Assembly (NCBI RefSeq): GCF_013374115.1 | Contig: NZ_AP022673.1 | Location: 2,690,001 to 2,754,000, forward strand | Source of the DNA: Sphingomonas sp. HMP9 | Lineage (GTDB): Bacteria; Pseudomonadota; Alphaproteobacteria; Sphingomonadales; Sphingomonadaceae | DNA length: 64,000 nucleotides | Reading direction: 5' to 3' | Part shown: one piece after another, positions 1-64,000 of the stretch | Position numbering within the stretch: position 1 is the stretch's first letter | Layout: each line of letters starts with the position of its first letter | Notes under the pieces: model-generated | Told to the model about the DNA's origin: nothing | The model's database searches: none | The model's input: the letters and a program-made list of their open reading frames with translations, nothing else | Program-made: the position numbers and the translations under genes

Positions 1-343
1 CGAGGAAGCGCGCGTCGTCGAACACGATAAAGAACTGCGAGTTCGCCGTGTCGGGCTGATTGGTGCGCGCCATCGAGCACACCCCGCGGACGTGCGGCTC
101 GGCCGAGAACTCTGCTTTGAGGTTGGGCTTGGTCGAGCCACCGGTGCCGTCGCCGCGACCACCGTCACCGCCCTGCGCCATGAAGCCCGGGATCACGCGG
201 TGGAAGGGGACGCCGTCGTAGAAGCCTTCGTTCGCGAGTTCGGCAATCCGCTCAACGTGCTTGGGCGCGAGATCGGGGCGGAACTTGATCATGACGTCGC
301 CGCCATCGAGGGTCAGCGTCAGCGTTTCGGGGGTGTCAGCCAT
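1..343 (-). CDS. Cyclophilin-type peptidyl-prolyl cis-trans isomerase, 3' end outside window
   Basis: The reverse strand encodes 114 residues from an ATG at 343, open to the window edge, so the C-terminus is missing. It carries cyclophilin signatures: FHRVIPGFMAQGGDGG near residues 48-63 and NSQFFIVF near residue 104. These hold the catalytic Arg, Phe and Gln positions of the family. The N-terminus starts directly on the beta-barrel (LTLTLDGGDVMIKF) with no signal peptide, so a cytoplasmic proline isomerase involved in protein folding is likely. The start is well supported: an AGGAG lies 9 nt upstream. It is divergent from mgtE with about 108 bp between them. Confidence 0.93.
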   Translation of the reverse strand, partial: MADTPETLTLTLDGGDVMIKFRPDLAPKHVERIAELANEGFYDGVPFHRVIPGFMAQGGDGGRGDGTGGSTKPNLKAEFSAEPHVRGVCSMARTNQPDTANSQFFIVFDDARFL

Positions 344-451
344 TCATGTTCTCCTGAATTGATGAGGCGCAGATAGGGAGCCGCACTCCGACTGGCAAAT
401 GCACGCGCGCGGCGTTAGGGGCCGGGCATACGCTTTTTAAGGGAGGCAGCC

Positions 452-1861
452 ATGAGCGAACTCGAGCTTCCCGAGCCCGAAACCGAGATCCAGCCCGAGA
501 CTCAGCTCGATCGCGACGACCATTTGCGCCCCGAATTCGTCCGTGCCGTCCTCGATGCGGTCGAGGCGGGCGACGACGAGACCGCGCGCGCGCTGGTTGA
601 GCCGTTGCATCCGGCCGACATCGCCGATCTGTTCGAGCTGACCCCACAGGAGGATCGGGCGGCGCTCGCCCGCGCGGTCACCGACCTGCTCGGCGGCGAC
701 GTGTTCGCCGAGATGAACGATTACGTCCGCGAGGACCTGATCGACGCGCTCGAGCCGCACCAGGTCGCCGATCTGGCGTCCGAACTCGATACCGACGACG
801 CGGTCGCGATCATCGAGGACATGGACGAGGACGAGCAGCGCGCGGTGTTGCGCGCGCTCGATCCGGACGACCGTGCGGCGATCGAGGAGGCGCTGAGCTA
901 CGCCGAGGAATCCGCCGGCCGCCTGATGCAGCGCGAGCTGATCGCGGTGCCCGAGCATTGGACTGTCGGCGACGCCATCGATTATTTGCGCGGTCACGAG
1001 GAGCTGACCACCGATTTCTGGGAGATCTTCGTCGTCGACCCTGCGCACAAGCCGATCGGCACGTGCCAGCTGTCGTGGATGCTGCGCACGCCGCGCGGAA
1101 TCGCCATCGCCGACGTGATGAAGCGCGAACAGACGCTGATCCCGGTCGACATGGACCAGGAAGAGGTGGCGCTGCGCTTTCAGAAATATGCGCTGATCTC
1201 CGCCGCGGTCGTCGATCATGGGGGGCGGTTGGTGGGGATGATTACGGTCGATGATATTGTCCACATCATTTCGGAAGAGGCGGGGGAGGATACGTTGCGG
1301 CTGGCAGGGGCTGGCGACGGCGACATCAACGAGCCGATCCGGCTGACCGTGCGGACGCGCTTCATCTGGCTGGTGGTCAACCTGGGCACCGCGATGGTCG
1401 CGTCATCGGTCGTCGGGCTGTTCCAGGGGACGATCGCCAGTTTCGCGCTGCTCGCGGTGCTGATGCCGATCGTCTCGGGGATGGGCGGCAATGCGGGCAC
1501 GCAGACGCTCGCGGTGGTGGTGCGTGCGCTGGCGACCAACCAGCTGACGAGTTCGAACACCGCGCGGATGATCGGCCGCGAATTCCGCATCGCCGCCGCA
1601 AACGGCGTGATGCTGGGGCTGCTGATCGGCTGCGGGACCTATGTGATCTTCCACAACCAGAATCTGTCGATCGTGATCGCCGCCGCGATGCTGACCAACA
1701 ATCTCGTCGCGGGGCTCAGCGGCGTGCTGGTGCCGGTGACGCTGGACAAGTTCCGGATCGATCCCGCGGTGTCGTCGGCGGTGTTCGTGACGACGATGAC
1801 CGACACGATGGGGTTCTTCTCATTCCTCGGATTGGCGTCATTATGGGGTCTGCACGGTTGA
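452..1861 (+). CDS. mgtE: Magnesium transporter MgtE
   Basis: A 469-residue protein with full MgtE architecture. An acidic N domain with helical MgtE_N repeats covers about residues 25-150. A CBS pair follows (about 155-285), and it contains the residues that sense cytosolic Mg2+. Five hydrophobic segments begin near residue 305, with the conserved PIVSGMGGNAGTQTL pore motif in the channel domain. MgtE is a homodimeric inner-membrane Mg2+ channel whose cytosolic domains close the pore when Mg2+ is high. A GGGAGG ribosome-binding site sits 5-6 nt before the ATG. Length is normal and no defects are seen. Confidence 0.96.
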   Translation: MSELELPEPETEIQPETQLDRDDHLRPEFVRAVLDAVEAGDDETARALVEPLHPADIADLFELTPQEDRAALARAVTDLLGGDVFAEMNDYVREDLIDALEPHQVADLASELDTDDAVAIIEDMDEDEQRAVLRALDPDDRAAIEEALSYAEESAGRLMQRELIAVPEHWTVGDAIDYLRGHEELTTDFWEIFVVDPAHKPIGTCQLSWMLRTPRGIAIADVMKREQTLIPVDMDQEEVALRFQKYALISAAVVDHGGRLVGMITVDDIVHIISEEAGEDTLRLAGAGDGDINEPIRLTVRTRFIWLVVNLGTAMVASSVVGLFQGTIASFALLAVLMPIVSGMGGNAGTQTLAVVVRALATNQLTSSNTARMIGREFRIAAANGVMLGLLIGCGTYVIFHNQNLSIVIAAAMLTNNLVAGLSGVLVPVTLDKFRIDPAVSSAVFVTTMTDTMGFFSFLGLASLWGLHG

Positions 1862-1892
1862 TCGCAGCACTATAGCGCCCATTTCCAACGCC

Positions 1893-2297
1893 ATGCCGCT
1901 CCATCTCACCAAAGTCGCGTTCGGCGCGGAAAGCGTCGACCACCTCGCCGAGCGCCTGCGCCTGCGCGGCGAGGAAGGGCCGGTGTTCCTCACCACGCGC
2001 TATCTCCCGAAGCGCCACGAGGAGGTCGCGGGCCAGGGCTCGATGTTCTGGATCCTGAAGCATCAGCTGATCGCCCGCTCGCCGATCCTGGGGTTCGGCG
2101 AGGCGGAGGAAGGCCGCGTCGCGATCCACATCGACCCGAAGCTGGTGCTGATCCAGGCCCGTCCCAAGCGTGCGCATCAAGGCTGGCGGTATCTCGAAGG
2201 TGCGGACGCCCCCCTCGACCTCGGGGGCGATGCGTCCGGGCTGGATGTGATGCCACCGGCGCTGATGACAAGGCTCGCCGAACTGGCGCTGATCTAG
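1893..2297 (+). CDS. DUF1489 family protein
   Basis: A 134-residue soluble protein resembling the alphaproteobacterial DUF1489 family. It begins MPLHLTKVAFGAES, which is the usual N-terminus of that family, and contains the conserved core LTTRYLPKRHEEV followed by GSMFWILKH. There is no signal peptide or membrane segment. The function is unknown. It starts 31 nt after mgtE on the same strand with no clear Shine-Dalgarno sequence, so it is probably co-transcribed with mgtE. The family call is from memory of conserved motifs. Confidence 0.8.
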   Translation: MPLHLTKVAFGAESVDHLAERLRLRGEEGPVFLTTRYLPKRHEEVAGQGSMFWILKHQLIARSPILGFGEAEEGRVAIHIDPKLVLIQARPKRAHQGWRYLEGADAPLDLGGDASGLDVMPPALMTRLAELALI

Positions 2298-2326
2298 CGG
2301 CGCACGCCAGGCTGGAGATCTGGACA

Positions 2327-2360
2327 GGCCAGAGTTCTCGCCAGGCCAGAGTTCTCGTCA
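2327..2360. repeat. 17-bp tandem duplication
   Basis: Two adjacent 17-bp copies of GGCCAGAGTTCTCGCCA, at 2327-2343 and 2344-2360, differ at one position (CCA versus TCA at the end). They lie between the convergent DUF1489 and GIN-domain genes, so they are most likely a neutral local duplication. Confidence 0.85.
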
Positions 2361-2369
2361 GGACCGGGC

Positions 2370-3089
2370 CTACGGAGCGGCTACGGTCTCCGGCTTACCG
2401 CACACGACCGTGCCGCCGGCCGGGGCATCCACGCGGCATTTCGCATGGCCCGCGACCGTTACCGTTCCCAGCCCGCTGTTCATCACCTGCGCGGTATAGC
2501 GTGCCGCCGCGTCGATCTCGCCGACGCCGTCGAGACGCACCATGAGGTCCTTCACATCCAGCGCGGATGCATCGATGGCGCCGGACCCGCTGGTCACCAA
2601 CCGCGCCCGCCCGGCCTTGCCGGCGATGCTCATACGACCCGTGCCGATCACCGTCGCGTTCAGCTGATCGGTGTCCGCCGCCGCGAGCGCGAGACTGCCG
2701 GTGCCGCTGACCACAAGGTCCAACCGCATGCCGCGCATCCTCGCGATCGTAAGGCGACCGCCAGCGGCAACGCTGGCCGACGTCAATGCGGGCGTCGATA
2801 CCGAGATGACGTTCGGACTCGCGCTATCGCCCCGTGGCCGTTCGCCCCAATCGCCGGAAGCCTTGCGAACCGACAATGTCGTCCCGTCGACCCGTACTAC
2901 GACCCTGTCCTCCGCCCGCGCTCCGGTGATCGTGGCATGCGGTGGACCGATCGTGACACGAACCTCGAATGGCCCGTCGACGCGAATATGGTCGAAGCTG
3001 CCGATCGACACCGTCCGGGCCGTTGCCGGCGCTTGGCCAGGAAGTGCCGCCGACCACAGGATCAACAGCGGAACACAGAGATACTTCAT
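2370..3089 (-). CDS. Secreted GIN-domain (DUF2807) protein
   Basis: From the ATG at 3089 the product is 239 residues with a clear signal peptide (MKYLCVPLLILWSAALPGQAPA). The rest has the repetitive beta-helical pattern of the auto-transporter adhesin-head/GIN domain: FDHIRVDGPFEVRV near the start, then repeating segments such as VVSGTGSLAL, VIGTGRMSIAG, VTSGSGAIDAS and LDGVGEID. Proteins of this class are exported, but no specific reaction is known. The reading frame is open a further 14 codons upstream to 3131; the inner ATG was chosen because it starts a good signal peptide. Convergent with the DUF1489 gene. Confidence 0.8.
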   Translation of the reverse strand: MKYLCVPLLILWSAALPGQAPATARTVSIGSFDHIRVDGPFEVRVTIGPPHATITGARAEDRVVVRVDGTTLSVRKASGDWGERPRGDSASPNVISVSTPALTSASVAAGGRLTIARMRGMRLDLVVSGTGSLALAAADTDQLNATVIGTGRMSIAGKAGRARLVTSGSGAIDASALDVKDLMVRLDGVGEIDAAARYTAQVMNSGLGTVTVAGHAKCRVDAPAGGTVVCGKPETVAAP

Positions 3090-3230
3090 ACTCGCAACTC
3101 TCGCCGTCAAAGCACGCGTTCGCAAGTACATGGTGCGCTTGCCGAGGTCCCGCGGGATCTTTTCCGAGCCAAGACACGCTTCCGGAGTCCTCGCGTACCT
3201 GCGTAGTACGAACCAGATCGGTTAAAGTGC

Positions 3231-3259
3231 TTGACATCGTCACGCTCGTTTGGTACATA
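3231..3259 (+). promoter_or_regulatory. Strong sigma-70-like promoter
   Basis: TTGACA at 3231-3236 and TACATA at 3254-3259 are separated by exactly 17 bp, a near-consensus housekeeping promoter. It points into the GT-repeat gene starting at 3405. A LexA-like site overlaps the -10 element. Confidence 0.7.
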
Positions 3260-4601
3260 ACAGGAACGATGAGGAATTGCGGGTCGGGCTGGATGGCCTG
3301 GCCGACGGGGCGGAGGGCCGGGACGGTTGGGGTGGAAGCCCCGGGCGTTGCCGGCCTCCTTGCGTTCTGGCGGGTCTGTTCATGAGAAAGCGGGGGCGCG
3401 GGAGATGGGCTTTCGAGGGGTGGGTGAGGCGGTTGGGACGGGCGCCGGCACGGGCACGGGCACGGGCACGGGCACCGGCACCGGCACCGGCACCGGTGTA
3501 GCGGCGGACGAGGCGCGAGGGACGCTGATCGCCGGGGGCCGGAACAGGGGCATCCAAATGCGGGCGCTGCGCCACGACGGATGGACCAAGCCGCGGCGGG
3601 CGCAATTTTTGCGGGTGCTGGGGATGACGTGCAACGTCAGGGCGGCGGCGGCGAGTGTCGGGCTGGTACCGAGCGGTGCGTATGCGCTGCGGCTGCGCGA
3701 CCCGGTGTTTGCCGCATCCTGGGCGGCGGCGCTGGCGAGTGGCTATGATCGGCTCGAGGAGGCGCTGTTGGCGGCGGCGATCGCCGGGCTGAACGGCGAC
3801 TGGGGGGATGAACCCCGTGAGGTCCAGCGCCTGCAGCCGCGCCTCCGCCTCGCGGAAGCGCTTCTCCACTTCCGCCTCGATGTCGGCCCGCCACGCGCGC
3901 TGGCGTCTGTCGCGCTCGCGCTCCGCCCGCAGAAGCGTTCTCCTGAGCCGTACTGCCCCCGCGGCCATCAGATCGCGCATCCTGGAAAGCCCCGCCGCGT
4001 GATCGGCGTTGATCGCGGACACCTCGGCGACCTGGCCGTCGAGCGAAGCCAGCAGATCCTCCGCCTTCGCCTTGGCGCTGCCGATGCCCGACGAGGCCAG
4101 CTTCGACGCCGGAAGCGCGGCGGCGACGTGACCGGCGGCGAGAAGGGTCCCCCCGAGCTTCAGGAATGCGGCGAAGTCCTCCGCTGGACGATGGACCTGA
4201 TGGCCGGCGGAGAGCTCGAGCACGACGAACCCGGCATATGCCGCTGCCGCATCGCTTGCCCGCCCGGCCGCATGAAGACCCAGGACGAGCTGTCCCTCGG
4301 TCGATCCGCTCGGAGGCGGCGCGACGGTGGTCCTGCGGAACGAGTCCGCGGTGAGCCGTCCGAAACCGTCCGGGTCATCGAGCTTTGCACGTAACATGTC
4401 GAAGGCCGTGGCAAGCTGCCGACCGGTGATAGCTTGCTGCCTCGCCGGTATCTGCATCTCCCCGTGTTCGCTCGCGAGCATGTCGAGGAACGGCTTCCAT
4501 GCGCCCTGCTCGCGATCGAGGTGATCGGACATAGTCCGTCGCGCGGCCCTCTCGATCGAGGGCAGCGTCCTGTAGCTGATGACATAGGCCACGGCGCTCA
4601 T
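3240..4601 (-). CDS. Unrecognised protein with C-terminal coiled coil, 3' end probably lost
   Basis: The reverse frame is open for 453 codons from an ATG at 4601. Only about the first 265 residues (4601 to about 3805) look like a genuine protein: an N-terminal helical part, a middle section (LVLGLHAAGRASDAAAAY) and an Ala/Arg/Glu-rich coiled-coil stretch (residues 175-260, for example AERERDRRQRAWRADIEAEV). After LTGFIPP the sequence becomes basic low-complexity antisense of the terminase-like gene, so the native C-terminus seems to have been cut at the same junction. No family is recognised. There is no good Shine-Dalgarno; the upstream frame is open but not convincing. Confidence 0.4.
   Translation of the reverse strand: MSAVAYVISYRTLPSIERAARRTMSDHLDREQGAWKPFLDMLASEHGEMQIPARQQAITGRQLATAFDMLRAKLDDPDGFGRLTADSFRRTTVAPPPSGSTEGQLVLGLHAAGRASDAAAAYAGFVVLELSAGHQVHRPAEDFAAFLKLGGTLLAAGHVAAALPASKLASSGIGSAKAKAEDLLASLDGQVAEVSAINADHAAGLSRMRDLMAAGAVRLRRTLLRAERERDRRQRAWRADIEAEVEKRFREAEARLQALDLTGFIPPVAVQPGDRRRQQRLLEPIIATRQRRRPGCGKHRVAQPQRIRTARYQPDTRRRRPDVARHPQHPQKLRPPRLGPSVVAQRPHLDAPVPAPGDQRPSRLVRRYTGAGAGAGARARARARAGARPNRLTHPSKAHLPRPRFLMNRPARTQGGRQRPGLPPQPSRPSAPSARPSSPTRNSSSFLLCTKRA
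3253..3267 (+). promoter_or_regulatory. Candidate LexA (SOS) operator over the -10 element
   Basis: The sequence GTAC-N7-GAAC differs from the alphaproteobacterial LexA site (GAAC-N7-GAAC, reverse of GTTC-N7-GTTC) at one of eight fixed positions. It agrees with the perfect umuD operator at 6184-6198 in 11 of 15 bases. It overlaps the -10 box of the 3231-3259 promoter, where a repressor would block initiation. SOS control is inferred. Confidence 0.5.
3405..4394 (+). pseudogene. Phage/GTA small-terminase-like HTH protein with Gly-Thr repeat, 3' end replaced
   Basis: The frame opens at ATG 3405 behind GGGAG. It encodes a Gly-Thr dipeptide run from a hexamer repeat, then a segment RGTLIAGGRNRG. 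Next comes a region like small HTH proteins beside terminase genes in sphingomonad phages and gene transfer agents: residues about 52-125 include LRHDGWTKPRRAQFLRVL, CNVRAAAASVGL and LRDPVFAASWAAAL. From about 3800 the protein turns into Arg/Pro-rich text antisense to the unknown gene on the other strand. The homologous part therefore ends near 3800-3815, although the frame stays open to 4394. The true 3' end appears lost. The terminase link is by resemblance only. Confidence 0.5.
3447..3494 (+). repeat. Hexamer tandem repeat, 4x GGCACG then 4x GGCACC
   Basis: Eight perfect 6-bp units in a row: four GGCACG (3447-3470) followed by four GGCACC (3471-3494), flanked by the degenerate units GGCGCC and GGTGTA. 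In the frame of the 3405 gene every unit encodes Gly-Thr. In the overlapping frame of a short ORF (3382-3501) the units read as alternating Ala with Arg or Pro. Unit gain or loss keeps either frame. Confidence 0.9.
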
Positions 4602-4868
4602 CGAGCGGTGGATCCGCGTTCGCTAGCGCCTCTTGTTCGGCCGCCCGCGCGCGTTCCGCCGTCGCAGCGATTGACCGGTTCGCGAGCATCGGCGCGAAGC
4701 ATGTGACGTGGCCGCCAGATCGTCATGTCGTTCGAGCTTTCTTCGATCACCGGTTTCGCCATGGGATACGATGCCCTTCATCGGGTTCCAAGTGAAGGGC
4801 ATGCAGTTCGGGTGCGGCGTCGAGGCGCCGTTCCCCTGCCTTCCGCGCGCTCCCGCCGTCGCCTTCCT

Positions 4869-5723
4869 TCACTGGGACCGGCACCGTCCTGTTCTCGCGG
4901 GAAACCGACACTTTCGGGGCCGGGTTGGATCAATCGGAGCCGCCGTTTGAAACCGGAGTGCCGTCGGTCCGCTAACCGCCATACCCTTCCGCCGGGGCGC
5001 AACGGACTCGACAGCGTCCGACGGCACGCCGCGCAGTTCGGCGACCAGCCGCTCGAGCACAACCGTGCCGACGGCGCGCGCCTGTTTCATCGGCATGTCG
5101 CGCAGCGCGCCGGCCGTGTGGACGCCGAGCCCGGTCAGCTTTCTCGCGGTGGCGCCGCCAACGCCCCAGACGTCTGCGACAGCGAAGCCGTCCATGACCT
5201 GTCGGCGAACGGCTTCATCGCGCAGATCCGCGACACCCTCGAATCGGACGTCCTTCTTGGCCGCGGCGTTCGCCAGCTTTGCCAATGTCTTTGTTTCGGC
5301 GATGCCGACGCAGGTCGGTATCGTCGTCCACAGACGAACCTGCTCCCGCATCGCATGCGCGTGGTCGACAAGGTCCCTGCCCTCGAAGCCTGCGAGATCC
5401 AGGAAGGTCTCGTCGATCGAATATATCTCGAAGTCGCGCGCGAAGGGTTCACAGGCGGCGATTACGCGCCGCTGCATGTCACCATACAAAGTGTAGTTCG
5501 AGGAGAGGACGCGGATACCGTGCCGGCGGACCACATCGCGCAGGTGGTGGATCGGATCGCCCATCTTGATGCCAAGCGCCTTGGCTTCGGCCGAGCGGGC
5601 GATAGCACACCCGTCATTGTTCGACAGCACAATGACGGGCACGCCGACGAGGCTGGCATCGAACGCCCGTTCACAGCTGACGTAATAGTTGTTGCAGTCG
5701 ATCAGCGCGATGGGCGCGGTCAT
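4869..5723 (-). pseudogene. umuC: DNA polymerase V catalytic subunit UmuC, C-terminally truncated
   Basis: The first about 250 residues are a clear Y-family UmuC. They hold the metal-binding start ([14 protein letters not shown]), a [11 protein letters not shown] motif and the catalytic [10 protein letters not shown] (Asp104, Glu105). Homology ends just after [11 protein letters not shown], where normal UmuC continues with an RSFG-type segment. The last 33 codons do not resemble UmuC, and the product is 284 residues instead of about 420. The little-finger domain and the beta-clamp-binding tail are missing, so trans-lesion synthesis by this copy is unlikely. It overlaps umuD by 4 nt (ATGA), the normal operon arrangement. 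The 267 bp between its stop and the 4601 start hold no recognisable gene. Confidence 0.85.
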
Positions 5724-6145
5724 GGCACCTTGCGCGCCACGCCGACGACGACGCCCCAGATCTCGACATATTCGTCGACGAGGATGTGAGGGAAGCCCTC
5801 GGCTTCGGGCACGAGCCAGTGGCGCCCATTTATATGCCGAAGCCGTTTCAGCGTCCGCTCGCCGTGCACCAGCGCTACGACGATTGCCCCGGCCTTGGGT
5901 CGCTTGGCACGGTTCACGACGATCAGATCACCGTCGTTGATCCCGGCGCCAGCCATTGATCGCCCTTCGACCCGCATGATGTAGCTGGCGGCAGGGTGCT
6001 CCACGAGCCAGGCGCCGAGATCGATCGGCTCCTCCATGTCGTCCTGCGCCGGTGACGGAAACCCGGCCGGCGTGTGACACAGGAAGAACGGGACCTCGCG
6101 CGGCAACAATGCGAACGGTATTTCGTGGAGCCTCAAGCTGCTCAT
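5720..6145 (-). CDS. umuD: UmuD, SOS-induced pol V accessory subunit / self-cleaving peptidase
   Basis: A full-length 141-residue UmuD. The cleavage site AGFPSPA puts the scissile bond at Ala27-Gly28 (E. coli Cys24-Gly25). The catalytic Ser63 lies in [11 protein letters not shown] and Lys100 in GERTLKRL, each offset by +3 from E. coli Ser60 and Lys97. RecA-stimulated self-cleavage to UmuD' activates pol V. Everything needed for cleavage is present, although its partner umuC is truncated. The first gene of a two-gene operon, under the SOS operator at 6184-6198. Confidence 0.93.
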
Positions 6146-6183
6146 GGGACGATTCCTTCTCCGGCAAGCCCTTTAGACCGCAA

Positions 6184-6198
6184 GAACATAAAGTGAAC
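6184..6198 (-). promoter_or_regulatory. Perfect alphaproteobacterial LexA (SOS) box of umuDC
   Basis: On the reverse strand this reads GTTC-ACTTTAT-GTTC, an exact match to the alphaproteobacterial LexA consensus GTTC-N7-GTTC. It lies 38 nt upstream of the umuD start codon, a normal repressor position. Confidence 0.88.
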
Positions 6199-6302
6199 AA
6201 TGATTCTTGTGGCGAGGCGGTCACGGGGTTAGGGCGCGGCCCGAAGCGAGCGATCGCAGTGGCAATTGATAGACGCGGCGCCAGCTGCGCAGGAGAGCAA
6301 GC

Positions 6303-6464
6303 GTGGTTACGGACGAGGATCGGCGTTACTATGAGCGTCGCGCGGAGATGGAACTCGAGATGGCCGCCGGGACAGACGATCCTAATGCGTGCGCGAGCCA
6401 CTACACATTGGCAAATCTATATCTGGCGCTCGTATTCGACGATGACGCGCAGGTAGCATCCTAG
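6303..6464 (+). CDS. 53-residue acidic/aromatic small protein
   Basis: A short gene starting at GTG 6303, 7 nt after a good AGGAG (6291-6295) and ending at TAG 6462-6464. The product begins MVTDEDRRYYERRAEMELEM and contains ASHYTLANLYLALVF, which looks like a single TPR-like helical hairpin. I recall similar very small proteins in other sphingomonads, with the same YYERRAE and HY-LANLYL features, but none has a known function to me. The good ribosome-binding site and protein-like composition support a real gene. It lies between the umuDC promoter and tRNA-Thr. Confidence 0.65.
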   Translation: MVTDEDRRYYERRAEMELEMAAGTDDPNACASHYTLANLYLALVFDDDAQVAS

Positions 6465-6634
6465 GGAATCACAGGGCTTTGGTCGCGTGAACCACAGATG
6501 CCGTGACCGAAGCAGCTGCCGACCGCGGTACCGGAAAGCGGGCTTGCGATACCACCGCGATACCAAAACTCAGAATTACCGAAGCTTCAGGCAAGAGAGC
6601 GCCTGAAAAAGCCATGCATTTCAACGATTTAAGG

Positions 6635-6710
6635 TGGTGCCGCTTACAGGACTCGAACCTGTGACCCCCGCATTACGAATGCGATGCTCTACCAGCTGAG
6701 CTAAAGCGGC
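6635..6710 (-). tRNA. tRNA-Thr (anticodon CGT)
   Basis: The reverse strand folds as a complete 76-nt tRNA with encoded 3' CCA. The acceptor arm is GCCGCTT paired with AAGCGGC. The D arm is AGCTCAGCTGGTAGAGC. The anticodon stem-loop is TCGCA-TTCGTAA-TGCGG with anticodon CGT, and the T arm contains GGTTCGAGTCC. Discriminator base A. It would read ACG threonine codons. Confidence 0.95.
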
Positions 6711-6844
6711 CCGACGACGGATGTATCCGGTCGAGGGGGCGGCAACTACCAGCGGTTTTGCGGGCTGACAAGCGGTTTGCGAGTTTACCCGGTGTTTACC
6801 AAGCGCGGTGCAGAAGTAGGGCGACGATACGGGGATCTTTGGGC

Positions 6845-8011
6845 ATGACGACGGCGCGCAGCGTAGACGACGGACGCGCATCGGGCGCGGAGACGGTGGC
6901 GCTCGCGGCGGCTGCGGCACGGACCAGGGCCGACGCCGGCATGCGCGATTCGACCGATGCGGGCGTCAACGACGTGATGTTCGATCTCGGCGGCGACGAG
7001 CGGCGGATGCACGTGCGTGCCTATAATCACTGGGTGTCGCTGCTGAAGGATCGCCCCTACCCGTCGATCGCCGATCTCGAGCCCGAGACGATCACCGATT
7101 TCGGCCCGCACAGCGTGCTGCTCGATTTCAGTCACGGCATGGGCGACCCCAGGATCGCGTATCTGGGGCGTGCGCTGCGCGAGGAATGTGGGCTGGAAGG
7201 GCCGATCGCGACGATCGCCGACGTGCCGAGCCGGTCGCTGCTGTCGCGGCTGACCGATCACTATCTCCAGATCATCGCCAATCGCGCGCCGATCGGCTTC
7301 GAGGCGGAATTCGTCAGCAGCCGGGGGCGGACGACGCTGTACCGCGGGATCCTCATGCCGTTCGCGTCGGGCCCCTTTGCGTCGGGTGGGGTGACGATCG
7401 ACTTCATCTACGGCGTGATCAACTGGAAGGAACTCGCGGACGCCGACCTTCAGGCGACTCTGTCGGCCGAGTTGGATGCCGCTGTCCAAGCGACTCCGTT
7501 TGGCGCAGGCGCGACCGCGCAGGTGTGGGCCGATGGGCCGAGCGGGGGCTTCGATGTCATGCCTGCCGAGCCGTCACCCGCAGCCTCGCAGGCGCCCGTG
7601 CTGGGCGATCCTTTGCCCGCCGACTATATGCTCGTCGGGCCGCTCGGCGAGCACATCGCAATCGCGCGTGAGAGTGCCGCGCAACTCCGTGCGGCCGAAG
7701 CGCGCAGTCGTGCGGCGCTCCACCGGGCGCTCGGGCACGCGCACGACCTTGCGGTATCGGCCGAGCACGATGCCGACGAGTTCGCAGCGATACTCTCCGC
7801 GGCCTGCCTGCAGGATGGGACGAACGCGATGATGCAGATCGTCACGCTGGTCTTTGGCGCCAATTTCGAGGCGCCCCGGCTGGAGACGTTCGCGGCGGTG
7901 CTGCGGCACGCCCAGCGGCATCAGGTGCCAGCGGGTGGTCTGGCGAGCTTTCTGGGCGGTTTCGACGGCGATCTTGCTGCAATCGCAGCCGCCGAACGAT
8001 CGGCATATTAG
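6845..8011 (+). CDS. PAS-domain protein (PAS_5-like), possible regulator
   Basis: From the ATG at 6845 the product is 388 residues. Residues about 50-190 resemble the alphaproteobacterial PAS_5 fold: YNHWVSLLKDRPYPSIADLE, then GPHSVLLDFSHG, IAYLGRALREECG and YRGILMPFASG. The remainder is Ala-rich and helical, with a possible coiled coil around residues 280-310. No HTH, kinase or output domain is visible. It lies 76 nt upstream of the NAD-glutamate dehydrogenase gene on the same strand. A link to that enzyme is only inferred from position. The frame extends upstream to 6758, but the tRNA promoter region would then be coding, so the inner ATG is preferred. Confidence 0.75.
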   Translation: MTTARSVDDGRASGAETVALAAAAARTRADAGMRDSTDAGVNDVMFDLGGDERRMHVRAYNHWVSLLKDRPYPSIADLEPETITDFGPHSVLLDFSHGMGDPRIAYLGRALREECGLEGPIATIADVPSRSLLSRLTDHYLQIIANRAPIGFEAEFVSSRGRTTLYRGILMPFASGPFASGGVTIDFIYGVINWKELADADLQATLSAELDAAVQATPFGAGATAQVWADGPSGGFDVMPAEPSPAASQAPVLGDPLPADYMLVGPLGEHIAIARESAAQLRAAEARSRAALHRALGHAHDLAVSAEHDADEFAAILSAACLQDGTNAMMQIVTLVFGANFEAPRLETFAAVLRHAQRHQVPAGGLASFLGGFDGDLAAIAAAERSAY

Positions 8012-8087
8012 GTGCACCGCAGCATAATTCTTCGCACCTGCCACAAGGGTTGAGATAGGCGAACGGGGGGCGCATAGGCCCTGACCT

Positions 8088-11000
8088 ATGGCGAACCAAT
8101 CGTTGAACACGCTCACCGAAACCCTTGCGGGCCGGTTGACCGAACGGGCCCTTCCGGGCGAACTCAAGGACTTCGGTGCGAGCGAGGTCTCACAAGCCGC
8201 GGCGTTCGTCGCCGCGACCGCCGCGCACCGCGACGACGGTGCGCCGGCGATCGCGATCGAGCCGATCAGCGCGGACGACACGCGCCGCCGCATGCGGCTG
8301 GCTATTGTCAACGACGACATGCCGTTCCTGGTCGATTCGATCGCGGCGGCGATCGGTGCGCAGGACATCGCGGTCGATCGGATCATCCACCCCGTGGTTC
8401 GCACGACGCGAGCGCCCGATGGCAAGCTGCATGCGATCGACGCGGACGGCCAAGGCTCGGGTCGCCCCGAATCGATGATCTATCTCGAGATGGAGCGTGC
8501 CGATGCGCGTGACCGTCGCGGGCTGATCGAGGATCTGACCGCGGTGCTGGCCGACGTCCGCGCGGCGGTGACCGATTGGCGCGCGATGCAAGCCGCGCTC
8601 GACGACGATATCGCCAAGCTACCCGAGGGCGAAGGCGCTGCGCTGTTGCAGTGGTTCCTGAACGGCCATCTGACCCTGCTCGGTCACCAGATCTGGCATC
8701 GGGACGGGAGTGGCCACGCCGCGCTGGGTATCGCGCGCAACGACCACCGCGTGCCGATCCTCGCCGAAGCCTCGCGTGCACTGGCGATCCAATGGTTCGA
8801 GGACGGCAACGATGCGCCGCTGCTGCTGAAGTCGAATCTGATCTCGACGGTGCACCGCGCCGTCCCGCTCGACCTGGTTGTCGTGCCGGTGATGGAAGGC
8901 GCTACGGTCGCAGGGTTGTCGATATATAGCGGGTTATGGACCAGCGCCGCGCTCGCCGCGATGCCGCGCGACGTGCCGGTGTTGCGCACGCGCCTCGCCG
9001 CGATGAAGGCGAAGTTCGGATTCGATCCGCGCGGTCATGCCGGCAAGGCGCTGACGCACGCGTTCACTGCGCTGCCGCACGACCTGGTGATCGCGTTCGC
9101 GCCCGATGCGCTGGAGGACCTCGCGCTCACCGCGATGAGCCTCGCGGATCGGCCGCGACCGGCGCTCGTGCTCGTCGAATCGGCGCTGGGCCGGCATTTG
9201 TTCGGGTTCGTCTGGCTGCCGCGCGACGACGTCACCACCAGCCGCCGCGTCGCGATCGGCGACATGCTGGCGGAGGCGGCGAATGCCAGCGTGCTGAACT
9301 GGTCGATCGCGCTCGAGGACGGAGAGGTCGCGATGATTCGCTACACGCTCGACCTGCGCGGCGATGGCCGGATGCCCGACGTCGCGCCGCTTGCGCTGCG
9401 GTTGCAGCGGATGGTGCGCGGTTGGGTGTCGGACGTCGAGGCCGCCTTGGTCGAGACGTTGCCGCCAGCGCGCGCCGCGCGCCTCGCGCTCAAATGGGCT
9501 GCCGCGTTCCCGCAGAACTACCGCAACCTCAGCACGCCCGCCGAGGCGGCCGAGGATATCCAGCGGATTGCCGCGCTAGCCGATACCGATGGACGCGGCG
9601 TGCGTCTCGTTCCGGGCGAAGCCGGCGCCGATCCGCAGCTCAAGATCTACAAGCTGGGTGGTGCACTGCCGCTGTCGGACGCTGTGCCGGTGCTCGAGAA
9701 TTTCGGCTTCCGCGTGATCGGCGAGCTCCCGACGCGGTTGCGCGACGACAGCGTGCCCTTCGTGCATGATTTCGTGCTGGAGGCGAATGCCGCGGCGCAA
9801 CAGAGCGACGCCAGCGTCCTCGAGGGCGCGATCGCTGCAGTGCTGGAAGGCGCGGCCGAGAACGACGCGTTCAATCGGCTGATCGTCGAACTCGGCATGC
9901 GTCCCGAGGCCATCGTGCTGTTCCGTGCGTGGTTCCGGTATCTGCGTCAGGCGGGGCTTCCGTACGGCCTGACCACCGTGGTCGACGCGTTGCGGCGTGC
10001 ACCGAAGGTCGCCGCCGCGCTGATCGCGCGCTTCACCGCGGTGCATCATCCGGAGCATCCGGGCAATGCGATCGAAGCGGACCAGGCGATCGAGAGCGGG
10101 CTCGACGCGGTGTCGGCGATCGACGATGACCGCATCCTGCGTGCGTATCGCAACCTGATCGCGGCGACCTTGCGCACCAACGCGTTTGCACCCGCCGCGT
10201 CAGAAGCGCTCGCGTTCAAGCTCGACAGCCATCTGATCCCCGGCCTCCCCGCGCCCGTGCCGTGGCGTGAAGTGTGGGTCTATTCGCCGCGCGTCGAGGG
10301 CATCCATCTGCGTGCCGGCCCGGTCGCGCGTGGCGGCTTACGCTGGTCCGATCGTCGCGACGATTTCCGTACCGAGATCCTCGGGCTAATGAAGGCGCAG
10401 CGCGTCAAGAACGCGGTCATCGTGCCGACCGGCGCGAAGGGTGGCTTCTATCCCAAGCAATTGCCCGCCCCGTCGAACCGCGACGCATGGCTCGCCGAGG
10501 GCACCGAGAGCTATCGGATCTTCATCCGCACCTTGCTGTCGATCACCGATAACATCGTCGAGGGCAAGGTCGTCCATCCGGACGGCGTGACGATCCTCGA
10601 CGGCGAGGACCCATATTTCGTCGTCGCTGCGGACAAGGGTACGGCGACGTTCAGCGACGTGGCCAACGCGCTCGCGCTCGAACGCGGCTATTGGCTGGGC
10701 GACGCGTTCGCGAGCGGCGGCTCGGTCGGCTACGACCACAAGGCGATGGGCATCACGGCAAAGGGCGCATGGCTCAGCGTCCAGCGACATTTCGCTGAGC
10801 GTGGTCTCGACGTGCAGAGCGAGAGCATCACCGTCGTCGGCTGCGGCGACATGTCGGGCGACGTGTTCGGCAACGGCATGCTGTTGTCGAAGACGCTGAA
10901 GGTCATCGCGGCGTTCGATCACCGCCACATCTTCCTCGATCCCGATCCCGATCCGGCGGCGAGCTGGATCGAGCGCAACCGCATGTTCGCGCTGCCGCGG

Positions 11001-12704
11001 TCGAGCTGGGCGGATTACGACGCGACGCTGATCTCGAAGGGCGGCGGCGTGTTAGCGCGCACCGACAAGATCGTGAAACTGTCGCCGGAGGTGCAGGCTG
11101 CGCTCGGCGTGACGGCGAGCGAGATGGAACCGACCGCGCTGATCTCGGCGATCGTGAAGGCGCCGGCCGACCTGCTCTGGTTCGGCGGCATCGGCACCTA
11201 TGTGAAGGCGGCGTCGGAAGCGAACGTCGCGGTCGGCGATCCGGCCAACGACCGGTTGCGCGTCAATGCCGAGGATCTGCGCGTGATCGCGATCGGCGAA
11301 GGCGCCAATTTGGGCGTAACGCAGGCCGCGCGCATCGCGTTTTCGGCGCGCGGCGGGCGGATCAACACCGACTTCATCGACAATTCGGCGGGCGTCGACT
11401 GCTCGGATAACGAGGTCAACATCAAGATCGCGCTCAACCGCGAGATGATCGAAGGCCGCCTTGGGTACGAGGATCGCAACACGCTCCTCGCCAGCATGAC
11501 CGACGACGTCGCGCACCTCGTGCTGGAGGACAACCGCCTCCAGACGCTGGCGCTGTCGATCGCCGAGGCGGATGGCGCGGTGGCGATGCCGAGCTATGTC
11601 CGCGTCATCGAGATTTTCGAGGGTGCCGGGCGGCTCGACCGGGCGGTCGAAGGACTCGCCTCGAACGACATCCTGCTGCGTCGCGGCCAGGACGGGTTAG
11701 GGCTGACCCGGCCTGAGCTCGCCGTGCTGCTGGCGACCGCCAAGCTCGGGTTGCAGGACGCCATCGAGCATGGCGACATCGCCAAGGACGACGCGCTGAA
11801 GCCCGACCTCCACGCCGCCTTCCCCGCGGCGATGCGCGACCGGTTTGCGACCGCGATCGACGAGCACCGGCTGCGGCCCGAGATCGTCGCGACCAAGCTC
11901 GCCAACCGGATCGTCAACCGATTGGGCATCCTCTACCCGTTCGAACTGGCGGAAGAGGAAGGCGCGGCGATGGGCGATATCGCGGCGATGTTCGTCGTCG
12001 CCGAGCGCCTGTTCGATCTGCCGGCCCTGTGGGCGGAGATCGAAACGGCCGTCATGCCGGAGGCGGCGCGGATCGCGCTGTTCGACGAGGTTGCGGTGGC
12101 GACGCGCTCGCAGATCGCCGATCTGTTGCGTGTCTCGGCACCGGGGACGGCACCGGGCGACGTACTCGCGCGGCTGGCGAAGGGCATCACGCAGCTCGAC
12201 AGCCAGACTGCGGCGCTGCTGCTCGAAGAGGCCAGTGCGCAGAGCAGCCGTATCGCGGGTCAGCTCGAAGCGGTCGGTGCACCAAGCGATCTGGTGCGGA
12301 AGGTGGTGCGGCTGTTCGAGATGGACGGCGCGGTCGGGCTGGCTGATCTCGGCGCGCGGATGGCGCTCGACGAGGCAGTCCTCACGCGCGCGTTCACGCA
12401 TCTCGGGCAGGCGCTCGGGCTCGACTGGGCGCAGGCGAACGCGGCGCGGATCAGCCCGACCGATCCGTGGGAGCGCCTCCTGATCGCCGGCCTTGCGCGC
12501 GATTTCCAGCAGTTGCGGCTCGAATTCCTCGCGCGCCGCGGGGCGCAGGATCCGCAAGGTGCGGTCGAGGCCTGGCTGACCGCGAACGCCACGCGCGTGG
12601 CGCAGTTCAAGGCGGTCATCGACCGCGCGCGGCATGCAGCCGTCCCGAACGCGGCGATGCTGGCGCAGATCGCCGGCCAAGCACGCGTGCTGCTGGGGCG
12701 GTAA
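8088..12704 (+). CDS. gdhB: NAD-specific glutamate dehydrogenase, large (180-kDa) type
   Basis: At 1538 residues this is the large NAD-GDH that deaminates glutamate to 2-oxoglutarate and ammonia, feeding amino-acid carbon into the TCA cycle. The long N-terminal half (about 1-700) corresponds to the regulatory ACT-like region. The catalytic part carries the substrate-site block RGGLRWSDRRDDFRTEILGL (near residue 748) followed by VPTGAKGGFYPK. A Rossmann NAD site, VVGCGDMSGDVFGNGM, lies near residue 915, and GEGANLG and DNSAGVDCSDNE follow. Length and motif order are normal. It stands alone behind a PAS gene; a palindromic repeat begins 8 nt after its stop and may end the transcript. Confidence 0.95.
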   Translation: MANQSLNTLTETLAGRLTERALPGELKDFGASEVSQAAAFVAATAAHRDDGAPAIAIEPISADDTRRRMRLAIVNDDMPFLVDSIAAAIGAQDIAVDRIIHPVVRTTRAPDGKLHAIDADGQGSGRPESMIYLEMERADARDRRGLIEDLTAVLADVRAAVTDWRAMQAALDDDIAKLPEGEGAALLQWFLNGHLTLLGHQIWHRDGSGHAALGIARNDHRVPILAEASRALAIQWFEDGNDAPLLLKSNLISTVHRAVPLDLVVVPVMEGATVAGLSIYSGLWTSAALAAMPRDVPVLRTRLAAMKAKFGFDPRGHAGKALTHAFTALPHDLVIAFAPDALEDLALTAMSLADRPRPALVLVESALGRHLFGFVWLPRDDVTTSRRVAIGDMLAEAANASVLNWSIALEDGEVAMIRYTLDLRGDGRMPDVAPLALRLQRMVRGWVSDVEAALVETLPPARAARLALKWAAAFPQNYRNLSTPAEAAEDIQRIAALADTDGRGVRLVPGEAGADPQLKIYKLGGALPLSDAVPVLENFGFRVIGELPTRLRDDSVPFVHDFVLEANAAAQQSDASVLEGAIAAVLEGAAENDAFNRLIVELGMRPEAIVLFRAWFRYLRQAGLPYGLTTVVDALRRAPKVAAALIARFTAVHHPEHPGNAIEADQAIESGLDAVSAIDDDRILRAYRNLIAATLRTNAFAPAASEALAFKLDSHLIPGLPAPVPWREVWVYSPRVEGIHLRAGPVARGGLRWSDRRDDFRTEILGLMKAQRVKNAVIVPTGAKGGFYPKQLPAPSNRDAWLAEGTESYRIFIRTLLSITDNIVEGKVVHPDGVTILDGEDPYFVVAADKGTATFSDVANALALERGYWLGDAFASGGSVGYDHKAMGITAKGAWLSVQRHFAERGLDVQSESITVVGCGDMSGDVFGNGMLLSKTLKVIAAFDHRHIFLDPDPDPAASWIERNRMFALPRSSWADYDATLISKGGGVLARTDKIVKLSPEVQAALGVTASEMEPTALISAIVKAPADLLWFGGIGTYVKAASEANVAVGDPANDRLRVNAEDLRVIAIGEGANLGVTQAARIAFSARGGRINTDFIDNSAGVDCSDNEVNIKIALNREMIEGRLGYEDRNTLLASMTDDVAHLVLEDNRLQTLALSIAEADGAVAMPSYVRVIEIFEGAGRLDRAVEGLASNDILLRRGQDGLGLTRPELAVLLATAKLGLQDAIEHGDIAKDDALKPDLHAAFPAAMRDRFATAIDEHRLRPEIVATKLANRIVNRLGILYPFELAEEEGAAMGDIAAMFVVAERLFDLPALWAEIETAVMPEAARIALFDEVAVATRSQIADLLRVSAPGTAPGDVLARLAKGITQLDSQTAALLLEEASAQSSRIAGQLEAVGAPSDLVRKVVRLFEMDGAVGLADLGARMALDEAVLTRAFTHLGQALGLDWAQANAARISPTDPWERLLIAGLARDFQQLRLEFLARRGAQDPQGAVEAWLTANATRVAQFKAVIDRARHAAVPNAAMLAQIAGQARVLLGR

Positions 12705-12711
12705 CTGCTAT

Positions 12712-12862
12712 CCCTCTCCCCTGCGGGGAGAGGGAGCGGCCCGCGCGCTCTTGCGCGTGGGAGGGTGAGGGGCATGAGGCTCGGGACGCGAACCCCAAAG
12801 CCCCTCACCCTCCCGTCGCCTACGGCTCATCCTTCCCTCTTCCCCGAGGGGAGAGGGACAGG
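12712..12862. repeat. Palindromic intergenic repeat (CCCTCTCCCC type)
   Basis: Two GC-rich hairpins face each other. The first is CCCTCTCCCC-TGCG-GGGAGAGGG at 12712-12734; the second is around 12835-12858 with the same arms. GGGAGGGTGAGGGG and CCCCTCACCCTCCC blocks lie inside, so the whole unit can fold as one long imperfect palindrome. It fills the gap between the convergent gdhB and PepSY genes. Confidence 0.8.
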
Positions 12863-13987
12863 TTACGCCCGCCGTGCCGCCAGCTCAGCCTTCCACTTGC
12901 GCGCACGCCACCACATGATCACCCCGGTAACCGCCAGCACCGCCGGCAAGATCCCGCCGAGGAAGATGATCGCCTGCCACAGCACCCCCATGTCGGTGCC
13001 ATCGTGGATCCGCCGCATCCACCGCGCCACGCCCCCCTGAGGCCGGGCCGGTGCCGCGGTCGCGCCGCCGGTGTCGTCCGCCACCTTCACCCCGATCGGC
13101 GCGCCGCCACCCTGGCCCCTGCCCTGGAACGTCACCGTCCAGTCCGCACTGAGATCGGTCGGCCAAGTCACGCTTCGCAACGGCACGTTGTCGACGATAG
13201 CCCGCGCCTTACCGATCACCACCGCCAGCGGCTGCGCGGGCCTGGCCAGCGGCCGTGCGCGCATCATCGCGCCGCGATCGAGCCCGCCTCTCGGCCGCGA
13301 CGGCTCGCCCGCGATCATGCCGAAGACCTGTGGGAACGCGATCCAGGCGCCGGTCAGCGACAGGACGAACAACGGAAGCGCGATCCAGAAGCCGAACAGA
13401 TGATGGAGGTTGGTCTCGACGTCGCGGTGCCGCCTGAAGCGGAAGCCACGCGTCCATTTGCCGACCGTCGGCCACCACAGCCACAGTCCGGTACAGCACG
13501 ACACCATCATCGCCACGCCGATCCAGCCGACGATCGAGCGGCCGATGCCCGGCAGTTGCAGGCTCCCGTGCAGCACGTGGAGGAACCGGACGAGCCCGCC
13601 GGTCGACGGCGACACCTCGAGCACGCGCGCGGTGGGCGGATCGAGATACACCATCGTGCGCCGCGGTGGTCCCGGTCGGACTGGCGCGCCGGCGGCGCTG
13701 GCAGGGCTCGCGGCAACGATCACCGGGCCACCGTCCCCGGGCACCGTCAACGACGCGATCCGCTCGCCATGCTTCAGCGCCGCGCGCGCCGCCGCGACAT
13801 AGCTGTCGGGCGCGACCAGCGTGCTGCCCGTGACCGCATAGCGCGCCGGATCGACGATCCGGTCGAGCGCATCATGCCACACCAGCGCCGCGCCGCTCAA
13901 CGACAATGGAATGACCAGAATCGCCAGCACCAGCCCGACCCACTTGTGGACCTGGAACCACGCCCGTCGCATCGCCAACTTGCTCAT
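12863..13987 (-). CDS. PepSY-associated inner-membrane protein of the iron operon
   Basis: From ATG 13987, behind GGGGGAA, the product is 374 residues. It has the PepSY_TM layout: a first membrane segment with conserved WFQVHKWVGLVLAI, a periplasmic loop, a second helix block with FLHVLHGSLQLPG and LWLWWPTVGKW, a third (LHHLFGFWIALPLFVLSLTGAW) and a C-terminal pair (AIIFLGGILPAVLAVTGVIMWWR). Conserved His residues suggest heme- or iron-linked electron transfer. Relatives beside TonB receptors are thought to reduce imported ferric siderophores; that role is inferred here. The third gene of the operon with the 2OG-Fe hydroxylase and the receptor. Confidence 0.88.
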   Translation of the reverse strand: MSKLAMRRAWFQVHKWVGLVLAILVIPLSLSGAALVWHDALDRIVDPARYAVTGSTLVAPDSYVAAARAALKHGERIASLTVPGDGGPVIVAASPASAAGAPVRPGPPRRTMVYLDPPTARVLEVSPSTGGLVRFLHVLHGSLQLPGIGRSIVGWIGVAMMVSCCTGLWLWWPTVGKWTRGFRFRRHRDVETNLHHLFGFWIALPLFVLSLTGAWIAFPQVFGMIAGEPSRPRGGLDRGAMMRARPLARPAQPLAVVIGKARAIVDNVPLRSVTWPTDLSADWTVTFQGRGQGGGAPIGVKVADDTGGATAAPARPQGGVARWMRRIHDGTDMGVLWQAIIFLGGILPAVLAVTGVIMWWRARKWKAELAARRA

Positions 13988-14041
13988 CACATTCCCCCGC
14001 GCCGACCGCGTGCATGAGCGGCGTGCTTGAGTCCATCCACA

Positions 14042-14081
14042 CACACCCGTCATCCTGACGAAAGTCAGGATGACGGGTGTG
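14042..14081. repeat. Perfect 18-bp hairpin with GAAA tetraloop
   Basis: The 18-bp arms at 14042-14059 and 14064-14081 (core CCGTCATCCTGAC / GTCAGGATGACGG) pair perfectly around GAAA. It belongs to the same GTCATCCTGA family as the unit at 36251-36333. It lies between the stop of the hydroxylase gene (14087) and the start of the PepSY gene (13987) in one operon, so in mRNA it would form a very stable stem. Confidence 0.9.
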
Positions 14082-14086
14082 CGGGA

Positions 14087-14770
14087 TCAAGCGTCGGCCC
14101 AGCGGCGCAGAAGATTATGGTACACGCTGGTCAGCCGCACCGTCGCCGGATCGCCCTGGCCCTGCGCCGCCGCGACCGCCTGCACGCCTTGGTCGAGATC
14201 GAACAGGATCCGCCGCGCGCCGTCGTCGCGCACCATCGACTGCAACCAGAAGAACGACGCGGTGCGGACCCCGCGCGTGACCGGCGTCACCCGGTGCAGG
14301 CTCGAGGCCGGGTACAGCACCATATGCCCGGCGGGCAGCTTGACCGATTGCGGACCGAACTGATCCTCGATCACCAGCTCGCCGCCGTCATAGGTTGCGG
14401 GATCGTCGAGAAAGAGCGTTGCAGACAGGTCGCTGCGGATGCGGAAATCGGTGCCGCGCTTCATCCGGATCGCGTTGTCGACGTGCAGCCCGAAATCCTG
14501 TCCGCCGGCGTAGCGGTTGAACAGCGGCGGAAACACTTTGAGCGGCAGCGCTGCCGCGACGAACAGCGCCGACCGGCCAAGCGCATCGAGGACCATCCCG
14601 CCAGCCTCGTGCGCGGCCGCCGAGTCCTCGGGCAGTTGTTCGTTCCGCTTGGCGAGCGCGCTTTGCGGTCCCGACGTGGCATTGCCGTCGATCCAGTCGG
14701 CGTGGTCGATCAGCGCGCGAACACGGGCGACGCCGGCAGCATCGAGGACGTCGGGGATCGCGATCAACAT
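14087..14770 (-). CDS. Fe(II)/2-oxoglutarate-dependent PKHD-type hydroxylase (PiuC family)
   Basis: A 227-residue protein matching PiuC/YbiX. It has the double-stranded beta-helix metal triad His96-x-Asp98 (in GLHVDNAI) and His159, with the 2-oxoglutarate-binding Arg169 in [13 protein letters not shown]. The N-terminal region [14 protein letters not shown] is typical of the family. Such genes accompany catecholate-siderophore receptors and are thought to modify or release iron from imported siderophores; the exact substrate is unknown. It follows the TonB receptor by 57 bp on the same strand, and is followed by the hairpin and the PepSY gene. Confidence 0.92.
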
Positions 14771-14827
14771 GGCATCACCCTAGATTGCGGTGGCGATACC
14801 GGCAAACCGCCCGCACCGCCGCCAGGC

Positions 14828-17296
14828 TTACAGGCTGTAGAACACAGTCAGCCGCACCGACCGCGCCTCGCCCGGCGTCGCCCAGCCGTTGTTGCGGATG
14901 CCGGTGTAATATTTCTTGTTGGTAAAGTTCTGCACGTTCACCTGTGCCGTCAGCCCCTTGCCGACCGTGTAGGACAGGAAGGCGCGGTGCGTCAGATAGT
15001 CCGCAGAGTGGAATACCGGCGTCAGGGTCGTCGTCGGCGCAAGCGGCGTCGCCAGCGCGCTTTGATTCAAGCCGAACGCGCCTTGATAGGTCAGGCCGTA
15101 GCCGAGCTGCAGCCCGAACGGCAGCGTGTAGGTCGTGAACAGGCTGCCCGAATGCTTCGGCGTATTGGCAAGCTCCTGCCCCGCCTGCGTATCGAGGATC
15201 GCGGCCGAGTTGCCACAGGGGTTGGTCGTCGTCGTGACTGCGCCGACGGTCGTAGGGACCGGACCCGGGTTGGCGAGACAGAAGTTGGAGACGCTCTGGA
15301 TGACCTTCGCCTTCAGATACGTGTAGTTGGCGAAGATCGAGAAGGCGTGCGAGATGCTGCCGCTCGCGCCCAGCGCGATGCCGTCGACGCGCGAACGGCC
15401 GTCGTTGACGCCGAGCGTCGTGACGATCGGGTCATTCGTGGCGACGCGGTAGTTGGTGCGCTCGTTGCGGAACACGGCCGCGGTCAGTTGCAGCTTGCGC
15501 GCGAACAGGTCGGCCTTCGCGCCAAGCTCGTAGTTCACCGCCTTTTCCGGCTTCACGTCGCACGGGTCCAACTGGCCCGCGGGTGCATTGATCAACGTAC
15601 CGCAGCCGAGCCGGACGGTCGCAGACGTCGGCGTGGTCGCGTTGCCGTAGGACGCATACAGGCTGACCGTCTCGATCGGCTTGAAGTTGATCCCGCCGCG
15701 GTACGAGAACAGCGTTTCGTCGCTGGTCTGGTTCAGGCCGCGCGCATAGGTGCCGAGCGTCGCGTCGGGCACGACCGAGAAGGTGTCGGCGCGGAAGCGG
15801 CCCTTGGCATGTTCATAGCGCAGGCCGAAATTGACTTCGATCTGCGGGATCACCTTGATCGTGTCGAACGCGTAGACCGCGACGTTGCTGGTCGTGCCTT
15901 GCGAACGGCCGGCCTGGATGAAGTTGAACGCACCCGTATAGTCGGTGTTCGGGCTGGCGAGGTTGATCGGCGGCTGCGCGACGGTCGCACCGGTGGCGGT
16001 ACGCAACGTGTTGCCGGTGACGATGGTGTAATCCTCCTGCGAGACCGACGCGCCGAGGACCAGCGTGTGCTCGAGCCCGGCGGTATCAAAGACCGAGCGG
16101 AGATCGGTCTGGTTATAGAGGATCTGGTTCTCTTGGTTCCGGACGAAACCGCGCGGGCCGCTCGGATAATAGGAACCGGGCGTGGCCTGGCCCGCCGCAC
16201 AGGTAAGTGGCGTGGTCGCGACGTTCGTAAGCGGCAGGGGCTGGAACCCGGTCGACAGGCAGAACACGCCCTGCGGCGCGCTGGTCAGCGAGTCCTGCTG
16301 GACGCGCTGCCACCGGCTCAGATTGCGGATCGAAACCTTGTCGGAAAAGCTGTGGCTGACGGTGGCCGTCGCCTGGTCGACGGTGATGTCCTGCTTGTCG
16401 AGATTCCGTATGCCGTAATAGGCCGAATTGTCCGCACCCGGCAGCGGCCCATCGTTCACCGCATTGCGGAAATACGGCACGCCGTAGACGGGGACGTTTT
16501 CGTCCTCCTGATGCAGATATTGCAGCGTGAGGCTGGTCGGCCCTTCGACGCCGACGATCAGCGACGGCGCGACGGCCCAGCGCTTGTTGCTTTCCACGTC
16601 GCGACCGGGAATGTCGTTCTTGTGCGCGACCGCATTCAGGCGGACCGCGACGAGGTCACTGACCCGGACGTTCGAGTCGAGCGTTGTGCGATAGTAATCG
16701 TCCGTGCCGACGCCGCCCGACACGACCGTCAGCGTCTCCGCCTGCGGGCGCTTGGTAATGAGGTTGATCGTGCCGCCGACCGATCCGCCGCCGCCGAATA
16801 CGCTGTTCGCGCCGTTATAGACCTCGACCTGTTGCAGGTTGAACGTCTCGCTGCGGCTATACTGCGCGCTGTCGCGGACGCCGTCGATCGTGATGTCGTT
16901 ATTGGCCGAATAACCGCGCAGGTTGATGCTGTCGCCATAGCCCCCGCCGCCTTCGCCCGCGCCGAAGGTGATGCCGGGGATCGTCTGCAGCACGTCGCGA
17001 AGAGTCAGCAGATTCTGTTTGCGGATCGTCTGGTCGCCGATGATCGTGACCGTCTGCGTGGTGTCAAGCAGGCTGCGCGTGGCCTTGGGGCTTTCAAGCG
17101 TGGTCGCGGGCACGTGCTTGCCGTTGACGACGATGTCGTCACGCACGAGCTGCTTTTCCTGATCGGTCGCCGCGTGAACCTTGGCCGCGTCCGCCGGGCG
17201 ATCGGTCGCATAAGCCGGTGCGCTGGCGATGAATCCTACGCAGGACAGCGCGAGAAATGCAGGCGCCGAAGACGAACGCGACGAGTGACCAGACAT
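14828..17296 (-). CDS. TonB-dependent siderophore receptor (catecholate/Fiu-like)
   Basis: An 822-residue outer-membrane receptor. The first about 30 residues form a signal peptide ending near ASAPAYA. A TonB box-like segment and plug domain follow (TQTVTIIGDQTIRKQNLLTL, then IPGITFGAGEGGGGYGDSIN and FGGGGSVGGTINLITKRP). The rest is the beta-barrel, ending in ARSVRLTVFYSL with a C-terminal Leu rather than Phe. The plug motifs match ferric-siderophore receptors, and the hydroxylase and PepSY genes behind it fit iron-siderophore uptake. A good AAGGGG lies 7 nt before the ATG. It is driven by the promoter at 17321-17349. Confidence 0.94.
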   Translation of the reverse strand: MSGHSSRSSSAPAFLALSCVGFIASAPAYATDRPADAAKVHAATDQEKQLVRDDIVVNGKHVPATTLESPKATRSLLDTTQTVTIIGDQTIRKQNLLTLRDVLQTIPGITFGAGEGGGGYGDSINLRGYSANNDITIDGVRDSAQYSRSETFNLQQVEVYNGANSVFGGGGSVGGTINLITKRPQAETLTVVSGGVGTDDYYRTTLDSNVRVSDLVAVRLNAVAHKNDIPGRDVESNKRWAVAPSLIVGVEGPTSLTLQYLHQEDENVPVYGVPYFRNAVNDGPLPGADNSAYYGIRNLDKQDITVDQATATVSHSFSDKVSIRNLSRWQRVQQDSLTSAPQGVFCLSTGFQPLPLTNVATTPLTCAAGQATPGSYYPSGPRGFVRNQENQILYNQTDLRSVFDTAGLEHTLVLGASVSQEDYTIVTGNTLRTATGATVAQPPINLASPNTDYTGAFNFIQAGRSQGTTSNVAVYAFDTIKVIPQIEVNFGLRYEHAKGRFRADTFSVVPDATLGTYARGLNQTSDETLFSYRGGINFKPIETVSLYASYGNATTPTSATVRLGCGTLINAPAGQLDPCDVKPEKAVNYELGAKADLFARKLQLTAAVFRNERTNYRVATNDPIVTTLGVNDGRSRVDGIALGASGSISHAFSIFANYTYLKAKVIQSVSNFCLANPGPVPTTVGAVTTTTNPCGNSAAILDTQAGQELANTPKHSGSLFTTYTLPFGLQLGYGLTYQGAFGLNQSALATPLAPTTTLTPVFHSADYLTHRAFLSYTVGKGLTAQVNVQNFTNKKYYTGIRNNGWATPGEARSVRLTVFYSL

Positions 17297-17320
17297 GCGA
17301 AACCCCTTATTGTTGCGGGC

Positions 17321-17349
17321 TCGCTATTGAGAGTCGTTCTCACTGTCAA
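17321..17349 (-). promoter_or_regulatory. Receptor promoter with Fur-like box in the spacer
   Basis: On the reverse strand, TTGACA (17349-17344) and TAGCGA (17326-17321) are 17 bp apart. The spacer holds TGAGAACGACTCTCA (17342-17328), a 7-1-7 inverted repeat matching the Fur consensus TGATAAT-N-ATTATCA at 10 of 14 positions. Repressor bound there would occupy the promoter. A further TGAGAATTAG half-site lies just upstream. Fur (or another iron regulator) control is inferred. Confidence 0.7.
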
Positions 17350-17367
17350 TGCTATTGCGACTAATTC

Positions 17368-17610
17368 TCATGCGCTATTCGAGAACAGCCACGATCTCAA
17401 TGCGCTAGCCAGATTGGGGGGATCATCGGCGCGGATGCGAATCGCGTCGATCTCGGCCACGAGTGCGGACAACGGCAGAGCAAGGCGCACGGCCGCCGTT
17501 TCGAGCGCCTGCCAGAAGACGGGCTCGAGGCTAATCGAGGTCTGGTGACCCGCGATGGTGATCGAGCGCTTGACGGGGCCGTGAAAGCCGCCGGCTGGCG
17601 CCTCGATCAC
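17368..17610 (-). CDS. Ribbon-helix-helix domain protein
   Basis: An 80-residue protein with a short beta strand (VKRSITIAGHQTSISLEPVF) followed by two helices, the alphaproteobacterial RHH_4 type. In that family the strand inserts into DNA and Arg/Thr side chains read bases, but a target is unknown. A GTG at 17610, 7 nt after the cobT stop, was chosen. The frame continues upstream inside cobT, but that part reads as antisense-like Ser/Arg text. The last gene of a cobS-cobT-RHH cluster, ending just before the receptor promoter. Confidence 0.75.
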   Translation of the reverse strand: MIEAPAGGFHGPVKRSITIAGHQTSISLEPVFWQALETAAVRLALPLSALVAEIDAIRIRADDPPNLASALRSWLFSNSA

Positions 17611-17617
17611 GCGGCGC

Positions 17618-19441
17618 TCACTCGGTGTCGAACAGCGATGCGAGCTGTTCGATGATCGTCCCGCCAAGCTGCTCGACATCCATGATCGTCACCGCGCGCG
17701 CATAATAGCGGGTCACGTCATGGCCGATGCCGATCGCGACGAGCTCGACCGGCGACTTGGTCTCGATCCAGCCGATCACCTGGCGCAGATGGCGTTCGAG
17801 ATACGACCCCGAGTTCACGCTCAGCGTCGAATCGTCGACCGGCGCGCCGTCGCTGATCACCATCAGGATGCGGCGTTCCTCGGGTCGCGCGACGAGGCGG
17901 GCATGCGCCCACATCAATGCCTCGCCGTCGATATTCTCCTTCAGCAACCCCTCGCGCATCATCAGCCCAAGCGAGTTGCGCGCGCGCCGCCACGGTTCGT
18001 CGGCGCGCTTGTAGACGATGTGGCGTATGTCGTTGAGCCGCCCCGGCTGCGGCGGTCGCCCCGCGGCCAGCCACGTCTCGCGGCTCTGCCCGCCCTTCCA
18101 GGCGCGCGTCGTAAAGCCGAGGATCTCGGTCTTCACGCCGCACCGCTCCAGCGTCCGCGCGAGGATGTCAGCGCTGATCGCCGCGATCGAGATCGGCCGT
18201 CCGCGCATCGACCCCGAATTGTCGATCAGCAGCGTGACGACAGTGTCGCGAAAATCGGTCTCGCGTTCGGATTTGTAGCTGAGCGACAAGGTCGGGTTGA
18301 CGATCACGCGGGCGAGGCGCGCTGCGTCGAGGATACCCTCCTCCTGATCGAAGTCCCAAGACCGAGACTGCTGCGCCATCAGCCGGCGCTGCAAACGGTT
18401 GGCGAGCTTTGACACCGCCGATTGCAGATGCACCAGCTGCTGGTCGAGATAGCCGCGCAACCGGGCCAGTTCGTCGGCATCGCACAATTCGGTCGCGGCG
18501 ATCACCTCGTCGAACTGCGTCGTCCACGGCTTATAGTCGAACGCGCCGCCCATGTCCGCGAACGGACGGTTGGGGCGGACCGGCTGCATCCCCTCCTCGC
18601 CGTCGTCGCCGGGCTCGCCGTCGATGTCGTCCATCGACTCGTCGCTCTGCTCCTGACCGTCGCTTTCCTCGTTCTGCTGCTCGGACTGTTCGCCGCGCGC
18701 CTCGACTTCGCCCTGGCCGTCCTCGCCCTGGTCGTCGCCTTCGTCACCCTCGTCCTGCTGCTGCTCGTCGGTGCCCTCGTCCTCCGAGCCGCCTTCGTCG
18801 CTTTCCTCGGGGACTTGGTCGCCCTCGACCAGCTCCAGCTCCTGCAGCATTTTCCGCGCAAGACCCTGGAACGCCTTCTGGTCGTCGAGCGCGAACGCCA
18901 GCGCGTCGAGATCGGTCTTGCTCTCGATCCACTCACGCACCAGCCCGAGCCCGGGCGCGGCGATGGCCGGCGATTCCTGCCCGGTCAGCCGCTCGCGCAC
19001 CATCAGACCAAGTGCGGTCGACAGCGGCACCTCGTCACGATTGCGCGCGCGTGTGATCGGATCGGCCCGCAGCCGAACGTCGAGCGCGCTGTTCAGATTG
19101 TCCGAAATTCCCAGATAGCCGCGCCCGCCGAGCGCCTCGACCCGTGCGGTCTCGACCGAATCGAACACCGCCCGCGCCACCGCCTCGACCGGTGCCGCAC
19201 GGTTATGCAACGCGATGTCGTGATGCTTCAGGCGCAGCGCGAACCCGTCTGCAAACCCGCGCGCCTCGGCGACCTGCTCGATCGGAAGGGCACGCGCAGG
19301 CATCGGCACCTTGATGTGCTTGCCCGACTGCACGGGAGCATCGGCGGTGAAGGCCAGCTCGACCTCCGGCTCTTCCGAGATCGCGCGCGCCGTGCCGGCG
19401 AGAACCGCCTTGAACCGATCGAGAGGCGTTTCGTTCGCCAA
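17618..19441 (-). CDS. cobT: CobT-like VWA subunit (cobaltochelatase CobT family)
   Basis: A 607-residue protein. The N-terminal domain is helical ([20 protein letters not shown]). The middle (about residues 210-310) is extremely acidic ([20 protein letters not shown] runs), as in CobT. The C-terminal VWA domain carries the MIDAS motif [13 protein letters not shown] and the paired FTTRAWKGG. In B12-making bacteria CobS and CobT drive cobalt insertion by CobN; no CobN lies nearby. A TTG at 19441, 4 nt after the cobS stop, is preferred, because the frame upstream only overlaps cobS. A start further upstream cannot be excluded. Confidence 0.88.
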
Positions 19442-19445
19442 AGCC

Positions 19446-20450
19446 TTAGGCCTTCCCGACCACGCTCTCGGGCAGGTCCTTGCCGAACACGCGCTGGTAA
19501 TATTCGGCGACCAGCGGCCGCTCGGCCTCGTCGCACTTGTTGAGGAACGACAGCCGGAACGCAAAGCCGACATCGCCGAAGATCAGCGCGTTCTGTGCCC
19601 AGGTGATCACCGTACGCGGGCTCATCACGGTCGAGATGTCGCCGTTGACGAAGCCCTTGCGGGTCATGTCGGCGACGCGGACCATGTTCTCGACGACCTT
19701 CTTGCCGTCGGGCTTGTCATATTCGCCCGACTTGGCGAGCACGATCTGCGCCTCGACCTTGGCGGGCAGATAGTTGAGCGTGACGACGATGTTCCACCGG
19801 TCCATCTGGCCCTGGTTGATCTGCTGCGTGCCGTGATACAGCCCGCTGGTATCGCCGAGGCCGACTGTGTTGGCGGTCGCGAACAGGCGGAACCACGGGT
19901 TCGGGCGGATCACGCGGTTCTGGTCGAGCAGGGTCAGCTTGCCCTCGGTCTCGAGCACGCGCTGGATCACGAACATCACGTCAGGGCGGCCGGCGTCATA
20001 TTCGTCGAACACGAGCGCGGTCGGGGTCTGCAGCGCCCAGGGCAGCAGGCCTTCGCGGAACTCGGTGATCTGCTGACCGTCCTTCAGGACGATCGCGTCG
20101 CGGCCGATCAGGTCGATGCGGCTGATATGCGCATCGAGGTTGATGCGGATGCACGGCCATTTCAGGCGAGCCGCGACCTGCTCGATATGCGTCGACTTGC
20201 CGGTGCCGTGATAGCCCTGGACCATCACGCGACGATTATGCGCGAACCCGGCGAGGACGGCGATCGTCGTGTCCGCATCGAAGACATAGGCCGGATCGAG
20301 ATCGGGGACGCGCTCGTCGGCTTCGGAGAAGGCCGGCACTTCCATGTCGGAATCGATCCCGAACATCTCGCGCACCTTCACCATACGGTCGGGTGCGTCG
20401 AGGATCGTGGTCTCGCGGCTGTCGGGCTGGGTATTGGGGATATCGGTCAT
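19446..20450 (-). CDS. cobS: CobS-like AAA+ ATPase (cobaltochelatase CobS family)
   Basis: A 334-residue MoxR/CobS-type AAA+ ATPase. Residues about 40-75 contain the CobS-typical DMEVPAF. Walker A is [15 protein letters not shown] (near 90) and Walker B is [16 protein letters not shown] sensor-1-like [16 protein letters not shown] and the C-terminal [13 protein letters not shown] are also present. It forms hexameric rings that work with a VWA partner, CobT, the next gene. The pair is complete, but the CobN subunit is not in this window. The ATG has GAGG 5-6 nt upstream. Confidence 0.92.
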
Positions 20451-20637
20451 GTTGGCCTCGTGTTCCCGGTAGCTCTAGGCCAAGCACGGGCTGTTACTCA
20501 ACCGCCGCTGTACGATTGGTCGGGCGATTGACCGGATGAGTTAGACGAACCGCCGGGATAGCAGCGGGTTCCGGATCGGGCGGCGTGAAATCTCGATCAG
20601 AGTAAGCATGCATCATACCGCTCGGCCGCCCCCGTCC

Positions 20638-20720
20638 CGTCATCCCAGCGAAGGCTGGGATCCAGAGCCAGGATCTATAGCCTGCTTGGCTCTGAATCCT
20701 GGGTCGAGCCCAGGATGACG
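20638..20720. repeat. Bipartite palindromic repeat (GTCATCCCAG type)
   Basis: CGTCATCCCAGCGAAGGCTGGGATCC on the left and a matching hairpin ending in CCCAGGATGACG on the right enclose AGAGCCAGG/CCTGGCTCT-like inner arms. The unit can fold as one long stem. It lies between cobS (start 20450) and the J-domain gene, both on the reverse strand. Confidence 0.8.
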
Positions 20721-20727
20721 AAAATGG

Positions 20728-21336
20728 TCAGGCGAACGCCGCGGCGCCCTTAAGATGCTGATACGCGGCGATCACCTTCTGCAACTCCGATTCATGCGCG
20801 CGATCGCCGCCGTTGCGGTCGGGATGAAAGCGTCGCACGAGTTCGCTGTAGCGTTTGCGCAGTTGCGTGCGGTCGGTGTCGGTCCCCAGCCCCAGCACGC
20901 GCAACGACCGCCGCTCGCCATCGGACAACACGCGACCATCCTTGCGCGCCGCCGCCGTCCGTTCGCCGAAGCGCGCGCCGATCGCGTCGATCGGGTCGGC
21001 GAAATCGGCCCATTTGGGCGGGGTGTCGCCGCCGCCATGCGCGAACGCGCGCGTCTCGCGTTCCCAGCCCGCCATCGGCCGCTGCGCACTATGGATCTCG
21101 TCCGCGGTCATCCCGTCGAAGAAATTATACCCTGCGTTGAAGGCACGGACGTGCTCAAGGCAGAACCAGCGAAACTGTGGCGGGCCGCCCTCGCTTGGAC
21201 CCTCGAGCGGCGGCGCGCGGAATTCGCCCGGCTCCGCGCAGTCGCGCCACATGCAGACACGACCGGTCCCTTCCACGCGGCCGTGAAACCGTGGGCTGGG
21301 GCGTTCCTTGCGATTGTTCTGACCGTCTTCGCTCAC
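20728..21336 (-). CDS. C-terminal J-domain protein
   Basis: From a GTG at 21336 (GGGGAG 5 nt upstream) the product is 202 residues. It ends in a J domain from about residue 145: LRVLGLGTDTDRTQLRKRYS followed by LVRRFHPDRNGGDRAHES, with the HPD motif that stimulates DnaK ATPase. The N-terminal half (GRVCMWRDCAEPGEFRAP and FRWFCLEHVRAFNAGYNFF) has two Cys plus Cys/His pairs and could bind zinc; it is conserved in alphaproteobacterial proteins of this layout. The client is unknown. Divergent from bolA with only 39 bp between start codons. Confidence 0.85.
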   Translation of the reverse strand: MSEDGQNNRKERPSPRFHGRVEGTGRVCMWRDCAEPGEFRAPPLEGPSEGGPPQFRWFCLEHVRAFNAGYNFFDGMTADEIHSAQRPMAGWERETRAFAHGGGDTPPKWADFADPIDAIGARFGERTAAARKDGRVLSDGERRSLRVLGLGTDTDRTQLRKRYSELVRRFHPDRNGGDRAHESELQKVIAAYQHLKGAAAFA

Positions 21337-21375
21337 TGGCTCCCCGCGCTTTCCGAAACGGGCTATATAGGTTCG

Positions 21376-21663
21376 ATGACAGACCTCGCCACCGGCTCCG
21401 TACAGGACCAGATCACGACGCGCCTCACCACTGCGCTCAACCCCACGCACCTGACCGTGGTCAACGAGAGCGGACTCCATGCCGGCCATATGGGCGACGA
21501 CGGCACCGGCGAGACGCATTTCCGCGTCGAGGTGGAAACGCCCAAGTTCGAAGGGCTTAACCGGGTCGCGCGCCAGCGGCTCGTGAACCAGGCGCTGGCC
21601 GACCTGTTGAGCACGCAGATCCACGCGCTCGCCATCAAGGCCCGCGCGCCCGGGGAACTCTGA
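21376..21663 (+). CDS. BolA family protein
   Basis: A 95-residue BolA protein with VNESGLHAGH (the conserved HAGH segment), THFRVEVETPKFEGLNRVAR and the C-terminal RLVNQALADLL and HALAIKAR. BolA proteins partner with monothiol glutaredoxins in Fe-S cluster trafficking and iron sensing. The fingerprint places it among BolA rather than IbaG forms, but this is not certain. Its TGA overlaps the ATG of the next gene by one base (TGATG), indicating translational coupling with the glutathione S-transferase gene. Confidence 0.9.
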   Translation: MTDLATGSVQDQITTRLTTALNPTHLTVVNESGLHAGHMGDDGTGETHFRVEVETPKFEGLNRVARQRLVNQALADLLSTQIHALAIKARAPGEL

Positions 21664-22370
21664 TGGCGTACAAGCTCTGGTACTGGCCCTCGCTGCAGGG
21701 ACGCGGCGAGTTCGTCCGCCTCGCGCTCGAGGGTGCCGAGATTCCGTACGAGGATTGCGCGCGGACGGCGGGCGAGGACGGGCTGATGGCCGATCTCAAC
21801 GACCGCACCGGCCGCACCCCGTTCGCGCCGCCCTATCTCGAACTCGACGGTCTGGTGATCGCGCAGGTCGCGAACATCCTGATGTATCTGGGCGAGCGCC
21901 ACGGTCTCGCGCCGTCGACCATGGCCGACCGGCTGTGGCTCAACCAGCTCCAGCTGACGATCGCCGACCTCGTCGCGGAGGTCCACAACGTCCACCATCC
22001 GGTTGCTATGATGGACTATTACGATGACCAGAAGCTGGAGGCTGCGCGCGCCGCCGAGCAGTTCCGCGAGGAGCGGCTGCCGAAGTTCCTCGGGCATTTC
22101 GAGGACGCGGCGCTGGCAAATACCGGCGACTGGCTGATCGATCACAAATGGAGCTATGCCGACACGTCGCTGTTCCAGATCGTCGAGGGGCTGCGCTACA
22201 TGTTCCCGCAGCGGATGAAGACGCTCGAGCCCGATTACCCCAACCTGATCCGCATCCACGATCAGGTCGCCGCGCTGCCGGGGATCAAGGCGTATCTGAA
22301 CAGCGACCGCCGGATCGCGTTCAATACCGACGGCATCTTCCGCCATTATCCTGAGCTTGATGCGGCATGA
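21663..22370 (+). CDS. Glutathione S-transferase family protein
   Basis: A 235-residue cytosolic GST. The thioredoxin-like N-terminal domain begins YKLWYWPSLQGRGEFVRLAL with the catalytic-type Tyr near residue 6-7, and FAPPYLELDGLVIAQ gives the cis-Pro and the glutathione-binding region. A helical C-terminal domain follows (YLGERHGLAPSTMADRLWLN, ADTSLFQIVEGLRYMFP, ALPGIKAYL). Its substrate is unknown. The sequence is closest to sigma/alpha-like eukaryotic-type GSTs. Coupled to bolA by a one-base overlap, and followed by a palindromic repeat. Confidence 0.9.
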   Translation: MAYKLWYWPSLQGRGEFVRLALEGAEIPYEDCARTAGEDGLMADLNDRTGRTPFAPPYLELDGLVIAQVANILMYLGERHGLAPSTMADRLWLNQLQLTIADLVAEVHNVHHPVAMMDYYDDQKLEAARAAEQFREERLPKFLGHFEDAALANTGDWLIDHKWSYADTSLFQIVEGLRYMFPQRMKTLEPDYPNLIRIHDQVAALPGIKAYLNSDRRIAFNTDGIFRHYPELDAA

Positions 22371-22380
22371 GCATCCTCAA

Positions 22381-22505
22381 ATCCTCCCCCGCCAGGGGGA
22401 GGTGGATCGCGCAGCGAGACGGAGGGGGCGGCAAGCGATGACTGCTGTTCCGTGTCCTCCCCCTCCGTCAGGCTTCGCCTGCCACCTCCCCCTTGCGGGA
22501 GAGGA
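22381..22505. repeat. Palindromic repeat (CTCCCCC...GGGGGAGG type), copy 1
   Basis: ATCCTCCCCCGCCAGGGGGAGG at the left and a matching CCACCTCCCCCTTGCGGGAGAGGAT at the right enclose CGGAGGGGG and CCCCCTCCG arms with a CAGGCTTCGCCTG hairpin between. The whole unit is an imperfect palindrome. Its last bases GGGAGAGG sit 4 nt before the ATG of the NUDIX gene at 22509 and serve as its only visible Shine-Dalgarno. Confidence 0.85.
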
Positions 22506-22508
22506 TCG

Positions 22509-22958
22509 ATGAGCGCGCGCACCCCACGCCCAGCCGCCCGCATACTTCTGGTCGACGGCGAAAACCGCGTGCTGATGTTCCGCTTCACCCCCTCCGATCG
22601 CCCGCCGCTATGGTGCACACCCGGCGGCGCGGTCGATCCGGGCGAGAGCTACGCCGCCGCCGCGCGCCGCGAGCTCTGGGAGGAGGTCGGTCTCGACATC
22701 GATTGTGGAGCCGAGGTCGCGCAGCGGACGATCGACTTCCTAACCTTCGAAGGCGTCGAGGTCACCGCGGACGAACGCTATTTCCGGATCGACGTCGACC
22801 GTTGCGAGGTGAAGGCGGGCAAGCTCACCGAACAGGAGAAGCAACTGCTCGTCGGTCACCGCTGGTTTTCCCGAAACGACATCGTCGCGCATGACGAAAC
22901 CATCTATCCAGCAGACCTGGTCGACCTTCTCGACGCCTCGGAACCTGCCAAGGGATAG
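22509..22958 (+). CDS. NUDIX hydrolase
   Basis: A 149-residue NUDIX protein with an intact NUDIX box, GGAVDPGESYAAAARRELWEEVGLD, that matches the G-x5-E-x7-RE-x2-EE-x-G pattern for Mg2+ and pyrophosphate hydrolysis. The substrate (a nucleoside diphosphate linked to another moiety) is not apparent. The start at 22509 was chosen because upstream the frame lies within the repeat and the repeat edge provides GGGAGAGG as the ribosome-binding site. The pirin gene follows after 5 nt, so the two are likely co-transcribed. Confidence 0.9.
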   Translation: MSARTPRPAARILLVDGENRVLMFRFTPSDRPPLWCTPGGAVDPGESYAAAARRELWEEVGLDIDCGAEVAQRTIDFLTFEGVEVTADERYFRIDVDRCEVKAGKLTEQEKQLLVGHRWFSRNDIVAHDETIYPADLVDLLDASEPAKG

Positions 22959-22963
22959 CGCAC

Positions 22964-23863
22964 ATGCTCGATGATTTCGTTCTCCAGACCATCCTGCCGT
23001 CGACGCACGATCTGGGCGGGTTCAAGGTCCACCGCACGCTGCCGAACAAGGAACGGACGATGGTGGGGCCGTTCCTGTTCTTCGACCAGATGGGCCCCGC
23101 GCATCTCGAGGTCGGGTCGGGTATCGACGTGCGCCCGCATCCGCACATCAACCTGTCGACCGTCACGTATCTGTTCGACGGCGCGATCGACCACCGCGAC
23201 TCGCTCGGCACGCAGGCGCGGATCGAGCCCGGCGCGGTCAATTTGATGACCGCGGGCCATGGCATCGTCCATTCCGAACGCTCGCCCGGCGACGAGCGCG
23301 CCGAGGGGCCGACGCTGTCGGGTATCCAGACCTGGCTGGCGATGCCCGAGGCGGTCGAGGAAATCGATCCCGCGTTCGAACACGTCACGAAGGCGCAGCT
23401 GCCGACGATCGAGGCGCACGGCGCGCGGTCGCGGATCATCATGGGGAGTCTCTGGGGCCAGACCGCGCCGACGACGACCTATTCGGGGACGATCTACGCG
23501 GACATCGCGCTCGATCCGGGCGCGAGCGTGCCGATCGACGCGGCGGCGGAGGAGCGCGCAATCTACCTCGCGATGGGCGAGGCGACGCTGGAGGGCGTGA
23601 AGCTGGAGCCGCAGGTGCTCTACGTGCTGCGTCCCGGCATCGCGGCGACACTCCGCTCGGCGACCGGCGGCCGCGCGATGCTGTGCGGTGGCGATGCGTT
23701 CACGACACCACGCCATGTCTGGTGGAACTTCGTCAGCTCGAACCGAGACCGGATCGAACAGGCCAAGCGCGACTGGAATGCGGGCAATTTCCCGAAGGTG
23801 CCCGGCGACGAGAAGGAATGGATCGAGATTCCGGCAGTGCCGAAGACGGTCAGCTATCCGTAA
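22964..23863 (+). CDS. Pirin family protein
   Basis: A 299-residue bicupin. The first cupin has PFLFFDQMGPAHLEVGSG, VRPHPHINLSTVTYLFDGAI (metal-binding His pair in HPH) and MTAGHGIVHSE, which is the pirin fingerprint with the His-x-Glu ligand. The second cupin (about residues 170-270) is shorter, followed by a C-terminal tail with RHVWWNFVSSNRDRIEQAKRDW. Pirins bind Fe2+ and some have quercetin 2,3-dioxygenase activity; the natural substrate here is unknown. Follows the NUDIX gene by 5 nt. Confidence 0.92.
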   Translation: MLDDFVLQTILPSTHDLGGFKVHRTLPNKERTMVGPFLFFDQMGPAHLEVGSGIDVRPHPHINLSTVTYLFDGAIDHRDSLGTQARIEPGAVNLMTAGHGIVHSERSPGDERAEGPTLSGIQTWLAMPEAVEEIDPAFEHVTKAQLPTIEAHGARSRIIMGSLWGQTAPTTTYSGTIYADIALDPGASVPIDAAAEERAIYLAMGEATLEGVKLEPQVLYVLRPGIAATLRSATGGRAMLCGGDAFTTPRHVWWNFVSSNRDRIEQAKRDWNAGNFPKVPGDEKEWIEIPAVPKTVSYP

Positions 23864-23903
23864 CTCCTCGAGGGCGCAGGCAACAGGCGCCGCTCAGATC
23901 GAA

Positions 23904-24008
23904 CCGCCCCGGCGAAGGCCGGGGTCCAGTTGAAAAGGTCGCCGCGACGACGCGCACCGTCCGTTCGTGACGTTGCCCAACTGGACCCCGGCCTCCGCCG
24001 GGGCGGTG
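23904..24008. repeat. Bipartite palindromic repeat (CCCCGGCGAAGGCCGGGG type), copy 1
   Basis: CCGCCCCGGCGAAGGCCGGGG plus TCCAGTTG at the left, and CAACTGGA plus CCCCGGCCTCCGCCGGGGCGG at the right, give outer hairpins and an inner matching pair 105 bp in total. Two further copies of the same type are at 49131-49236 and 60904-61002. Confidence 0.88.
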
Positions 24009-24097
24009 CAGAAATCGAAAGGTTGTATGTCTGCTTGCGGGGGCGGTCGGGCGAAGGCATGCTCCCCATGCAGCGCGACGGGTAGGCCCTCCCCTAA

Positions 24098-24119
24098 CCC
24101 CTCCCGCAAGCGGGAGGGG
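24098..24119. repeat. Short GC hairpin providing a Shine-Dalgarno
   Basis: CCCCTCCCGC-AA-GCGGGAGGGG is a perfect inverted repeat. Its right arm GGGAGGGG ends 4 nt before the ATG at 24124 and is the only purine-rich ribosome-binding sequence there, so a repeat end doubles as an initiation signal. Confidence 0.75.
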
Positions 24120-24123
24120 AATA

Positions 24124-24999
24124 ATGACGGACCTGCAACGCATCACGCTATCCACTGGCGTAACCCTAGACGTCGCGATCACCGGCGATCCGGCGAACCC
24201 GCCCGTCATCCTCCTTCACGGCTTTCCCGAATCGCACCGCACCTGGCGTGCCATCGCCCCGGACCTCGCCCGCAATCACTATGTCGTCGCGCCCGACCAG
24301 CGTGGCTTTGCGCGATCGTCGAAACCCGAAGGCGTCGAGAGCTACACCCCCGACAAGATCGTCGCCGACCTGATCGCGCTCGCCGATCACCTCGAGATCG
24401 ACCGATTCACGCTGGTCGGTCACGACTGGGGCGGCGCGATCGCGTGGATGGCGGCGTTGCGGCACCCGGAGCGCATCGCCAAGCTCGTCATCATCAACGC
24501 GCCGCATCCGCTCGTCTTCCAGCGGACGATGTTCGACGACCTCGAACAACGCGCGGCCAGCCAGTATATCCGTGCCTTCCGCAACCCCGATCTCGAACGG
24601 CATGTCGAGTCGATCGGGCTCGAAACCTTCTTCGACACCAGTTTTTCGAAGCATGCCGACCTCGCCGCGATGGCTGAGGACAAGGCCGCCTATCTCGACG
24701 AATGGGGCCAGCCCGGCGCGATCACCGCGATGCTCAACTGGTACCGCGCGAGCGCGATCGTCGTCCCCGCGATGGACGAGACGCCGCCCCGCCCCGCGTT
24801 CCTCGACGCGCCGTTTCCGCCGACGACGATGCCGGTGCTGGTGATCTGGGGGATGCAGGATACCGCGTTGCTGCCGAGCCAGCTCGACCTTGCCGGCTAT
24901 GTTCCCGACCTGACGATCGAGAAGGTCGACGCCGGGCATTTCGTACCGTGGCAGAAGCCCGACGCGGTGATCGACGCGATGCGGCGCTGGGGTATCTGA
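24124..24999 (+). CDS. Alpha/beta hydrolase, epoxide-hydrolase/haloalkane-dehalogenase type
   Basis: A 291-residue alpha/beta hydrolase. LHGFPESHRTWRAIAPDLA gives the oxyanion-hole HGFP. The nucleophile elbow is VGHDWGGAIAW (Asp near residue 101), and the C-terminal His is in VDAGHFVPWQKP (near 279). An Asp nucleophile flanked by Trp is typical of epoxide hydrolases and haloacetate or haloalkane dehalogenases rather than esterases. The cap domain (about 130-205) has Tyr and Trp residues, but I cannot name the substrate. It lies between palindromic repeats and has no apparent operon partner. Confidence 0.88.
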   Translation: MTDLQRITLSTGVTLDVAITGDPANPPVILLHGFPESHRTWRAIAPDLARNHYVVAPDQRGFARSSKPEGVESYTPDKIVADLIALADHLEIDRFTLVGHDWGGAIAWMAALRHPERIAKLVIINAPHPLVFQRTMFDDLEQRAASQYIRAFRNPDLERHVESIGLETFFDTSFSKHADLAAMAEDKAAYLDEWGQPGAITAMLNWYRASAIVVPAMDETPPRPAFLDAPFPPTTMPVLVIWGMQDTALLPSQLDLAGYVPDLTIEKVDAGHFVPWQKPDAVIDAMRRWGI

Positions 25000-25010
25000 C
25001 CGCCGCCTCG

Positions 25011-25133
25011 ATCCTCCCCCGCCAGGTGGACGTGGCTGGCGCTTGCCAGTCGGAGGGGGGCGGTAAGGGAAACCCCTCCGTGCCCTCCCCCTCCGTCGCC
25101 TTGGGCGCCACCTCCCTTAGCGGGGGGAGGATC
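25011..25133. repeat. Palindromic repeat (CTCCCCC...GGGGGAGG type), copy 2
   Basis: ATCCTCCCCCGCCAGG at the left and AGCGGGGGGAGGAT at the right, with CGGAGGGGG/CCCCCTCCG inner arms, make this the second copy of the 22381-22505 family. It lies between the alpha/beta hydrolase and RcnB genes. Confidence 0.85.
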
Positions 25134-25276
25134 AGAAAACCTGCCGGCTGATCCGTATCCGTTCGAGACGATTCACCTGTCTGTTTCCTGACCACCGCAT
25201 TCGGCGATCGTTCAGCGGTGCGGGAGCAAAACGCATGTCATGCCGTTGAACCGGCGTCGAACACAGGAGAGCAGTC

Positions 25277-25756
25277 ATGCGTAAGATGATCCTCGCGGCA
25301 GTTGCCGCCGCCACCCTCGTCCCCACCTTCGCCACCGCGCAGAGCTATGGCGAAGTCCGCCGCGACCAGCGCGAAGTCCGCCAGAGCCAGCGCGAACTCC
25401 AGCAGGCACGCCGCTACGGCGACCGCGGCGATATCCGCGAAGCCCGCCAGGAACTGCGCGAAGACCGCCAGGAGCGCCGCGAGGACTGGCGCGACTATCG
25501 CCGCACACACGGCAACGTCTATCGCCGCCCCGCCTATGTCGGGCCACGCGGCTATCGCTATCGTCCGGTGAGCGTCGGCTACCAGTTCGCACCGACCTAT
25601 TACGGTCGCCAATACTGGATCAACGACTATCAGACCTATCGTCTGTCGCGCCCGGCCTATGGCTATCAGCGCTGGGTCCGCTACGGCCGCGACGTCGTTC
25701 TGGTCGACACGCGCAACGGCCGCGTCGCCCAGGTCAACAACGGCTTCTTCTACTGA
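25277..25756 (+). CDS. RcnB family periplasmic protein
   Basis: A 159-residue exported protein: signal peptide MRKMILAAVAAATLVPTFATAQ, then a long Arg/Gln/Glu-rich helical stretch (residues 25-80, many RQELRED-like repeats), then an aromatic-rich C-terminus ending WVRYGRDVVLVDTRNGRVAQ, which is the RcnB signature. E. coli RcnB limits Ni/Co efflux in the periplasm; sphingomonad relatives are numerous and their metal role is unproven. The RBS AGGAGAG lies about 6 nt before the ATG. The 339 bp after it hold no gene. Confidence 0.85.
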   Translation: MRKMILAAVAAATLVPTFATAQSYGEVRRDQREVRQSQRELQQARRYGDRGDIREARQELREDRQERREDWRDYRRTHGNVYRRPAYVGPRGYRYRPVSVGYQFAPTYYGRQYWINDYQTYRLSRPAYGYQRWVRYGRDVVLVDTRNGRVAQVNNGFFY

Positions 25757-26095
25757 GGTAGCCGGTCTCGGGCGCCATTCCCGTATAGGTTTGGCGCCCA
25801 CCGATTTGCCCCGTCGACGCTATCGCATGGTCGACACGGCGAATACGACACGTGCGTGGACAATCAGACGTCAGCGGCCCGCGAGATAGCGGCAAACCAA
25901 AAATGACAGATAGTTCATGTTGGCACAAGCTACCGCGATCTCGGGCTTTGCCTATTTCGGGATCTTCGGTTCCCCAGAAACCGGCCGAGTGCCCGAATTA
26001 TCAATGCCGAATACAACAGAGATTACTCTCGCGTTGTCTGACATGGATTAAAGCATTAAGGATTTGAAACTAGGCGGGATCGTGAAAGGAATCGT
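25757..26095. other. Gene-free interval with one hairpin
   Basis: No credible coding sequence is visible; the small frames here are short and lack ribosome-binding sites. A 7-bp inverted repeat GGGCGCC (25770-25776) / GGCGCCC (25793-25799) just after the RcnB gene could act as a transcription end, although it lacks a T-run. The rest is noticeably lower in GC than its neighbours and probably holds the promoter of the GAF-EAL gene. Confidence 0.6.
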
Positions 26096-27877
26096 GTGCG
26101 CGACGATCACGAAGAGGCCCGGCTGGATGCGCTGTATCAGCTGAAGCTGCTCGACACGTCCCCCAGCGAGAGCTTCGACCGCATTACCCGGTTGGCGAGC
26201 CAGATCTTTGGCCTTCCCGTTGCGGCGATATCGCTGACCGATCGCGATCGCCAGTGGTTCAAGTCGCGCGTGGGCGTCGCGCATTGCAGCATCCCCCGCG
26301 ACACGGCGCCGTGCGCGCAGGTCGCCGAATCGTCGCAGTTGCTGGTCATCGAGGATTTTAGCGCAGATCCGTGTTACGCCGACAGCGTGCTGGGCCGCGC
26401 CGGCACGCGTTTCTATGCGGGCGCTCCCCTGGTCACCCGCGACGGCTACGGCCTTGGATCGCTCTGCGTACTCGGGACCGAACCGCGAAAAGCTACCGAC
26501 GCCGAGCTTGCTTCGCTGGTCGATCTGGCTGCGATGGTCATGGCGCAGATCGAATTGGAGCATGCCTTCGGACGGATCGACCCCGTCACCGGCCTGCCGA
26601 CGAGGAACCAGTTTCGCGACGACATGGCGGATCTCGAGCGGGACCATCCGGGCGAGCAGCGTTTTGCCATCGTCGTCGATATGGCGCGTGACGATCAGAT
26701 CAGCCGGATCACCCGCGCCTTGGGGCTTGCACGCGTCGACGATTTCATCCGCGAAGCGTCGCAGGCACTCCGCGTGTCGCTAGGTCCGGGGCGGATTGCC
26801 TATCAGGTCGGCAACGCCCAGTTCGCGTTCATCTCGCCGCCCGGAGTCGAGCAACTGGCATATGTGACGCTGCTCAAGGCGAGCTTCGAGGCGATGCATG
26901 CATCGTCCTCCGTCCGCTTCGTCACGAACGTCGCGATCGGCGTACGATCGTTCATCGTCGGCACCGTATCGGCCGATGACGTCCTGCGCGGTGCAGCCAG
27001 CGCGGCGCAGGATGCGCGGGGTACCGACAACGCGATCGCCCTCCATTCGCCCGCAAACGACATCGCGCATCGCCGTCAATACGGGCTTTTGCAGGATTTC
27101 GGTGCGGCGCTCGAGGCAGGCGACGAGTTACGGCTGATGTACCAGCCGCGGATCGAGCTGGCGACCGGCCGCTGCCTCGGTGCGGAAGCACTGTTGCGGT
27201 GGCGACACCCCAAGCTGGGCGACGTATCGCCTGCCGAATTCATCCCGATCATCGAGCAGACGTCGCATGCGCGGCCGACGACGCAGTGGGTGCTCGACAC
27301 GGCAATGGATCAACTCGTGGAATGGACCCCCTCGGGTATCCTGCCCATGCTGTCGGTCAACATCTCCGCGGCCAACCTCGGCGAAGCGGATATCATTCAG
27401 CGGATCCAGCGCGCGTTGCTGACGCGAAACCTGCCACCGGGACGACTGGAGATCGAGCTGACCGAGAGCGCGATCATGGATCAGCCGGACCAGGCGCTCG
27501 CCATGCTGCGCGAACTGGCGAGAACAGGCATTTGTCTGGCGATCGACGATTTCGGGACCGGGCATAGCAGCCTTGCCTATCTGCAACGGCTGCCGGCGCG
27601 GATCGTGAAGATCGACCAGACGTTCATGCAGAACCTGACCGAGATGCACGGGCCCGATTTCGTGCTGGTGGAAACGATGATCGGTCTTGCGCACAAGCTG
27701 GGCTACCGCGTGGTGGCGGAGGGGATCGAAACGCCGGAAGCGGCCGCGATCCTGATGCAACTCGGGTGCGAGGAAGCGCAAGGCTTCTGGTTCGCGCGGC
27801 CGATGGAGGCCGATCAGTTCGCAGCCTGGCTTTCGGATCGACAGGATGACGAGACCGCCGAACCATCTTATATCTGA
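26096..27877 (+). CDS. GAF-(degenerate GGDEF)-EAL c-di-GMP phosphodiesterase
   Basis: A 593-residue cytosolic protein. GAF domain, about residues 20-155, contains RITRLASQIFGLPVAAISLT. Residues 160-310 are GGDEF-like but lack the GGDEF motif (VGNAQF there), so cyclase activity is not expected. The C-terminal EAL domain (about 330-580) keeps the catalytic signature: GAEALLRW (Glu near 363), LTESAIMD, LAIDDFGTGHSSLAYL, KIDQTF and VAEGIET. It should hydrolyse c-di-GMP to pGpG, with the GAF domain or degenerate GGDEF setting the activity. The start is GTG 26096 behind AAAGGA. It lies 158 nt upstream of the PYP gene. Confidence 0.9.
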   Translation: MRDDHEEARLDALYQLKLLDTSPSESFDRITRLASQIFGLPVAAISLTDRDRQWFKSRVGVAHCSIPRDTAPCAQVAESSQLLVIEDFSADPCYADSVLGRAGTRFYAGAPLVTRDGYGLGSLCVLGTEPRKATDAELASLVDLAAMVMAQIELEHAFGRIDPVTGLPTRNQFRDDMADLERDHPGEQRFAIVVDMARDDQISRITRALGLARVDDFIREASQALRVSLGPGRIAYQVGNAQFAFISPPGVEQLAYVTLLKASFEAMHASSSVRFVTNVAIGVRSFIVGTVSADDVLRGAASAAQDARGTDNAIALHSPANDIAHRRQYGLLQDFGAALEAGDELRLMYQPRIELATGRCLGAEALLRWRHPKLGDVSPAEFIPIIEQTSHARPTTQWVLDTAMDQLVEWTPSGILPMLSVNISAANLGEADIIQRIQRALLTRNLPPGRLEIELTESAIMDQPDQALAMLRELARTGICLAIDDFGTGHSSLAYLQRLPARIVKIDQTFMQNLTEMHGPDFVLVETMIGLAHKLGYRVVAEGIETPEAAAILMQLGCEEAQGFWFARPMEADQFAAWLSDRQDDETAEPSYI

Positions 27878-27945
27878 CGCCACGCGAATAATGCCGGCAC
27901 GCGTTGCGCCCATTGTCGCGCGCGCGCGTTCGAGCATGTCATCGC

Positions 27946-27985
27946 CAGACAAACTGTCGGCACCTTCATACCATCGAAATGAAGG
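27946..27985 (+). promoter_or_regulatory. Two inverted repeats upstream of the PYP gene
   Basis: CCTTCAT-N9-ATGAAGG (27963-27985) is a perfect 7-bp inverted repeat. Just upstream, GCCAGACA-AAC-TGTCGGC (27946-27963) is an imperfect one. Both lie 51-90 nt before the PYP start, where a dimeric regulator could bind. The regulator is unknown and no clear sigma-70 promoter was recognised. Confidence 0.35.
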
Positions 27986-28035
27986 CAGTATTAAAGACTG
28001 TGCGCGCATGACGCATCGTAGAGGAGCCGCGAACC

Positions 28036-28404
28036 GTGTCAGAAATCGAATCGAGTTTCGAGACAATAACGTTGCGCAATCTCGACGCGATGAACGAGCA
28101 GGCGCGCGATGCACTGCCGTACGGCGTCGTCGGCTTTGCCGCGGACACGATCGTGCAGACCTATAATGCGACGGAGGCGCGGCTGTCGGGGCTTGATCCC
28201 GCGACCGTGATCGGCGTGCCGTTCTTCGAGGCGGTGGCGCAGTGCATGAACAACTTCATGGTGGCGCAGCGGTTCGAGGACGAACCCGAACTCGACGCCA
28301 TCATCCCCTACGTCCTGACGTTGCGGATGCGACCGACCAAGGCGCGGCTGCGGTTGCTGGCAACCGCCGGGATCACGCGACGCTACGTGCTGATCGAACG
28401 CTAA
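28036..28404 (+). CDS. pyp: Photoactive yellow protein homologue (PAS blue-light receptor)
   Basis: A 122-residue single PAS protein alignable without gaps near the pocket to Halorhodospira PYP (offset +1). The chromophore thioester Cys is Cys70 (FFEAVAQC), and the hydrogen-bonding pair is Tyr43 and Glu47 (QTYNATEARL). Thr50 becomes Ser51 and Arg52 becomes Leu53. MRPTKARLRL matches the PYP MTPTKVKVHM segment. PYP binds trans-p-coumaroyl and isomerises on blue light. The PYP-type 4-coumarate:CoA ligase two genes downstream supports a holoprotein. GTG start at 28036 behind GAGGAG. No tyrosine ammonia-lyase gene, the usual chromophore source, is in this window. Confidence 0.9.
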   Translation: MSEIESSFETITLRNLDAMNEQARDALPYGVVGFAADTIVQTYNATEARLSGLDPATVIGVPFFEAVAQCMNNFMVAQRFEDEPELDAIIPYVLTLRMRPTKARLRLLATAGITRRYVLIER

Positions 28405-28414
28405 GACCAGGCGG

Positions 28415-29704
28415 ATGACCGACATGTCCAGCGAGCAGGAGCTACTCGAATTTCTCTATGCCTGTCCCGTCGGGCTGATCGAATGCGACGCGGCGGGCGA
28501 GATCGGCATGATGAACCCGCATGCGATGCAGCATCTGTTGCCGCTTGCCGGTGCCCGAAATGCCAGCAACCTGTTCGCCGCCCTCGAACAGCATGCGCCC
28601 GAATTGCGGAGCATGGCGGCGGCATTCGTACCGGCATCCGGTCGCATCTGCGACGGACACCGGATCTTCGTCGAGTTGGGACCCGGGCGGCAGGGCATGG
28701 TGCCGAAGGTGCTGGCCTGTACGCTGGTCAAGCTCGGACCCGATCGATTGATGGCCACGCTCGCCGACGTAAGCCAGCAGGTCGTCCAGGAAAACCGCCT
28801 GCGCCAGGCCGATGCCTGGTTTGCCACGGTGCTCGACGACGTCGACGGCTATGCCGCGCTGACGATCACGCCCGACGGCGAGATCGCATCGGCCAATAGC
28901 TGCTTCCTGAACCAGACGGGCCATGCACCCGCCGACGTCATCGGTCACAATCTTGCGGATGTGCTCGGCACCGACGTGCCGGGGGACGACATGCGTCTCG
29001 ACGAGCAGTTGGTGATCGCCGGTCGGGATGGGTGGCATCTGCAGGAAGGATGGCAGCAGCGCGCCGACGGGAAACGCTTCTGGTGCCAGCGCCTCGTCGT
29101 CGCGCAATCGACGGGCGATCCGCTGAAGCCGCGTCGCTTCTCCGTGGTGCTGCGCGACGTGCCGCGGCCCGAGGCGGCGACGGGAGATTTGCGGCGGCTG
29201 CTGACGTCCGATCATTTGACCGGTGCGGCCAATCGACGGCACTTCAGCCAGGCGATGGCGAAAGCGCAGGCCCGCTCGCGCGATCGGCACGAACCAGTGT
29301 CGATGATCGCGCTCGACCTGGATCATTTCAAGGCAGTCAACGACAGCCACGGCCATCCCGCCGGCGACACGCTGCTATGCCGGGTGACCGAAGTCTGCAC
29401 CGCGTTGCTGCCGCCGAGCGGCGTGTTCGCGCGTCTTGGCGGCGAAGAGTTCGGCGTCCTTCTCCCCCGCTACGATCATGCGCAGGCGATGGCACTTGCC
29501 GAGCAACTGCGCGCCGAGATCGAAACCGTCGCAGTGGAAACGTCGGGCGGCCTGTTGCACGTTACCGCGAGCCTGGGATGCGCGACGCTGGAGGAAGCCG
29601 ACGGCTCGATCGACGCGCTGATCGCGCTGGCGGACAGGCGCCTTTACGCTGCCAAGCGGGCGGGCCGGAACCAGGTTTGCGACAGCCAGTCCGACGCTAC
29701 GTGA
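28415..29704 (+). CDS. PAS-PAS-GGDEF diguanylate cyclase
   Basis: A 429-residue protein. Two PAS-like regions (about 10-115 and 130-235; FLYACPVGLIECDAAGEIGM, and LDDVDGYAALTITPDGEIAS) precede a GGDEF domain from about residue 265. The active site is intact: GGEEF at residues 342-346, DLDHFKAVNDSHGHPAGD and ARLGGEEFGVLLP. The RxxD inhibitory I-site is absent (PPSG there), so product feedback is not expected. It makes c-di-GMP from GTP. It starts 10 nt after the pyp stop and its TGA overlaps the pcl start (GTGA), so the three genes form one operon. It is the likely output of the light sensor. Confidence 0.9.
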   Translation: MTDMSSEQELLEFLYACPVGLIECDAAGEIGMMNPHAMQHLLPLAGARNASNLFAALEQHAPELRSMAAAFVPASGRICDGHRIFVELGPGRQGMVPKVLACTLVKLGPDRLMATLADVSQQVVQENRLRQADAWFATVLDDVDGYAALTITPDGEIASANSCFLNQTGHAPADVIGHNLADVLGTDVPGDDMRLDEQLVIAGRDGWHLQEGWQQRADGKRFWCQRLVVAQSTGDPLKPRRFSVVLRDVPRPEAATGDLRRLLTSDHLTGAANRRHFSQAMAKAQARSRDRHEPVSMIALDLDHFKAVNDSHGHPAGDTLLCRVTEVCTALLPPSGVFARLGGEEFGVLLPRYDHAQAMALAEQLRAEIETVAVETSGGLLHVTASLGCATLEEADGSIDALIALADRRLYAAKRAGRNQVCDSQSDAT

Positions 29705-30900
29705 CGGTCGGCGACAGCGTAGTCGCGGGCGTCGCGACAGGCGGGCTCCGGCGATCGGCTGCGCACCGGATCGCCTGCGCGGTCGTGACGGCGGAAATAC
29801 GTCGCCTGCGGGATGGCGACCTGTCTCGCCTGCCGGCCGTCGACTGGTCCGAGGACATGCCGATCGGTGACGAAGGACTGGGACTGGACTCGATCGAGCA
29901 ACTGGGCGCGCTCGGCGCGTTGGCCGAGACGTTTGGCCTGGCTGACGACCTGTTCGGTGCTGAACCGCCGGGGCGAGTCGGTGCATGGATCGACTGGATC
30001 ATGGCGGACGGCGACACCGTCGATCGCCGGATCACCGTCACGACATCGGGCTCGACCGGCGCGCCTCGCGCCTGCAGCCACGCGCTTGCGGATCTGCTCG
30101 ACGAGGCCGCCTATCTCGGCACACGCCTCGCGGATCGCCGGCGGGTCGTTGCGATGGTCCCTGCGCATCATCTGTACGGCATGGTCTGGACCGCGCTGCT
30201 GCCGGCTGCGCTGGGCGTACCCGTCGTCATTCGAACGATCGGTGCGCCGCTGGACCTGACGGCGGGCGATATCGTCATCGCGGTACCGGAGCAGTGGCTG
30301 GCCCTGTCGCGGATCGTAAGGCGTTTTCCCGACGATATCGTCGGCGTCAGTTCGGCAGGCGTGCTCGACGACCGCGTCGCGACCGGCCTATTGGCGGCGG
30401 GGTTGGCGCGTCTCGTCGATGTCTATGGCGCGTCCGAAACGAGCGCGATCGCGATCCGCGACGTCCCCGCATCCACCTACGACCTGCTGCCGCGCTGGCA
30501 TCTGGCCTCGTGTGACGATGGCGACTGGCACCTCGTCGATCGCAGCGGGGGACGGGTCGAACTCCCCGACAGGATCGACCGAACGGGAGACCGCGCGCTA
30601 CGACCGATCGGGCGACGCGACGGCGCGGTGCAGGTCGGCGGGCACAATGTCTGGCCGGACCGGGTCGCGCGGATATTGCGCGGCGCCGACGGGGTAGCGG
30701 ACGTGGCGGTGCGGCTTCATGCGAATGGCCGCCTGAAGGCCTTCATCGTCCCCATCGACGGGCGAGACCTCGACGACCTGTCCGCTACGCTCGATCGCGT
30801 GGTCGCCGACCGACTGACCGCTGCCGAGCGGCCAAAGAGTTTCCGCTTCGGGAACAGCCTGCCGCGCGGCGAGATGGGGAAGCTGGCGGACTGGGTCTGA
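29701..30900 (+). CDS. pcl: 4-coumarate:CoA ligase of the photoactive yellow protein family
   Basis: A 399-residue AMP-forming ligase, far shorter than plant 4CL, like the TIGR02372 PYP-activation family. The P-loop is TTSGSTGAPRACSH (near 115), the A5 motif YGASETSAIA, a GRRDGAVQVGGHNVWP hinge and the C-terminal catalytic Lys394 in PRGEMGK. Residues about 25-90 resemble an acyl-carrier fold (GLGLDSIEQLG, Ser64 in the position of a phosphopantetheine serine). It would activate p-coumarate to its CoA ester for attachment to PYP Cys70. Its GTG start at 29701 overlaps the cyclase TGA; the frame is open upstream to 29032, but that part is antisense-like. Confidence 0.88.
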   Translation: MTVGDSVVAGVATGGLRRSAAHRIACAVVTAEIRRLRDGDLSRLPAVDWSEDMPIGDEGLGLDSIEQLGALGALAETFGLADDLFGAEPPGRVGAWIDWIMADGDTVDRRITVTTSGSTGAPRACSHALADLLDEAAYLGTRLADRRRVVAMVPAHHLYGMVWTALLPAALGVPVVIRTIGAPLDLTAGDIVIAVPEQWLALSRIVRRFPDDIVGVSSAGVLDDRVATGLLAAGLARLVDVYGASETSAIAIRDVPASTYDLLPRWHLASCDDGDWHLVDRSGGRVELPDRIDRTGDRALRPIGRRDGAVQVGGHNVWPDRVARILRGADGVADVAVRLHANGRLKAFIVPIDGRDLDDLSATLDRVVADRLTAAERPKSFRFGNSLPRGEMGKLADWV

Positions 30901-30910
30901 GCGACGGCGT

Positions 30911-32437
30911 TCAGCGTGATGCCGTCATCCGTCGCGATCCGGACGGCGAGGTGAAGGTGCCGCCGGATCGAACCACGCTGGTCGCGTCGGTGCGATCCGC
31001 AATGATCCGCAGGTCGGCGCGTACCGCGGCCCGGTCGACGTCCAGCCTCACCCACCCAGCATGCTCGACGTCATGGAACCGTATGTGCGGATTGTTCCGG
31101 TCCACGTCGCCGAACCGACCCGCGGGGGGCGACGCGGCGCCCAGCGCCGACGTGACGATCTCGCTGCCGATCTGTGCGCCGCCGGGCCCATCCAGATCGT
31201 TCACCCAGAAGGAATGCACGTCGCCGCTGAGCACGATCGGATTGCGCACGCTTGGCCGGCGCATCTCGTCGAGCAGTCGTTCGCGGTTGGCGGCATATCC
31301 GTCCCACTGGTCGCTAAAGGTCGATCGCCGCGTACCGTCCAGCCATAGCGGCGCGAAGAACACCTGTTGCGCGATCAGCGACCAGGGGCGGTGTTCGCGC
31401 GCCAGACGATCGGACAGCCACCGTTCCTGCGCCGCGCCCATGATCGTCCGCGCCGGTGCCGCGGCCTCCGCGCACGCATCGAGCGTCACGTTGCGCGCGA
31501 CGTTTTTGGCGGCACAGGGCGGTGCGCTACGATATTGCCGCGTGTCGAGCACCGACAGCGAAGCGAGGTCCGCCCAGTCCACGCTGCGATACAACCGCGG
31601 TTCGCGCCTGCCGCGCCACAGGCTCGGGCGGATCGGCATATGCTCGAAATACGCCTGGTACGCCGCCGCCCGTCGCGGTGCGAACGACGCGGGGGGCAGT
31701 CCCTCACGGTTGGCGAGCCCGGCATAATCGTTCAGCACCTCGTGATCGTCCCACGTCACCAGCCACGGACATGCGCGATGCGCCGCCTGCAGATCGGGAT
31801 CGGTCTTGTAGAGCGCGTGGCGCTGGCGATAGCCGGCGAGGTCGCGGGGTTCGGGCGCGCCGAAATCACGGACGCGCGCACCGTCGGGATAGCTGTTCTC
31901 GTAGATGTAATCGCCGAGTTGCAGGATCAGGTCGGGCTCGGCAGCGACGATGTCGCGGTACACGCCGAACCGCGCCTGCTCCCAATGCTGACACGACGTC
32001 ACCGCAAGCCGCAAGCCGTCCGCGACCGTCGGCACGGTGGCCGCGCGGCCGATGCTGCTGGTCGCGCCGAGCGCATGGAACCGGTACCAATAGGGTCGAC
32101 CCGGGCGGAGTCCCGCGATCTCGACATGGACCGAATGCGCGCGCTCGGGATGGGCCAGCCCCTGCCCGGCGCGGACGATGTGCCGGAACGCCGCGTCCGT
32201 GGCGATCTCATACCGCACCAGCACCGCTGCTGCCGCCAGTGGCGCCGCACGCGCGCCGACCAATCGGGTCCACAACACGAAGCCTTCGCTGTCGGGATCG
32301 CCGCTCGCGATACCCAGGGCGAACGGATCGGCATCGCTGCGCGCGGCGGCATCGACCGCGATCGAGGGGAGCGCGGCAAGCGAGGCCATCGCACCGAGCA
32401 CGGCACGCCGATGCCACAGGAAATCCGGACTGGTCAT
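30911..32437 (-). CDS. phoD: PhoD-type alkaline phosphatase/phosphodiesterase
   Basis: A 508-residue protein from ATG 32437. The N-terminus has a twin-arginine signal, FLWHRRAVLGAMASLAALP. Metal-ligand motifs match PhoD: LAVTSCQHWEQARFG, LILQLGDYIYENSYPDG (Asp-x-Tyr), LVTWDDHEVLNDYAG and VLSGDVHSFWVNDLDG with its HS. PhoD releases phosphate from phosphodiesters and monoesters in the periplasm and uses Fe/Ca. It would be exported folded by the Tat system. Divergent from a TonB receptor across 165 bp that carries 11-bp-spaced Pho-box-like repeats; it ends 10 nt from the converging pcl stop. Confidence 0.92.
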   Translation of the reverse strand: MTSPDFLWHRRAVLGAMASLAALPSIAVDAAARSDADPFALGIASGDPDSEGFVLWTRLVGARAAPLAAAAVLVRYEIATDAAFRHIVRAGQGLAHPERAHSVHVEIAGLRPGRPYWYRFHALGATSSIGRAATVPTVADGLRLAVTSCQHWEQARFGVYRDIVAAEPDLILQLGDYIYENSYPDGARVRDFGAPEPRDLAGYRQRHALYKTDPDLQAAHRACPWLVTWDDHEVLNDYAGLANREGLPPASFAPRRAAAYQAYFEHMPIRPSLWRGRREPRLYRSVDWADLASLSVLDTRQYRSAPPCAAKNVARNVTLDACAEAAAPARTIMGAAQERWLSDRLAREHRPWSLIAQQVFFAPLWLDGTRRSTFSDQWDGYAANRERLLDEMRRPSVRNPIVLSGDVHSFWVNDLDGPGGAQIGSEIVTSALGAASPPAGRFGDVDRNNPHIRFHDVEHAGWVRLDVDRAAVRADLRIIADRTDATSVVRSGGTFTSPSGSRRMTASR

Positions 32438-32458
32438 GCGTTCGCCTATCGCCGTCCG

Positions 32459-32476
32459 ATGACCGGCGCGTGACAC
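32459..32476 (-). promoter_or_regulatory. Candidate Pho box upstream of phoD
   Basis: On the reverse strand GTGTCAC-GCGC-CGGTCAT gives two 7-mers 11 bp apart, matching CTGTCAT-N4-CTGTCAT at 5 and 6 of 7 positions. It starts 22 nt upstream of the phoD ATG, where a PhoB-replaced -35 region would sit. PhoB binding is inferred from sequence alone. Confidence 0.35.
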
Positions 32477-32485
32477 TTCGGCGAA

Positions 32486-32514
32486 ACGTCACAATTCCGT
32501 AGCGTACCCGTAAT
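32486..32514 (+). promoter_or_regulatory. Weak Pho-box-like 11-bp repeats for the TonB receptor
   Basis: Three 7-mers, ACGTCAC, CCGTAGC and CCGTAAT, start at 32486, 32497 and 32508, exactly 11 bp apart as in multi-site Pho boxes. Each matches CTGTCAT at only 3-5 positions, so the spacing is the stronger argument. They lie 89-117 nt before the receptor start. Confidence 0.25.
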
Positions 32515-32602
32515 GAAAGCGACCCGCGCCGCGGTTAGGCGGTCGACAACGATTGCCGCTCCAGCGGCGACGCTCCAGACATTCAACAGGTGGGACCCTC
32601 CA

Positions 32603-34891
32603 GTGATTTCGAAGACGCTTCTGCTTGCCTCGGCCAGCGCGCTGCTGGCCGTCGCCGGGCCTGCCTTCGCGCAGACCGTATCCGACACCGTGCCCGCGCA
32701 AACCGCATCGGAGTCGAACGGCGAGATCGTCGTCTACGGCACCGGGAAAGTCCGCCAGGAACAGACGGTATCGCGCAAGGCGATCGAAATCCTTCCGCCG
32801 GGCAGTTCGCCCCTGAAGGCGGTTGCCCGCCTACCGGGCGTGGCACTCCAGAGCTCGGATCCGTTCGGCAGCTACGAGCTTGGCACGCGCCTCTCGGTAC
32901 GCGGCTTCAACCAGAGCCAGATGGGCTATACGCTCGACGGCGTCCCGCTCGGCGACATGTTCTACAACGGTCATAACGGGCTGCACGTCAGTCGCGCGAT
33001 CGCAGCCGAGAACATCGCCCGCGTCGACGTGTCGCAGGGCGCAGGGTCGCTCGGCATCGCCTCGACCAGCAATCTGGGCGGCAACCTCGAATTCGTCTCG
33101 CGCGCGCCGTCGCAGGTGGCCGGCGGCGAGGTCGCGCTGACCTATGGCATGTACGACACCGTGCATCTGTACGGCCGCCTCGACAGCGGGCAATTGTCGA
33201 CCGGCACGCGGCTGTCGGTCTCGGGCGTGATCCACGACGCAAGCAAGTGGAAGGGATATGGCAACCAGTCCGACACCAAGGTGAACGGCAAGATCGTCCA
33301 GACGCTCGGAGACGCGACGCTGACCGGCTGGCTCAACTACTCGCTCCACAAGGAGCGCAACTATGCCGATCTGTCGCCCGCGACGCTCGACCGGATCGGC
33401 TATGATCTCGACTTCCTGCGCCCCGACTATGCGACCGCCATCCTCCTGTCGCAGGTCAGCGCGAACCAGACCGCGGCGGCCGCCAAGCGCGCGCTGCCCT
33501 TCCCCACCGCCGGCGTCGTGTTCCCCACGCCGTACACCAACGTCAACGACACCTATTACGACAGCGGCGGCGTGCGGCGCGACTGGCTCGGCGCAGTGAC
33601 GCTGGACGTGCCGGTCGCCGACTGGCTCGATACGACCGCCACCTATTACCATCATTACGACAAGGGCAGCGGCGGCATCTATACGCCCGCGGTGTTCTCG
33701 CCCGACGGCTTCGCCTTGTCGGTGCGGACCACCGAATACGGGATCAAGCGCGACGGCGGCATCGCCAACGCGACCGCAAGGCTCGGTGATCACACGATCC
33801 AGCTCGGCTATTGGCACGAGGACAACCGCGCCAGCACGGACCGCAATTACTATGCGGCCAGCCTCACCAACCGTCCCGACGTCACCGATTTCCTCACCAA
33901 CCCGTTCCGCAGCGACTTCCTGACGGACCTGACGACGGTCACCAACCAGTATTTCGTCAGCGACAGCTGGAAGATCCTGGACGCGTTGACGATCGCCGGC
34001 GGGTTCAAGGGGACGCGCGTCGCCAATGGCATCACGACGACGTTCGGCACGCCGTTCATCAACGGCAGGATCGCCGCGAAAGACTGGTTCCAGCCGCAGG
34101 TCGGCGCGACCTACAAGCTCGGCCGCCAGGAGTTCTTCGCCAATTATGCCGAGAACATGCGCGCCTATATCAGCTCGTTCCGCGGCCCGTTCGGTACGAC
34201 GCAAGTCGGCTTCGAGGCGATCCGCGACACGCTGAAGCCCGAGACCTCGCGCACGATCGAGGGCGGTTGGCGGTTCGACCTCGGCAAGCTTCGCGGCGTG
34301 ATCGCGGGCTACGACGTCAAGTTCAAGAACCGCCTGCTCGCGGCGTTCAGTGGCGCGAACATCCTGGGGAACCCGAGCATTCTCCAGAACGTCGGTAGCG
34401 TGACGAGCCGCGGCGTGGAGATCGGCGCGACCTATCAGGTCGCCCGCCCGCTCGCGCTGATAGCGTCCTATTCGTACAATGACAGCACGTACGACGACGA
34501 CACCGTCAACGGCACCGCCTTCGTCGCGACCAGGGGCATCCGCACCGTCGACACGCCAGCGCACCTTGCCAAGGGCGAGATCAATTATGACGACGGCACG
34601 GTCTTCGGTAACGTCGCGGGCGCCTTCACCTCGCGGCGCAACGTCACCTACACCGGCGACGTGACGGTCAAGGGATACACGCTGTTCGATGCGGCGATCG
34701 GCTATCGCTTCCCGGTGACGAGTGCGCTCGCCGGCGTCGAGATCCAGGTCAACGCAGTGAACCTGACCGACCAGAAATACATCGCCGCGCTGGGATCGGG
34801 CCAGTTCTTCAATAGCGCGTCGTCGCTCAACAACACGATGCAGGCGGGGTCGCCGCGCCAGGTATTCGGGACGATCCGCCGCCGCTTTTGA
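32603..34891 (+). CDS. TonB-dependent outer-membrane receptor
   Basis: From GTG 32603 the product is 762 residues. The start was chosen because it opens a normal signal peptide (VISKTLLLASASALLAVAGPAFA); the frame is open 30 codons upstream. The plug (about 50-190) has RLPGVALQSSDPFGSYELGT and YTLDGVPLGDMFYN, then VDVSQGAGSLGIASTSNLGG. The barrel ends in QVFGTIRRRF with a C-terminal Phe. The ligand is unknown. It is divergent from phoD, and both may be phosphate-starvation genes, so a phosphorus compound such as phytate is possible but only inferred. Confidence 0.9.
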   Translation: MISKTLLLASASALLAVAGPAFAQTVSDTVPAQTASESNGEIVVYGTGKVRQEQTVSRKAIEILPPGSSPLKAVARLPGVALQSSDPFGSYELGTRLSVRGFNQSQMGYTLDGVPLGDMFYNGHNGLHVSRAIAAENIARVDVSQGAGSLGIASTSNLGGNLEFVSRAPSQVAGGEVALTYGMYDTVHLYGRLDSGQLSTGTRLSVSGVIHDASKWKGYGNQSDTKVNGKIVQTLGDATLTGWLNYSLHKERNYADLSPATLDRIGYDLDFLRPDYATAILLSQVSANQTAAAAKRALPFPTAGVVFPTPYTNVNDTYYDSGGVRRDWLGAVTLDVPVADWLDTTATYYHHYDKGSGGIYTPAVFSPDGFALSVRTTEYGIKRDGGIANATARLGDHTIQLGYWHEDNRASTDRNYYAASLTNRPDVTDFLTNPFRSDFLTDLTTVTNQYFVSDSWKILDALTIAGGFKGTRVANGITTTFGTPFINGRIAAKDWFQPQVGATYKLGRQEFFANYAENMRAYISSFRGPFGTTQVGFEAIRDTLKPETSRTIEGGWRFDLGKLRGVIAGYDVKFKNRLLAAFSGANILGNPSILQNVGSVTSRGVEIGATYQVARPLALIASYSYNDSTYDDDTVNGTAFVATRGIRTVDTPAHLAKGEINYDDGTVFGNVAGAFTSRRNVTYTGDVTVKGYTLFDAAIGYRFPVTSALAGVEIQVNAVNLTDQKYIAALGSGQFFNSASSLNNTMQAGSPRQVFGTIRRRF

Positions 34892-34970
34892 CGCGCAGGC
34901 ACGCGCACCACGGGACCGAGTCGCAAATGCCACTTGCGTTCGGTCCCGCCCGATCCTCGGCTCGAGACAC

Positions 34971-35002
34971 AAAAAAAGGGCGGCCCCGCAGGACCGCCCT
35001 TT
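34971..35002 (-). terminator. Rho-independent terminator of carD
   Basis: Reverse strand: AAAGGGCGG ... CCGCCCTTT (arms 35002-34994 and 34983-34975) with a 10-nt loop, then seven T residues ending at 34971. It lies 22 bp after the carD stop. The other strand has only a T-run of three after its stem. Confidence 0.88.
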
Positions 35003-35024
35003 CGTCTCGGCAGGGTCCGCGGCG

Positions 35025-35558
35025 TTACGCCGGCACCTTGTCCTTGTTGTAGATCGCGGCCGCAGCGCGGAGGATGTCGAGGATCTTCTCCTGCGCCTTG
35101 GGCTCGTCGAGCTCTTCCATCGCCGCCAGTTCGCGCGCGAGCCGGCTGGTCGCGCCTTCGAAGATCTGGCGCTCGGAATAGCTCTGCTCGGGCTGGTCGT
35201 CGGCACGGAACAGGTCGCGGACCACTTCGGCGATCGACACCAGGTCGCCCGAATTGATCTTCGCCTCATATTCCTGCGCACGGCGCGACCACATGGTGCG
35301 CTTGACCTTGGGCTTGCCCTTGAGCGTGTCCATCGCCTCGCGCATCGTCTTGTCGGACGACAGCTTGCGCATGCCGACGCTTTCGGCCTTGTTGGTCGGG
35401 ACACGGAGCGTCATGCGCTCCTTCTCGAACCGCAGGACGTAGAGTTCCAGTGTCATGCCGGCGATTTCCGAGCGCTGGAGCTCGATCACACGGCCGACCC
35501 CGTGCTTTGGATAAACGACGAAATCACCGACATCGAAGGACAGTGCCTTGGCAGCCAT
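35025..35558 (-). CDS. carD: CarD family transcriptional regulator
   Basis: A 177-residue CarD/CdnL protein. The N-terminal RNA-polymerase-interacting domain (about 1-65) has FDVGDFVVYPKHGVGRVIEL and TLRVPTNKAESVGMRKLS. The helical C-terminal domain (about 75-165) contains the conserved MWSRRAQEYEAKINSGDL. It binds the RNA polymerase beta subunit and stabilises open complexes, mainly at rRNA and growth promoters. The ATG at 35558 was chosen from the usual length; upstream the frame is Arg/Pro-rich. A clear terminator follows. It is preceded by 207 bp without genes, then fdxA. Confidence 0.94.
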   Translation of the reverse strand: MAAKALSFDVGDFVVYPKHGVGRVIELQRSEIAGMTLELYVLRFEKERMTLRVPTNKAESVGMRKLSSDKTMREAMDTLKGKPKVKRTMWSRRAQEYEAKINSGDLVSIAEVVRDLFRADDQPEQSYSERQIFEGATSRLARELAAMEELDEPKAQEKILDILRAAAAIYNKDKVPA

Positions 35559-35765
35559 TTGGGGCCTTTCCGGATCAGGCCTCCACGCGACGCCTCGACG
35601 AAGGACTCGTCGCTGCTGCATCGGGGGGAGGGATAGGTCTAACTCACGCCAGGCGCACGACTATCGTCATCACGCCCGTCACGGACGTGAGTAGCAGCTT
35701 TGCAACAAAATTACCAGCCGCACATGGGCCCCACGTGGCAGCCGGCTTGACCTATCCGGGATTGA

Positions 35766-36107
35766 TCAGTCGCCCGCGCCGGGTTCGGGCGAGAAAAACT
35801 TGTCGAACTTGCCCTCGACGCCCTTCATCGCATCCGCGTCCGGCGGCGTCTGGTTGTCGTTGCGCGTGACGTTGGGCCATTGCGCCGAGAAGGTCGTGTT
35901 CAACTCGAGCCACTGCTCCAGCCCGCTCTCGGTGTCGGGCAGGATCGCCTCGGCGGGGCATTCGGGCTCGCACACGCCGCAGTCGATGCACTCGCTGGGA
36001 TTGATCACCAGCATGTTCTCGCCCTCGTAGAAGCAGTCGACGGGGCACACTTCCACGCAGTCCATGTACTTGCAGCGGATGCAGGCATCGGTGACGACGT
36101 AGGTCAT
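35766..36107 (-). CDS. fdxA: Ferredoxin FdxA, 3Fe-4S/4Fe-4S
   Basis: A 113-residue FdxA. Cysteines 9, 17 and 21 ([15 protein letters not shown]) and a second cluster in [13 protein letters not shown] give one 3Fe-4S and one 4Fe-4S cluster. The long C-terminal extension [16 protein letters not shown] is typical of alphaproteobacterial FdxA. It carries electrons, for instance to iron-sulfur enzymes. AGGAG lies 8-9 nt upstream of the ATG. In the same strand cluster as carD and the S4/helicase genes. Confidence 0.95.
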
Positions 36108-36250
36108 TGCAGAACTCCTGGGCCGGATTCCTTTCCGGCGACGAACGCGCCAGCGACTATGCGCGCAGGTCGGTCGCGTCAATCATAGCAAGCCTTCTGC
36201 GAGACGTTATCAGGGTTTGCCGGTCACGATTCCCCCCGCCCAAGCCACGC

Positions 36251-36333
36251 CGTCATCCTGACGGAAGTCAGGATCCAGAGTTACGAGACGCCGTCCTTTG
36301 GTATCCTGGGTCCTGACTTTCGTCAGGATGACG
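36251..36333. repeat. Bipartite palindromic repeat (GTCATCCTGA type)
   Basis: CGTCATCCTGACGGAAGTCAGGATCCAGA at the left and a matching CCTGACTTTCGTCAGGATGACG at the right. The arms are the same as the perfect hairpin at 14042-14081. It lies between the fdxA and S4 genes, both on the reverse strand. Confidence 0.85.
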
Positions 36334-36388
36334 GGGGTGCTGTTGCGACGTCACCCGCTTCGACGATCGCGTATGTCGGAAATTCAGC

Positions 36389-36682
36389 TCACTCGGAAGC
36401 CGGATCGCGCACCGTCCCAACAGGCGTGCTGCCGGCAATCAGATCCTGATAGCATCCGTGCGCCTCGGGCGCGGGCCCACGCCGCACCGGCAACGCTTCG
36501 ACCCGGATCACCCGGACCTGATCATCCGCCGCAAACGTCAGCACGTTGCCGACCCGCACCGGGCAATGCGCGCGGTCGATCGGGCGGCCGTCGATGCGGA
36601 GGCGCCCCTTCTCGGCGATCGCCTGCGCGGCGCTGCGCGTCTTGGCGAGCCGCACGAACCACAGGAACCGATCGATCCGCAT
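36389..36682 (-). CDS. S4-domain RNA-binding protein (Hsp15-like)
   Basis: A 97-residue protein starting MRIDRFLWFVRLAKTRSAAQ with an S4 fold, residues 1-60, including KGRLRIDGRPIDRAH and RVGNVLTFAADD. Hsp15 binds 50S subunits stuck on peptidyl-tRNA in heat-shocked E. coli; this is a family-based guess. The ATG at 36682 has GAAGG 4 nt upstream and lies 7 nt after the helicase stop. Another ATG, at 36697, would overlap the helicase gene by 8 nt. Probably co-transcribed with the helicase. Confidence 0.85.
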   Translation of the reverse strand: MRIDRFLWFVRLAKTRSAAQAIAEKGRLRIDGRPIDRAHCPVRVGNVLTFAADDQVRVIRVEALPVRRGPAPEAHGCYQDLIAGSTPVGTVRDPASE

Positions 36683-36689
36683 CGCGCCT

Positions 36690-39182
36690 TCAACCATGGC
36701 GAACCAGTGCGGCAAGCCCGGCAAAGGCATTCTGCCGCGACGGATCGACCGGCGTCGGCAGCGCGGGGCGCGCAGGCGGACGACCACGCCATACCCAGCG
36801 CGGCGCATCGCCTGCCAGCGCCTTGAATCCGAGTTCGACCATCAACCGCTCCAACGCCGCAGGATCGACACCGATCGAGGTGGCCAGCGCGGGGTCGGGC
36901 GCAAACGGCGTACGCCCCTGCCGCGAGTCGTGCGCGGCCCGTGCGATGCGCTCGATCAGATCGACGCGAACCGCCTGAAGCCCGAGCGGGCGGAACCCGG
37001 CCTCCAGCACCGCACCCTCGCTGCCACGCGCCAGCACCGTGGCGCCATCGCGCGGGGCGGTGATCGTCGCACCGCGCACCGCCGCGAGGATACGCCGCCA
37101 GCGCGCCGACTCGGGCTTGAGCAACCGCGCATCGAACAGGTCGAGCGCGCCGACCGTGATGCCGATCTTGCGCAACCGCTTGCGCTCCTCGGGATCGATC
37201 GCGTCGAGCGCGAGCCGCATCGGTAGCCGCGGCAGGATCCCGCCGGCGTCCTCGATCGCACTGGCGACCGCGCGCAACGCCGGCGTGGCGTTCGGATCGC
37301 GACTCAGTTCGGCGAGGTGGACCAGCACCGTAATCCGCCGCTTGAGCATCGCGCCGAGCCAGAGCGACAGCCGCGCCTCGATCCGATCGCGCGCCGCCTT
37401 GTCGAGACAGTCGAGCGCGCGGTCGAGGATCAGCTTGGGCCGCGCGAACGACGGCCCTGCACCAAGCTTGGCGACCGGGTGCCCCGCCCAGATGATCTGC
37501 GCGGCATCGTCGAGCGCGATGTCGCCATCCGCCGCATCGACCAGCGACTGCCCGCGCCGCGACCGCTCGCCGGTCAGCCGCTTTTCCGCCGCCGCGAGCA
37601 ACAACCTTTTGTCGCTCGCCCGTGCATCCGCCGCCACCGTAAACCGGAACCCGTCGAGACGGCCGATCGGATGATCCTCGACCATCACCTCGCCCTCGGG
37701 GCCGATCACCACCGGCAGCGCGCCGGCATCGGCACCGATCTGGCGCATCAGCGCGGTCGTGCGCTTGTCGACGAACCGCTGCGTCAGGCTCGCATGCAGC
37801 GCGTCCGACAGCCGCTCCTCCAGCGCCGTCGTCCGCGCCGCCCACAAGGTCGGCTCGGCCAGCCAGTCGGCGCGCTGTGCGATATACGCCCAGATCCGCG
37901 TCGCCGCGATCCGCCCGGCGATCACCGGCACGTCCCCTGCCACGGTATCGAGCCGCGCGATCTCGTCCGCGAACCACTGGTGCGGGATATGCCCCCGCCC
38001 CTCGCTCAGATGCCCGAACACCCGCGATACGAACCGCGCATGCGGATCGAGCCCGACTTTCCGGAAATCGGGCAAGCCGCACGCCGCCCACAATCGCGCG
38101 ACCATCGCCGGATGCCGCGTCCGCTCGCGCACCCACCCCTCTTCAGCCAGCCGCTTCAACACGCCCAGATCGAGCGCCTGAGGCGCGGCGCGCAGCACAC
38201 CGGCTGGGGGCCGCGCCTCAAGGCTCGCGACCAGCGCATCGATGCTGGAGAAATCCGGCTCGCCCTGCCGCCAATAGAGATTTTCGAGCCGCGGAAACCG
38301 GTGCTCCTCGATCGCCAGCACTTCCTCGGGCAGGAACGCGCCGGGGCCGTCGTCCGACAGCGCACCGAACGTGCCGTCGCGCTGATGCCGGCCCGCGCGC
38401 CCTGCGATCTGGGCCATCTCCGCCACCGTCAGCCGACGCTGGCGCTTGCCGTCGAACTTGTTGAGGCTGGCGAACGCGACATGCGCGACGTCCATGTTGA
38501 GCCCCATGCCGATCGCGTCGGTGGCGACCAGATAGTCGACCTCGCCCGCCTGGAACATCGCGACCTGCGCGTTACGCGTCCGCGGCGACAGCGCGCCCAT
38601 CACCACGGCCGCACCGCCCCGCAGGCGCCGCAACATCTCGGCGACCGCGTAGACTTCCTCCGCTGAGAAGGCGACGATCGCCGAGCGCTTGGGCAACCGG
38701 CTGATCTTCTTCGCGCCCGCATAGGTCAGCGTCGAGAAGCGCGGCCGATTGACGATCTCCGCGCCGGGAACGAGCTTCTTGATCATCGGCCGCAGCGCTT
38801 CGGAGCCGAGGATCATGGTCTCCTCCCGCCCCCGCGCGCGCATCAGGCGATCGGTAAAGACATGCCCGCGCTCGGGATCCGCCCCCAGTTGCGTCTCGTC
38901 CAGCCCGACGAACGCGACGTCGCGATCGGGCATCGACTCGGCGGTACACAGGAACCAGCGTGCGTCGGCCGGTACGATCTTCTCTTCGCCGGTGACCAAT
39001 GCGACCCGGTTCGCGCCCTTGATCGCGACCACGCGGTCATAGACCTCGCGCGCGAGCAGACGCAGCGGAAAGCCGATCATGCCACTGGAATGCGCGCACA
39101 TCCGCTCGATCGCGAGGTGCGTCTTGCCCGTGTTGGTCGGGCCGAGAACCGCGGTCACGCCAGCGGAGACATCGTCGCTCAT
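36690..39182 (-). CDS. SUV3-like superfamily 2 RNA helicase
   Basis: About 830 residues. Walker A is LGPTNTGKTHLAIERM, motif II is FVGLDETQLG (DExH-like variant) and a helicase C domain includes VATDAIGMGLNMD and AQIAGRAGRHQRDGTFG (motif VI). This is the SUV3 arrangement of mitochondrial/alphaproteobacterial RNA helicases, used with exoribonucleases in RNA turnover. The C-terminus (about 550 to the end) is helical without motifs I know. The ATG at 39182 was preferred; two in-frame ATGs lie up to 36 nt upstream, none with a good Shine-Dalgarno. The S4 gene follows closely. Confidence 0.92.
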   Translation of the reverse strand: MSDDVSAGVTAVLGPTNTGKTHLAIERMCAHSSGMIGFPLRLLAREVYDRVVAIKGANRVALVTGEEKIVPADARWFLCTAESMPDRDVAFVGLDETQLGADPERGHVFTDRLMRARGREETMILGSEALRPMIKKLVPGAEIVNRPRFSTLTYAGAKKISRLPKRSAIVAFSAEEVYAVAEMLRRLRGGAAVVMGALSPRTRNAQVAMFQAGEVDYLVATDAIGMGLNMDVAHVAFASLNKFDGKRQRRLTVAEMAQIAGRAGRHQRDGTFGALSDDGPGAFLPEEVLAIEEHRFPRLENLYWRQGEPDFSSIDALVASLEARPPAGVLRAAPQALDLGVLKRLAEEGWVRERTRHPAMVARLWAACGLPDFRKVGLDPHARFVSRVFGHLSEGRGHIPHQWFADEIARLDTVAGDVPVIAGRIAATRIWAYIAQRADWLAEPTLWAARTTALEERLSDALHASLTQRFVDKRTTALMRQIGADAGALPVVIGPEGEVMVEDHPIGRLDGFRFTVAADARASDKRLLLAAAEKRLTGERSRRGQSLVDAADGDIALDDAAQIIWAGHPVAKLGAGPSFARPKLILDRALDCLDKAARDRIEARLSLWLGAMLKRRITVLVHLAELSRDPNATPALRAVASAIEDAGGILPRLPMRLALDAIDPEERKRLRKIGITVGALDLFDARLLKPESARWRRILAAVRGATITAPRDGATVLARGSEGAVLEAGFRPLGLQAVRVDLIERIARAAHDSRQGRTPFAPDPALATSIGVDPAALERLMVELGFKALAGDAPRWVWRGRPPARPALPTPVDPSRQNAFAGLAALVRHG

Positions 39183-39459
39183 GGCCGACAACATCGGGGG
39201 TAAAGCGGGCGTGTGCAATGACCTGTGCGGAATTGCGGGGTTTAGGTGAGGCGAATTGCCTCTCCCTCCCTTAATTGCTGAACCCGGGAACAGAAGACGC
39301 GTGCGCCGAAATCTGACACCATCCGGCGAAGGCCGAGCGGGTCTGTAGGATCAGGCGCCCGCAGCCGGAGCACGCCCCGTCGCCGCCAAGCCCCGCAAGC
39401 GCCCCGGTTAATTTGACTTTAGTAAGTCGTCGCCACAACCGTCGCTTGGCGCCGAGGAC

Positions 39460-40992
39460 ATGCCGGCGCACGAGGTTTTGGACGCGATTTCGGGGCGGGC
39501 ACGCGTGTATTTGCAGAAGGATCAGGCGCTGGATCTGGCAGGCGGCGCCGCCCGAGGGTTTGGCCGTGCGCGCGATCGTCAGCACGATATCGTATCGAAA
39601 CTTGCCGCGCCCCGGATCGACTGGGTTCCCGATCTCGGCGCACGGATCGGCAGTCGCGACTGGTGGCGCGGGCTCGCGACCTGCACGGCATTGTGCGCGG
39701 CGACCGTCACGCTCGCGCCGGGGTTCACGCCGCTGGTCGGCGCGGTGCCGTCGCCGCTCGCCGGCGCGGAGTGGGAGGAAATGCGGGCGCAGGGCATCGC
39801 GCCGCTCGGCCAGGGCGCGACCACCGGGCGGCGAATGGCGGCGAACGATCTCGTCGCGCCGCTCGCCAATGCCCCGGAAAGGCCGACGCTCGAACTCTCC
39901 GCGACACTTGGCCAGGGCGATGCGTTCGACCGGGCGCTGATCCGCGCGGGCGTCGGTCGGGGCGATGCGGAGGCCGCCGCCGCGTTGGTCGCGCAGTCGG
40001 TCGATCCGATAACCATCCCGGCCGGCACGCGGATCGCGCTGACGCTCGGACGCCGGCCGGACCGCACGGTCGCGCGGCCGCTGGAGCATCTGAATTTCCG
40101 CGCACGGTTCGATCTTGCGCTTTCGCTCGCGCGCGGTGCGGGCGGGCTGACCGTCAACCGCGCGCCGATCGCGGTCGATTCGACGCCGCTCCGTATCCAG
40201 GGCCTGGTCGGATCCAGCCTGTACCGATCCGCGCGCGCCGCCGGTGTGCCCGGAAAGGCGGTGGAGTCGTTCCTTAAGGCGATCTCGACGCGGCTTTCGA
40301 TCGGCCGCGACGTGACCGCGGCGGACAGCTTCGACGTGATCGTCGAACGCGAGCGTGCCGCGACCGGCGAGACCAGGATCGGCGACCTGCTGTTCGCCGG
40401 GATCGACCAGGGCCGGCGCAAGGTTCAGCTCGTCCGGTTCGCTCCCGATGAGGCGAACGTCGACGCCGACGACGAATCGAGCCGCGGCGGATGGTTCGAT
40501 GCGAACGGCCAGACCGAACGCCGCGCCGTCTCGGGCATGCCGGTGGCCGGCCGGATCACGTCGAACTACGGCATGCGCTACCATCCGTTGCTGGGCTTCA
40601 CGCGGATGCACAAGGGGCTCGATATCGGCGCACCCTATGGCTCGCCGATCCATGCAATGACCGACGGGATCGTCACCTTCGCCGGCCGCACCGGCGGATA
40701 CGGCAATTTCGTCAAACTGTTGCACGGTGGCGGGATGGCCAGCGGCTACGGCCATATGAGCCGGATCGCGGTATCGTCCGGCACCCGCGTCCAGCAGGGC
40801 CAGGTGATCGGCTATGTCGGCTCGACCGGCATGTCGACCGGCCCGCATCTGCACTGGGAGGTGTGGAAGAACGGTGCCGCGATCAACCCACGCGCGGTGT
40901 CGTTCGCCAGCGTCGCTATACTGTCCGGTGCGAAGCTGCGGGCGTTCAAGGCGAAGGTCGCCCAGTTGCTGGCCGTGAAGGTGGGCGGGTAG
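39460..40992 (+). CDS. M23 family metallopeptidase (cell-wall endopeptidase)
   Basis: A 510-residue protein with a probable membrane anchor near residues 70-90 (WWRGLATCTALCAATVTLAPGF). The periplasmic part has a LysM-less helical region, then the M23 domain from about residue 355. Zinc ligands are in MRYHPLLGFTRMHKGLDIGAP (His, Asp) and HLHWEVWKNGAAINP (HxH), with SGYGHMSRI between. It should cut peptidoglycan cross-bridges. The catalytic residues are intact. The call as an anchored murein hydrolase is by family. The 277 bp before it contain no gene. Confidence 0.9.
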   Translation: MPAHEVLDAISGRARVYLQKDQALDLAGGAARGFGRARDRQHDIVSKLAAPRIDWVPDLGARIGSRDWWRGLATCTALCAATVTLAPGFTPLVGAVPSPLAGAEWEEMRAQGIAPLGQGATTGRRMAANDLVAPLANAPERPTLELSATLGQGDAFDRALIRAGVGRGDAEAAAALVAQSVDPITIPAGTRIALTLGRRPDRTVARPLEHLNFRARFDLALSLARGAGGLTVNRAPIAVDSTPLRIQGLVGSSLYRSARAAGVPGKAVESFLKAISTRLSIGRDVTAADSFDVIVERERAATGETRIGDLLFAGIDQGRRKVQLVRFAPDEANVDADDESSRGGWFDANGQTERRAVSGMPVAGRITSNYGMRYHPLLGFTRMHKGLDIGAPYGSPIHAMTDGIVTFAGRTGGYGNFVKLLHGGGMASGYGHMSRIAVSSGTRVQQGQVIGYVGSTGMSTGPHLHWEVWKNGAAINPRAVSFASVAILSGAKLRAFKAKVAQLLAVKVGG

Positions 40993-41190
40993 CGGATCGT
41001 TCCCCATGACGCGGTGACCCAGCCGCACCATGGGACGCTCGATATGAGACGGCCCCAACGCCGTAGCCATGCTGCCAGAAGCCGGTCTGCCTGCCCGACC
41101 TTCGACGCCGATCGCGCCATCGCGGACGACCGTAGGGGCAATGTCTCAGGCAGGGCAAACCGACGTGGCGACGGTAGCCCCGCGCCGCCG

Positions 41191-42882
41191 CTACTTCCCC
41201 TGTGCCCGCCAGCGCTGGATCGTACGGCCGATGATCTGGTCCTCGCCGCCGACGTCGCGCCACAGTTCGGAGAATAGCGGGTCACCCGAGGCGGGGCATT
41301 TCGCTTCCGCGAGGTCGTCGAAGCTCACGCGGATCGGAATCGTGACGCCCTCCCCGCAGATGATGCATTCGCGATTCCGCAATGCGGGAATCGAATCGAG
41401 AAATCCTCGCGCGCCTTCCGGCATCGCCGCGCGGACGAAGGCCTGGTCGCGGTCGTTGTTGAGGCGCATGGCGATTATCGTGCCGCATTGCGACAGCACA
41501 CCCTCGGCCAGATCCGACGGGCGTTGCGTGATGAGGCCCAGCGACACGCCGTATTTGCGGCCCTCCTTGGCGATCCGGCCCAGGATGCGACCGACCGAAC
41601 TGTTCGCTTCCGTGCCCGCCGGAATGTAGCGATGCGCCTCCTCGCAGACGAGCAGGATGGGCCGCTGCGGTTCGTTGCGCGACCAGATCGCGAAGTCGAA
41701 CGTCATCCGCGCGAGCACCGCGACCACCACCGCGGTGATATCCGACGGTACGCCGGAGACGTCGATGATGGAGATCGGCTTGCCGTCGCCGGGCAGGCGG
41801 AAGATGCGCGCGAGGAAGCTCGCCATCGTGTCGGCGACGAGCATGCCGGAGAACATGAACCCGTAGCGCGGATCGGCCTTGATCTCGTCAATCTTGGACT
41901 TGAGCCGCAGATAGGGCGCGGTGTCGCCGGCGCGGTCCATCTTGCCCATCTCGGCGCTGATGATCGTGGTCAGGTCGCTCAGCATATACGGGATCGGCGC
42001 GTCGACGGTCAGCTTGGCGATCTCTTGCCCGAGGCGGCTTTTCGCCTTCGCCGCGAGCAGGCATTTGGCGAGGATGTCGGCATCGAACTGGCGCGCGGAG
42101 CCGCTGCTGGTGAGAAAGACCTCGCAATGCTCCTCGAAGTTCATCAGCCAATAGGGCATCTGCAAATTCGAGACGTCGTAGATCGCGCCGTTCGCCTTGA
42201 ACGCGGCGGCATATTCGCCGTGCGGATCGATCATCACGATATGCCCCTGCGGTGCGAGCTCGCAGATGCGGTGCAGGATCAGCGCGGCGCTGGTCGATTT
42301 GCCGGTACCGGTCGATCCGACGAGCGCGAAATGCTTGCCGAGCATCGCGTCGACGTACAACGCCGCGGGGATGTCGGTCGTCGGATAGACCGTACCGATC
42401 GTGATGTTCGCACGGTCGTCGGCGGCATAGACCTGTTGCAGGTCCGCCGTGGTGATCGGGAACACCTCGCAACCGGGCATCGGATAGCGCGTGACGCCGC
42501 GGCGGAATCGATAGAGCCGGCCGGTCAGCTTGTCCTCGTCGCCTTCGCCGAGATAGTCGATCTCCGCCGCCACGCAGGTGCCGGCGGCATCCTCCAGTTT
42601 CAACGAGCGGACATTGGCGACCAGCCATGTCGCGCCGACGCGCATCTTGATCTGGCTGCCGACCTGTCCGGCGGCTGCGACGACGCGGTCGGGATCGTCC
42701 TGCAGCACCGCGATCGCGGCACGATCGAGCAGGATGCGGCTGCTCGATCCGGCGATCGCGAAGACGACGCCGATGGGTGCGGCCGCGGCGCTCGCACTCG
42801 CGACCCCGCTCGTCAGGGGTGCCGCGCGCAGGAACGCGCCAGGTCCCGGCATGTCGCTCATTGCCGCAAAGTCTCCAGTCAT
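41191..42882 (-). CDS. HerA-like (DUF87) ATPase
   Basis: A 563-residue protein with a beta-barrel HAS-like N-terminus (about 20-130), then a FtsK/HerA-type ATPase. Walker A is ALVGSTGTGKSTSAALILHR (near 195) and Walker B is PILLVCEEAHRYIP. QRPSDLAEGVLSQCGTIIAMR is typical of HerA-type sensor regions. The family contributes to DNA translocation with NurA in archaea; in Alphaproteobacteria the role is unclear. An ATG 21 nt downstream (42861) is an alternative start. No nuclease partner is adjacent. Confidence 0.85.
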   Translation of the reverse strand: MTGDFAAMSDMPGPGAFLRAAPLTSGVASASAAAAPIGVVFAIAGSSSRILLDRAAIAVLQDDPDRVVAAAGQVGSQIKMRVGATWLVANVRSLKLEDAAGTCVAAEIDYLGEGDEDKLTGRLYRFRRGVTRYPMPGCEVFPITTADLQQVYAADDRANITIGTVYPTTDIPAALYVDAMLGKHFALVGSTGTGKSTSAALILHRICELAPQGHIVMIDPHGEYAAAFKANGAIYDVSNLQMPYWLMNFEEHCEVFLTSSGSARQFDADILAKCLLAAKAKSRLGQEIAKLTVDAPIPYMLSDLTTIISAEMGKMDRAGDTAPYLRLKSKIDEIKADPRYGFMFSGMLVADTMASFLARIFRLPGDGKPISIIDVSGVPSDITAVVVAVLARMTFDFAIWSRNEPQRPILLVCEEAHRYIPAGTEANSSVGRILGRIAKEGRKYGVSLGLITQRPSDLAEGVLSQCGTIIAMRLNNDRDQAFVRAAMPEGARGFLDSIPALRNRECIICGEGVTIPIRVSFDDLAEAKCPASGDPLFSELWRDVGGEDQIIGRTIQRWRAQGK

Positions 42883-42997
42883 GTCCGACCGACCCTGCCG
42901 CGATAATTGTAAATATCCGATGACGACAGCATTGATCTCGCTGAGAAAATCGCTGCGAGAGTGTAGTTACGCACGCATCGCGTGCTTTGGAGGCGCG

Positions 42998-43756
42998 CTA
43001 GACCCTGCGCGCGATCCAGCCTGCCGCCCAACCCAGGAACACCGACAGCGCGACCGCGACCAGCCCGTAGATCACCGAAGACCGATCCGCGGCGCGCGCG
43101 ACGAAGCGCTCGAACCCCGATTTGCGGATGTCGATGTCGCGTACTGCGGCGGCCAGCACGCGTCCGTCGCGGATCAGGAACGTCTCCGCGGTGAACCGGC
43201 CGACGGGCACGCGGGCGGGTATGGACACGCGCGCGCGGTAGAGCACGCCGTCGGTGATCTCGACTGCGCGCGGCGCCTCGTAATACAGGCCGGCCCGGCG
43301 CTTGAGGTCGACGAGTCCCTTCTGGAAGCGGTCCTGTATCGGCGCTGGTGCGCTCGACGCTGGCGACAATTGCAAGCTGTCGAGGCCAAGTTCGTAGATC
43401 GCGCGCGTCCGATCGTCGACGAGACGGTCGATCGGCTTGGACGAGGCGATCGCGTAGAAGCTGGGGGCGGAGCGGTATCGCAGGCGTGCGGCGTTGACCC
43501 AGATGCCGGCGACCTTCTCCTTTTCGCGCATCAGGATCGACTGGGTCGGCCCCTTGACGACGACGACGACGTCGGTGGGCTGCTCACCCGTCGGCAAGCG
43601 GCCGCCGGGATAGAGGATCGCACCGAACAGCAGCAGCTCGGCGCCAGTGAAGCTGTAGGCGATCTCGATATTGCGCTGCGACACATCGGGGACGAGCACG
43701 GGCTTGGCCTGCGCCATCAGCAACGGCGCCAGCACCAGAAGCGGCCATGGCTTCAT
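42998..43756 (-). CDS. TIGR02186 family membrane-anchored protein
   Basis: A 252-residue protein. The N-terminal signal (MKPWPLLVLAPLLMAQAKP) leads to VLVPDVSQRNIEIAYSFTGAEL, LLFGAILYPGG and DVVVVVKGP, the conserved core of TIGR02186. A C-terminal helix (YGLVAVALSVFLGWAAGWIARRV) anchors it to the inner membrane, leaving the middle in the periplasm. Its function is unknown; it is always found with a TauE/SafE-type transporter, and here that gene ends 10 nt upstream. Confidence 0.87.
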   Translation of the reverse strand: MKPWPLLVLAPLLMAQAKPVLVPDVSQRNIEIAYSFTGAELLLFGAILYPGGRLPTGEQPTDVVVVVKGPTQSILMREKEKVAGIWVNAARLRYRSAPSFYAIASSKPIDRLVDDRTRAIYELGLDSLQLSPASSAPAPIQDRFQKGLVDLKRRAGLYYEAPRAVEITDGVLYRARVSIPARVPVGRFTAETFLIRDGRVLAAAVRDIDIRKSGFERFVARAADRSSVIYGLVAVALSVFLGWAAGWIARRV

Positions 43757-43766
43757 GCTCGCCGGC

Positions 43767-44681
43767 TCACGACAACGCGACCGAGAAGATTTCCTCGGGC
43801 CGCCAGACGAGTCCGAGCAGGATCCTCGCGCCGACGAGCAGCACCATGACGGCGAGCCCGAGACGCAGATATTCGGGCCGGAATTTGGTCGCGAACCGGG
43901 CGCCGACCTGAGCGCCCACGACCGAGCCCAGCAGGAGCAGCGCGGCCAGCACGATATCGACCGCCTTGGTGGTGGTCGCGTGGACCATCGTCGCGACCGC
44001 GGTCACGAACAGGGTCTGGAACAACGAGGTACCGACCACCACCGATGTCGCCATGCCAAGCAGGTAGATCATCGCCGGAACGAGGATGAAGCCGCCACCG
44101 ATACCGAGCAATATCGTCAGAATGCCGGTGAAGAACCCGAGCAACAATGGAGCGAGCGGCGAGATGTACAGTCCGGAGGCGTAGAAGCGGGTGCGGAGCG
44201 GGAGCGCGGCGACGAGCGGGTGATGGCGACGCTTGCGCGCCTTGGGCGGGCGTCCGGTGCGGGCACGGCCGATCGTGCCGATCGATTCCTTGGCCATCAG
44301 GCCGCCGATCGAGCCGAGCATGATCACATAGACGATCGCGATCACCGTATCGATCTGGCCACTTTGCTGGAGCAGGCGGAACAACCAGGCGCCAAAAAAC
44401 GACCCGAGGATACCGCCAGCGACGAGAACGCCACCCATCTTCGTATCGACGCCCTTGCGCCGGAAATGCGCGAACACGCCCGATACGCTGGCTCCGGTCA
44501 CCTGACTTGCGGACGAAGCGGCGGCAACGGTCGGTGGAATGCCATAGACGATGAGCAGCGGGGTCGTCAGGAACCCGCCGCCGACGCCGAACATGCCCGA
44601 CAGCAGCCCGACCCCCCCGCCCAGCAGGATGATGACAAGCGCGTTGACCGACAGGTTGGCGACGGGAAGGTATAGATCCAC
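43767..44681 (-). CDS. TauE/SafE (TSUP) family permease
   Basis: A 304-residue polytopic protein with about eight membrane helices. Conserved GGGVGLLSGMFGVGGGFLTTPLL near the N-terminus and FTGILTILLGIGGGFILVPAMIY in the middle are the duplicated TSUP motif. Members export sulfite or organosulfur compounds. The next gene in the same direction encodes the TIGR02186 protein, a known partner, which suggests a sulfur-compound export pair; the substrate is not visible from sequence. Confidence 0.9.
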   Translation of the reverse strand: MDLYLPVANLSVNALVIILLGGGVGLLSGMFGVGGGFLTTPLLIVYGIPPTVAAASSASQVTGASVSGVFAHFRRKGVDTKMGGVLVAGGILGSFFGAWLFRLLQQSGQIDTVIAIVYVIMLGSIGGLMAKESIGTIGRARTGRPPKARKRRHHPLVAALPLRTRFYASGLYISPLAPLLLGFFTGILTILLGIGGGFILVPAMIYLLGMATSVVVGTSLFQTLFVTAVATMVHATTTKAVDIVLAALLLLGSVVGAQVGARFATKFRPEYLRLGLAVMVLLVGARILLGLVWRPEEIFSVALS

Positions 44682-44729
44682 GCGGGCAGCGTTACACCGG
44701 ATTACGCGGGCGGGGCTAGGCTCGACCTC

Positions 44730-45725
44730 TCAGAAGTCGCTACCGATCGACAGGGCGGGACCGGAGCCCGGGCGCGCGCCGCCGGCGATGCGTTCACGCC
44801 AGTCGAGCGTCAGGCGGATGGTCTTGCGCGAGACGGGCAGCGCGCCGACGATCGAAGGTCCGATGTCGAGACGCTCGGCGTCGCGTTGCGCGCTTCCCCA
44901 TACGCCGACGCCGACATCGACCTGTGCCCCCGCGAACGTCCCGAGCGGATGCGTGAGTCGTGCGGAGGCATCGACGAAGCCTTCGATCCCGTCTCGCCCG
45001 ATCGCGCCGGCCTGGCCATACGCTTCCAGACGCAGACCCGGTGCGACGTCCGCCGGACCATAGCCCGCAATCACCCCGACCGTCGGTCCGCCACGTCCGC
45101 CATCGAGGGCGAAGCGTTGCTCGGCGACGAGGCGGATCGGTAAGCGCGTCGGTTTCCATTCAATGCCGAACGCCGCCTCCCGTCCGACACCCTCAAGCGG
45201 CGTGGCAACGCGCGCGACCACCGCGAACCGGCGATGGCGGCCAAGCGCATAGGCGAGTCGCAAACCGCCTTGCGATGCGCCGAGTTGTCCGCCCGACACC
45301 GTTCCAGCTGGACCACCGCGCGCGAGCAGCCATGCGCTGGCGCTGAGTCGCCCCGGTGCTTTGGCGGCCAACGGCAGCGTTACCGGCAAGGGGCTGGCAA
45401 ACATGTGAGGCGCGGCGGGGAACAGCACATCGGGACGAGCGCGCGCCACCAAGGGTGGCGGCTTGATCGTTGGTGTCTGCCATCGTCGCGGCTCGACGAA
45501 GACCGGCTGTGCGAGGGCATCATATGCCACGGTCGCCAGCCGAGGCGGCACGCGTGATCGCCGAAGCACCGCGGCGGCGACTTTGGGCACGAGCACGTCG
45601 ATAACCCGCGGGATCATGGCCGACGACGGACGTACCGCGACCTCCGGTAATAGGAACGCCACGCGAATCATGACCCATCCCCCCAACGCCAATGCGAGAA
45701 ACCGCAGCGGGCGGCCGACACTCAT
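44730..45725 (-). CDS. Outer-membrane/periplasmic NfrA C-terminal-like protein
   Basis: A 331-residue protein from ATG 45725, overlapping the NfrB-like gene by 4 nt (ATGA). A membrane or signal segment (FLALALGGWVMIRVAFLLPEV) opens it. The C-terminal half has repeating beta strands (QGGLRLAYALG, GIEWKPTRLPIRLVAEQR, TVGVIAGYG, VDVGVGVWGSAQ) ending in GPALSIGSDF with C-terminal Phe, like the NfrA C-terminal region of the phage N4 receptor system. No TPR block as in full NfrA is visible. It likely exports or anchors the polysaccharide made by the glycosyltransferase; this is inferred. Confidence 0.65.
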   Translation of the reverse strand: MSVGRPLRFLALALGGWVMIRVAFLLPEVAVRPSSAMIPRVIDVLVPKVAAAVLRRSRVPPRLATVAYDALAQPVFVEPRRWQTPTIKPPPLVARARPDVLFPAAPHMFASPLPVTLPLAAKAPGRLSASAWLLARGGPAGTVSGGQLGASQGGLRLAYALGRHRRFAVVARVATPLEGVGREAAFGIEWKPTRLPIRLVAEQRFALDGGRGGPTVGVIAGYGPADVAPGLRLEAYGQAGAIGRDGIEGFVDASARLTHPLGTFAGAQVDVGVGVWGSAQRDAERLDIGPSIVGALPVSRKTIRLTLDWRERIAGGARPGSGPALSIGSDF

Positions 45726-47170
45726 CGTGCCACGGCGGCGAGGCCCGGATCGGTGGCAGTTGCGGTGACGGCATCTTCGGGCGCCAGGTTGGGAAACTCG
45801 TGGCGCGTCTTGTCCCAAACCGGCGGCGCCCCTCGCAGCATGCCGATATAGACGAGCACCGCGCGTGGTGCGGCGATCAACGCGATGAGATTGCCGACCA
45901 GGAACCGCGGTAGCGCCCAGAATGCCTCGCGCACGCCGTAACTGCGCGCCGTGAACAGCATCCGCATGATCAATCGCCACGCCAGCAACGCGCCATTGGC
46001 GACAAGCAGCCAGAACGCGATCGGGTATGCGCCGTTCGCGTAGGGTGACGTCACGCCGACCTGGATGTGCAGTACCAAAGACGCCAGCCAGATCGGCACT
46101 GCGAGATAGCCCACCGCGAGAATCACGACCGCAAGCGGCGCACGTCGATCGCGCATCCGCATCCAGTGGTCGGCGATCGCGCGGGGCCGCCCCCAGCCGG
46201 TACGGTCCCAGCCGGCGAGTGCGATCCCTGTCATCCAGCGCGTCTTCTGGCGCACCGAGTCGCCGAGCGTCCCCGGGAAATAGGCGCGCACGGCAACGAC
46301 GCTCCCCCTGTCGTCCACCGCGACGCGCGCGAAAATGCCGCGTGCGCCGAGTTCGGCCAGCCTCAGGCCCAGCTCGTAATCCTCGGTCAGGCTGGTCGCA
46401 TCGAACGGATCGCCGCCCCGCGCCTGCGCGATCAGCGCAAGCACGGCTGGTGCGATGGCACAGCCGGTGCCCGCAAGCGGCATTGCGGCGCCCAATGCGG
46501 TCCGGACGACGATCTGCTTGGCGTGCGATTCGGCGAATTCGTCGGCATAATGCCCCGACACCAGTCGCGCACCGCGGTGCACCAGCGGCAGGACGGGAAG
46601 CTGGATCACGTCATACTGCTCGATCAGGCTGTCGAAGACCTGCAATTCCTGCGCATGCACGACGTCTTCGGCATCATGGATCACGACAGCCTTGGTCGGC
46701 CGATCCCCCCCGCCCCCTTCCCGCAGATCGTCGCGGCACAACGCCTGCCACAGGGTGTTGAGGCAGTCGGCCTTGGTCGTCGGCCCGTCGCGGGGCCCGA
46801 TCACCAGCCTGATGCGCGCATCGCGTTCGGCGACCGCGGCGATCGCATCGATCGTCCCCCGGTCGTTCGGATAGGCGCCGACATAGATGCGGTAATGGTC
46901 ATGCACGTAGCGATCGAGCGCGGTCGTCAGCATCCCGCCGATCACCGCCACTTCGTCCCACGCCGCGACGAACACCGCGATCCGTCCGGCAATGCGCGGT
47001 GATGGCAGGGTCGCGAGGGTCAAGCGCGCCCGGCCGCCAGCCCTGATCCGCTGACCGATATAGACCAGGTCGACCAGCAGATCGTCGACCCCCCCAAGGA
47101 ACAGCCCGACGCCTGCAAACAGCAGCATTTCACGCGCGGACGCGTCGATGATCCACAGCGACTCGCCCAA
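45722..47170 (-). CDS. NfrB-like inner-membrane glycosyltransferase (family 2)
   Basis: A 482-residue GT2. Membrane helices flank the catalytic region (VGLFLGGVDDLLVDLVYIG near residue 20, and several helices after 320). The GT core shows RIAVFVAAWDEVAVIGGML, DGPTTKADCLNTLW, AVVIHDAEDVVHAQEL (DxD-like site), LTEDYELGLRL and RQKTRWMTGIAL (QxxRW-type). NfrB in E. coli makes a surface glycan used by phage N4. The TTG at 47170 has AGGGGG 8 nt upstream and opens a plausible start; longer frames upstream lack a site. Confidence 0.82.
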   Translation of the reverse strand: MGESLWIIDASAREMLLFAGVGLFLGGVDDLLVDLVYIGQRIRAGGRARLTLATLPSPRIAGRIAVFVAAWDEVAVIGGMLTTALDRYVHDHYRIYVGAYPNDRGTIDAIAAVAERDARIRLVIGPRDGPTTKADCLNTLWQALCRDDLREGGGGDRPTKAVVIHDAEDVVHAQELQVFDSLIEQYDVIQLPVLPLVHRGARLVSGHYADEFAESHAKQIVVRTALGAAMPLAGTGCAIAPAVLALIAQARGGDPFDATSLTEDYELGLRLAELGARGIFARVAVDDRGSVVAVRAYFPGTLGDSVRQKTRWMTGIALAGWDRTGWGRPRAIADHWMRMRDRRAPLAVVILAVGYLAVPIWLASLVLHIQVGVTSPYANGAYPIAFWLLVANGALLAWRLIMRMLFTARSYGVREAFWALPRFLVGNLIALIAAPRAVLVYIGMLRGAPPVWDKTRHEFPNLAPEDAVTATATDPGLAAVAR

Positions 47171-47417
47171 GCCACACCCCCTAACATAGGGTACCGCAGG
47201 TTGCCGCCGCAGCGGACATAGTCGCATCGAGAACGGATGTTTGCCTTTTTCGCAAAATTACAGCCGGAACGAGAACCATCGCGTCGAACGCGCGTTACGA
47301 CGATGATCCCTTTCCCCCCTTTCGGGATCGGCGCCGATGATGCCCGGCCCGGCCGCACCGCTGCGTAGCTTGCGGTGCGGCCTAACCGAGCTCCGGCGAT
47401 CTCGTCACACCGATATG

Positions 47418-47921
47418 CTAGGGTCGATTGCGGCCGCCACCGGTGTTGCTGCCGCTACCCGCGCCGCCACCGGCGCCCGCCGCGCCGACCGTTCCGATGT
47501 TGCCGAACAGATCCTGGAAGAAGCCGCGTTCGCGACCGAGAGTCGGCGTCTTCTTGCCATAGGGTGCGATCGACGCGACCTGATCGAGGCCGCCGCGACG
47601 GATCGCGGTGACGGTGCCCTTCTGGTCGAAGCTGATCTGCAGCGTGATCTGTGCGTTCGGGCGCGGATTGCGGAATGCGAGGTTCCGGCTGTCGCGCGCG
47701 AGGTAATACCAGTCGCCCTGGTCGAACTGACCTGCGAGTGTCGGCTTGCCGAGCGTCTGCAGCACCGACTGGCGGTTGTCGACGCCCGGCTGGACCGAGT
47801 TGACGAGGTCGGTGTCGACCACATAGCCCTGGTGCGAGCGCAACTGGGTGCAGCCCCCACTGGCCAATGCGGCGACCGCAAGTGCTGCGGCGAGACCCGT
47901 ACGGGCGGAAAACACGCTCAT
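47418..47921 (-). CDS. bamE: BamE/SmpA-OmlA outer-membrane lipoprotein
   Basis: A 167-residue lipoprotein from ATG 47921 (GGGAG upstream). The lipobox is LASGGC; after it come NSVQPGVDNRQSVLQTLGKP and DWYYLARDSRN, the BamE core, then a Gly/Asn-rich tail unlike the E. coli form. BamE is part of the BAM complex that inserts outer-membrane proteins. Divergent from the bc1 chaperone gene. Confidence 0.9.
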   Translation of the reverse strand: MSVFSARTGLAAALAVAALASGGCTQLRSHQGYVVDTDLVNSVQPGVDNRQSVLQTLGKPTLAGQFDQGDWYYLARDSRNLAFRNPRPNAQITLQISFDQKGTVTAIRRGGLDQVASIAPYGKKTPTLGRERGFFQDLFGNIGTVGAAGAGGGAGSGSNTGGGRNRP

Positions 47922-48055
47922 ATAAACTCCCAACCGGGGCACGCGAAAACACGTGACGGGTCCCACGCGATTGCATCGGCCGCCGATCGCCTCGATATGC
48001 GAGGATGCGCGGGCAAACAAGCCGAAGCGCGGCTTCGTGTTGAGGACGATAGATT

Positions 48056-48562
48056 TTGAGCTGGTTGGGAAGACTGCTCGGCGAAAAGCCCGACGAGGCG
48101 CTGCCGCTGTATAACGCCGTCGTCGGCAGGGCCCGCGCGGAACATTGGTACCGCGAGGGCGCGGTGCCGGACACGGTCGACGGAAGGTTCGACATGATCG
48201 CGACGTTGCTCGCGATCGTGATGCTGCGACTCGAGACGGAGCCCGCTGGCGGCGAACCCGCGGCGCGGCTCGCCGAACGCTTCGTCGACGACATGGACGG
48301 GCAGCTCCGTGAAATCGGAATCGGCGACATCATCGTCGGCAAGCATATCGGCAAGATGATGAGCATGCTCGGTGGGCGCCTCGGCGCGTACCGCGATGGT
48401 CTGGCGGCGGGCGACATCGCGCCGGCTCTGGTGCGCAACCTGTACCGGGGTGCGGCGCCGGACGAGGCCGCGCTTTCCCATGTCCGCGAATCGGTGATGG
48501 CGTTCCATCATGGACTTGCCGCGAGGCCGCTACCGAATTTGTTATCTGGAGAATTACCGTGA
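48056..48562 (+). CDS. Ubiquinol-cytochrome c chaperone (CBP3-like)
   Basis: A 168-residue protein from TTG 48056 with GAGGA 9 nt upstream. It contains AEHWYREGAVPDTVDGRFDMIATLLAIVMLRL and VDDMDGQLREIGIGDIIVGKH, the CBP3/UPF0174 core. It assists assembly of cytochrome b in the bc1 complex. Its TGA overlaps the GTG start of yceD (GTGA), so the two are translated together, as is usual in sphingomonads. Confidence 0.9.
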   Translation: MSWLGRLLGEKPDEALPLYNAVVGRARAEHWYREGAVPDTVDGRFDMIATLLAIVMLRLETEPAGGEPAARLAERFVDDMDGQLREIGIGDIIVGKHIGKMMSMLGGRLGAYRDGLAAGDIAPALVRNLYRGAAPDEAALSHVRESVMAFHHGLAARPLPNLLSGELP

Positions 48563-49083
48563 AGCCCGAGTTCAGCCGCCTCGAACGCCTCGACACGATC
48601 GGCGAGCGCGAGCGGATCGTCGAGATCGCCGCGACCGGGGATGAGCGCGCGGCGCTGGCGAAGCGGTTCGCACTGCTCTCGATCACGCGACTCGACGCAC
48701 GGCTCGGGATCAAGCGCACAGACAGCGGCATCGTCGTGAAGGGGCGCGTGACCGGCGCGGCAGTGCAGGCGTGTTCGGTGACCGACGAACCGCTGGATAC
48801 GCACATCGACGAGCCGGTCGCGCTGCTGTTCGTCAAGCAGCTTGTCGCCGAGGGCGATGAGGTCGAACTGTCCGACGATGCGCTCGACATGGTCGCGATC
48901 GAGGGGGGTACGATCGATCTGGGCGAGGCGGCGGCGGATACGCTGGCGCTTGCGATCGATCCGTTTCCCCGCGGGCCGAACGCCGCGGCGGCGCTGGCGG
49001 CGGCGGGCGTGATCAGCGAGGACGAGTTCCGCCCGGCGAATGCATTTTCGGATTTGAAGGCGAGGATGGCGGGGAAGAGCTGA
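48559..49083 (+). CDS. YceD (DUF177) family protein
   Basis: A 174-residue acidic protein resembling DUF177/YceD: FSRLERLDTIGERERIVEIA, VTGAAVQACSVTDEPLDTHI and the central PVALLFVKQ, and a C-terminal RPANAFSDLKARM. The single Cys in VQACSVT is the remaining one of the usual CxxC pair, so zinc binding is doubtful. YceD family members affect 23S rRNA processing. GTG start with CTGGAG upstream, overlapping the chaperone gene by 4 nt. It is typical for yceD to lie before rpmF/plsX, but those genes are absent here. Confidence 0.85.
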   Translation: MKPEFSRLERLDTIGERERIVEIAATGDERAALAKRFALLSITRLDARLGIKRTDSGIVVKGRVTGAAVQACSVTDEPLDTHIDEPVALLFVKQLVAEGDEVELSDDALDMVAIEGGTIDLGEAAADTLALAIDPFPRGPNAAAALAAAGVISEDEFRPANAFSDLKARMAGKS

Positions 49084-49130
49084 GTTTCAGCTTCGGAAGG
49101 GTGTGAACGCACCCCGTCCGCGCACATTCG

Positions 49131-49236
49131 CCTCCCCGGCGAAGGCCGGGGTCCAGGTGGAAAGGACGCAGTAACGGCGGACTGCCCTTCATTAGCAACG
49201 TCCCCCACCTGGGCCCCGGCCTTCGCCGGGGAGGGG
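49131..49236. repeat. Bipartite palindromic repeat (CCCCGGCGAAGGCCGGGG type), copy 2
   Basis: CCTCCCCGGCGAAGGCCGGGGTCCAGG at the left and CCTGGGCCCCGGCCTTCGCCGGGGAGG at the right make a long imperfect palindrome. It fills the convergent gap between yceD and sixA. Confidence 0.88.
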
Positions 49237-49271
49237 ATGTTGATGGGTTCCCACCTTCGCGGGGAAACAGG

Positions 49272-49811
49272 TTAGTCCGCGTCGGGACCTAGCGTCGGGT
49301 CGAGATCGCGGGGGCGGATGAATCGGGTCAAGCGGGCGGTGCCGGTGGCGATGTCCGCCCAGTCGGCCGTGTCGAACTGGAGTTCGGCGATGCTGGCGGT
49401 CGGGTATTTGTCCTCGACCGCGTCGCGTAAGGGGTCCGCGCCGTCCGCGACCAGCATTAGCACCAGATCCTCCAACCCGGGATTATGCCCAACCAGCAAC
49501 GCGCTCTCGGCGTCGCCCGGAAATCCGTGCACCACGTCGAGCAGCGTCGCCGCCGACGCGAGATACACCCGCCGGTCCAGCGTCGGCGCGATCGTCCGGC
49601 CATAGCCCGATTCGATCTGCTCCAGCGTCTCCGACACGCGCACCGCGGGCGAGGCGATCGCATGATCGAACGTAAGTCCCAGCGTCCGCATGTGGCGGCC
49701 GACCATCGCGGCGGCGCGCTTGCCCTTGGCGTTCAGCGGGCGATCGAAATCCCGCGCGACCGGATCGTCCCAGCCGGACTTGGCGTGGCGCAACAGCGTC
49801 AACGTCTTCAT
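49272..49811 (-). CDS. SixA-type phosphohistidine phosphatase
   Basis: A 179-residue histidine-phosphatase: TLLRHAKSGWDDP (RHG motif with catalytic His), a second His in LLVGHNPGLEDL (near residue 105) and RVSETLEQI. SixA removes phosphate from phosphohistidine proteins such as PTS or phosphorelay components. ATG at 49811 has GAGGA 6 nt upstream and lies 8 nt after the helicase stop, so the genes form an operon. Confidence 0.9.
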   Translation of the reverse strand: MKTLTLLRHAKSGWDDPVARDFDRPLNAKGKRAAAMVGRHMRTLGLTFDHAIASPAVRVSETLEQIESGYGRTIAPTLDRRVYLASAATLLDVVHGFPGDAESALLVGHNPGLEDLVLMLVADGADPLRDAVEDKYPTASIAELQFDTADWADIATGTARLTRFIRPRDLDPTLGPDAD

Positions 49812-49819
49812 GGCAATCC

Positions 49820-52519
49820 TCAAGCCGGTTCGCGGCTTTCATGCCCTACCGGAGCCCTTGAGGAAAGCCGGCTCGCGACTCGGGCCACCGCTTCCTCGAG
49901 CGTGACGCGCGCGATCGGCACGCCCGGCGGGAACGCGGCGAGCAGGCGTGAGGGCATCGCCGCCGACAGCATCACGAACACGCCCGAATCGTCGGCACGG
50001 CGGATCAGCCGGCCAAACGCCTGCGCCAGCCGCGCGCGGACGATTCGGTCGTCATAGGCCGAGCCGCCGCCCGCAAGACGGCGCGCGGCGTGAAGCACCG
50101 ACGGCTTTGCCCAGGGCACGCCCTCCATCACCACGAGTCGCAGCGATTCGCCGGGGACGTCGACGCCGTCGCGCAGCGCATCGGTGCCGAGCAGCGACGC
50201 GCCCGGATCGTCGCGGAAGATGTCGACCAGCGTGCCGGTATCGATCGGATCGACGTGCTGCGCGTGGAGCGGCAGGCCTTCGCGCGCGAGGCGATCGGCG
50301 ATTCGGCCGTGCACGCCGCGCAGCCGCCGGATCGCGGTGAACAGCCCGAGCGTGCCGCCACGGCTGGCGACGATCAACTGCGCATAGGCGTTGGCGAGCG
50401 CGCCGATATCGCCGCGTTTTACGTCGGTGACGATCAGCACTTCGGCCTGGCGGGTATAGTCGAACGGGCTCTTCGCCTCGAACCGCGCGGCGGGGCGGAG
50501 AAGGTGCGGCGCGCCGCTGCGCGCTTCGGCGACGTCCCAGTCGCCGCCGCCGGTGAGCGTCGCGGAGGTGACGAGCGCGCCGTGGGCGGGTTTCAGGACG
50601 ATCTCGGCGAAGGGCCGCGTCGGGTCGAGCCAGTGGCGGTGGAGGCCGATGTCGAACTCGCGGCCCTCGATCCGGTCGACCGCGAGCCAGTCGACGAAAT
50701 CGCCGTCGACCGGTCCGCCGACCCGCGCGAGCAGCGACAGCCACGCCGCCACCGTCTCCGCGCGCCAGCCGATCGAGGCGATCGCGCCCTCGACTCGCGC
50801 TCGGGCGGGGCCGTCCATCCAGTCGGGCGCTTCAGCGAGCACCGCTTCGAGACGACGGCCGAGCGTCACGAGCGGGCGGACGAGCGCGTCGAGCGCGGCG
50901 GCGGCGGGTGCCGCGGCCTCGATCAGCGTCGCGTCGGGTTCGGCGAGTTCGGTTTCGAGACCATAGCCCGCATCGCCGGGCTGCTCGGCGCGCGCGTAGG
51001 TGAGGCCGCGGACGGCGGCGAGCAGCGTCTCGATCGGGCCGAACGGCGCGCCTTCGCCGAGGCGTTGCAGCCAGCCGTCGGACGCCAGCGCGCCCGCCGC
51101 GGTGACCGCGTCGCTGATCGCCCTTGCCCCCTGTTCGTCGTAGCTGGCGAGATCGGACAGGCGCGCGGCGAGGCCTCGCCTGCGGCCGCGACCGCTCGAT
51201 TCGGGGCCGAGGATCCAGCGGCGCAGTTCGATCGTCTCGGCGCCGGTCAGCGCGGTGGCGAACATCGAATCGGCCGCGTCGAAGATGTGGTGGCCCTCGT
51301 CGAACACGTAGCGCGTCGGCCGGGTCGCCAGTTCGCGGCCGCGCGCGGCGTTGACCATCACCAGCGCGTGGTTGGCGATGACGATATCGGCGTCGGACGA
51401 GGCGCGCGCGGCGCGCTCGATGAAGCATTTCCTGTAGTGCGGGCAGCCCGCATACACGCATTCGCCGCGTCGGTCGGTCAGCGCGGTCGAGCCGTTGCGG
51501 CGGAACAGGGTGGGTAGCCAGCCCGGCAGGTCGCCGCCGACCATGTCGCCGTCCGCGCTATAGGCGGCCCAGCGCGCGACGAGATGCGCGAGGATCGCCG
51601 CACGGCCCGCGAATCCGCCCTGCAGCGCATCCTCTAAGTTGAGCAGGCACAGGTAATTCTCGCGGCCCTTGCGCGTGACGACCTTGGCCTTGCGGATCGC
51701 AGCGTCGGGATAGAGCCGCGCGGTTTCCTGCCCCAACTGGCGTTGCAGCGTCTTCGTGTAGGTCGAGATCCACACCGCGCCGCCCGCCTTCTCCGCCCAC
51801 AGCGACGCGGGCGCGAGATAGCCGAGCGTCTTGCCGATCCCGGTGCCCGCCTCGGCGAGGACGAGGTTGGGCGTGTCGCGCATCGCGCGCGGCGCGAAGG
51901 CGGCGGTCGCGGCGCCGGCATAGGCACGCTGGCCGGGGCGTTCCTCCGCGCCGTGCCCGGTAAGGTCGACGAGGCGCGCTTCGGCATCGCCGGGCTCGAT
52001 CGTGACGGTACGCGGGGCGGGGCGCGGCGCATGCTCCTCCCATTCGGGCAGCACCGAGAACAACCAGCGTTCGTTGACCGTGGGCTTTTTCAGCCGCTCG
52101 GCGACGACCGGTGCCCAGGGCCAGCGCAGGCGAAACAGCGATTGCGCGGAGGTCCACGCGCCTTCGCGCTCCGGCCAGTCGCCGTCGGTGATCGCCAGCA
52201 TCGCTTCGGCCGCGTGGAGGAGGAACGGCGCGACCTCGGCATCCTCGCACGGCACGTCCAGCCCGGTGACGCGCGCGATCCCCTTGGGCGTCGGCACGGC
52301 GAACTGCCCAGGCCGCAGGAACGCGTAGAGTTCGAGCAGGTCGAGCCCAGACAGGTCGGGATATCCCAGTCGCTGCCCGACGAGCGGCGCGTTGAGCATG
52401 ATGACCGGCGTATCGGCCGCGATCCGAATCGCCTCGCCGCGCCCGATCGGACGGGCACCGTCCGCGTTCGCGATCCAAATACCGGCGTGGCTGGCGTGGA
52501 GGGCGGGATAGCGAAGCAC
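49820..52519 (-). CDS. DinG/XPD-type DNA helicase with Fe-S cluster
   Basis: About 899 residues. Walker A AEAGTGIGKTLGYLAP (near 224) and four Cys of an Fe-S domain (YLCLLN, then GECVYAGCPHYRKCF) mark the XPD/DinG family. The DEAH box is YVFDEGHHIFDAADS, and motif VI is RLAQAFGRLIRRADDSGV near the C-terminus. It unwinds DNA 5' to 3', with roles in repair or R-loop removal. The frame opens at TTG 52537; a GTG at 52519 with AAGG 7 nt before is better supported. A LexA-like site lies upstream. sixA follows by 8 nt. Confidence 0.9.
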   Translation of the reverse strand: MLRYPALHASHAGIWIANADGARPIGRGEAIRIAADTPVIMLNAPLVGQRLGYPDLSGLDLLELYAFLRPGQFAVPTPKGIARVTGLDVPCEDAEVAPFLLHAAEAMLAITDGDWPEREGAWTSAQSLFRLRWPWAPVVAERLKKPTVNERWLFSVLPEWEEHAPRPAPRTVTIEPGDAEARLVDLTGHGAEERPGQRAYAGAATAAFAPRAMRDTPNLVLAEAGTGIGKTLGYLAPASLWAEKAGGAVWISTYTKTLQRQLGQETARLYPDAAIRKAKVVTRKGRENYLCLLNLEDALQGGFAGRAAILAHLVARWAAYSADGDMVGGDLPGWLPTLFRRNGSTALTDRRGECVYAGCPHYRKCFIERAARASSDADIVIANHALVMVNAARGRELATRPTRYVFDEGHHIFDAADSMFATALTGAETIELRRWILGPESSGRGRRRGLAARLSDLASYDEQGARAISDAVTAAGALASDGWLQRLGEGAPFGPIETLLAAVRGLTYARAEQPGDAGYGLETELAEPDATLIEAAAPAAAALDALVRPLVTLGRRLEAVLAEAPDWMDGPARARVEGAIASIGWRAETVAAWLSLLARVGGPVDGDFVDWLAVDRIEGREFDIGLHRHWLDPTRPFAEIVLKPAHGALVTSATLTGGGDWDVAEARSGAPHLLRPAARFEAKSPFDYTRQAEVLIVTDVKRGDIGALANAYAQLIVASRGGTLGLFTAIRRLRGVHGRIADRLAREGLPLHAQHVDPIDTGTLVDIFRDDPGASLLGTDALRDGVDVPGESLRLVVMEGVPWAKPSVLHAARRLAGGGSAYDDRIVRARLAQAFGRLIRRADDSGVFVMLSAAMPSRLLAAFPPGVPIARVTLEEAVARVASRLSSRAPVGHESREPA

Positions 52520-52540
52520 CGGGCGACCTTGCTGCAACGA

Positions 52541-52555
52541 GAACGAAAGGGCAAC
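52541..52555 (-). promoter_or_regulatory. Possible LexA half-conserved site before the DinG-like gene
   Basis: The reverse strand reads GTTG-N7-GTTC, one mismatch from GTTC-N7-GTTC, 22 nt upstream of the chosen GTG start. The eight fixed positions alone could match by chance, and the position close to the start is marginal. Confidence 0.3.
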
Positions 52556-52723
52556 CTGTTGTGGCGCTGCGGTGCTCCAACCATGGCGGCACGATCGTAC
52601 CCCGCCAGAGCGAGGATTATCGGGAATCGGGGTGCGGATCCGCCGTTACGCAACCGGTACGGTGCCCGCGCGTTGCGCCCCTATCGATACCAAGCTTTAT
52701 CTACATCAACAGGGACGATCATC

Positions 52724-53029
52724 ATGCGGAAGTTTCTCATGGCGCTGAGCGCGCTCTCGCTCGCAATTCCTGCCGCCGCCGTGTTGCCGACGGGCAAGGC
52801 CGAAGCCCGCTCGAAGCGCGAGTATCGCGGCCATGATCGTCGCTACCGTGCAAAGCGTTGCCGCCATTCGAGCGGCACGACCGGCCTGGTCGCGGGCGGC
52901 GTCGGCGGTGCGGTGCTCGGCAACGCGGTCGGCGGCGGCCTGCTCGGCACGCTGGCCGGTGGTGCAGCGGGCGCGCTCGGCGGCCGCGCGGTCGACAGGA
53001 CGATCACCGCGAAGGATCGCTGCCGCTAA
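52724..53029 (+). CDS. Glycine-zipper (17-kDa-antigen-like) exported small protein
   Basis: A 101-residue protein with signal peptide MRKFLMALSALSLAIPAAAV, an Arg-rich linker (RGHDRRYRAKRCRHSS) and a glycine zipper, GLVAGGVGGAVLGNAVGGGL, which spans a membrane as in 17-kDa surface antigen/Rick_17kDa proteins. No lipobox is seen. The role is unknown, likely envelope-related. Starts 204 bp upstream of the helicase (divergent) and is separated from lysK by 59 bp. Confidence 0.85.
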   Translation: MRKFLMALSALSLAIPAAAVLPTGKAEARSKREYRGHDRRYRAKRCRHSSGTTGLVAGGVGGAVLGNAVGGGLLGTLAGGAAGALGGRAVDRTITAKDRCR

Positions 53030-53088
53030 GACCCATGCGGCGGTGTGGGGGTGACGGACAGCAGCGCACGCGCTAGTCGCGATGCACT

Positions 53089-54654
53089 ATGACCGATGAC
53101 CTTCGCACCGCCGCCCTTGAGTCCAAAGCCTGGCCTTATGAGGAGGCGCGCAAACTCCTCAAGCGGTATCCGCAGGGCAAGTCGGGTGCGCCGGTGCTGT
53201 TCGAGACGGGCTATGGCCCATCGGGCCTGCCGCATATCGGCACGTTCAACGAGGTTTTGCGCACGACGATGGTGCGCAACGCCTTCCACGCGCTGAGCGA
53301 CACACCGACGCGACTGATCGCGTTCTCGGACGACATGGACGGCCTGCGCAAGGTGCCCGACAACGTCCCCAATGGCGACATGCTGCGCGAGCATCTCGGC
53401 AAGCCGCTGACGCAGATTCCCGATCCGTTCGGTACGCATTCGAGCTTTGCCGCGCACAACAACGCGATCCTGCGCGAATTCCTCGATCGCTACGGCTTCG
53501 ACTATGAATTCGCGTCGTCGACCGAATATTACACCGGCGGACGTTTCGACGAGGCGCTCAAGGGCGTCCTCCGTCACTTCCAGGGTATCCAGGACGTGAT
53601 GCTGCCGACGCTGCGGGCCGAACGCCGGGCGACCTATTCGCCCGTGCTGCCGATCTCGCCGACCAGCGGCATCGTGCTGCAGGTGCCGATCGAGGTGATC
53701 GACGCCGAAGCGGGCTTGATAGCGTTCGAGGATGAGGGCCAACGGATCGAGCAGAGCGTGCTGGGCGGCAAGGCCAAGCTCCAGTGGAAGGTCGACTGGG
53801 CGATGCGCTGGGTCGCGCTCGGCGTCGATTACGAGATGGCAGGCAAGGACCTGATCGACTCGGTCACGCAGTCGTCGAAGATCGCGCGTGTGCTCGGCGG
53901 CCGCCCGCCCGAGGGCTTCAACTACGAGATGTTCCTCGACGAGAATGGCGAGAAGATCTCGAAGTCGAAGGGCAATGGGCTCAGCCTCGAGCAGTGGCTG
54001 ACCTATGGACCCGAGGAGTCGCTGGCGTTCTACGCCTACCGCGAGCCCAAGAAGGCGAAGTCGCTGCACATGGGCGTGATCCCGCGCGCGGTCGACGAAT
54101 ATTGGCAGTTCCGCGGCAATTATGCAGGCCAGGATCTGAAGCAGAAGCTCGGCAACCCGGTCCACCATATCCATGACGGCAAGCTCCCCGACGGCGAATT
54201 GCCGGTGACGTTCGGCCTGTTGCTCAATCTCGTCGGGGTGATGGGCGATGCGAGCAAGGAGCAGGTCTGGGGCTATCTCGCCAACTATGTGCCGGACGCG
54301 TCGGCGGCGAAATATCCCGAGCTCGACCGGCTGATCGGCTATGCGTTGGCTTATAGCCGCGATTTCGTCGCGCCGACGCTGAAACGCCGCGCGCCCGAGG
54401 GTGTCGAGGTCGCGGCGCTCGAGCGGCTCGACGCCGAGCTCGCCGCGCTGCCGGCCGATGCGGGGGCGGAGGATATCCAGAACATCGTCTACGAGATCGG
54501 CAAGACCGGCGGGTTCGAGACTCTGCGCGACTGGTTCAAGGCGCTGTACGAGACGTTGCTCGGCTCCGAGCAGGGCCCGCGGATGGGGAGCTTCATCGCG
54601 CTGTACGGCGTGGCGAACTCGCGGAAACTGATCGCGGAGGCGTTGGCGCGATAG
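53089..54654 (+). CDS. lysK: Lysyl-tRNA synthetase, class I
   Basis: A 521-residue class I LysRS with the HIGH-like [12 protein letters not shown] (near residue 44) and KMSKS-like [12 protein letters not shown] (near 289). The Rossmann catalytic domain is followed by a helical C-terminal domain. It charges tRNA-Lys. The class I form replaces the class II LysS in Alphaproteobacteria, as here. The ATG at 53089 has no strong Shine-Dalgarno. No tRNA gene or partner is nearby. Confidence 0.95.
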
Positions 54655-54705
54655 GGGTACCTTCGCCCAATTGCAGACGCTCGCTTCAAAGCGCATTCTG
54701 TAGTG

Positions 54706-55023
54706 ATGAAGCTGCTGCTCTTAATCCCGTCGTTGGCATTGAGCGCGTGTTCGCAATCCGCCGACACGTTCCACGTCTATGACCGACAACATCGAGTGCG
54801 TTCTGCGAACGTAGACGTTTGTGGTCGCGTGACTAGGCTCCACCGAGTGGGAAGCCAGCTATTTGGGATTGTGCCGATCTCCTGCGAGGGAGATGGAAAG
54901 GTTCACCTGCTTCTGGACAATGGGCGCAAGATCGATTGCCTAATCGGATATGTAACCAGCCTGCCGCAAACGTGGAGATATCAGATCGTGGCGGAAAAAT
55001 GCGGGCCTCTGCTAAGTCAGTGA
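54706..55023 (+). CDS. Small predicted lipoprotein, family not recognised
   Basis: A 105-residue product from ATG 54706 (a GTG lies one codon upstream). The N-terminus MKLLLLIPSLALSAC is a lipoprotein signal with the lipobox LSAC. The mature protein has four other Cys (VDVCGRVT, ISCEGDGK, IDCLIGY, EKCGPLL), which may pair in the periplasm. No family is recognised. It looks less GC-rich than its neighbours, and no operon partner is seen. Confidence 0.6.
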   Translation: MKLLLLIPSLALSACSQSADTFHVYDRQHRVRSANVDVCGRVTRLHRVGSQLFGIVPISCEGDGKVHLLLDNGRKIDCLIGYVTSLPQTWRYQIVAEKCGPLLSQ

Positions 55024-55152
55024 TGTCTGCTTTCCACCATTCCAGACATTCCTTGGCGCGCCGAACTGCGGCATGCGTGCCTATCGGTTCGCGGACCTGC
55101 AGAGTGATCCGTCGGTTCTGTCATCATGACGCGTGCGCAGGGGAAACGAGAG

Positions 55153-56157
55153 ATGCGGTTGTTCTTCGACGAGGCGCAGCGGACTCATGCGCCGGCGCGC
55201 GAGCTGCATAATGGGGCGTTCACCGCTTATGCCGAGACGCCTGTGCGGATCGATTCGATCCTGCACGCGCTTGGCCCGGTCGAGGCGCCAGAGGATCGTG
55301 GCGAGGCGCCGATCCTCGCGGTGCATTCGGCGGCCTATGTCGCGTTTCTCAAGGATGCCGCGCGGTTGTGGCGCGAGGCGGGGCGCGAGGGTGACGCGAT
55401 CCCGTACGCGTTTCCGGTCCGGGGACGCCGGCCGCTCGACCTCACCCGGATCGACGCGCTGATCGGCGCGCACAGCTTCGACGCGACCACGCCGATCACG
55501 GCCGAGACCTGGGCCGCGTCCTATGGCAGCGCGCAATCCGCGCTTGCCGCGACGCATGCGGTGCTGGGTGGCGACCGCGCCGCGTTCGCGCTGTGTCGGC
55601 CGCCGGGGCACCATGCGGGAGCGGATTATTTCGGGGGGTACTGCCACCTCAACACCGCCGCGATCGCTGCGCAGGCCGCACGCGATGCCGGCATCGCGCG
55701 CGTTGCGATCCTCGATATCGACTATCACCACGGCAACGGCACGCAGGATATCTTCTACGCCCGCGGCGACGTGTTCTACGCGTCGGTCCACGCCGATCCC
55801 AAGACCGACTATCCGTTCTACTGGGGCCATGCCGACGAAACCGGCGAGGGCGACGGGCTCGGCACGACGCTGAACCTGCCCCTCCCCCACGGCACGCAGA
55901 TCGACGCCTTTCGCGCCGCGCAGACCGCGGCGCTCGACGCGATCGACGCGTTCGACCCCGGCCTGCTCGTCGTCAGCTTCGGCGCGGACACGTGGGAAGG
56001 CGATCCGATCTCGCATTTCGCGCTGACCACGCCGGACTATGCGGTGTTCGCCGCCGACATCGCGGCACGCGGACGGCCGACCGTCATCGTGATGGAGGGC
56101 GGATATGCGGTCGACGCGCTCGGCCATAACGTCGCGAGTTTCCTGAGTGGGTTCTGA
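55153..56157 (+). CDS. Histone deacetylase / acetylpolyamine amidohydrolase family protein
   Basis: A 334-residue Zn-dependent deacetylase. Catalytic signatures are PPGHHAGADYFGGYCH (paired His), ILDIDYHHGNGTQDIFY (Asp-x-His Zn ligands), SFGADTWEGDP (Asp Zn ligand) and EGGYAVDALG (transition-state Tyr). FFDEAQRTHAPARELHNG at the start is like acetylpolyamine amidohydrolases, so acetylated polyamines or other small amides are likely substrates. The ATG at 55153 was chosen over 55126. It overlaps the MFS transporter by 11 nt, pointing to a coupled function. Confidence 0.9.
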   Translation: MRLFFDEAQRTHAPARELHNGAFTAYAETPVRIDSILHALGPVEAPEDRGEAPILAVHSAAYVAFLKDAARLWREAGREGDAIPYAFPVRGRRPLDLTRIDALIGAHSFDATTPITAETWAASYGSAQSALAATHAVLGGDRAAFALCRPPGHHAGADYFGGYCHLNTAAIAAQAARDAGIARVAILDIDYHHGNGTQDIFYARGDVFYASVHADPKTDYPFYWGHADETGEGDGLGTTLNLPLPHGTQIDAFRAAQTAALDAIDAFDPGLLVVSFGADTWEGDPISHFALTTPDYAVFAADIAARGRPTVIVMEGGYAVDALGHNVASFLSGF

Positions 56158-57379
56158 GACGCCGATTGCTCTGGGCACGCGTGCATACCGCCGGCTGACG
56201 CTGGCGATGCTGTTCGCGGGGTTTTCCACCTTCTCGCTGCTCTATTCGGTGCAGCCGCTGCTGCCGCTGTTCGCCGCGCAGTACCGGCTGACCGCGGAGG
56301 CGGCGTCGCTCGCGGTGTCGCTGGCGACCGGGCCCCTGGCGATCGGCATCCTGTTCGCCGGGTTCGTTTCGGACCGCGTCGGCCGGCGCCCGCTGATGAT
56401 CGCCGCGATGTTCGCGGCGGGCGCGCTGACCTTGTCGGCGGCGGTCGTGCCGGGGTGGAGCGGGTTGCTCGTGCTGCGCTTCCTAACCGGCGTCGCGCTC
56501 GCGGGCGTGCCGGCGGTGGCGATGGCCTATGTCGCGGAGGAGGTCGATGCGGGCGCAGTCGGCGCGGCGATGGGGCTGTATATCGCCGGCAGCGCCCTTG
56601 GCGGGATGGCCGGGCGGCTGGTCGTCAGCGTCGTCGCCGATCTCGAAGGCTGGCGGTGGGCGTTGGCCGCCGTCGGGATCGCGGGGCTGGCGATGGCCGA
56701 GGCATTCCGCCGGCTTGCGCCGCCGTCGCGCAACTTCACGCCCAGCGTAGGCCGGCCGGGTGCGTTGCTGCGCAGTGCCGGGTCGCTGTTCACCGACCGC
56801 GCGATGCCGTTGCTGTATCTCGAGGCGTTCCTGCTGATGGGCGTGTTCGTCACGATCTATAACTATGCGGGCTTCAGGTTGATGAGCCCACCTTATGGCC
56901 TGAGCCAGGCCGCGGTAGGCGGCGTGTTCCTGCTGTACGTGCTGGGATCGGTGAGTTCGGCAAAGTTCGGCACGCTGGCAGGACGGCTCGGGCGGCGGAA
57001 GGTCTTCTGGATCCCGGTCGTATTGCTGATCACCGGCGTCGCGCTGACCGCAATGACGCCGTTGGCGCTGGTGATCGCAGGGATAGCGGTCGTGACGATC
57101 GGCTTCTTCGGCGCGCATTCGATCGCGAGTGCCTGGGTCGGGCGACGCGCCCAAGGTGCGCGCGGACAGGCGGCGGCGTTCTATCTGTTCTTCTATTATA
57201 TGGGGTCGAGCGTGCTGGGATCGGCCGGCGGGTTTGCCTGGACGCATGCCGGGTGGCCCGGCGTAACGGCATTCTGCCTGTTGCTGGGTATGGCGGCGCT
57301 GGCGATCGGACTGGTGCTGCGCACGGTGCCGCCGCTGGTGGTCGAGCCCCCCGTGCCGCAGCGGATGCCGGATCCGTGA
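56147..57379 (+). CDS. Major facilitator superfamily transporter
   Basis: A 410-residue MFS transporter with about 12 helices. FVSDRVGRRPLMI is the loop 2-3 signature and VGRRAQGARGQAAAF a loop 8-9 region. It resembles YnfM/Bcr-like drug or metabolite exporters (LPLFAAQYRLTAEAASLAVS). Substrate unknown. A GTG at 56147 overlaps the deacetylase stop by 11 nt, so the two are probably translated together; this suggests it handles the deacetylase substrate or product, which is inferred. Confidence 0.88.
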   Translation: MGSETPIALGTRAYRRLTLAMLFAGFSTFSLLYSVQPLLPLFAAQYRLTAEAASLAVSLATGPLAIGILFAGFVSDRVGRRPLMIAAMFAAGALTLSAAVVPGWSGLLVLRFLTGVALAGVPAVAMAYVAEEVDAGAVGAAMGLYIAGSALGGMAGRLVVSVVADLEGWRWALAAVGIAGLAMAEAFRRLAPPSRNFTPSVGRPGALLRSAGSLFTDRAMPLLYLEAFLLMGVFVTIYNYAGFRLMSPPYGLSQAAVGGVFLLYVLGSVSSAKFGTLAGRLGRRKVFWIPVVLLITGVALTAMTPLALVIAGIAVVTIGFFGAHSIASAWVGRRAQGARGQAAAFYLFFYYMGSSVLGSAGGFAWTHAGWPGVTAFCLLLGMAALAIGLVLRTVPPLVVEPPVPQRMPDP

Positions 57380-57427
57380 GACAAGGCTGTCAGTTGGTCG
57401 ATGTTCCCCCGCAGTGCAGCCACATAC

Positions 57428-57525
57428 CCGTCATTCCCGCGGAGGCGGGAACCCATATTGGCTGGCTTCACAATAGGATCGCACACTATTGAGGATATGG
57501 GTCCCCGCCTGCGCGGGGATGACGA
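57428..57525. repeat. Bipartite palindromic repeat (GTCATTCCCGC type)
   Basis: CCGTCATTCCCGCGGAGGCGGGAACCCATAT at the left and ATATGGGTCCCCGCCTGCGCGGGGATGACG at the right. The arms pair as in the other GTCAT/ATGAC units. It lies between the convergent MFS and dipeptidase genes. Confidence 0.85.
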
Positions 57526-57549
57526 CAGGGTATATGTTAGGAACCCGCG

Positions 57550-58791
57550 TCACCGCGACGCCACGTCGATCGCATCGACTGGCGGCAGACCGGCCATTCC
57601 CTTGGCGACCGCCTCGACCCGCTCCATGACGCGGAGGACGTTGCCGCCCGACAGCTTCGTCAGGTCGCCATCGCTCCACCCGCGCCGCGCCAGTTCGGCG
57701 AACAGCAGCGGATAGCCGTCGACGCCTTTCAGACCGATCGGCCCGGTCCCCTGGATCCCGTCGAAATCGCCCCCGATCCCGACATGGTCGCGGCCTGCGA
57801 TCTTGGCGATATGCTCGACATGGTCTGCCACCGTCGCGGCGGTGACCGGAGGTTCAGGATGCGCGGCGTCCCACGCCACCAGCGGCGCGGGCGATTTGGC
57901 GCCATAGACGTTGGCCGGCACGCCGATGGATTTTGCATAGGCGGAGCGTCCGATGTCCCAGGCGCGCCACGCGGCTGACAGGAATGATGGGTAGAAGTTC
58001 ACCATCACCACGCCGCCGTTCGCGCCGATCGCGCGGAGCAGGTCGTCGGGGATGTTGCGCGGCGCGTCGGCGATCGCGCGCGCGCTGGAGTGCGAGGCGA
58101 TCACCGGCGCCTTGGTCATCGCCAGCGCGGCGGCCATCGTCGCGTCCGAGACGTGGCTGACGTCGACGATCATGCCGATCCGGTTCATCTCGGCGACCAC
58201 CTGCCGCCCGAAATCGCTGAGCCCGTTGGCGCGCGGCGCATCGGTCGAACTGTCCGCCCAGTTCAGGCTCTTGCCGTGCGTCAGCGTCATATAGGCGACG
58301 CCGAGCGCGCGGTACTGACGCAGGACGGAGAGTCGACCGTCGATCTGGTGCCCGCCCTCGACCCCGATTAGCGAGGCGATCCGCCCGGCCTTCTCGATCC
58401 GGCGAATGTCGACCGCGGTGGTGGCGAGCTCGAACGTCGCCGGGTTCGCCGCGACGAAGCGGCGGACGATATCAATCTCCTCCAGCGTCATCTCGACCGC
58501 GCGCGGCGCGTCCGCGGGGATATAGACCGACCAGAACTGGCCGCCGACATAGCCTTTGCGCAGACGGGGGATGTCGGTCTGGAGCGGGTTCGGCAGATGG
58601 GCGGTATCGACCGAGAGATTGACCGCCTCGACCTTCGCATCGTGCAGGTCGCGGATTTCCCAGGCAAGGTCGTTATGGCCGTCGATCACCGGGCTACGCG
58701 CCAGCACGCGTTCGACCCGGCGTGACATTTCCGGATCCGGGGCAGCGTCGGGGCTCGCCTGCGCGGCCAACAGCAGGAATGCGGCGATCAT
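57550..58791 (-). CDS. Membrane dipeptidase (M19, renal-dipeptidase family)
   Basis: A 413-residue protein from ATG 58791 with a short hydrophobic signal (MIAAFLLLAAQASPDAAPD). Metal sites are PVIDGHNDLAWEIRD (His, Asp), SLIGVEGGHQIDG (bridging Glu), IVDVSHVSDATM and VIASHSSARAI (His pair), with DHVGIGGDFDGIQG (Asp). These fit the binuclear zinc M19 family, which cleaves dipeptides including D-amino-acid and beta-lactam-like ones. Exported; the frame upstream of 58791 is shadow. Convergent with the MFS gene. Confidence 0.93.
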   Translation of the reverse strand: MIAAFLLLAAQASPDAAPDPEMSRRVERVLARSPVIDGHNDLAWEIRDLHDAKVEAVNLSVDTAHLPNPLQTDIPRLRKGYVGGQFWSVYIPADAPRAVEMTLEEIDIVRRFVAANPATFELATTAVDIRRIEKAGRIASLIGVEGGHQIDGRLSVLRQYRALGVAYMTLTHGKSLNWADSSTDAPRANGLSDFGRQVVAEMNRIGMIVDVSHVSDATMAAALAMTKAPVIASHSSARAIADAPRNIPDDLLRAIGANGGVVMVNFYPSFLSAAWRAWDIGRSAYAKSIGVPANVYGAKSPAPLVAWDAAHPEPPVTAATVADHVEHIAKIAGRDHVGIGGDFDGIQGTGPIGLKGVDGYPLLFAELARRGWSDGDLTKLSGGNVLRVMERVEAVAKGMAGLPPVDAIDVASR

Positions 58792-58888
58792 GTCTTGGTC
58801 CCCAATAGCGTCCGTTTCATCCTGAAGGAGGTGTTCGCGTGCGACAAGCCGGGTAAGGCGCTCGCCGAACGCAGGCGGAGGGTTGGAC

Positions 58889-59986
58889 TTGGATACGGGA
58901 CAGCCCGAACCGGCGCGCGAGGCGGAGCGACGCCTGTCCACCGCGATCGCGATCGCGCGGCTGATCGGGATCATGGGGATCGTCTATGTCCACGCCTGGA
59001 CCGGGCGGACTGCGGAAGAGCTGTCGGCGGTGGCGTTTAGCGGCCAGGCGGTTTTCCGCACCGCGTTGGGCGAGATATTCGGGCGTAGCGCCGTACCTTT
59101 GCTCGGCATGATCTCGGGCTGGCTGGTCGTCTCGGCCGCGACGCGGCAGCGCTACGGTGCGTTCCTGCGCGGCAAGGCGCGGACGATCCTGCTGCCGATG
59201 CTGCTGTGGAACGCGATCGCGATCCTGCTGGTCGGGACGGCGGCGACGTTTGGCGACCTGAAGGCGCCGACGCCATCGAGCATCGGCTGGACGCTGAACG
59301 AACTCGTACCGCTGGCGCACGCCAACGACATCAACGTGCAGATGCCGTTCTTGCGCGACCTGTTCGTCTGCATGATTCTTGCCCCGCTGCTGGTGCGCGC
59401 ATCGACTGCGTGGCTGGCGCTGGTCGCGTCGATCGTGGTCGTCTGGAGCGTGTCCGGCGTGCACGTGCCGCTGTTGTTACGGCCGCAGATCCTGCTGTTC
59501 TTCACCGCCGGGATCGCCGCGCGCCGGTTTGGCGTGGCGGAGCGGGTGGCACGGTGGCCGGTCGCCTTGTGCGCTGTGCCGTTCGTCGTGCTTGTCGCGC
59601 CGCGACTCTGGACTGCGCTGTTGGGAAACATGTTCTTCGATTCGCATCCGCAGGGGATGGCGGCGTTCGACATCGCCTTTCGGTTGACCTCCGCGGTGCT
59701 GTTCTGGCGGGTGGCCTGGGCGCTGGCGGGGAGTCGCGTCGCGGATCGGTTGCGCGGGATCGAGCGCTACGGATTTCTCGCATTCTGCGATCATCTGGTG
59801 TTGTTGTGGCTGTTCGGGCCGGTGATCGGTCTGGCGACCGGCGCGATGGGCGCGGCGCTCTATCCGGCGTATCTGCTGGTCCAGCCGTTGCTGGTGCTCG
59901 CCGTTACGATCGTTCTGGGACGCGCGTTGATCGCGGTTTCACCGACCGCCGCGCGGGTACTGAGCGGGGGACGGCTCGGGCGGTAG
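58889..59986 (+). CDS. Acyltransferase family 3 membrane protein
   Basis: A 365-residue membrane protein with about ten helices. RLIGIMGIVYVHAWTG holds the His of the acyltransferase-3 active site. VAFSGQAVFRTALGEIFGRSAVPLLGMISGWLV and ARTILLPMLLWNAIAIL follow the pattern of OpgC/OafA-type O-acyltransferases. It likely acylates a glycan or glycolipid; the acceptor is unknown. The start at TTG 58889 has GGAGGG 6 nt upstream; TTG 58883 is too close to the site. Transcribed towards the TonB-like gene (convergent). Confidence 0.83.
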   Translation: MDTGQPEPAREAERRLSTAIAIARLIGIMGIVYVHAWTGRTAEELSAVAFSGQAVFRTALGEIFGRSAVPLLGMISGWLVVSAATRQRYGAFLRGKARTILLPMLLWNAIAILLVGTAATFGDLKAPTPSSIGWTLNELVPLAHANDINVQMPFLRDLFVCMILAPLLVRASTAWLALVASIVVVWSVSGVHVPLLLRPQILLFFTAGIAARRFGVAERVARWPVALCAVPFVVLVAPRLWTALLGNMFFDSHPQGMAAFDIAFRLTSAVLFWRVAWALAGSRVADRLRGIERYGFLAFCDHLVLLWLFGPVIGLATGAMGAALYPAYLLVQPLLVLAVTIVLGRALIAVSPTAARVLSGGRLGR

Positions 59987-59995
59987 AAGGTTCGA

Positions 59996-60754
59996 TCAGT
60001 CGCCGCGCGACGGCGGTCCGCGCTGGTTCACCCATGACTGGTTGCGGACGACGGTCGAGCGGACCGGCCGCCCCGCCGCATCGTGCCAGGGGCGATAGCG
60101 AAAGCGCAGTTCGATCAGGCGGCAGGTGGTCGCGTCGAGCACGGCATTGCCGCTGGAGCGTGCGATCAGGCAGTGCGTCACGCTGCCGTCGGTCTCGACC
60201 GTGTAGCGCACGCCGACGATGCCGCCCGCGCCAATCACCGCCTCGGCATCGGGGAAGTCCCTGGTCTTGAAGCGCCCCTGCAAGAGGCGTGGCGGGGTTT
60301 CGGCGCCACCGTCGCCGTCGCCGTCCCCTGATCGGCCGCTGCCGGTGCCGTTTCCCTCGCCGCCCGCGCCGGTGCCGGGTCCGGGAATCGGTGCGGCGCC
60401 GGTGGTGGCGTCGCTGCCGAGGCCGGGTTTGCGTGCGACGACGACGGGTGGCGGTGGGACGACCGGAGGGATGATCGGCGTGGGGACGACGAGTTCGGTG
60501 GCCTTCGAGCGGAGGTTCGCCGGGGACGCCGCGCCTTCGGGGCGGTGGCGTCTTGTCGGGCGGGGGATGATCTTTTCGGGCGGCGGTGGCGGTGGTGTAG
60601 GGCCGACTGCGAAGGTCTTGAGGGCATCGGGGATTGCTGGCGGGATGGTGACGCCGAGACCGAAGATGAGCGCGTAGCCGATAGCGGCACTCAGTAGCGC
60701 GGCACTGGCGGCGGATACCAGGCGGTCGCGCGGGTTCTGTTGGGCGCGGTACAT
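59996..60754 (-). CDS. TonB family energy-transducer protein
   Basis: A 252-residue protein. An N-terminal anchor (LVSAASAALLSAAIGYALIF) is followed by Pro-rich stretches (TPPPPPPEKIIPRP and VPPPPVVVARKP, residues 50-115), a Gly/Asp linker and a C-terminal TonB-like domain (about 165-252) with GVRYTVETDGSVTHCLIARSS and LIELRFRYRPWHD. It would span the periplasm to energise TonB receptors. ExbB/ExbD genes are not adjacent. The receptors at 15-17 kb and 33-35 kb are possible clients, but that is not shown. Confidence 0.88.
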   Translation of the reverse strand: MYRAQQNPRDRLVSAASAALLSAAIGYALIFGLGVTIPPAIPDALKTFAVGPTPPPPPPEKIIPRPTRRHRPEGAASPANLRSKATELVVPTPIIPPVVPPPPVVVARKPGLGSDATTGAAPIPGPGTGAGGEGNGTGSGRSGDGDGDGGAETPPRLLQGRFKTRDFPDAEAVIGAGGIVGVRYTVETDGSVTHCLIARSSGNAVLDATTCRLIELRFRYRPWHDAAGRPVRSTVVRNQSWVNQRGPPSRGD

Positions 60755-60903
60755 GCCGGGTAATTGGGGAGGTGGGCGGTGGACGGCAACGGGGTGGCGG
60801 CAGCGTTCGCTAGCAAGAGCGTGGCTCCTCTACCCACTAGCGGGCGCTGAGGAGCCTTTGGATGAGCCGCTTAGTATTTCGAAGGGGCCGGGATTTTAAA
60901 GGA

Positions 60904-61002
60904 CCACCCCGGCGGAGGCCGGGGCCCAATTGGTGAGCCGCTAGTGATGACACGCAACGATCATCAATGCCGTTTCCCACTTGGACCCCGGCCTGCGCCG
61001 GG
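60904..61002. repeat. Bipartite palindromic repeat (CCCCGGCGGAGGCCGGGG type), copy 3, with G12 tract
   Basis: CCACCCCGGCGGAGGCCGGGGCCCAATTGG at the left and CCACTTGGACCCCGGCCTGCGCCGG at the right are the same family as 23904-24008. The right arm ends in 12 consecutive G (60990-61001), longer than the four-G arm expected from the other copies. Such tracts can slip during replication or be misread in sequencing. Confidence 0.85.
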
Positions 61003-61087
61003 GGGGGGGGGAAGGGTTAGGTAGGCGCTGGTTTGCGAACGTGCAGGATGGTTCGCATCTGCAAACCCTGGCGCATGCTCGATACGA

Positions 61088-61123
61088 GAACGGGCGGCGC
61101 GACCGAGGTCACACCGCCCGTTC
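61088..61123. terminator. Stem-loop downstream of etfA, terminator-like without T-run
   Basis: A perfect 10-bp inverted repeat GAACGGGCGG / CCGCCCGTTC (61088-61097 and 61114-61123) with a 16-nt loop lies about 105 bp after the etfA stop. It lacks a T-run on either strand, so if it terminates etfBA transcription it does so weakly or with Rho. Confidence 0.4.
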
Positions 61124-61228
61124 CTGGCGCGCGCCGCGGGAGTAAATCCCGCGTCGTCGGTCGGCGCTGGAGCGCCGCCGGCCGGGCTTGCTGTTGCGCT
61201 CGGCTTCGCCTTGCGCAGCGGCGTTCGC

Positions 61229-62158
61229 CTACAGCTTCGCCGTCAACTCCGGCACGATCTTGAACAGATCGCCGACCAGGCCGATGTCCGCGACCTGGAA
61301 GATCGGCGCGTCCTCGTCCTTGTTGATCGCGATGATGACCTTCGAGTCCTTCATGCCGGCGAGATGCTGGATCGCGCCCGAGATGCCGATCGCGACATAC
61401 ACTTCCGGGGCGACGATCTTGCCGGTCTGGCCGACCTGATAGTCGTTCGGCGCGTAGCCCGCGTCGACCGCAGCGCGCGAGGCGCCGACGCCGGCACCCA
61501 GCTTGTCCGCGAGCGGATCGATCGTCGCGTGGAACTGGTCGCTCGAGGCCAGCGCGCGGCCGCCCGAGACGATGATCTTCGCGCTGGTCAGCTCGGGACG
61601 CTCGTTCTTGGCGATCTCCGAGCCGGCGAAGGTCGACAGACCCTTGTCGCCGGTCGAGGCGACCGCTTCGATCTCGCCCGAACCACCCTTGGTCGCAGCC
61701 TTGGCAAAGGCCGTGCCGCGCACCGTGATGACCTTCTTGGCATCCGACGACTGCACCGTCGCGATCGCGTTGCCCGCATAGATCGGGCGCGTGAACGTGT
61801 CCTCGCTCTCGACCGACAGGATGTCGCTGATCTGCATGACGTCGAGCAATGCGGCGACGCGCGGCGCGATGTTCTTGCCGTGCGTGGTCGACGGCGCGAG
61901 GAACGCGTCGTGATGGCCCATCAGCTCGACGATCAGCGGCGCGACGTTTTCCGCCAGCGCATGTGCGAACGCGGCGTCGTCGGCGACATGCACCTTGCCG
62001 ACGCCGGCGATCTTCGCGGCCTCGGCCGCGACGCCGTCGACGCCCTGGCCGGCGACCAGCAGATGGACTTCACCGAGCTGGCTTGCCGCCGTGACGGCAG
62101 ACAGCGTGGCATCCTTGACGGCCGTGCCGTCATGTTCGACCCAGACGAGCGTCTTCAC
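61229..62158 (-). CDS. etfA: Electron transfer flavoprotein subunit alpha
   Basis: A 309-residue EtfA. The C-terminal FAD-binding domain has [27 protein letters not shown] and [21 protein letters not shown] followed by [29 protein letters not shown], the family signature. EtfAB passes electrons from acyl-CoA and other dehydrogenases to ubiquinone via ETF-QO. The start is GTG 62158, overlapping etfB by 4 nt (GTGA). Normal length. Confidence 0.95.
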
Positions 62159-62901
62159 TTGGCGACTCCCATTTCCTTGAGCTTGCCGACCAGCGCGTCG
62201 ACATCGGCGACCTTGATCCCGGCCGAGCGCTTGGCGGGCTCGACGACCTTCAGCGTGGTCAGGCGCGGCGTCACGTCGACGCCGAAATCGGCCGGCGTCT
62301 TTTGCGCCATCGGCTTCGACTTGGCCTTCATGATGTTCGGCAACGAGGCATAGCGCGGCTCGTTCAGGCGAAGATCGGTGGTGATGATCGCGGGGAGCTT
62401 CAGCGTGTCCGTCTCGGCACCGCCATCGACTTCGCGGGTCACATGAACCGAACCGTCGGCGATCTCGACCTTCGACGCGAACGTGCCCTGGCCCCAGTTA
62501 AGGATGCCGGCGAGCATCTGCCCGGTCTGGTTGTTGTCGTCGTCGATCGCCTGCTTGCCGAGGATCACCATGTCGGGCTTCTCCTCCTCGACGATCTTGG
62601 CGAGGATCTTGGCGACGCCGAGCGGCTCGACCTTGGTCTCGCTGACGACGAGGATCGCGCGGTCGGCACCCATCGCGAGCGCGGTGCGGAGCGTTTCCTG
62701 GCTCTTCTGCTCGCCGATCGAGACGACGACGATCTCCGTCACGCCCTTGTCCTTCAAGCGGATCGCTTCCTCGACCGCGATCTCGTCGAACGGGTTCATG
62801 CTCATCTTGACGTTCGCCAGATCGACGCCCGTTCCGTCCGCCTTCACGCGAGGCTTCACGTTGTAGTCAAGCACGCGCTTGACCGGTACCAGCACCTTCA
62901 T
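62155..62901 (-). CDS. etfB: Electron transfer flavoprotein subunit beta
   Basis: A 248-residue EtfB from ATG 62901 with GGAAGGAA upstream. It starts [20 protein letters not shown] and has [40 protein letters not shown] (AMP-binding site) and GADRAILV, all typical. Forms a heterodimer with EtfA, translated from the overlapping gene. Two-gene operon etfBA, in the usual order. Confidence 0.95.
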
Positions 62902-63066
62902 CGGGATTCCTTCCAAGGTGGATATGTTCGTTTCGCCCGCCGGTTGCCCGGCGGCGTTGACCGGTCAGATGGCGGTTTCGAGCCGTTTTCGCAAGTGCGG
63001 TACGGAAACATCGCTATGCCGTAGCGTCACGACGACGACCTCACCGGACGAGATGCGGTACCAACG

Positions 63067-63104
63067 AAAAAGGGCCCGGACGTTTCCGTCCGAGCCCCGT
63101 TTTT
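63067..63104 (-). terminator. Bidirectional hairpin terminator after sucC
   Basis: CGGACG-TTTC-CGTCCG (63077-63092) extended by outer G-C pairs (63072-63075 with 63094-63097) is flanked by A5 at 63067-63071 and T5 at 63100-63104. It can terminate on both strands and lies 29 bp after the sucC stop. The remaining 200 bp to etfB hold no recognised gene. Confidence 0.85.
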
Positions 63105-63133
63105 CGCAGAATCAGTATGCGAAGCGAAGCGCG

Positions 63134-64000
<867 letters not shown>

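Follow-up and report, generated by a model that had tools for sequence, protein, structure and literature searches.

A photoactive yellow protein operon of Sphingomonas sp. HMP9 and a candidate PYP-receiver domain on its diguanylate cyclase

The linkage of photoactive yellow protein (PYP) genes to GGDEF genes has already been published (PMC9664959, PMC12826048). Xing et al. 2022 proposed a relay from blue light to c-di-GMP for PYP clade C (PMC9664959), and the survey of 113 pyp operons by Dohmen et al. 2025 counted GGDEF in 29, EAL in 22, pCL in 42 and tyrosine ammonia-lyase (TAL) in 7 (PMC12826048). Blue light reduces biofilm in Idiomarina loihiensis, a result cited in both papers (PMC9664959, PMC12826048). 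The transfer of the signal from a stand-alone PYP is called unknown in the former and an important gap in the latter, and the main text of neither mentions sphingomonads.

The unit described here lies in the window, by which we mean the whole 64,000-nucleotide stretch of Sphingomonas sp. HMP9 that was analysed (NZ_AP022673.1, positions 2,690,001 to 2,754,000); all its features given below are on the + strand. It consists of pyp (28036..28404; GTG start), encoding a single-domain PYP of 122 aa, a gene for a diguanylate cyclase of 429 aa with the architecture PAS1-PAS2-GGDEF (28415..29704), and pcl (29701..30900; GTG start), encoding a p-coumarate-activating ligase of 399 aa. The first-pass annotation had placed a 10-nt gap after pyp (28405-28414) and a 4-nt GTGA overlap of the cyclase gene with pcl (29701-29704), and both are exact. 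Two of its premises fared less well. It regarded the order pyp-cyclase-pcl as unusual, which it is not, because the order is common in sphingomonad carriers and GGDEF was already reported in pyp operons; and it took TAL as the typical companion of pyp, when only 7 of 113 operons have it, against 29 with GGDEF (PMC12826048). We consider it probable, if short of certain, that the three genes constitute a relay from blue light to c-di-GMP in which holo-PYP acts on the cyclase through PAS1, and we infer that light controls c-di-GMP itself. What the sequence itself shows is the genes and their spacing, intact residues for the chromophore and the A-site, a PAS1 exclusive to PYP neighbours within the sets searched, an ACP-like part in Pcl, and a genome devoid of PF00221.

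PYP was found in 5 of the 249 genomes of a family sample, after one match had been dropped as not being a PYP (G056, E 5e-4; 42% over a 57-aa stretch of a frame of 756 aa). Of the 295 genus genomes, 37 had PYP matches at E 1e-3 and 33 of these below E 1e-40; the four with weak matches only (G317, G376, G381 and G521) were treated as having no clade PYP. The surroundings of the matches from both searches gave 40 loci, among which the order pyp-cyclase-pcl proves conserved: the cyclase gene directly follows pyp in 38, and pcl comes after it in 35. The nearest relative (L036) has the same order, and its PYP, cyclase and Pcl are 84-88% identical to those of the window; the PhoD-like phosphatase and TonB receptor genes that stand between pcl and CarD in the window (30911-34891) are absent there. 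A pattern for an EcfG-type stress promoter upstream of pyp occurred in 1 of 41 loci and was rejected. Some genomes carry further pyp copies. In G287 a second, orphan and intact pyp (L037 8426-8779), with neither cyclase nor pcl, adjoins an opposite-strand gene matching the GGDEF-EAL part of the protein encoded upstream of the window unit, and in G286 a second copy (L048 8342-8548), also without a cyclase, is broken after ~70 residues. A second, divergent PYP gene lies ~5 to 7 kb off the clade operon in three loci (L069, L070 and L071), on the other strand and with no PAS1 after it. Two clade PYPs (L203 5995-6357 and L202 13789-14157) are mis-annotated in public records as 'phosphonate transporter', a mis-naming mentioned in PMC9664959. 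Since the PYPs of Devosia psychrophila (L084), Salinisphaera (L112) and Rhodobacteraceae (L110 and L119) fall among sphingomonad PYPs in our tree, and some clade operons are located on plasmids, the pyp unit probably moves horizontally.

Judged from its sequence and model, the window PYP is divergent yet sound. Its sole NCBIfam match at E <=0.01 is TIGR02373 photo_yellow (58.4 bits, E 7e-16), under the curated cut-off of 143.05 bits for a family whose TIGRFAM seed holds four PYPs only (PMC9664959). The top PDB sequence match is Ppr-PYP 1mzu (E 1.7e-13), and the AlphaFold model (pLDDT 85.5) has the PYP fold, with PYPs as top Foldseek matches (E 5.7e-9). The family is defined by Cys69 together with Tyr42 and Glu46 (PMC9664959); the equivalents of these Hh residues in the window PYP are C70, the cysteine for p-coumaroyl (28243-28245), Y43 and E47, and the three are invariant in a 32-row alignment of the clade. 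Because alignment with the PDB relative puts Ser at Hh position 50, a residue tied to absorption at ~432-434 nm in two PYPs (PMC12826048), the absorption band may lie slightly to the blue.

The ligase appears to combine two parts. Its best NCBIfam family is TIGR02372, matched over nearly the whole model with 279 bits, short of the cut-off of 334.7. The adenylation part (30034..30888) matches Pfam AMP-binding from profile position 170 on, and in all 8 Pcl proteins scanned, one of them below the Pfam cut-off, the match starts at position 158-170 of 384. The N-terminal part (29740..30000, approximate limits) is ACP-like: its profile aligns with acyl carrier proteins of the PDB (best E 2.7e-5), with an Asp-Ser pair (29887-29892) on their DSL. 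Of 71 rows, 9 of which repeat a gene already included, 70 have this pair and one has a gap; Pfam carrier-protein models gave no match to the 8 Pcl proteins at E <=1. We take the serine of a DSL-type motif to be the site of phosphopantetheine attachment. As the ACP-like part keeps its serine, a carrier arm of Pcl may load the chromophore onto PYP. Three Pcl genes that adjoin classical PYPs (L200, L201 and L202) have the motif as well, so the ACP-like part is probably general to the Pcl family. It was missed in the first-pass annotation, as was the EAL gene of many relatives. No description of an acyl carrier or phosphopantetheine step for PYP was found in the literature consulted, which is mostly open access and includes PMC3992019.

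The absence of TAL from the window, noted at first pass, extends to the whole genome, where a search for PF00221 (HAL/PAL/TAL) gave no match, the same search being positive in 5 of 14 control genomes. PF00221 is likewise absent from 31 of the 33 PYP-carrying genomes of the genus (G310 and G365 are those that have it), compared with its presence in 97 of the 262 without the clade PYP (Fisher p 1.5e-4, not corrected for kinship). The family also holds histidine ammonia-lyase, so that its presence is not proof of TAL, but the absence of all members excludes the ammonia-lyase route. Given this absence from the genome and from nearly all genus carriers, p-coumarate is probably scavenged from outside; uptake of the precursor from the environment is raised as a possibility in PMC12826048. 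The genus counts fit such uptake and the wider carrier set is mixed: among 48 other PYP carriers 27 have a PF00221 gene and 21 have none, absences that are weak because completeness is not given and some of these genomes are MAGs. The tannase family PF07519 had no match in the HMP9 genome, but no positive control matched either.

Without an ammonia-lyase the sensor would be filled only if p-coumarate is present, and this raises an alternative: PYP might report this plant phenolic as much as light, and the cyclase would then read light AND phenolic. We see this as possible while leaning against it. The genus counts and the 21 carriers devoid of PF00221 speak in its favour, but the gene is present in the other 27, the family includes histidine ammonia-lyases that are lost along lineages, and the habitats lend it faint support, as leaves or lichens appear in 8 of 80 record titles (best 80 of 202 loci), a count without a set to compare it with.

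The relay from PYP to the cyclase draws its main support from PAS1 (~aa 1-122; 28415..28780), the proposed PYP-receiver domain. Searched alone, with the first 130 residues of the cyclase as query, PAS1 was found at E <=1e-5 in 33 of the 295 genus genomes, exactly those with a best PYP match below E 1e-40, and not in the other 262. Each of the 35 copies starts 7 to 33 nt past a PYP match, and only 2 of 37 clade PYPs lack PAS1 and cyclase, namely the second copies of L037 and L048. Beyond the genus, named loci were fetched by PYP pattern alone, and the best 80 of 202, from Pseudomonadota, Acidobacteriota and Myxococcota, were kept; in these, PAS1 comes within 114 nt after 81 of 81 PYPs above 100 bits, and within 60 nt for 79. 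The whole genomes of 48 non-Sphingomonas loci (17 to 93 first-look candidates per genome, match positions being compared with the loci by coordinates) gave 58 PAS1 matches, or 57 genes, one of them broken: 55 matches lie inside the fetched PYP loci, and the remaining three are each beside their own clade PYP. A search of 385 genomes of the class, whose sensitivity was limited by the <=11 first-look candidates scored per genome, found PAS1 in the genome of HMP9 itself and, in G687, a borderline PAS1-like match (E 9e-6) that has no PYP.

The same domain heads different outputs. In the best 80 of 202 named loci it is followed by PAS2-GGDEF in 77 of 87 frames; GGDEF-EAL is the output in six loci, three of them checked with Pfam, and in five it belongs to a second PAS1 gene of the same operon. 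In Archangium the output is HisKA-HATPase (L163) and, in the same genome, HisKA-HATPase-REC (L198), and forms without a recognised output domain occur in L162 and L197. Where both PYP types are present, in stretches of Caballeronia and Indioceanicola, PAS1 stands behind the clade PYP rather than the classical one; a plasmid of Indioceanicola profundi (L201 4352-9497) carries in order a classical pyp, pcl, an ammonia-lyase gene, a clade pyp labelled hypothetical in its annotation, and the GGDEF gene paired with it. The PYP tree, which does not contain Halorhodospira, places 35 PAS1-linked PYPs on one side of a split and 6 without a PAS1 link on the other (support 99/99). Within the sphingomonad cyclases PAS1 is also the best-kept domain, with a mean identity of 70% as against 62% for PAS2 and 66% for GGDEF. 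PAS1 thus behaves in a way that fits a receiver, or docking, domain for PYP. Its exclusivity to PYP neighbours within the sets searched, with one borderline exception, and its re-use on other outputs bear out the earlier proposal that control is exerted in trans: PYP most likely acts on the cyclase through its PAS region. A wider proposition, that PAS1 is a portable receiver through which one clade of stand-alone PYPs drives cyclases, phosphodiesterases and histidine kinases in trans, with scavenged p-coumarate loaded by the carrier and a response only to light plus phenolic, strikes us as a close call that tilts towards doubt.

The exclusivity of PAS1 could partly stem from a single long-lived operon. 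On this line of thought PYP and cyclase would share an operon yet act separately, PAS1 sensing something else, which we find unlikely. A mirror-tree analysis of pairwise distances is what gives it some room, since PAS1 was not clearly favoured as co-evolving with PYP: correlations with PYP distances were 0.64 for PAS1, 0.70 for PAS2 and 0.60 for GGDEF over 69 loci, and 0.85, 0.84 and 0.81, with 0.82 for Pcl, over the 52 loci with pcl. Two things speak against separate action: within the sets searched, PAS1 away from a clade PYP was met only as one borderline match, and next to PYP the domain is also found at the head of other outputs.

Under the relay reading the signal would have to travel through the rest of the cyclase. 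The Pfam scan gave no match for PAS1, and its profile had weak matches only among PDB sequences (best E 0.021); PAS2 (~aa 128-252; 28796..29170) is near Pfam detection, with 25.1 bits for a cut-off of 27. In the predicted structure (mean pLDDT 79.9, pTM 0.48) PAS1 and PAS2 each have a PAS-like order of strands and helices, and helices join them. Foldseek retrieved PAS-GGDEF and tandem-PAS chains with query-length TM-scores <=0.36 among the 50 matches listed, and we therefore make no domain-level claim from it. The GGDEF domain (~aa 258-422; 29186..29680) is matched by Pfam at E 1.7e-38, with an intact A-site, GGEEF (29438-29452), and PPSG instead of RxxD at the I-site position (29411-29422), so the first-pass description of an intact GGEEF without I-site stands. 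GGEEF is kept in 39 of 39 sphingomonad cyclases. RxxD is absent from 30 of these copies, the window included, and present in 9, and it is present in 41 of 81 PAS1 genes with a recognisable A-site (named loci, best 80 of 202). The I-site is thus a variable feature even inside this one cyclase family, and lineages may differ in feedback inhibition.

The relay might then work as follows. Pcl would activate p-coumarate from outside and pass it to Cys70 of PYP, possibly via its own carrier-domain serine. Holo-PYP would dock on PAS1, as the exclusive association suggests, and the photocycle would alter this contact; the change would pass through the helical linker to PAS2 and to the GGEEF cyclase, whose output would change in blue light, in either direction. 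In many relatives a co-encoded EAL phosphodiesterase would complete the loop. A stand-alone EAL gene was found in at least 25 of the 40 loci, following pcl except in L075, where it follows the cyclase gene; 25 is a lower bound because the tblastn query was the window's upstream EAL protein. The choice of start sites made the EAL protein of L062 too short and some Pcl ends over-long, leaving presence counts unaffected. The same search gave no stand-alone EAL gene in the window unit or in 15 of the 40 relatives. In the window, the GAF-GGDEF-EAL gene upstream of pyp on the same strand (26096..27877) may stand in; its membership in the unit is uncertain, because only L036 and L046 among the 40 loci have it in this position. 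That the unit is decaying, as a PYP below the TIGR02373 cut-off and the lack of TAL, EAL gene and I-site might suggest, is very improbable, since the three frames are open with key residues kept, L036 retains the order at 84-88% identity, and the window shares the lack of an EAL gene with 15 of 40 relatives and that of an I-site with most sphingomonad copies (30 of 39, its own among them).

Overall, if the relay operates as proposed, PAS1 offers a concrete candidate for the partner domain of one PYP clade, and sensor and cyclase would form a natural switch of two proteins. From the ACP-like part of Pcl we suspect a step in chromophore loading that we have not found described, and the absence of PF00221 from 31 of 33 genus carriers makes the idea of a scavenged chromophore (PMC12826048) testable. 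The receiver domain and the ACP-like part are what we have not found in print, as far as the literature located goes. By the description of clade C in PMC9664959 (Burkholderiales, GGDEF neighbours), rather than by its tree, the window PYP would belong to that clade, whose members are likewise single-domain PYPs with Tyr42, Glu46 and Cys69 beside a GGDEF gene and have GGDEF/EAL neighbours; the account given there names no receiver domain, unlike the PAS1 proposed here. The operons of Dohmen et al. 2025, as presented in PMC12826048, are described with neither a receiver domain nor a carrier part of Pcl. In the PYP-GGDEF pair of Idiomarina loihiensis PYP is likewise thought to act on the adjacent GGDEF protein (PMC9664959, PMC12826048), and that PYP is assigned to clade A in PMC9664959. 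With the classical Halorhodospira-type pyp-pcl-TAL operon (PMC12826048) the window has pyp and pcl in common; it differs in having no TAL and a cyclase gene between the two, and its PYP stands across the 99/99 split from the six PYPs not linked to PAS1, in a tree without Halorhodospira.
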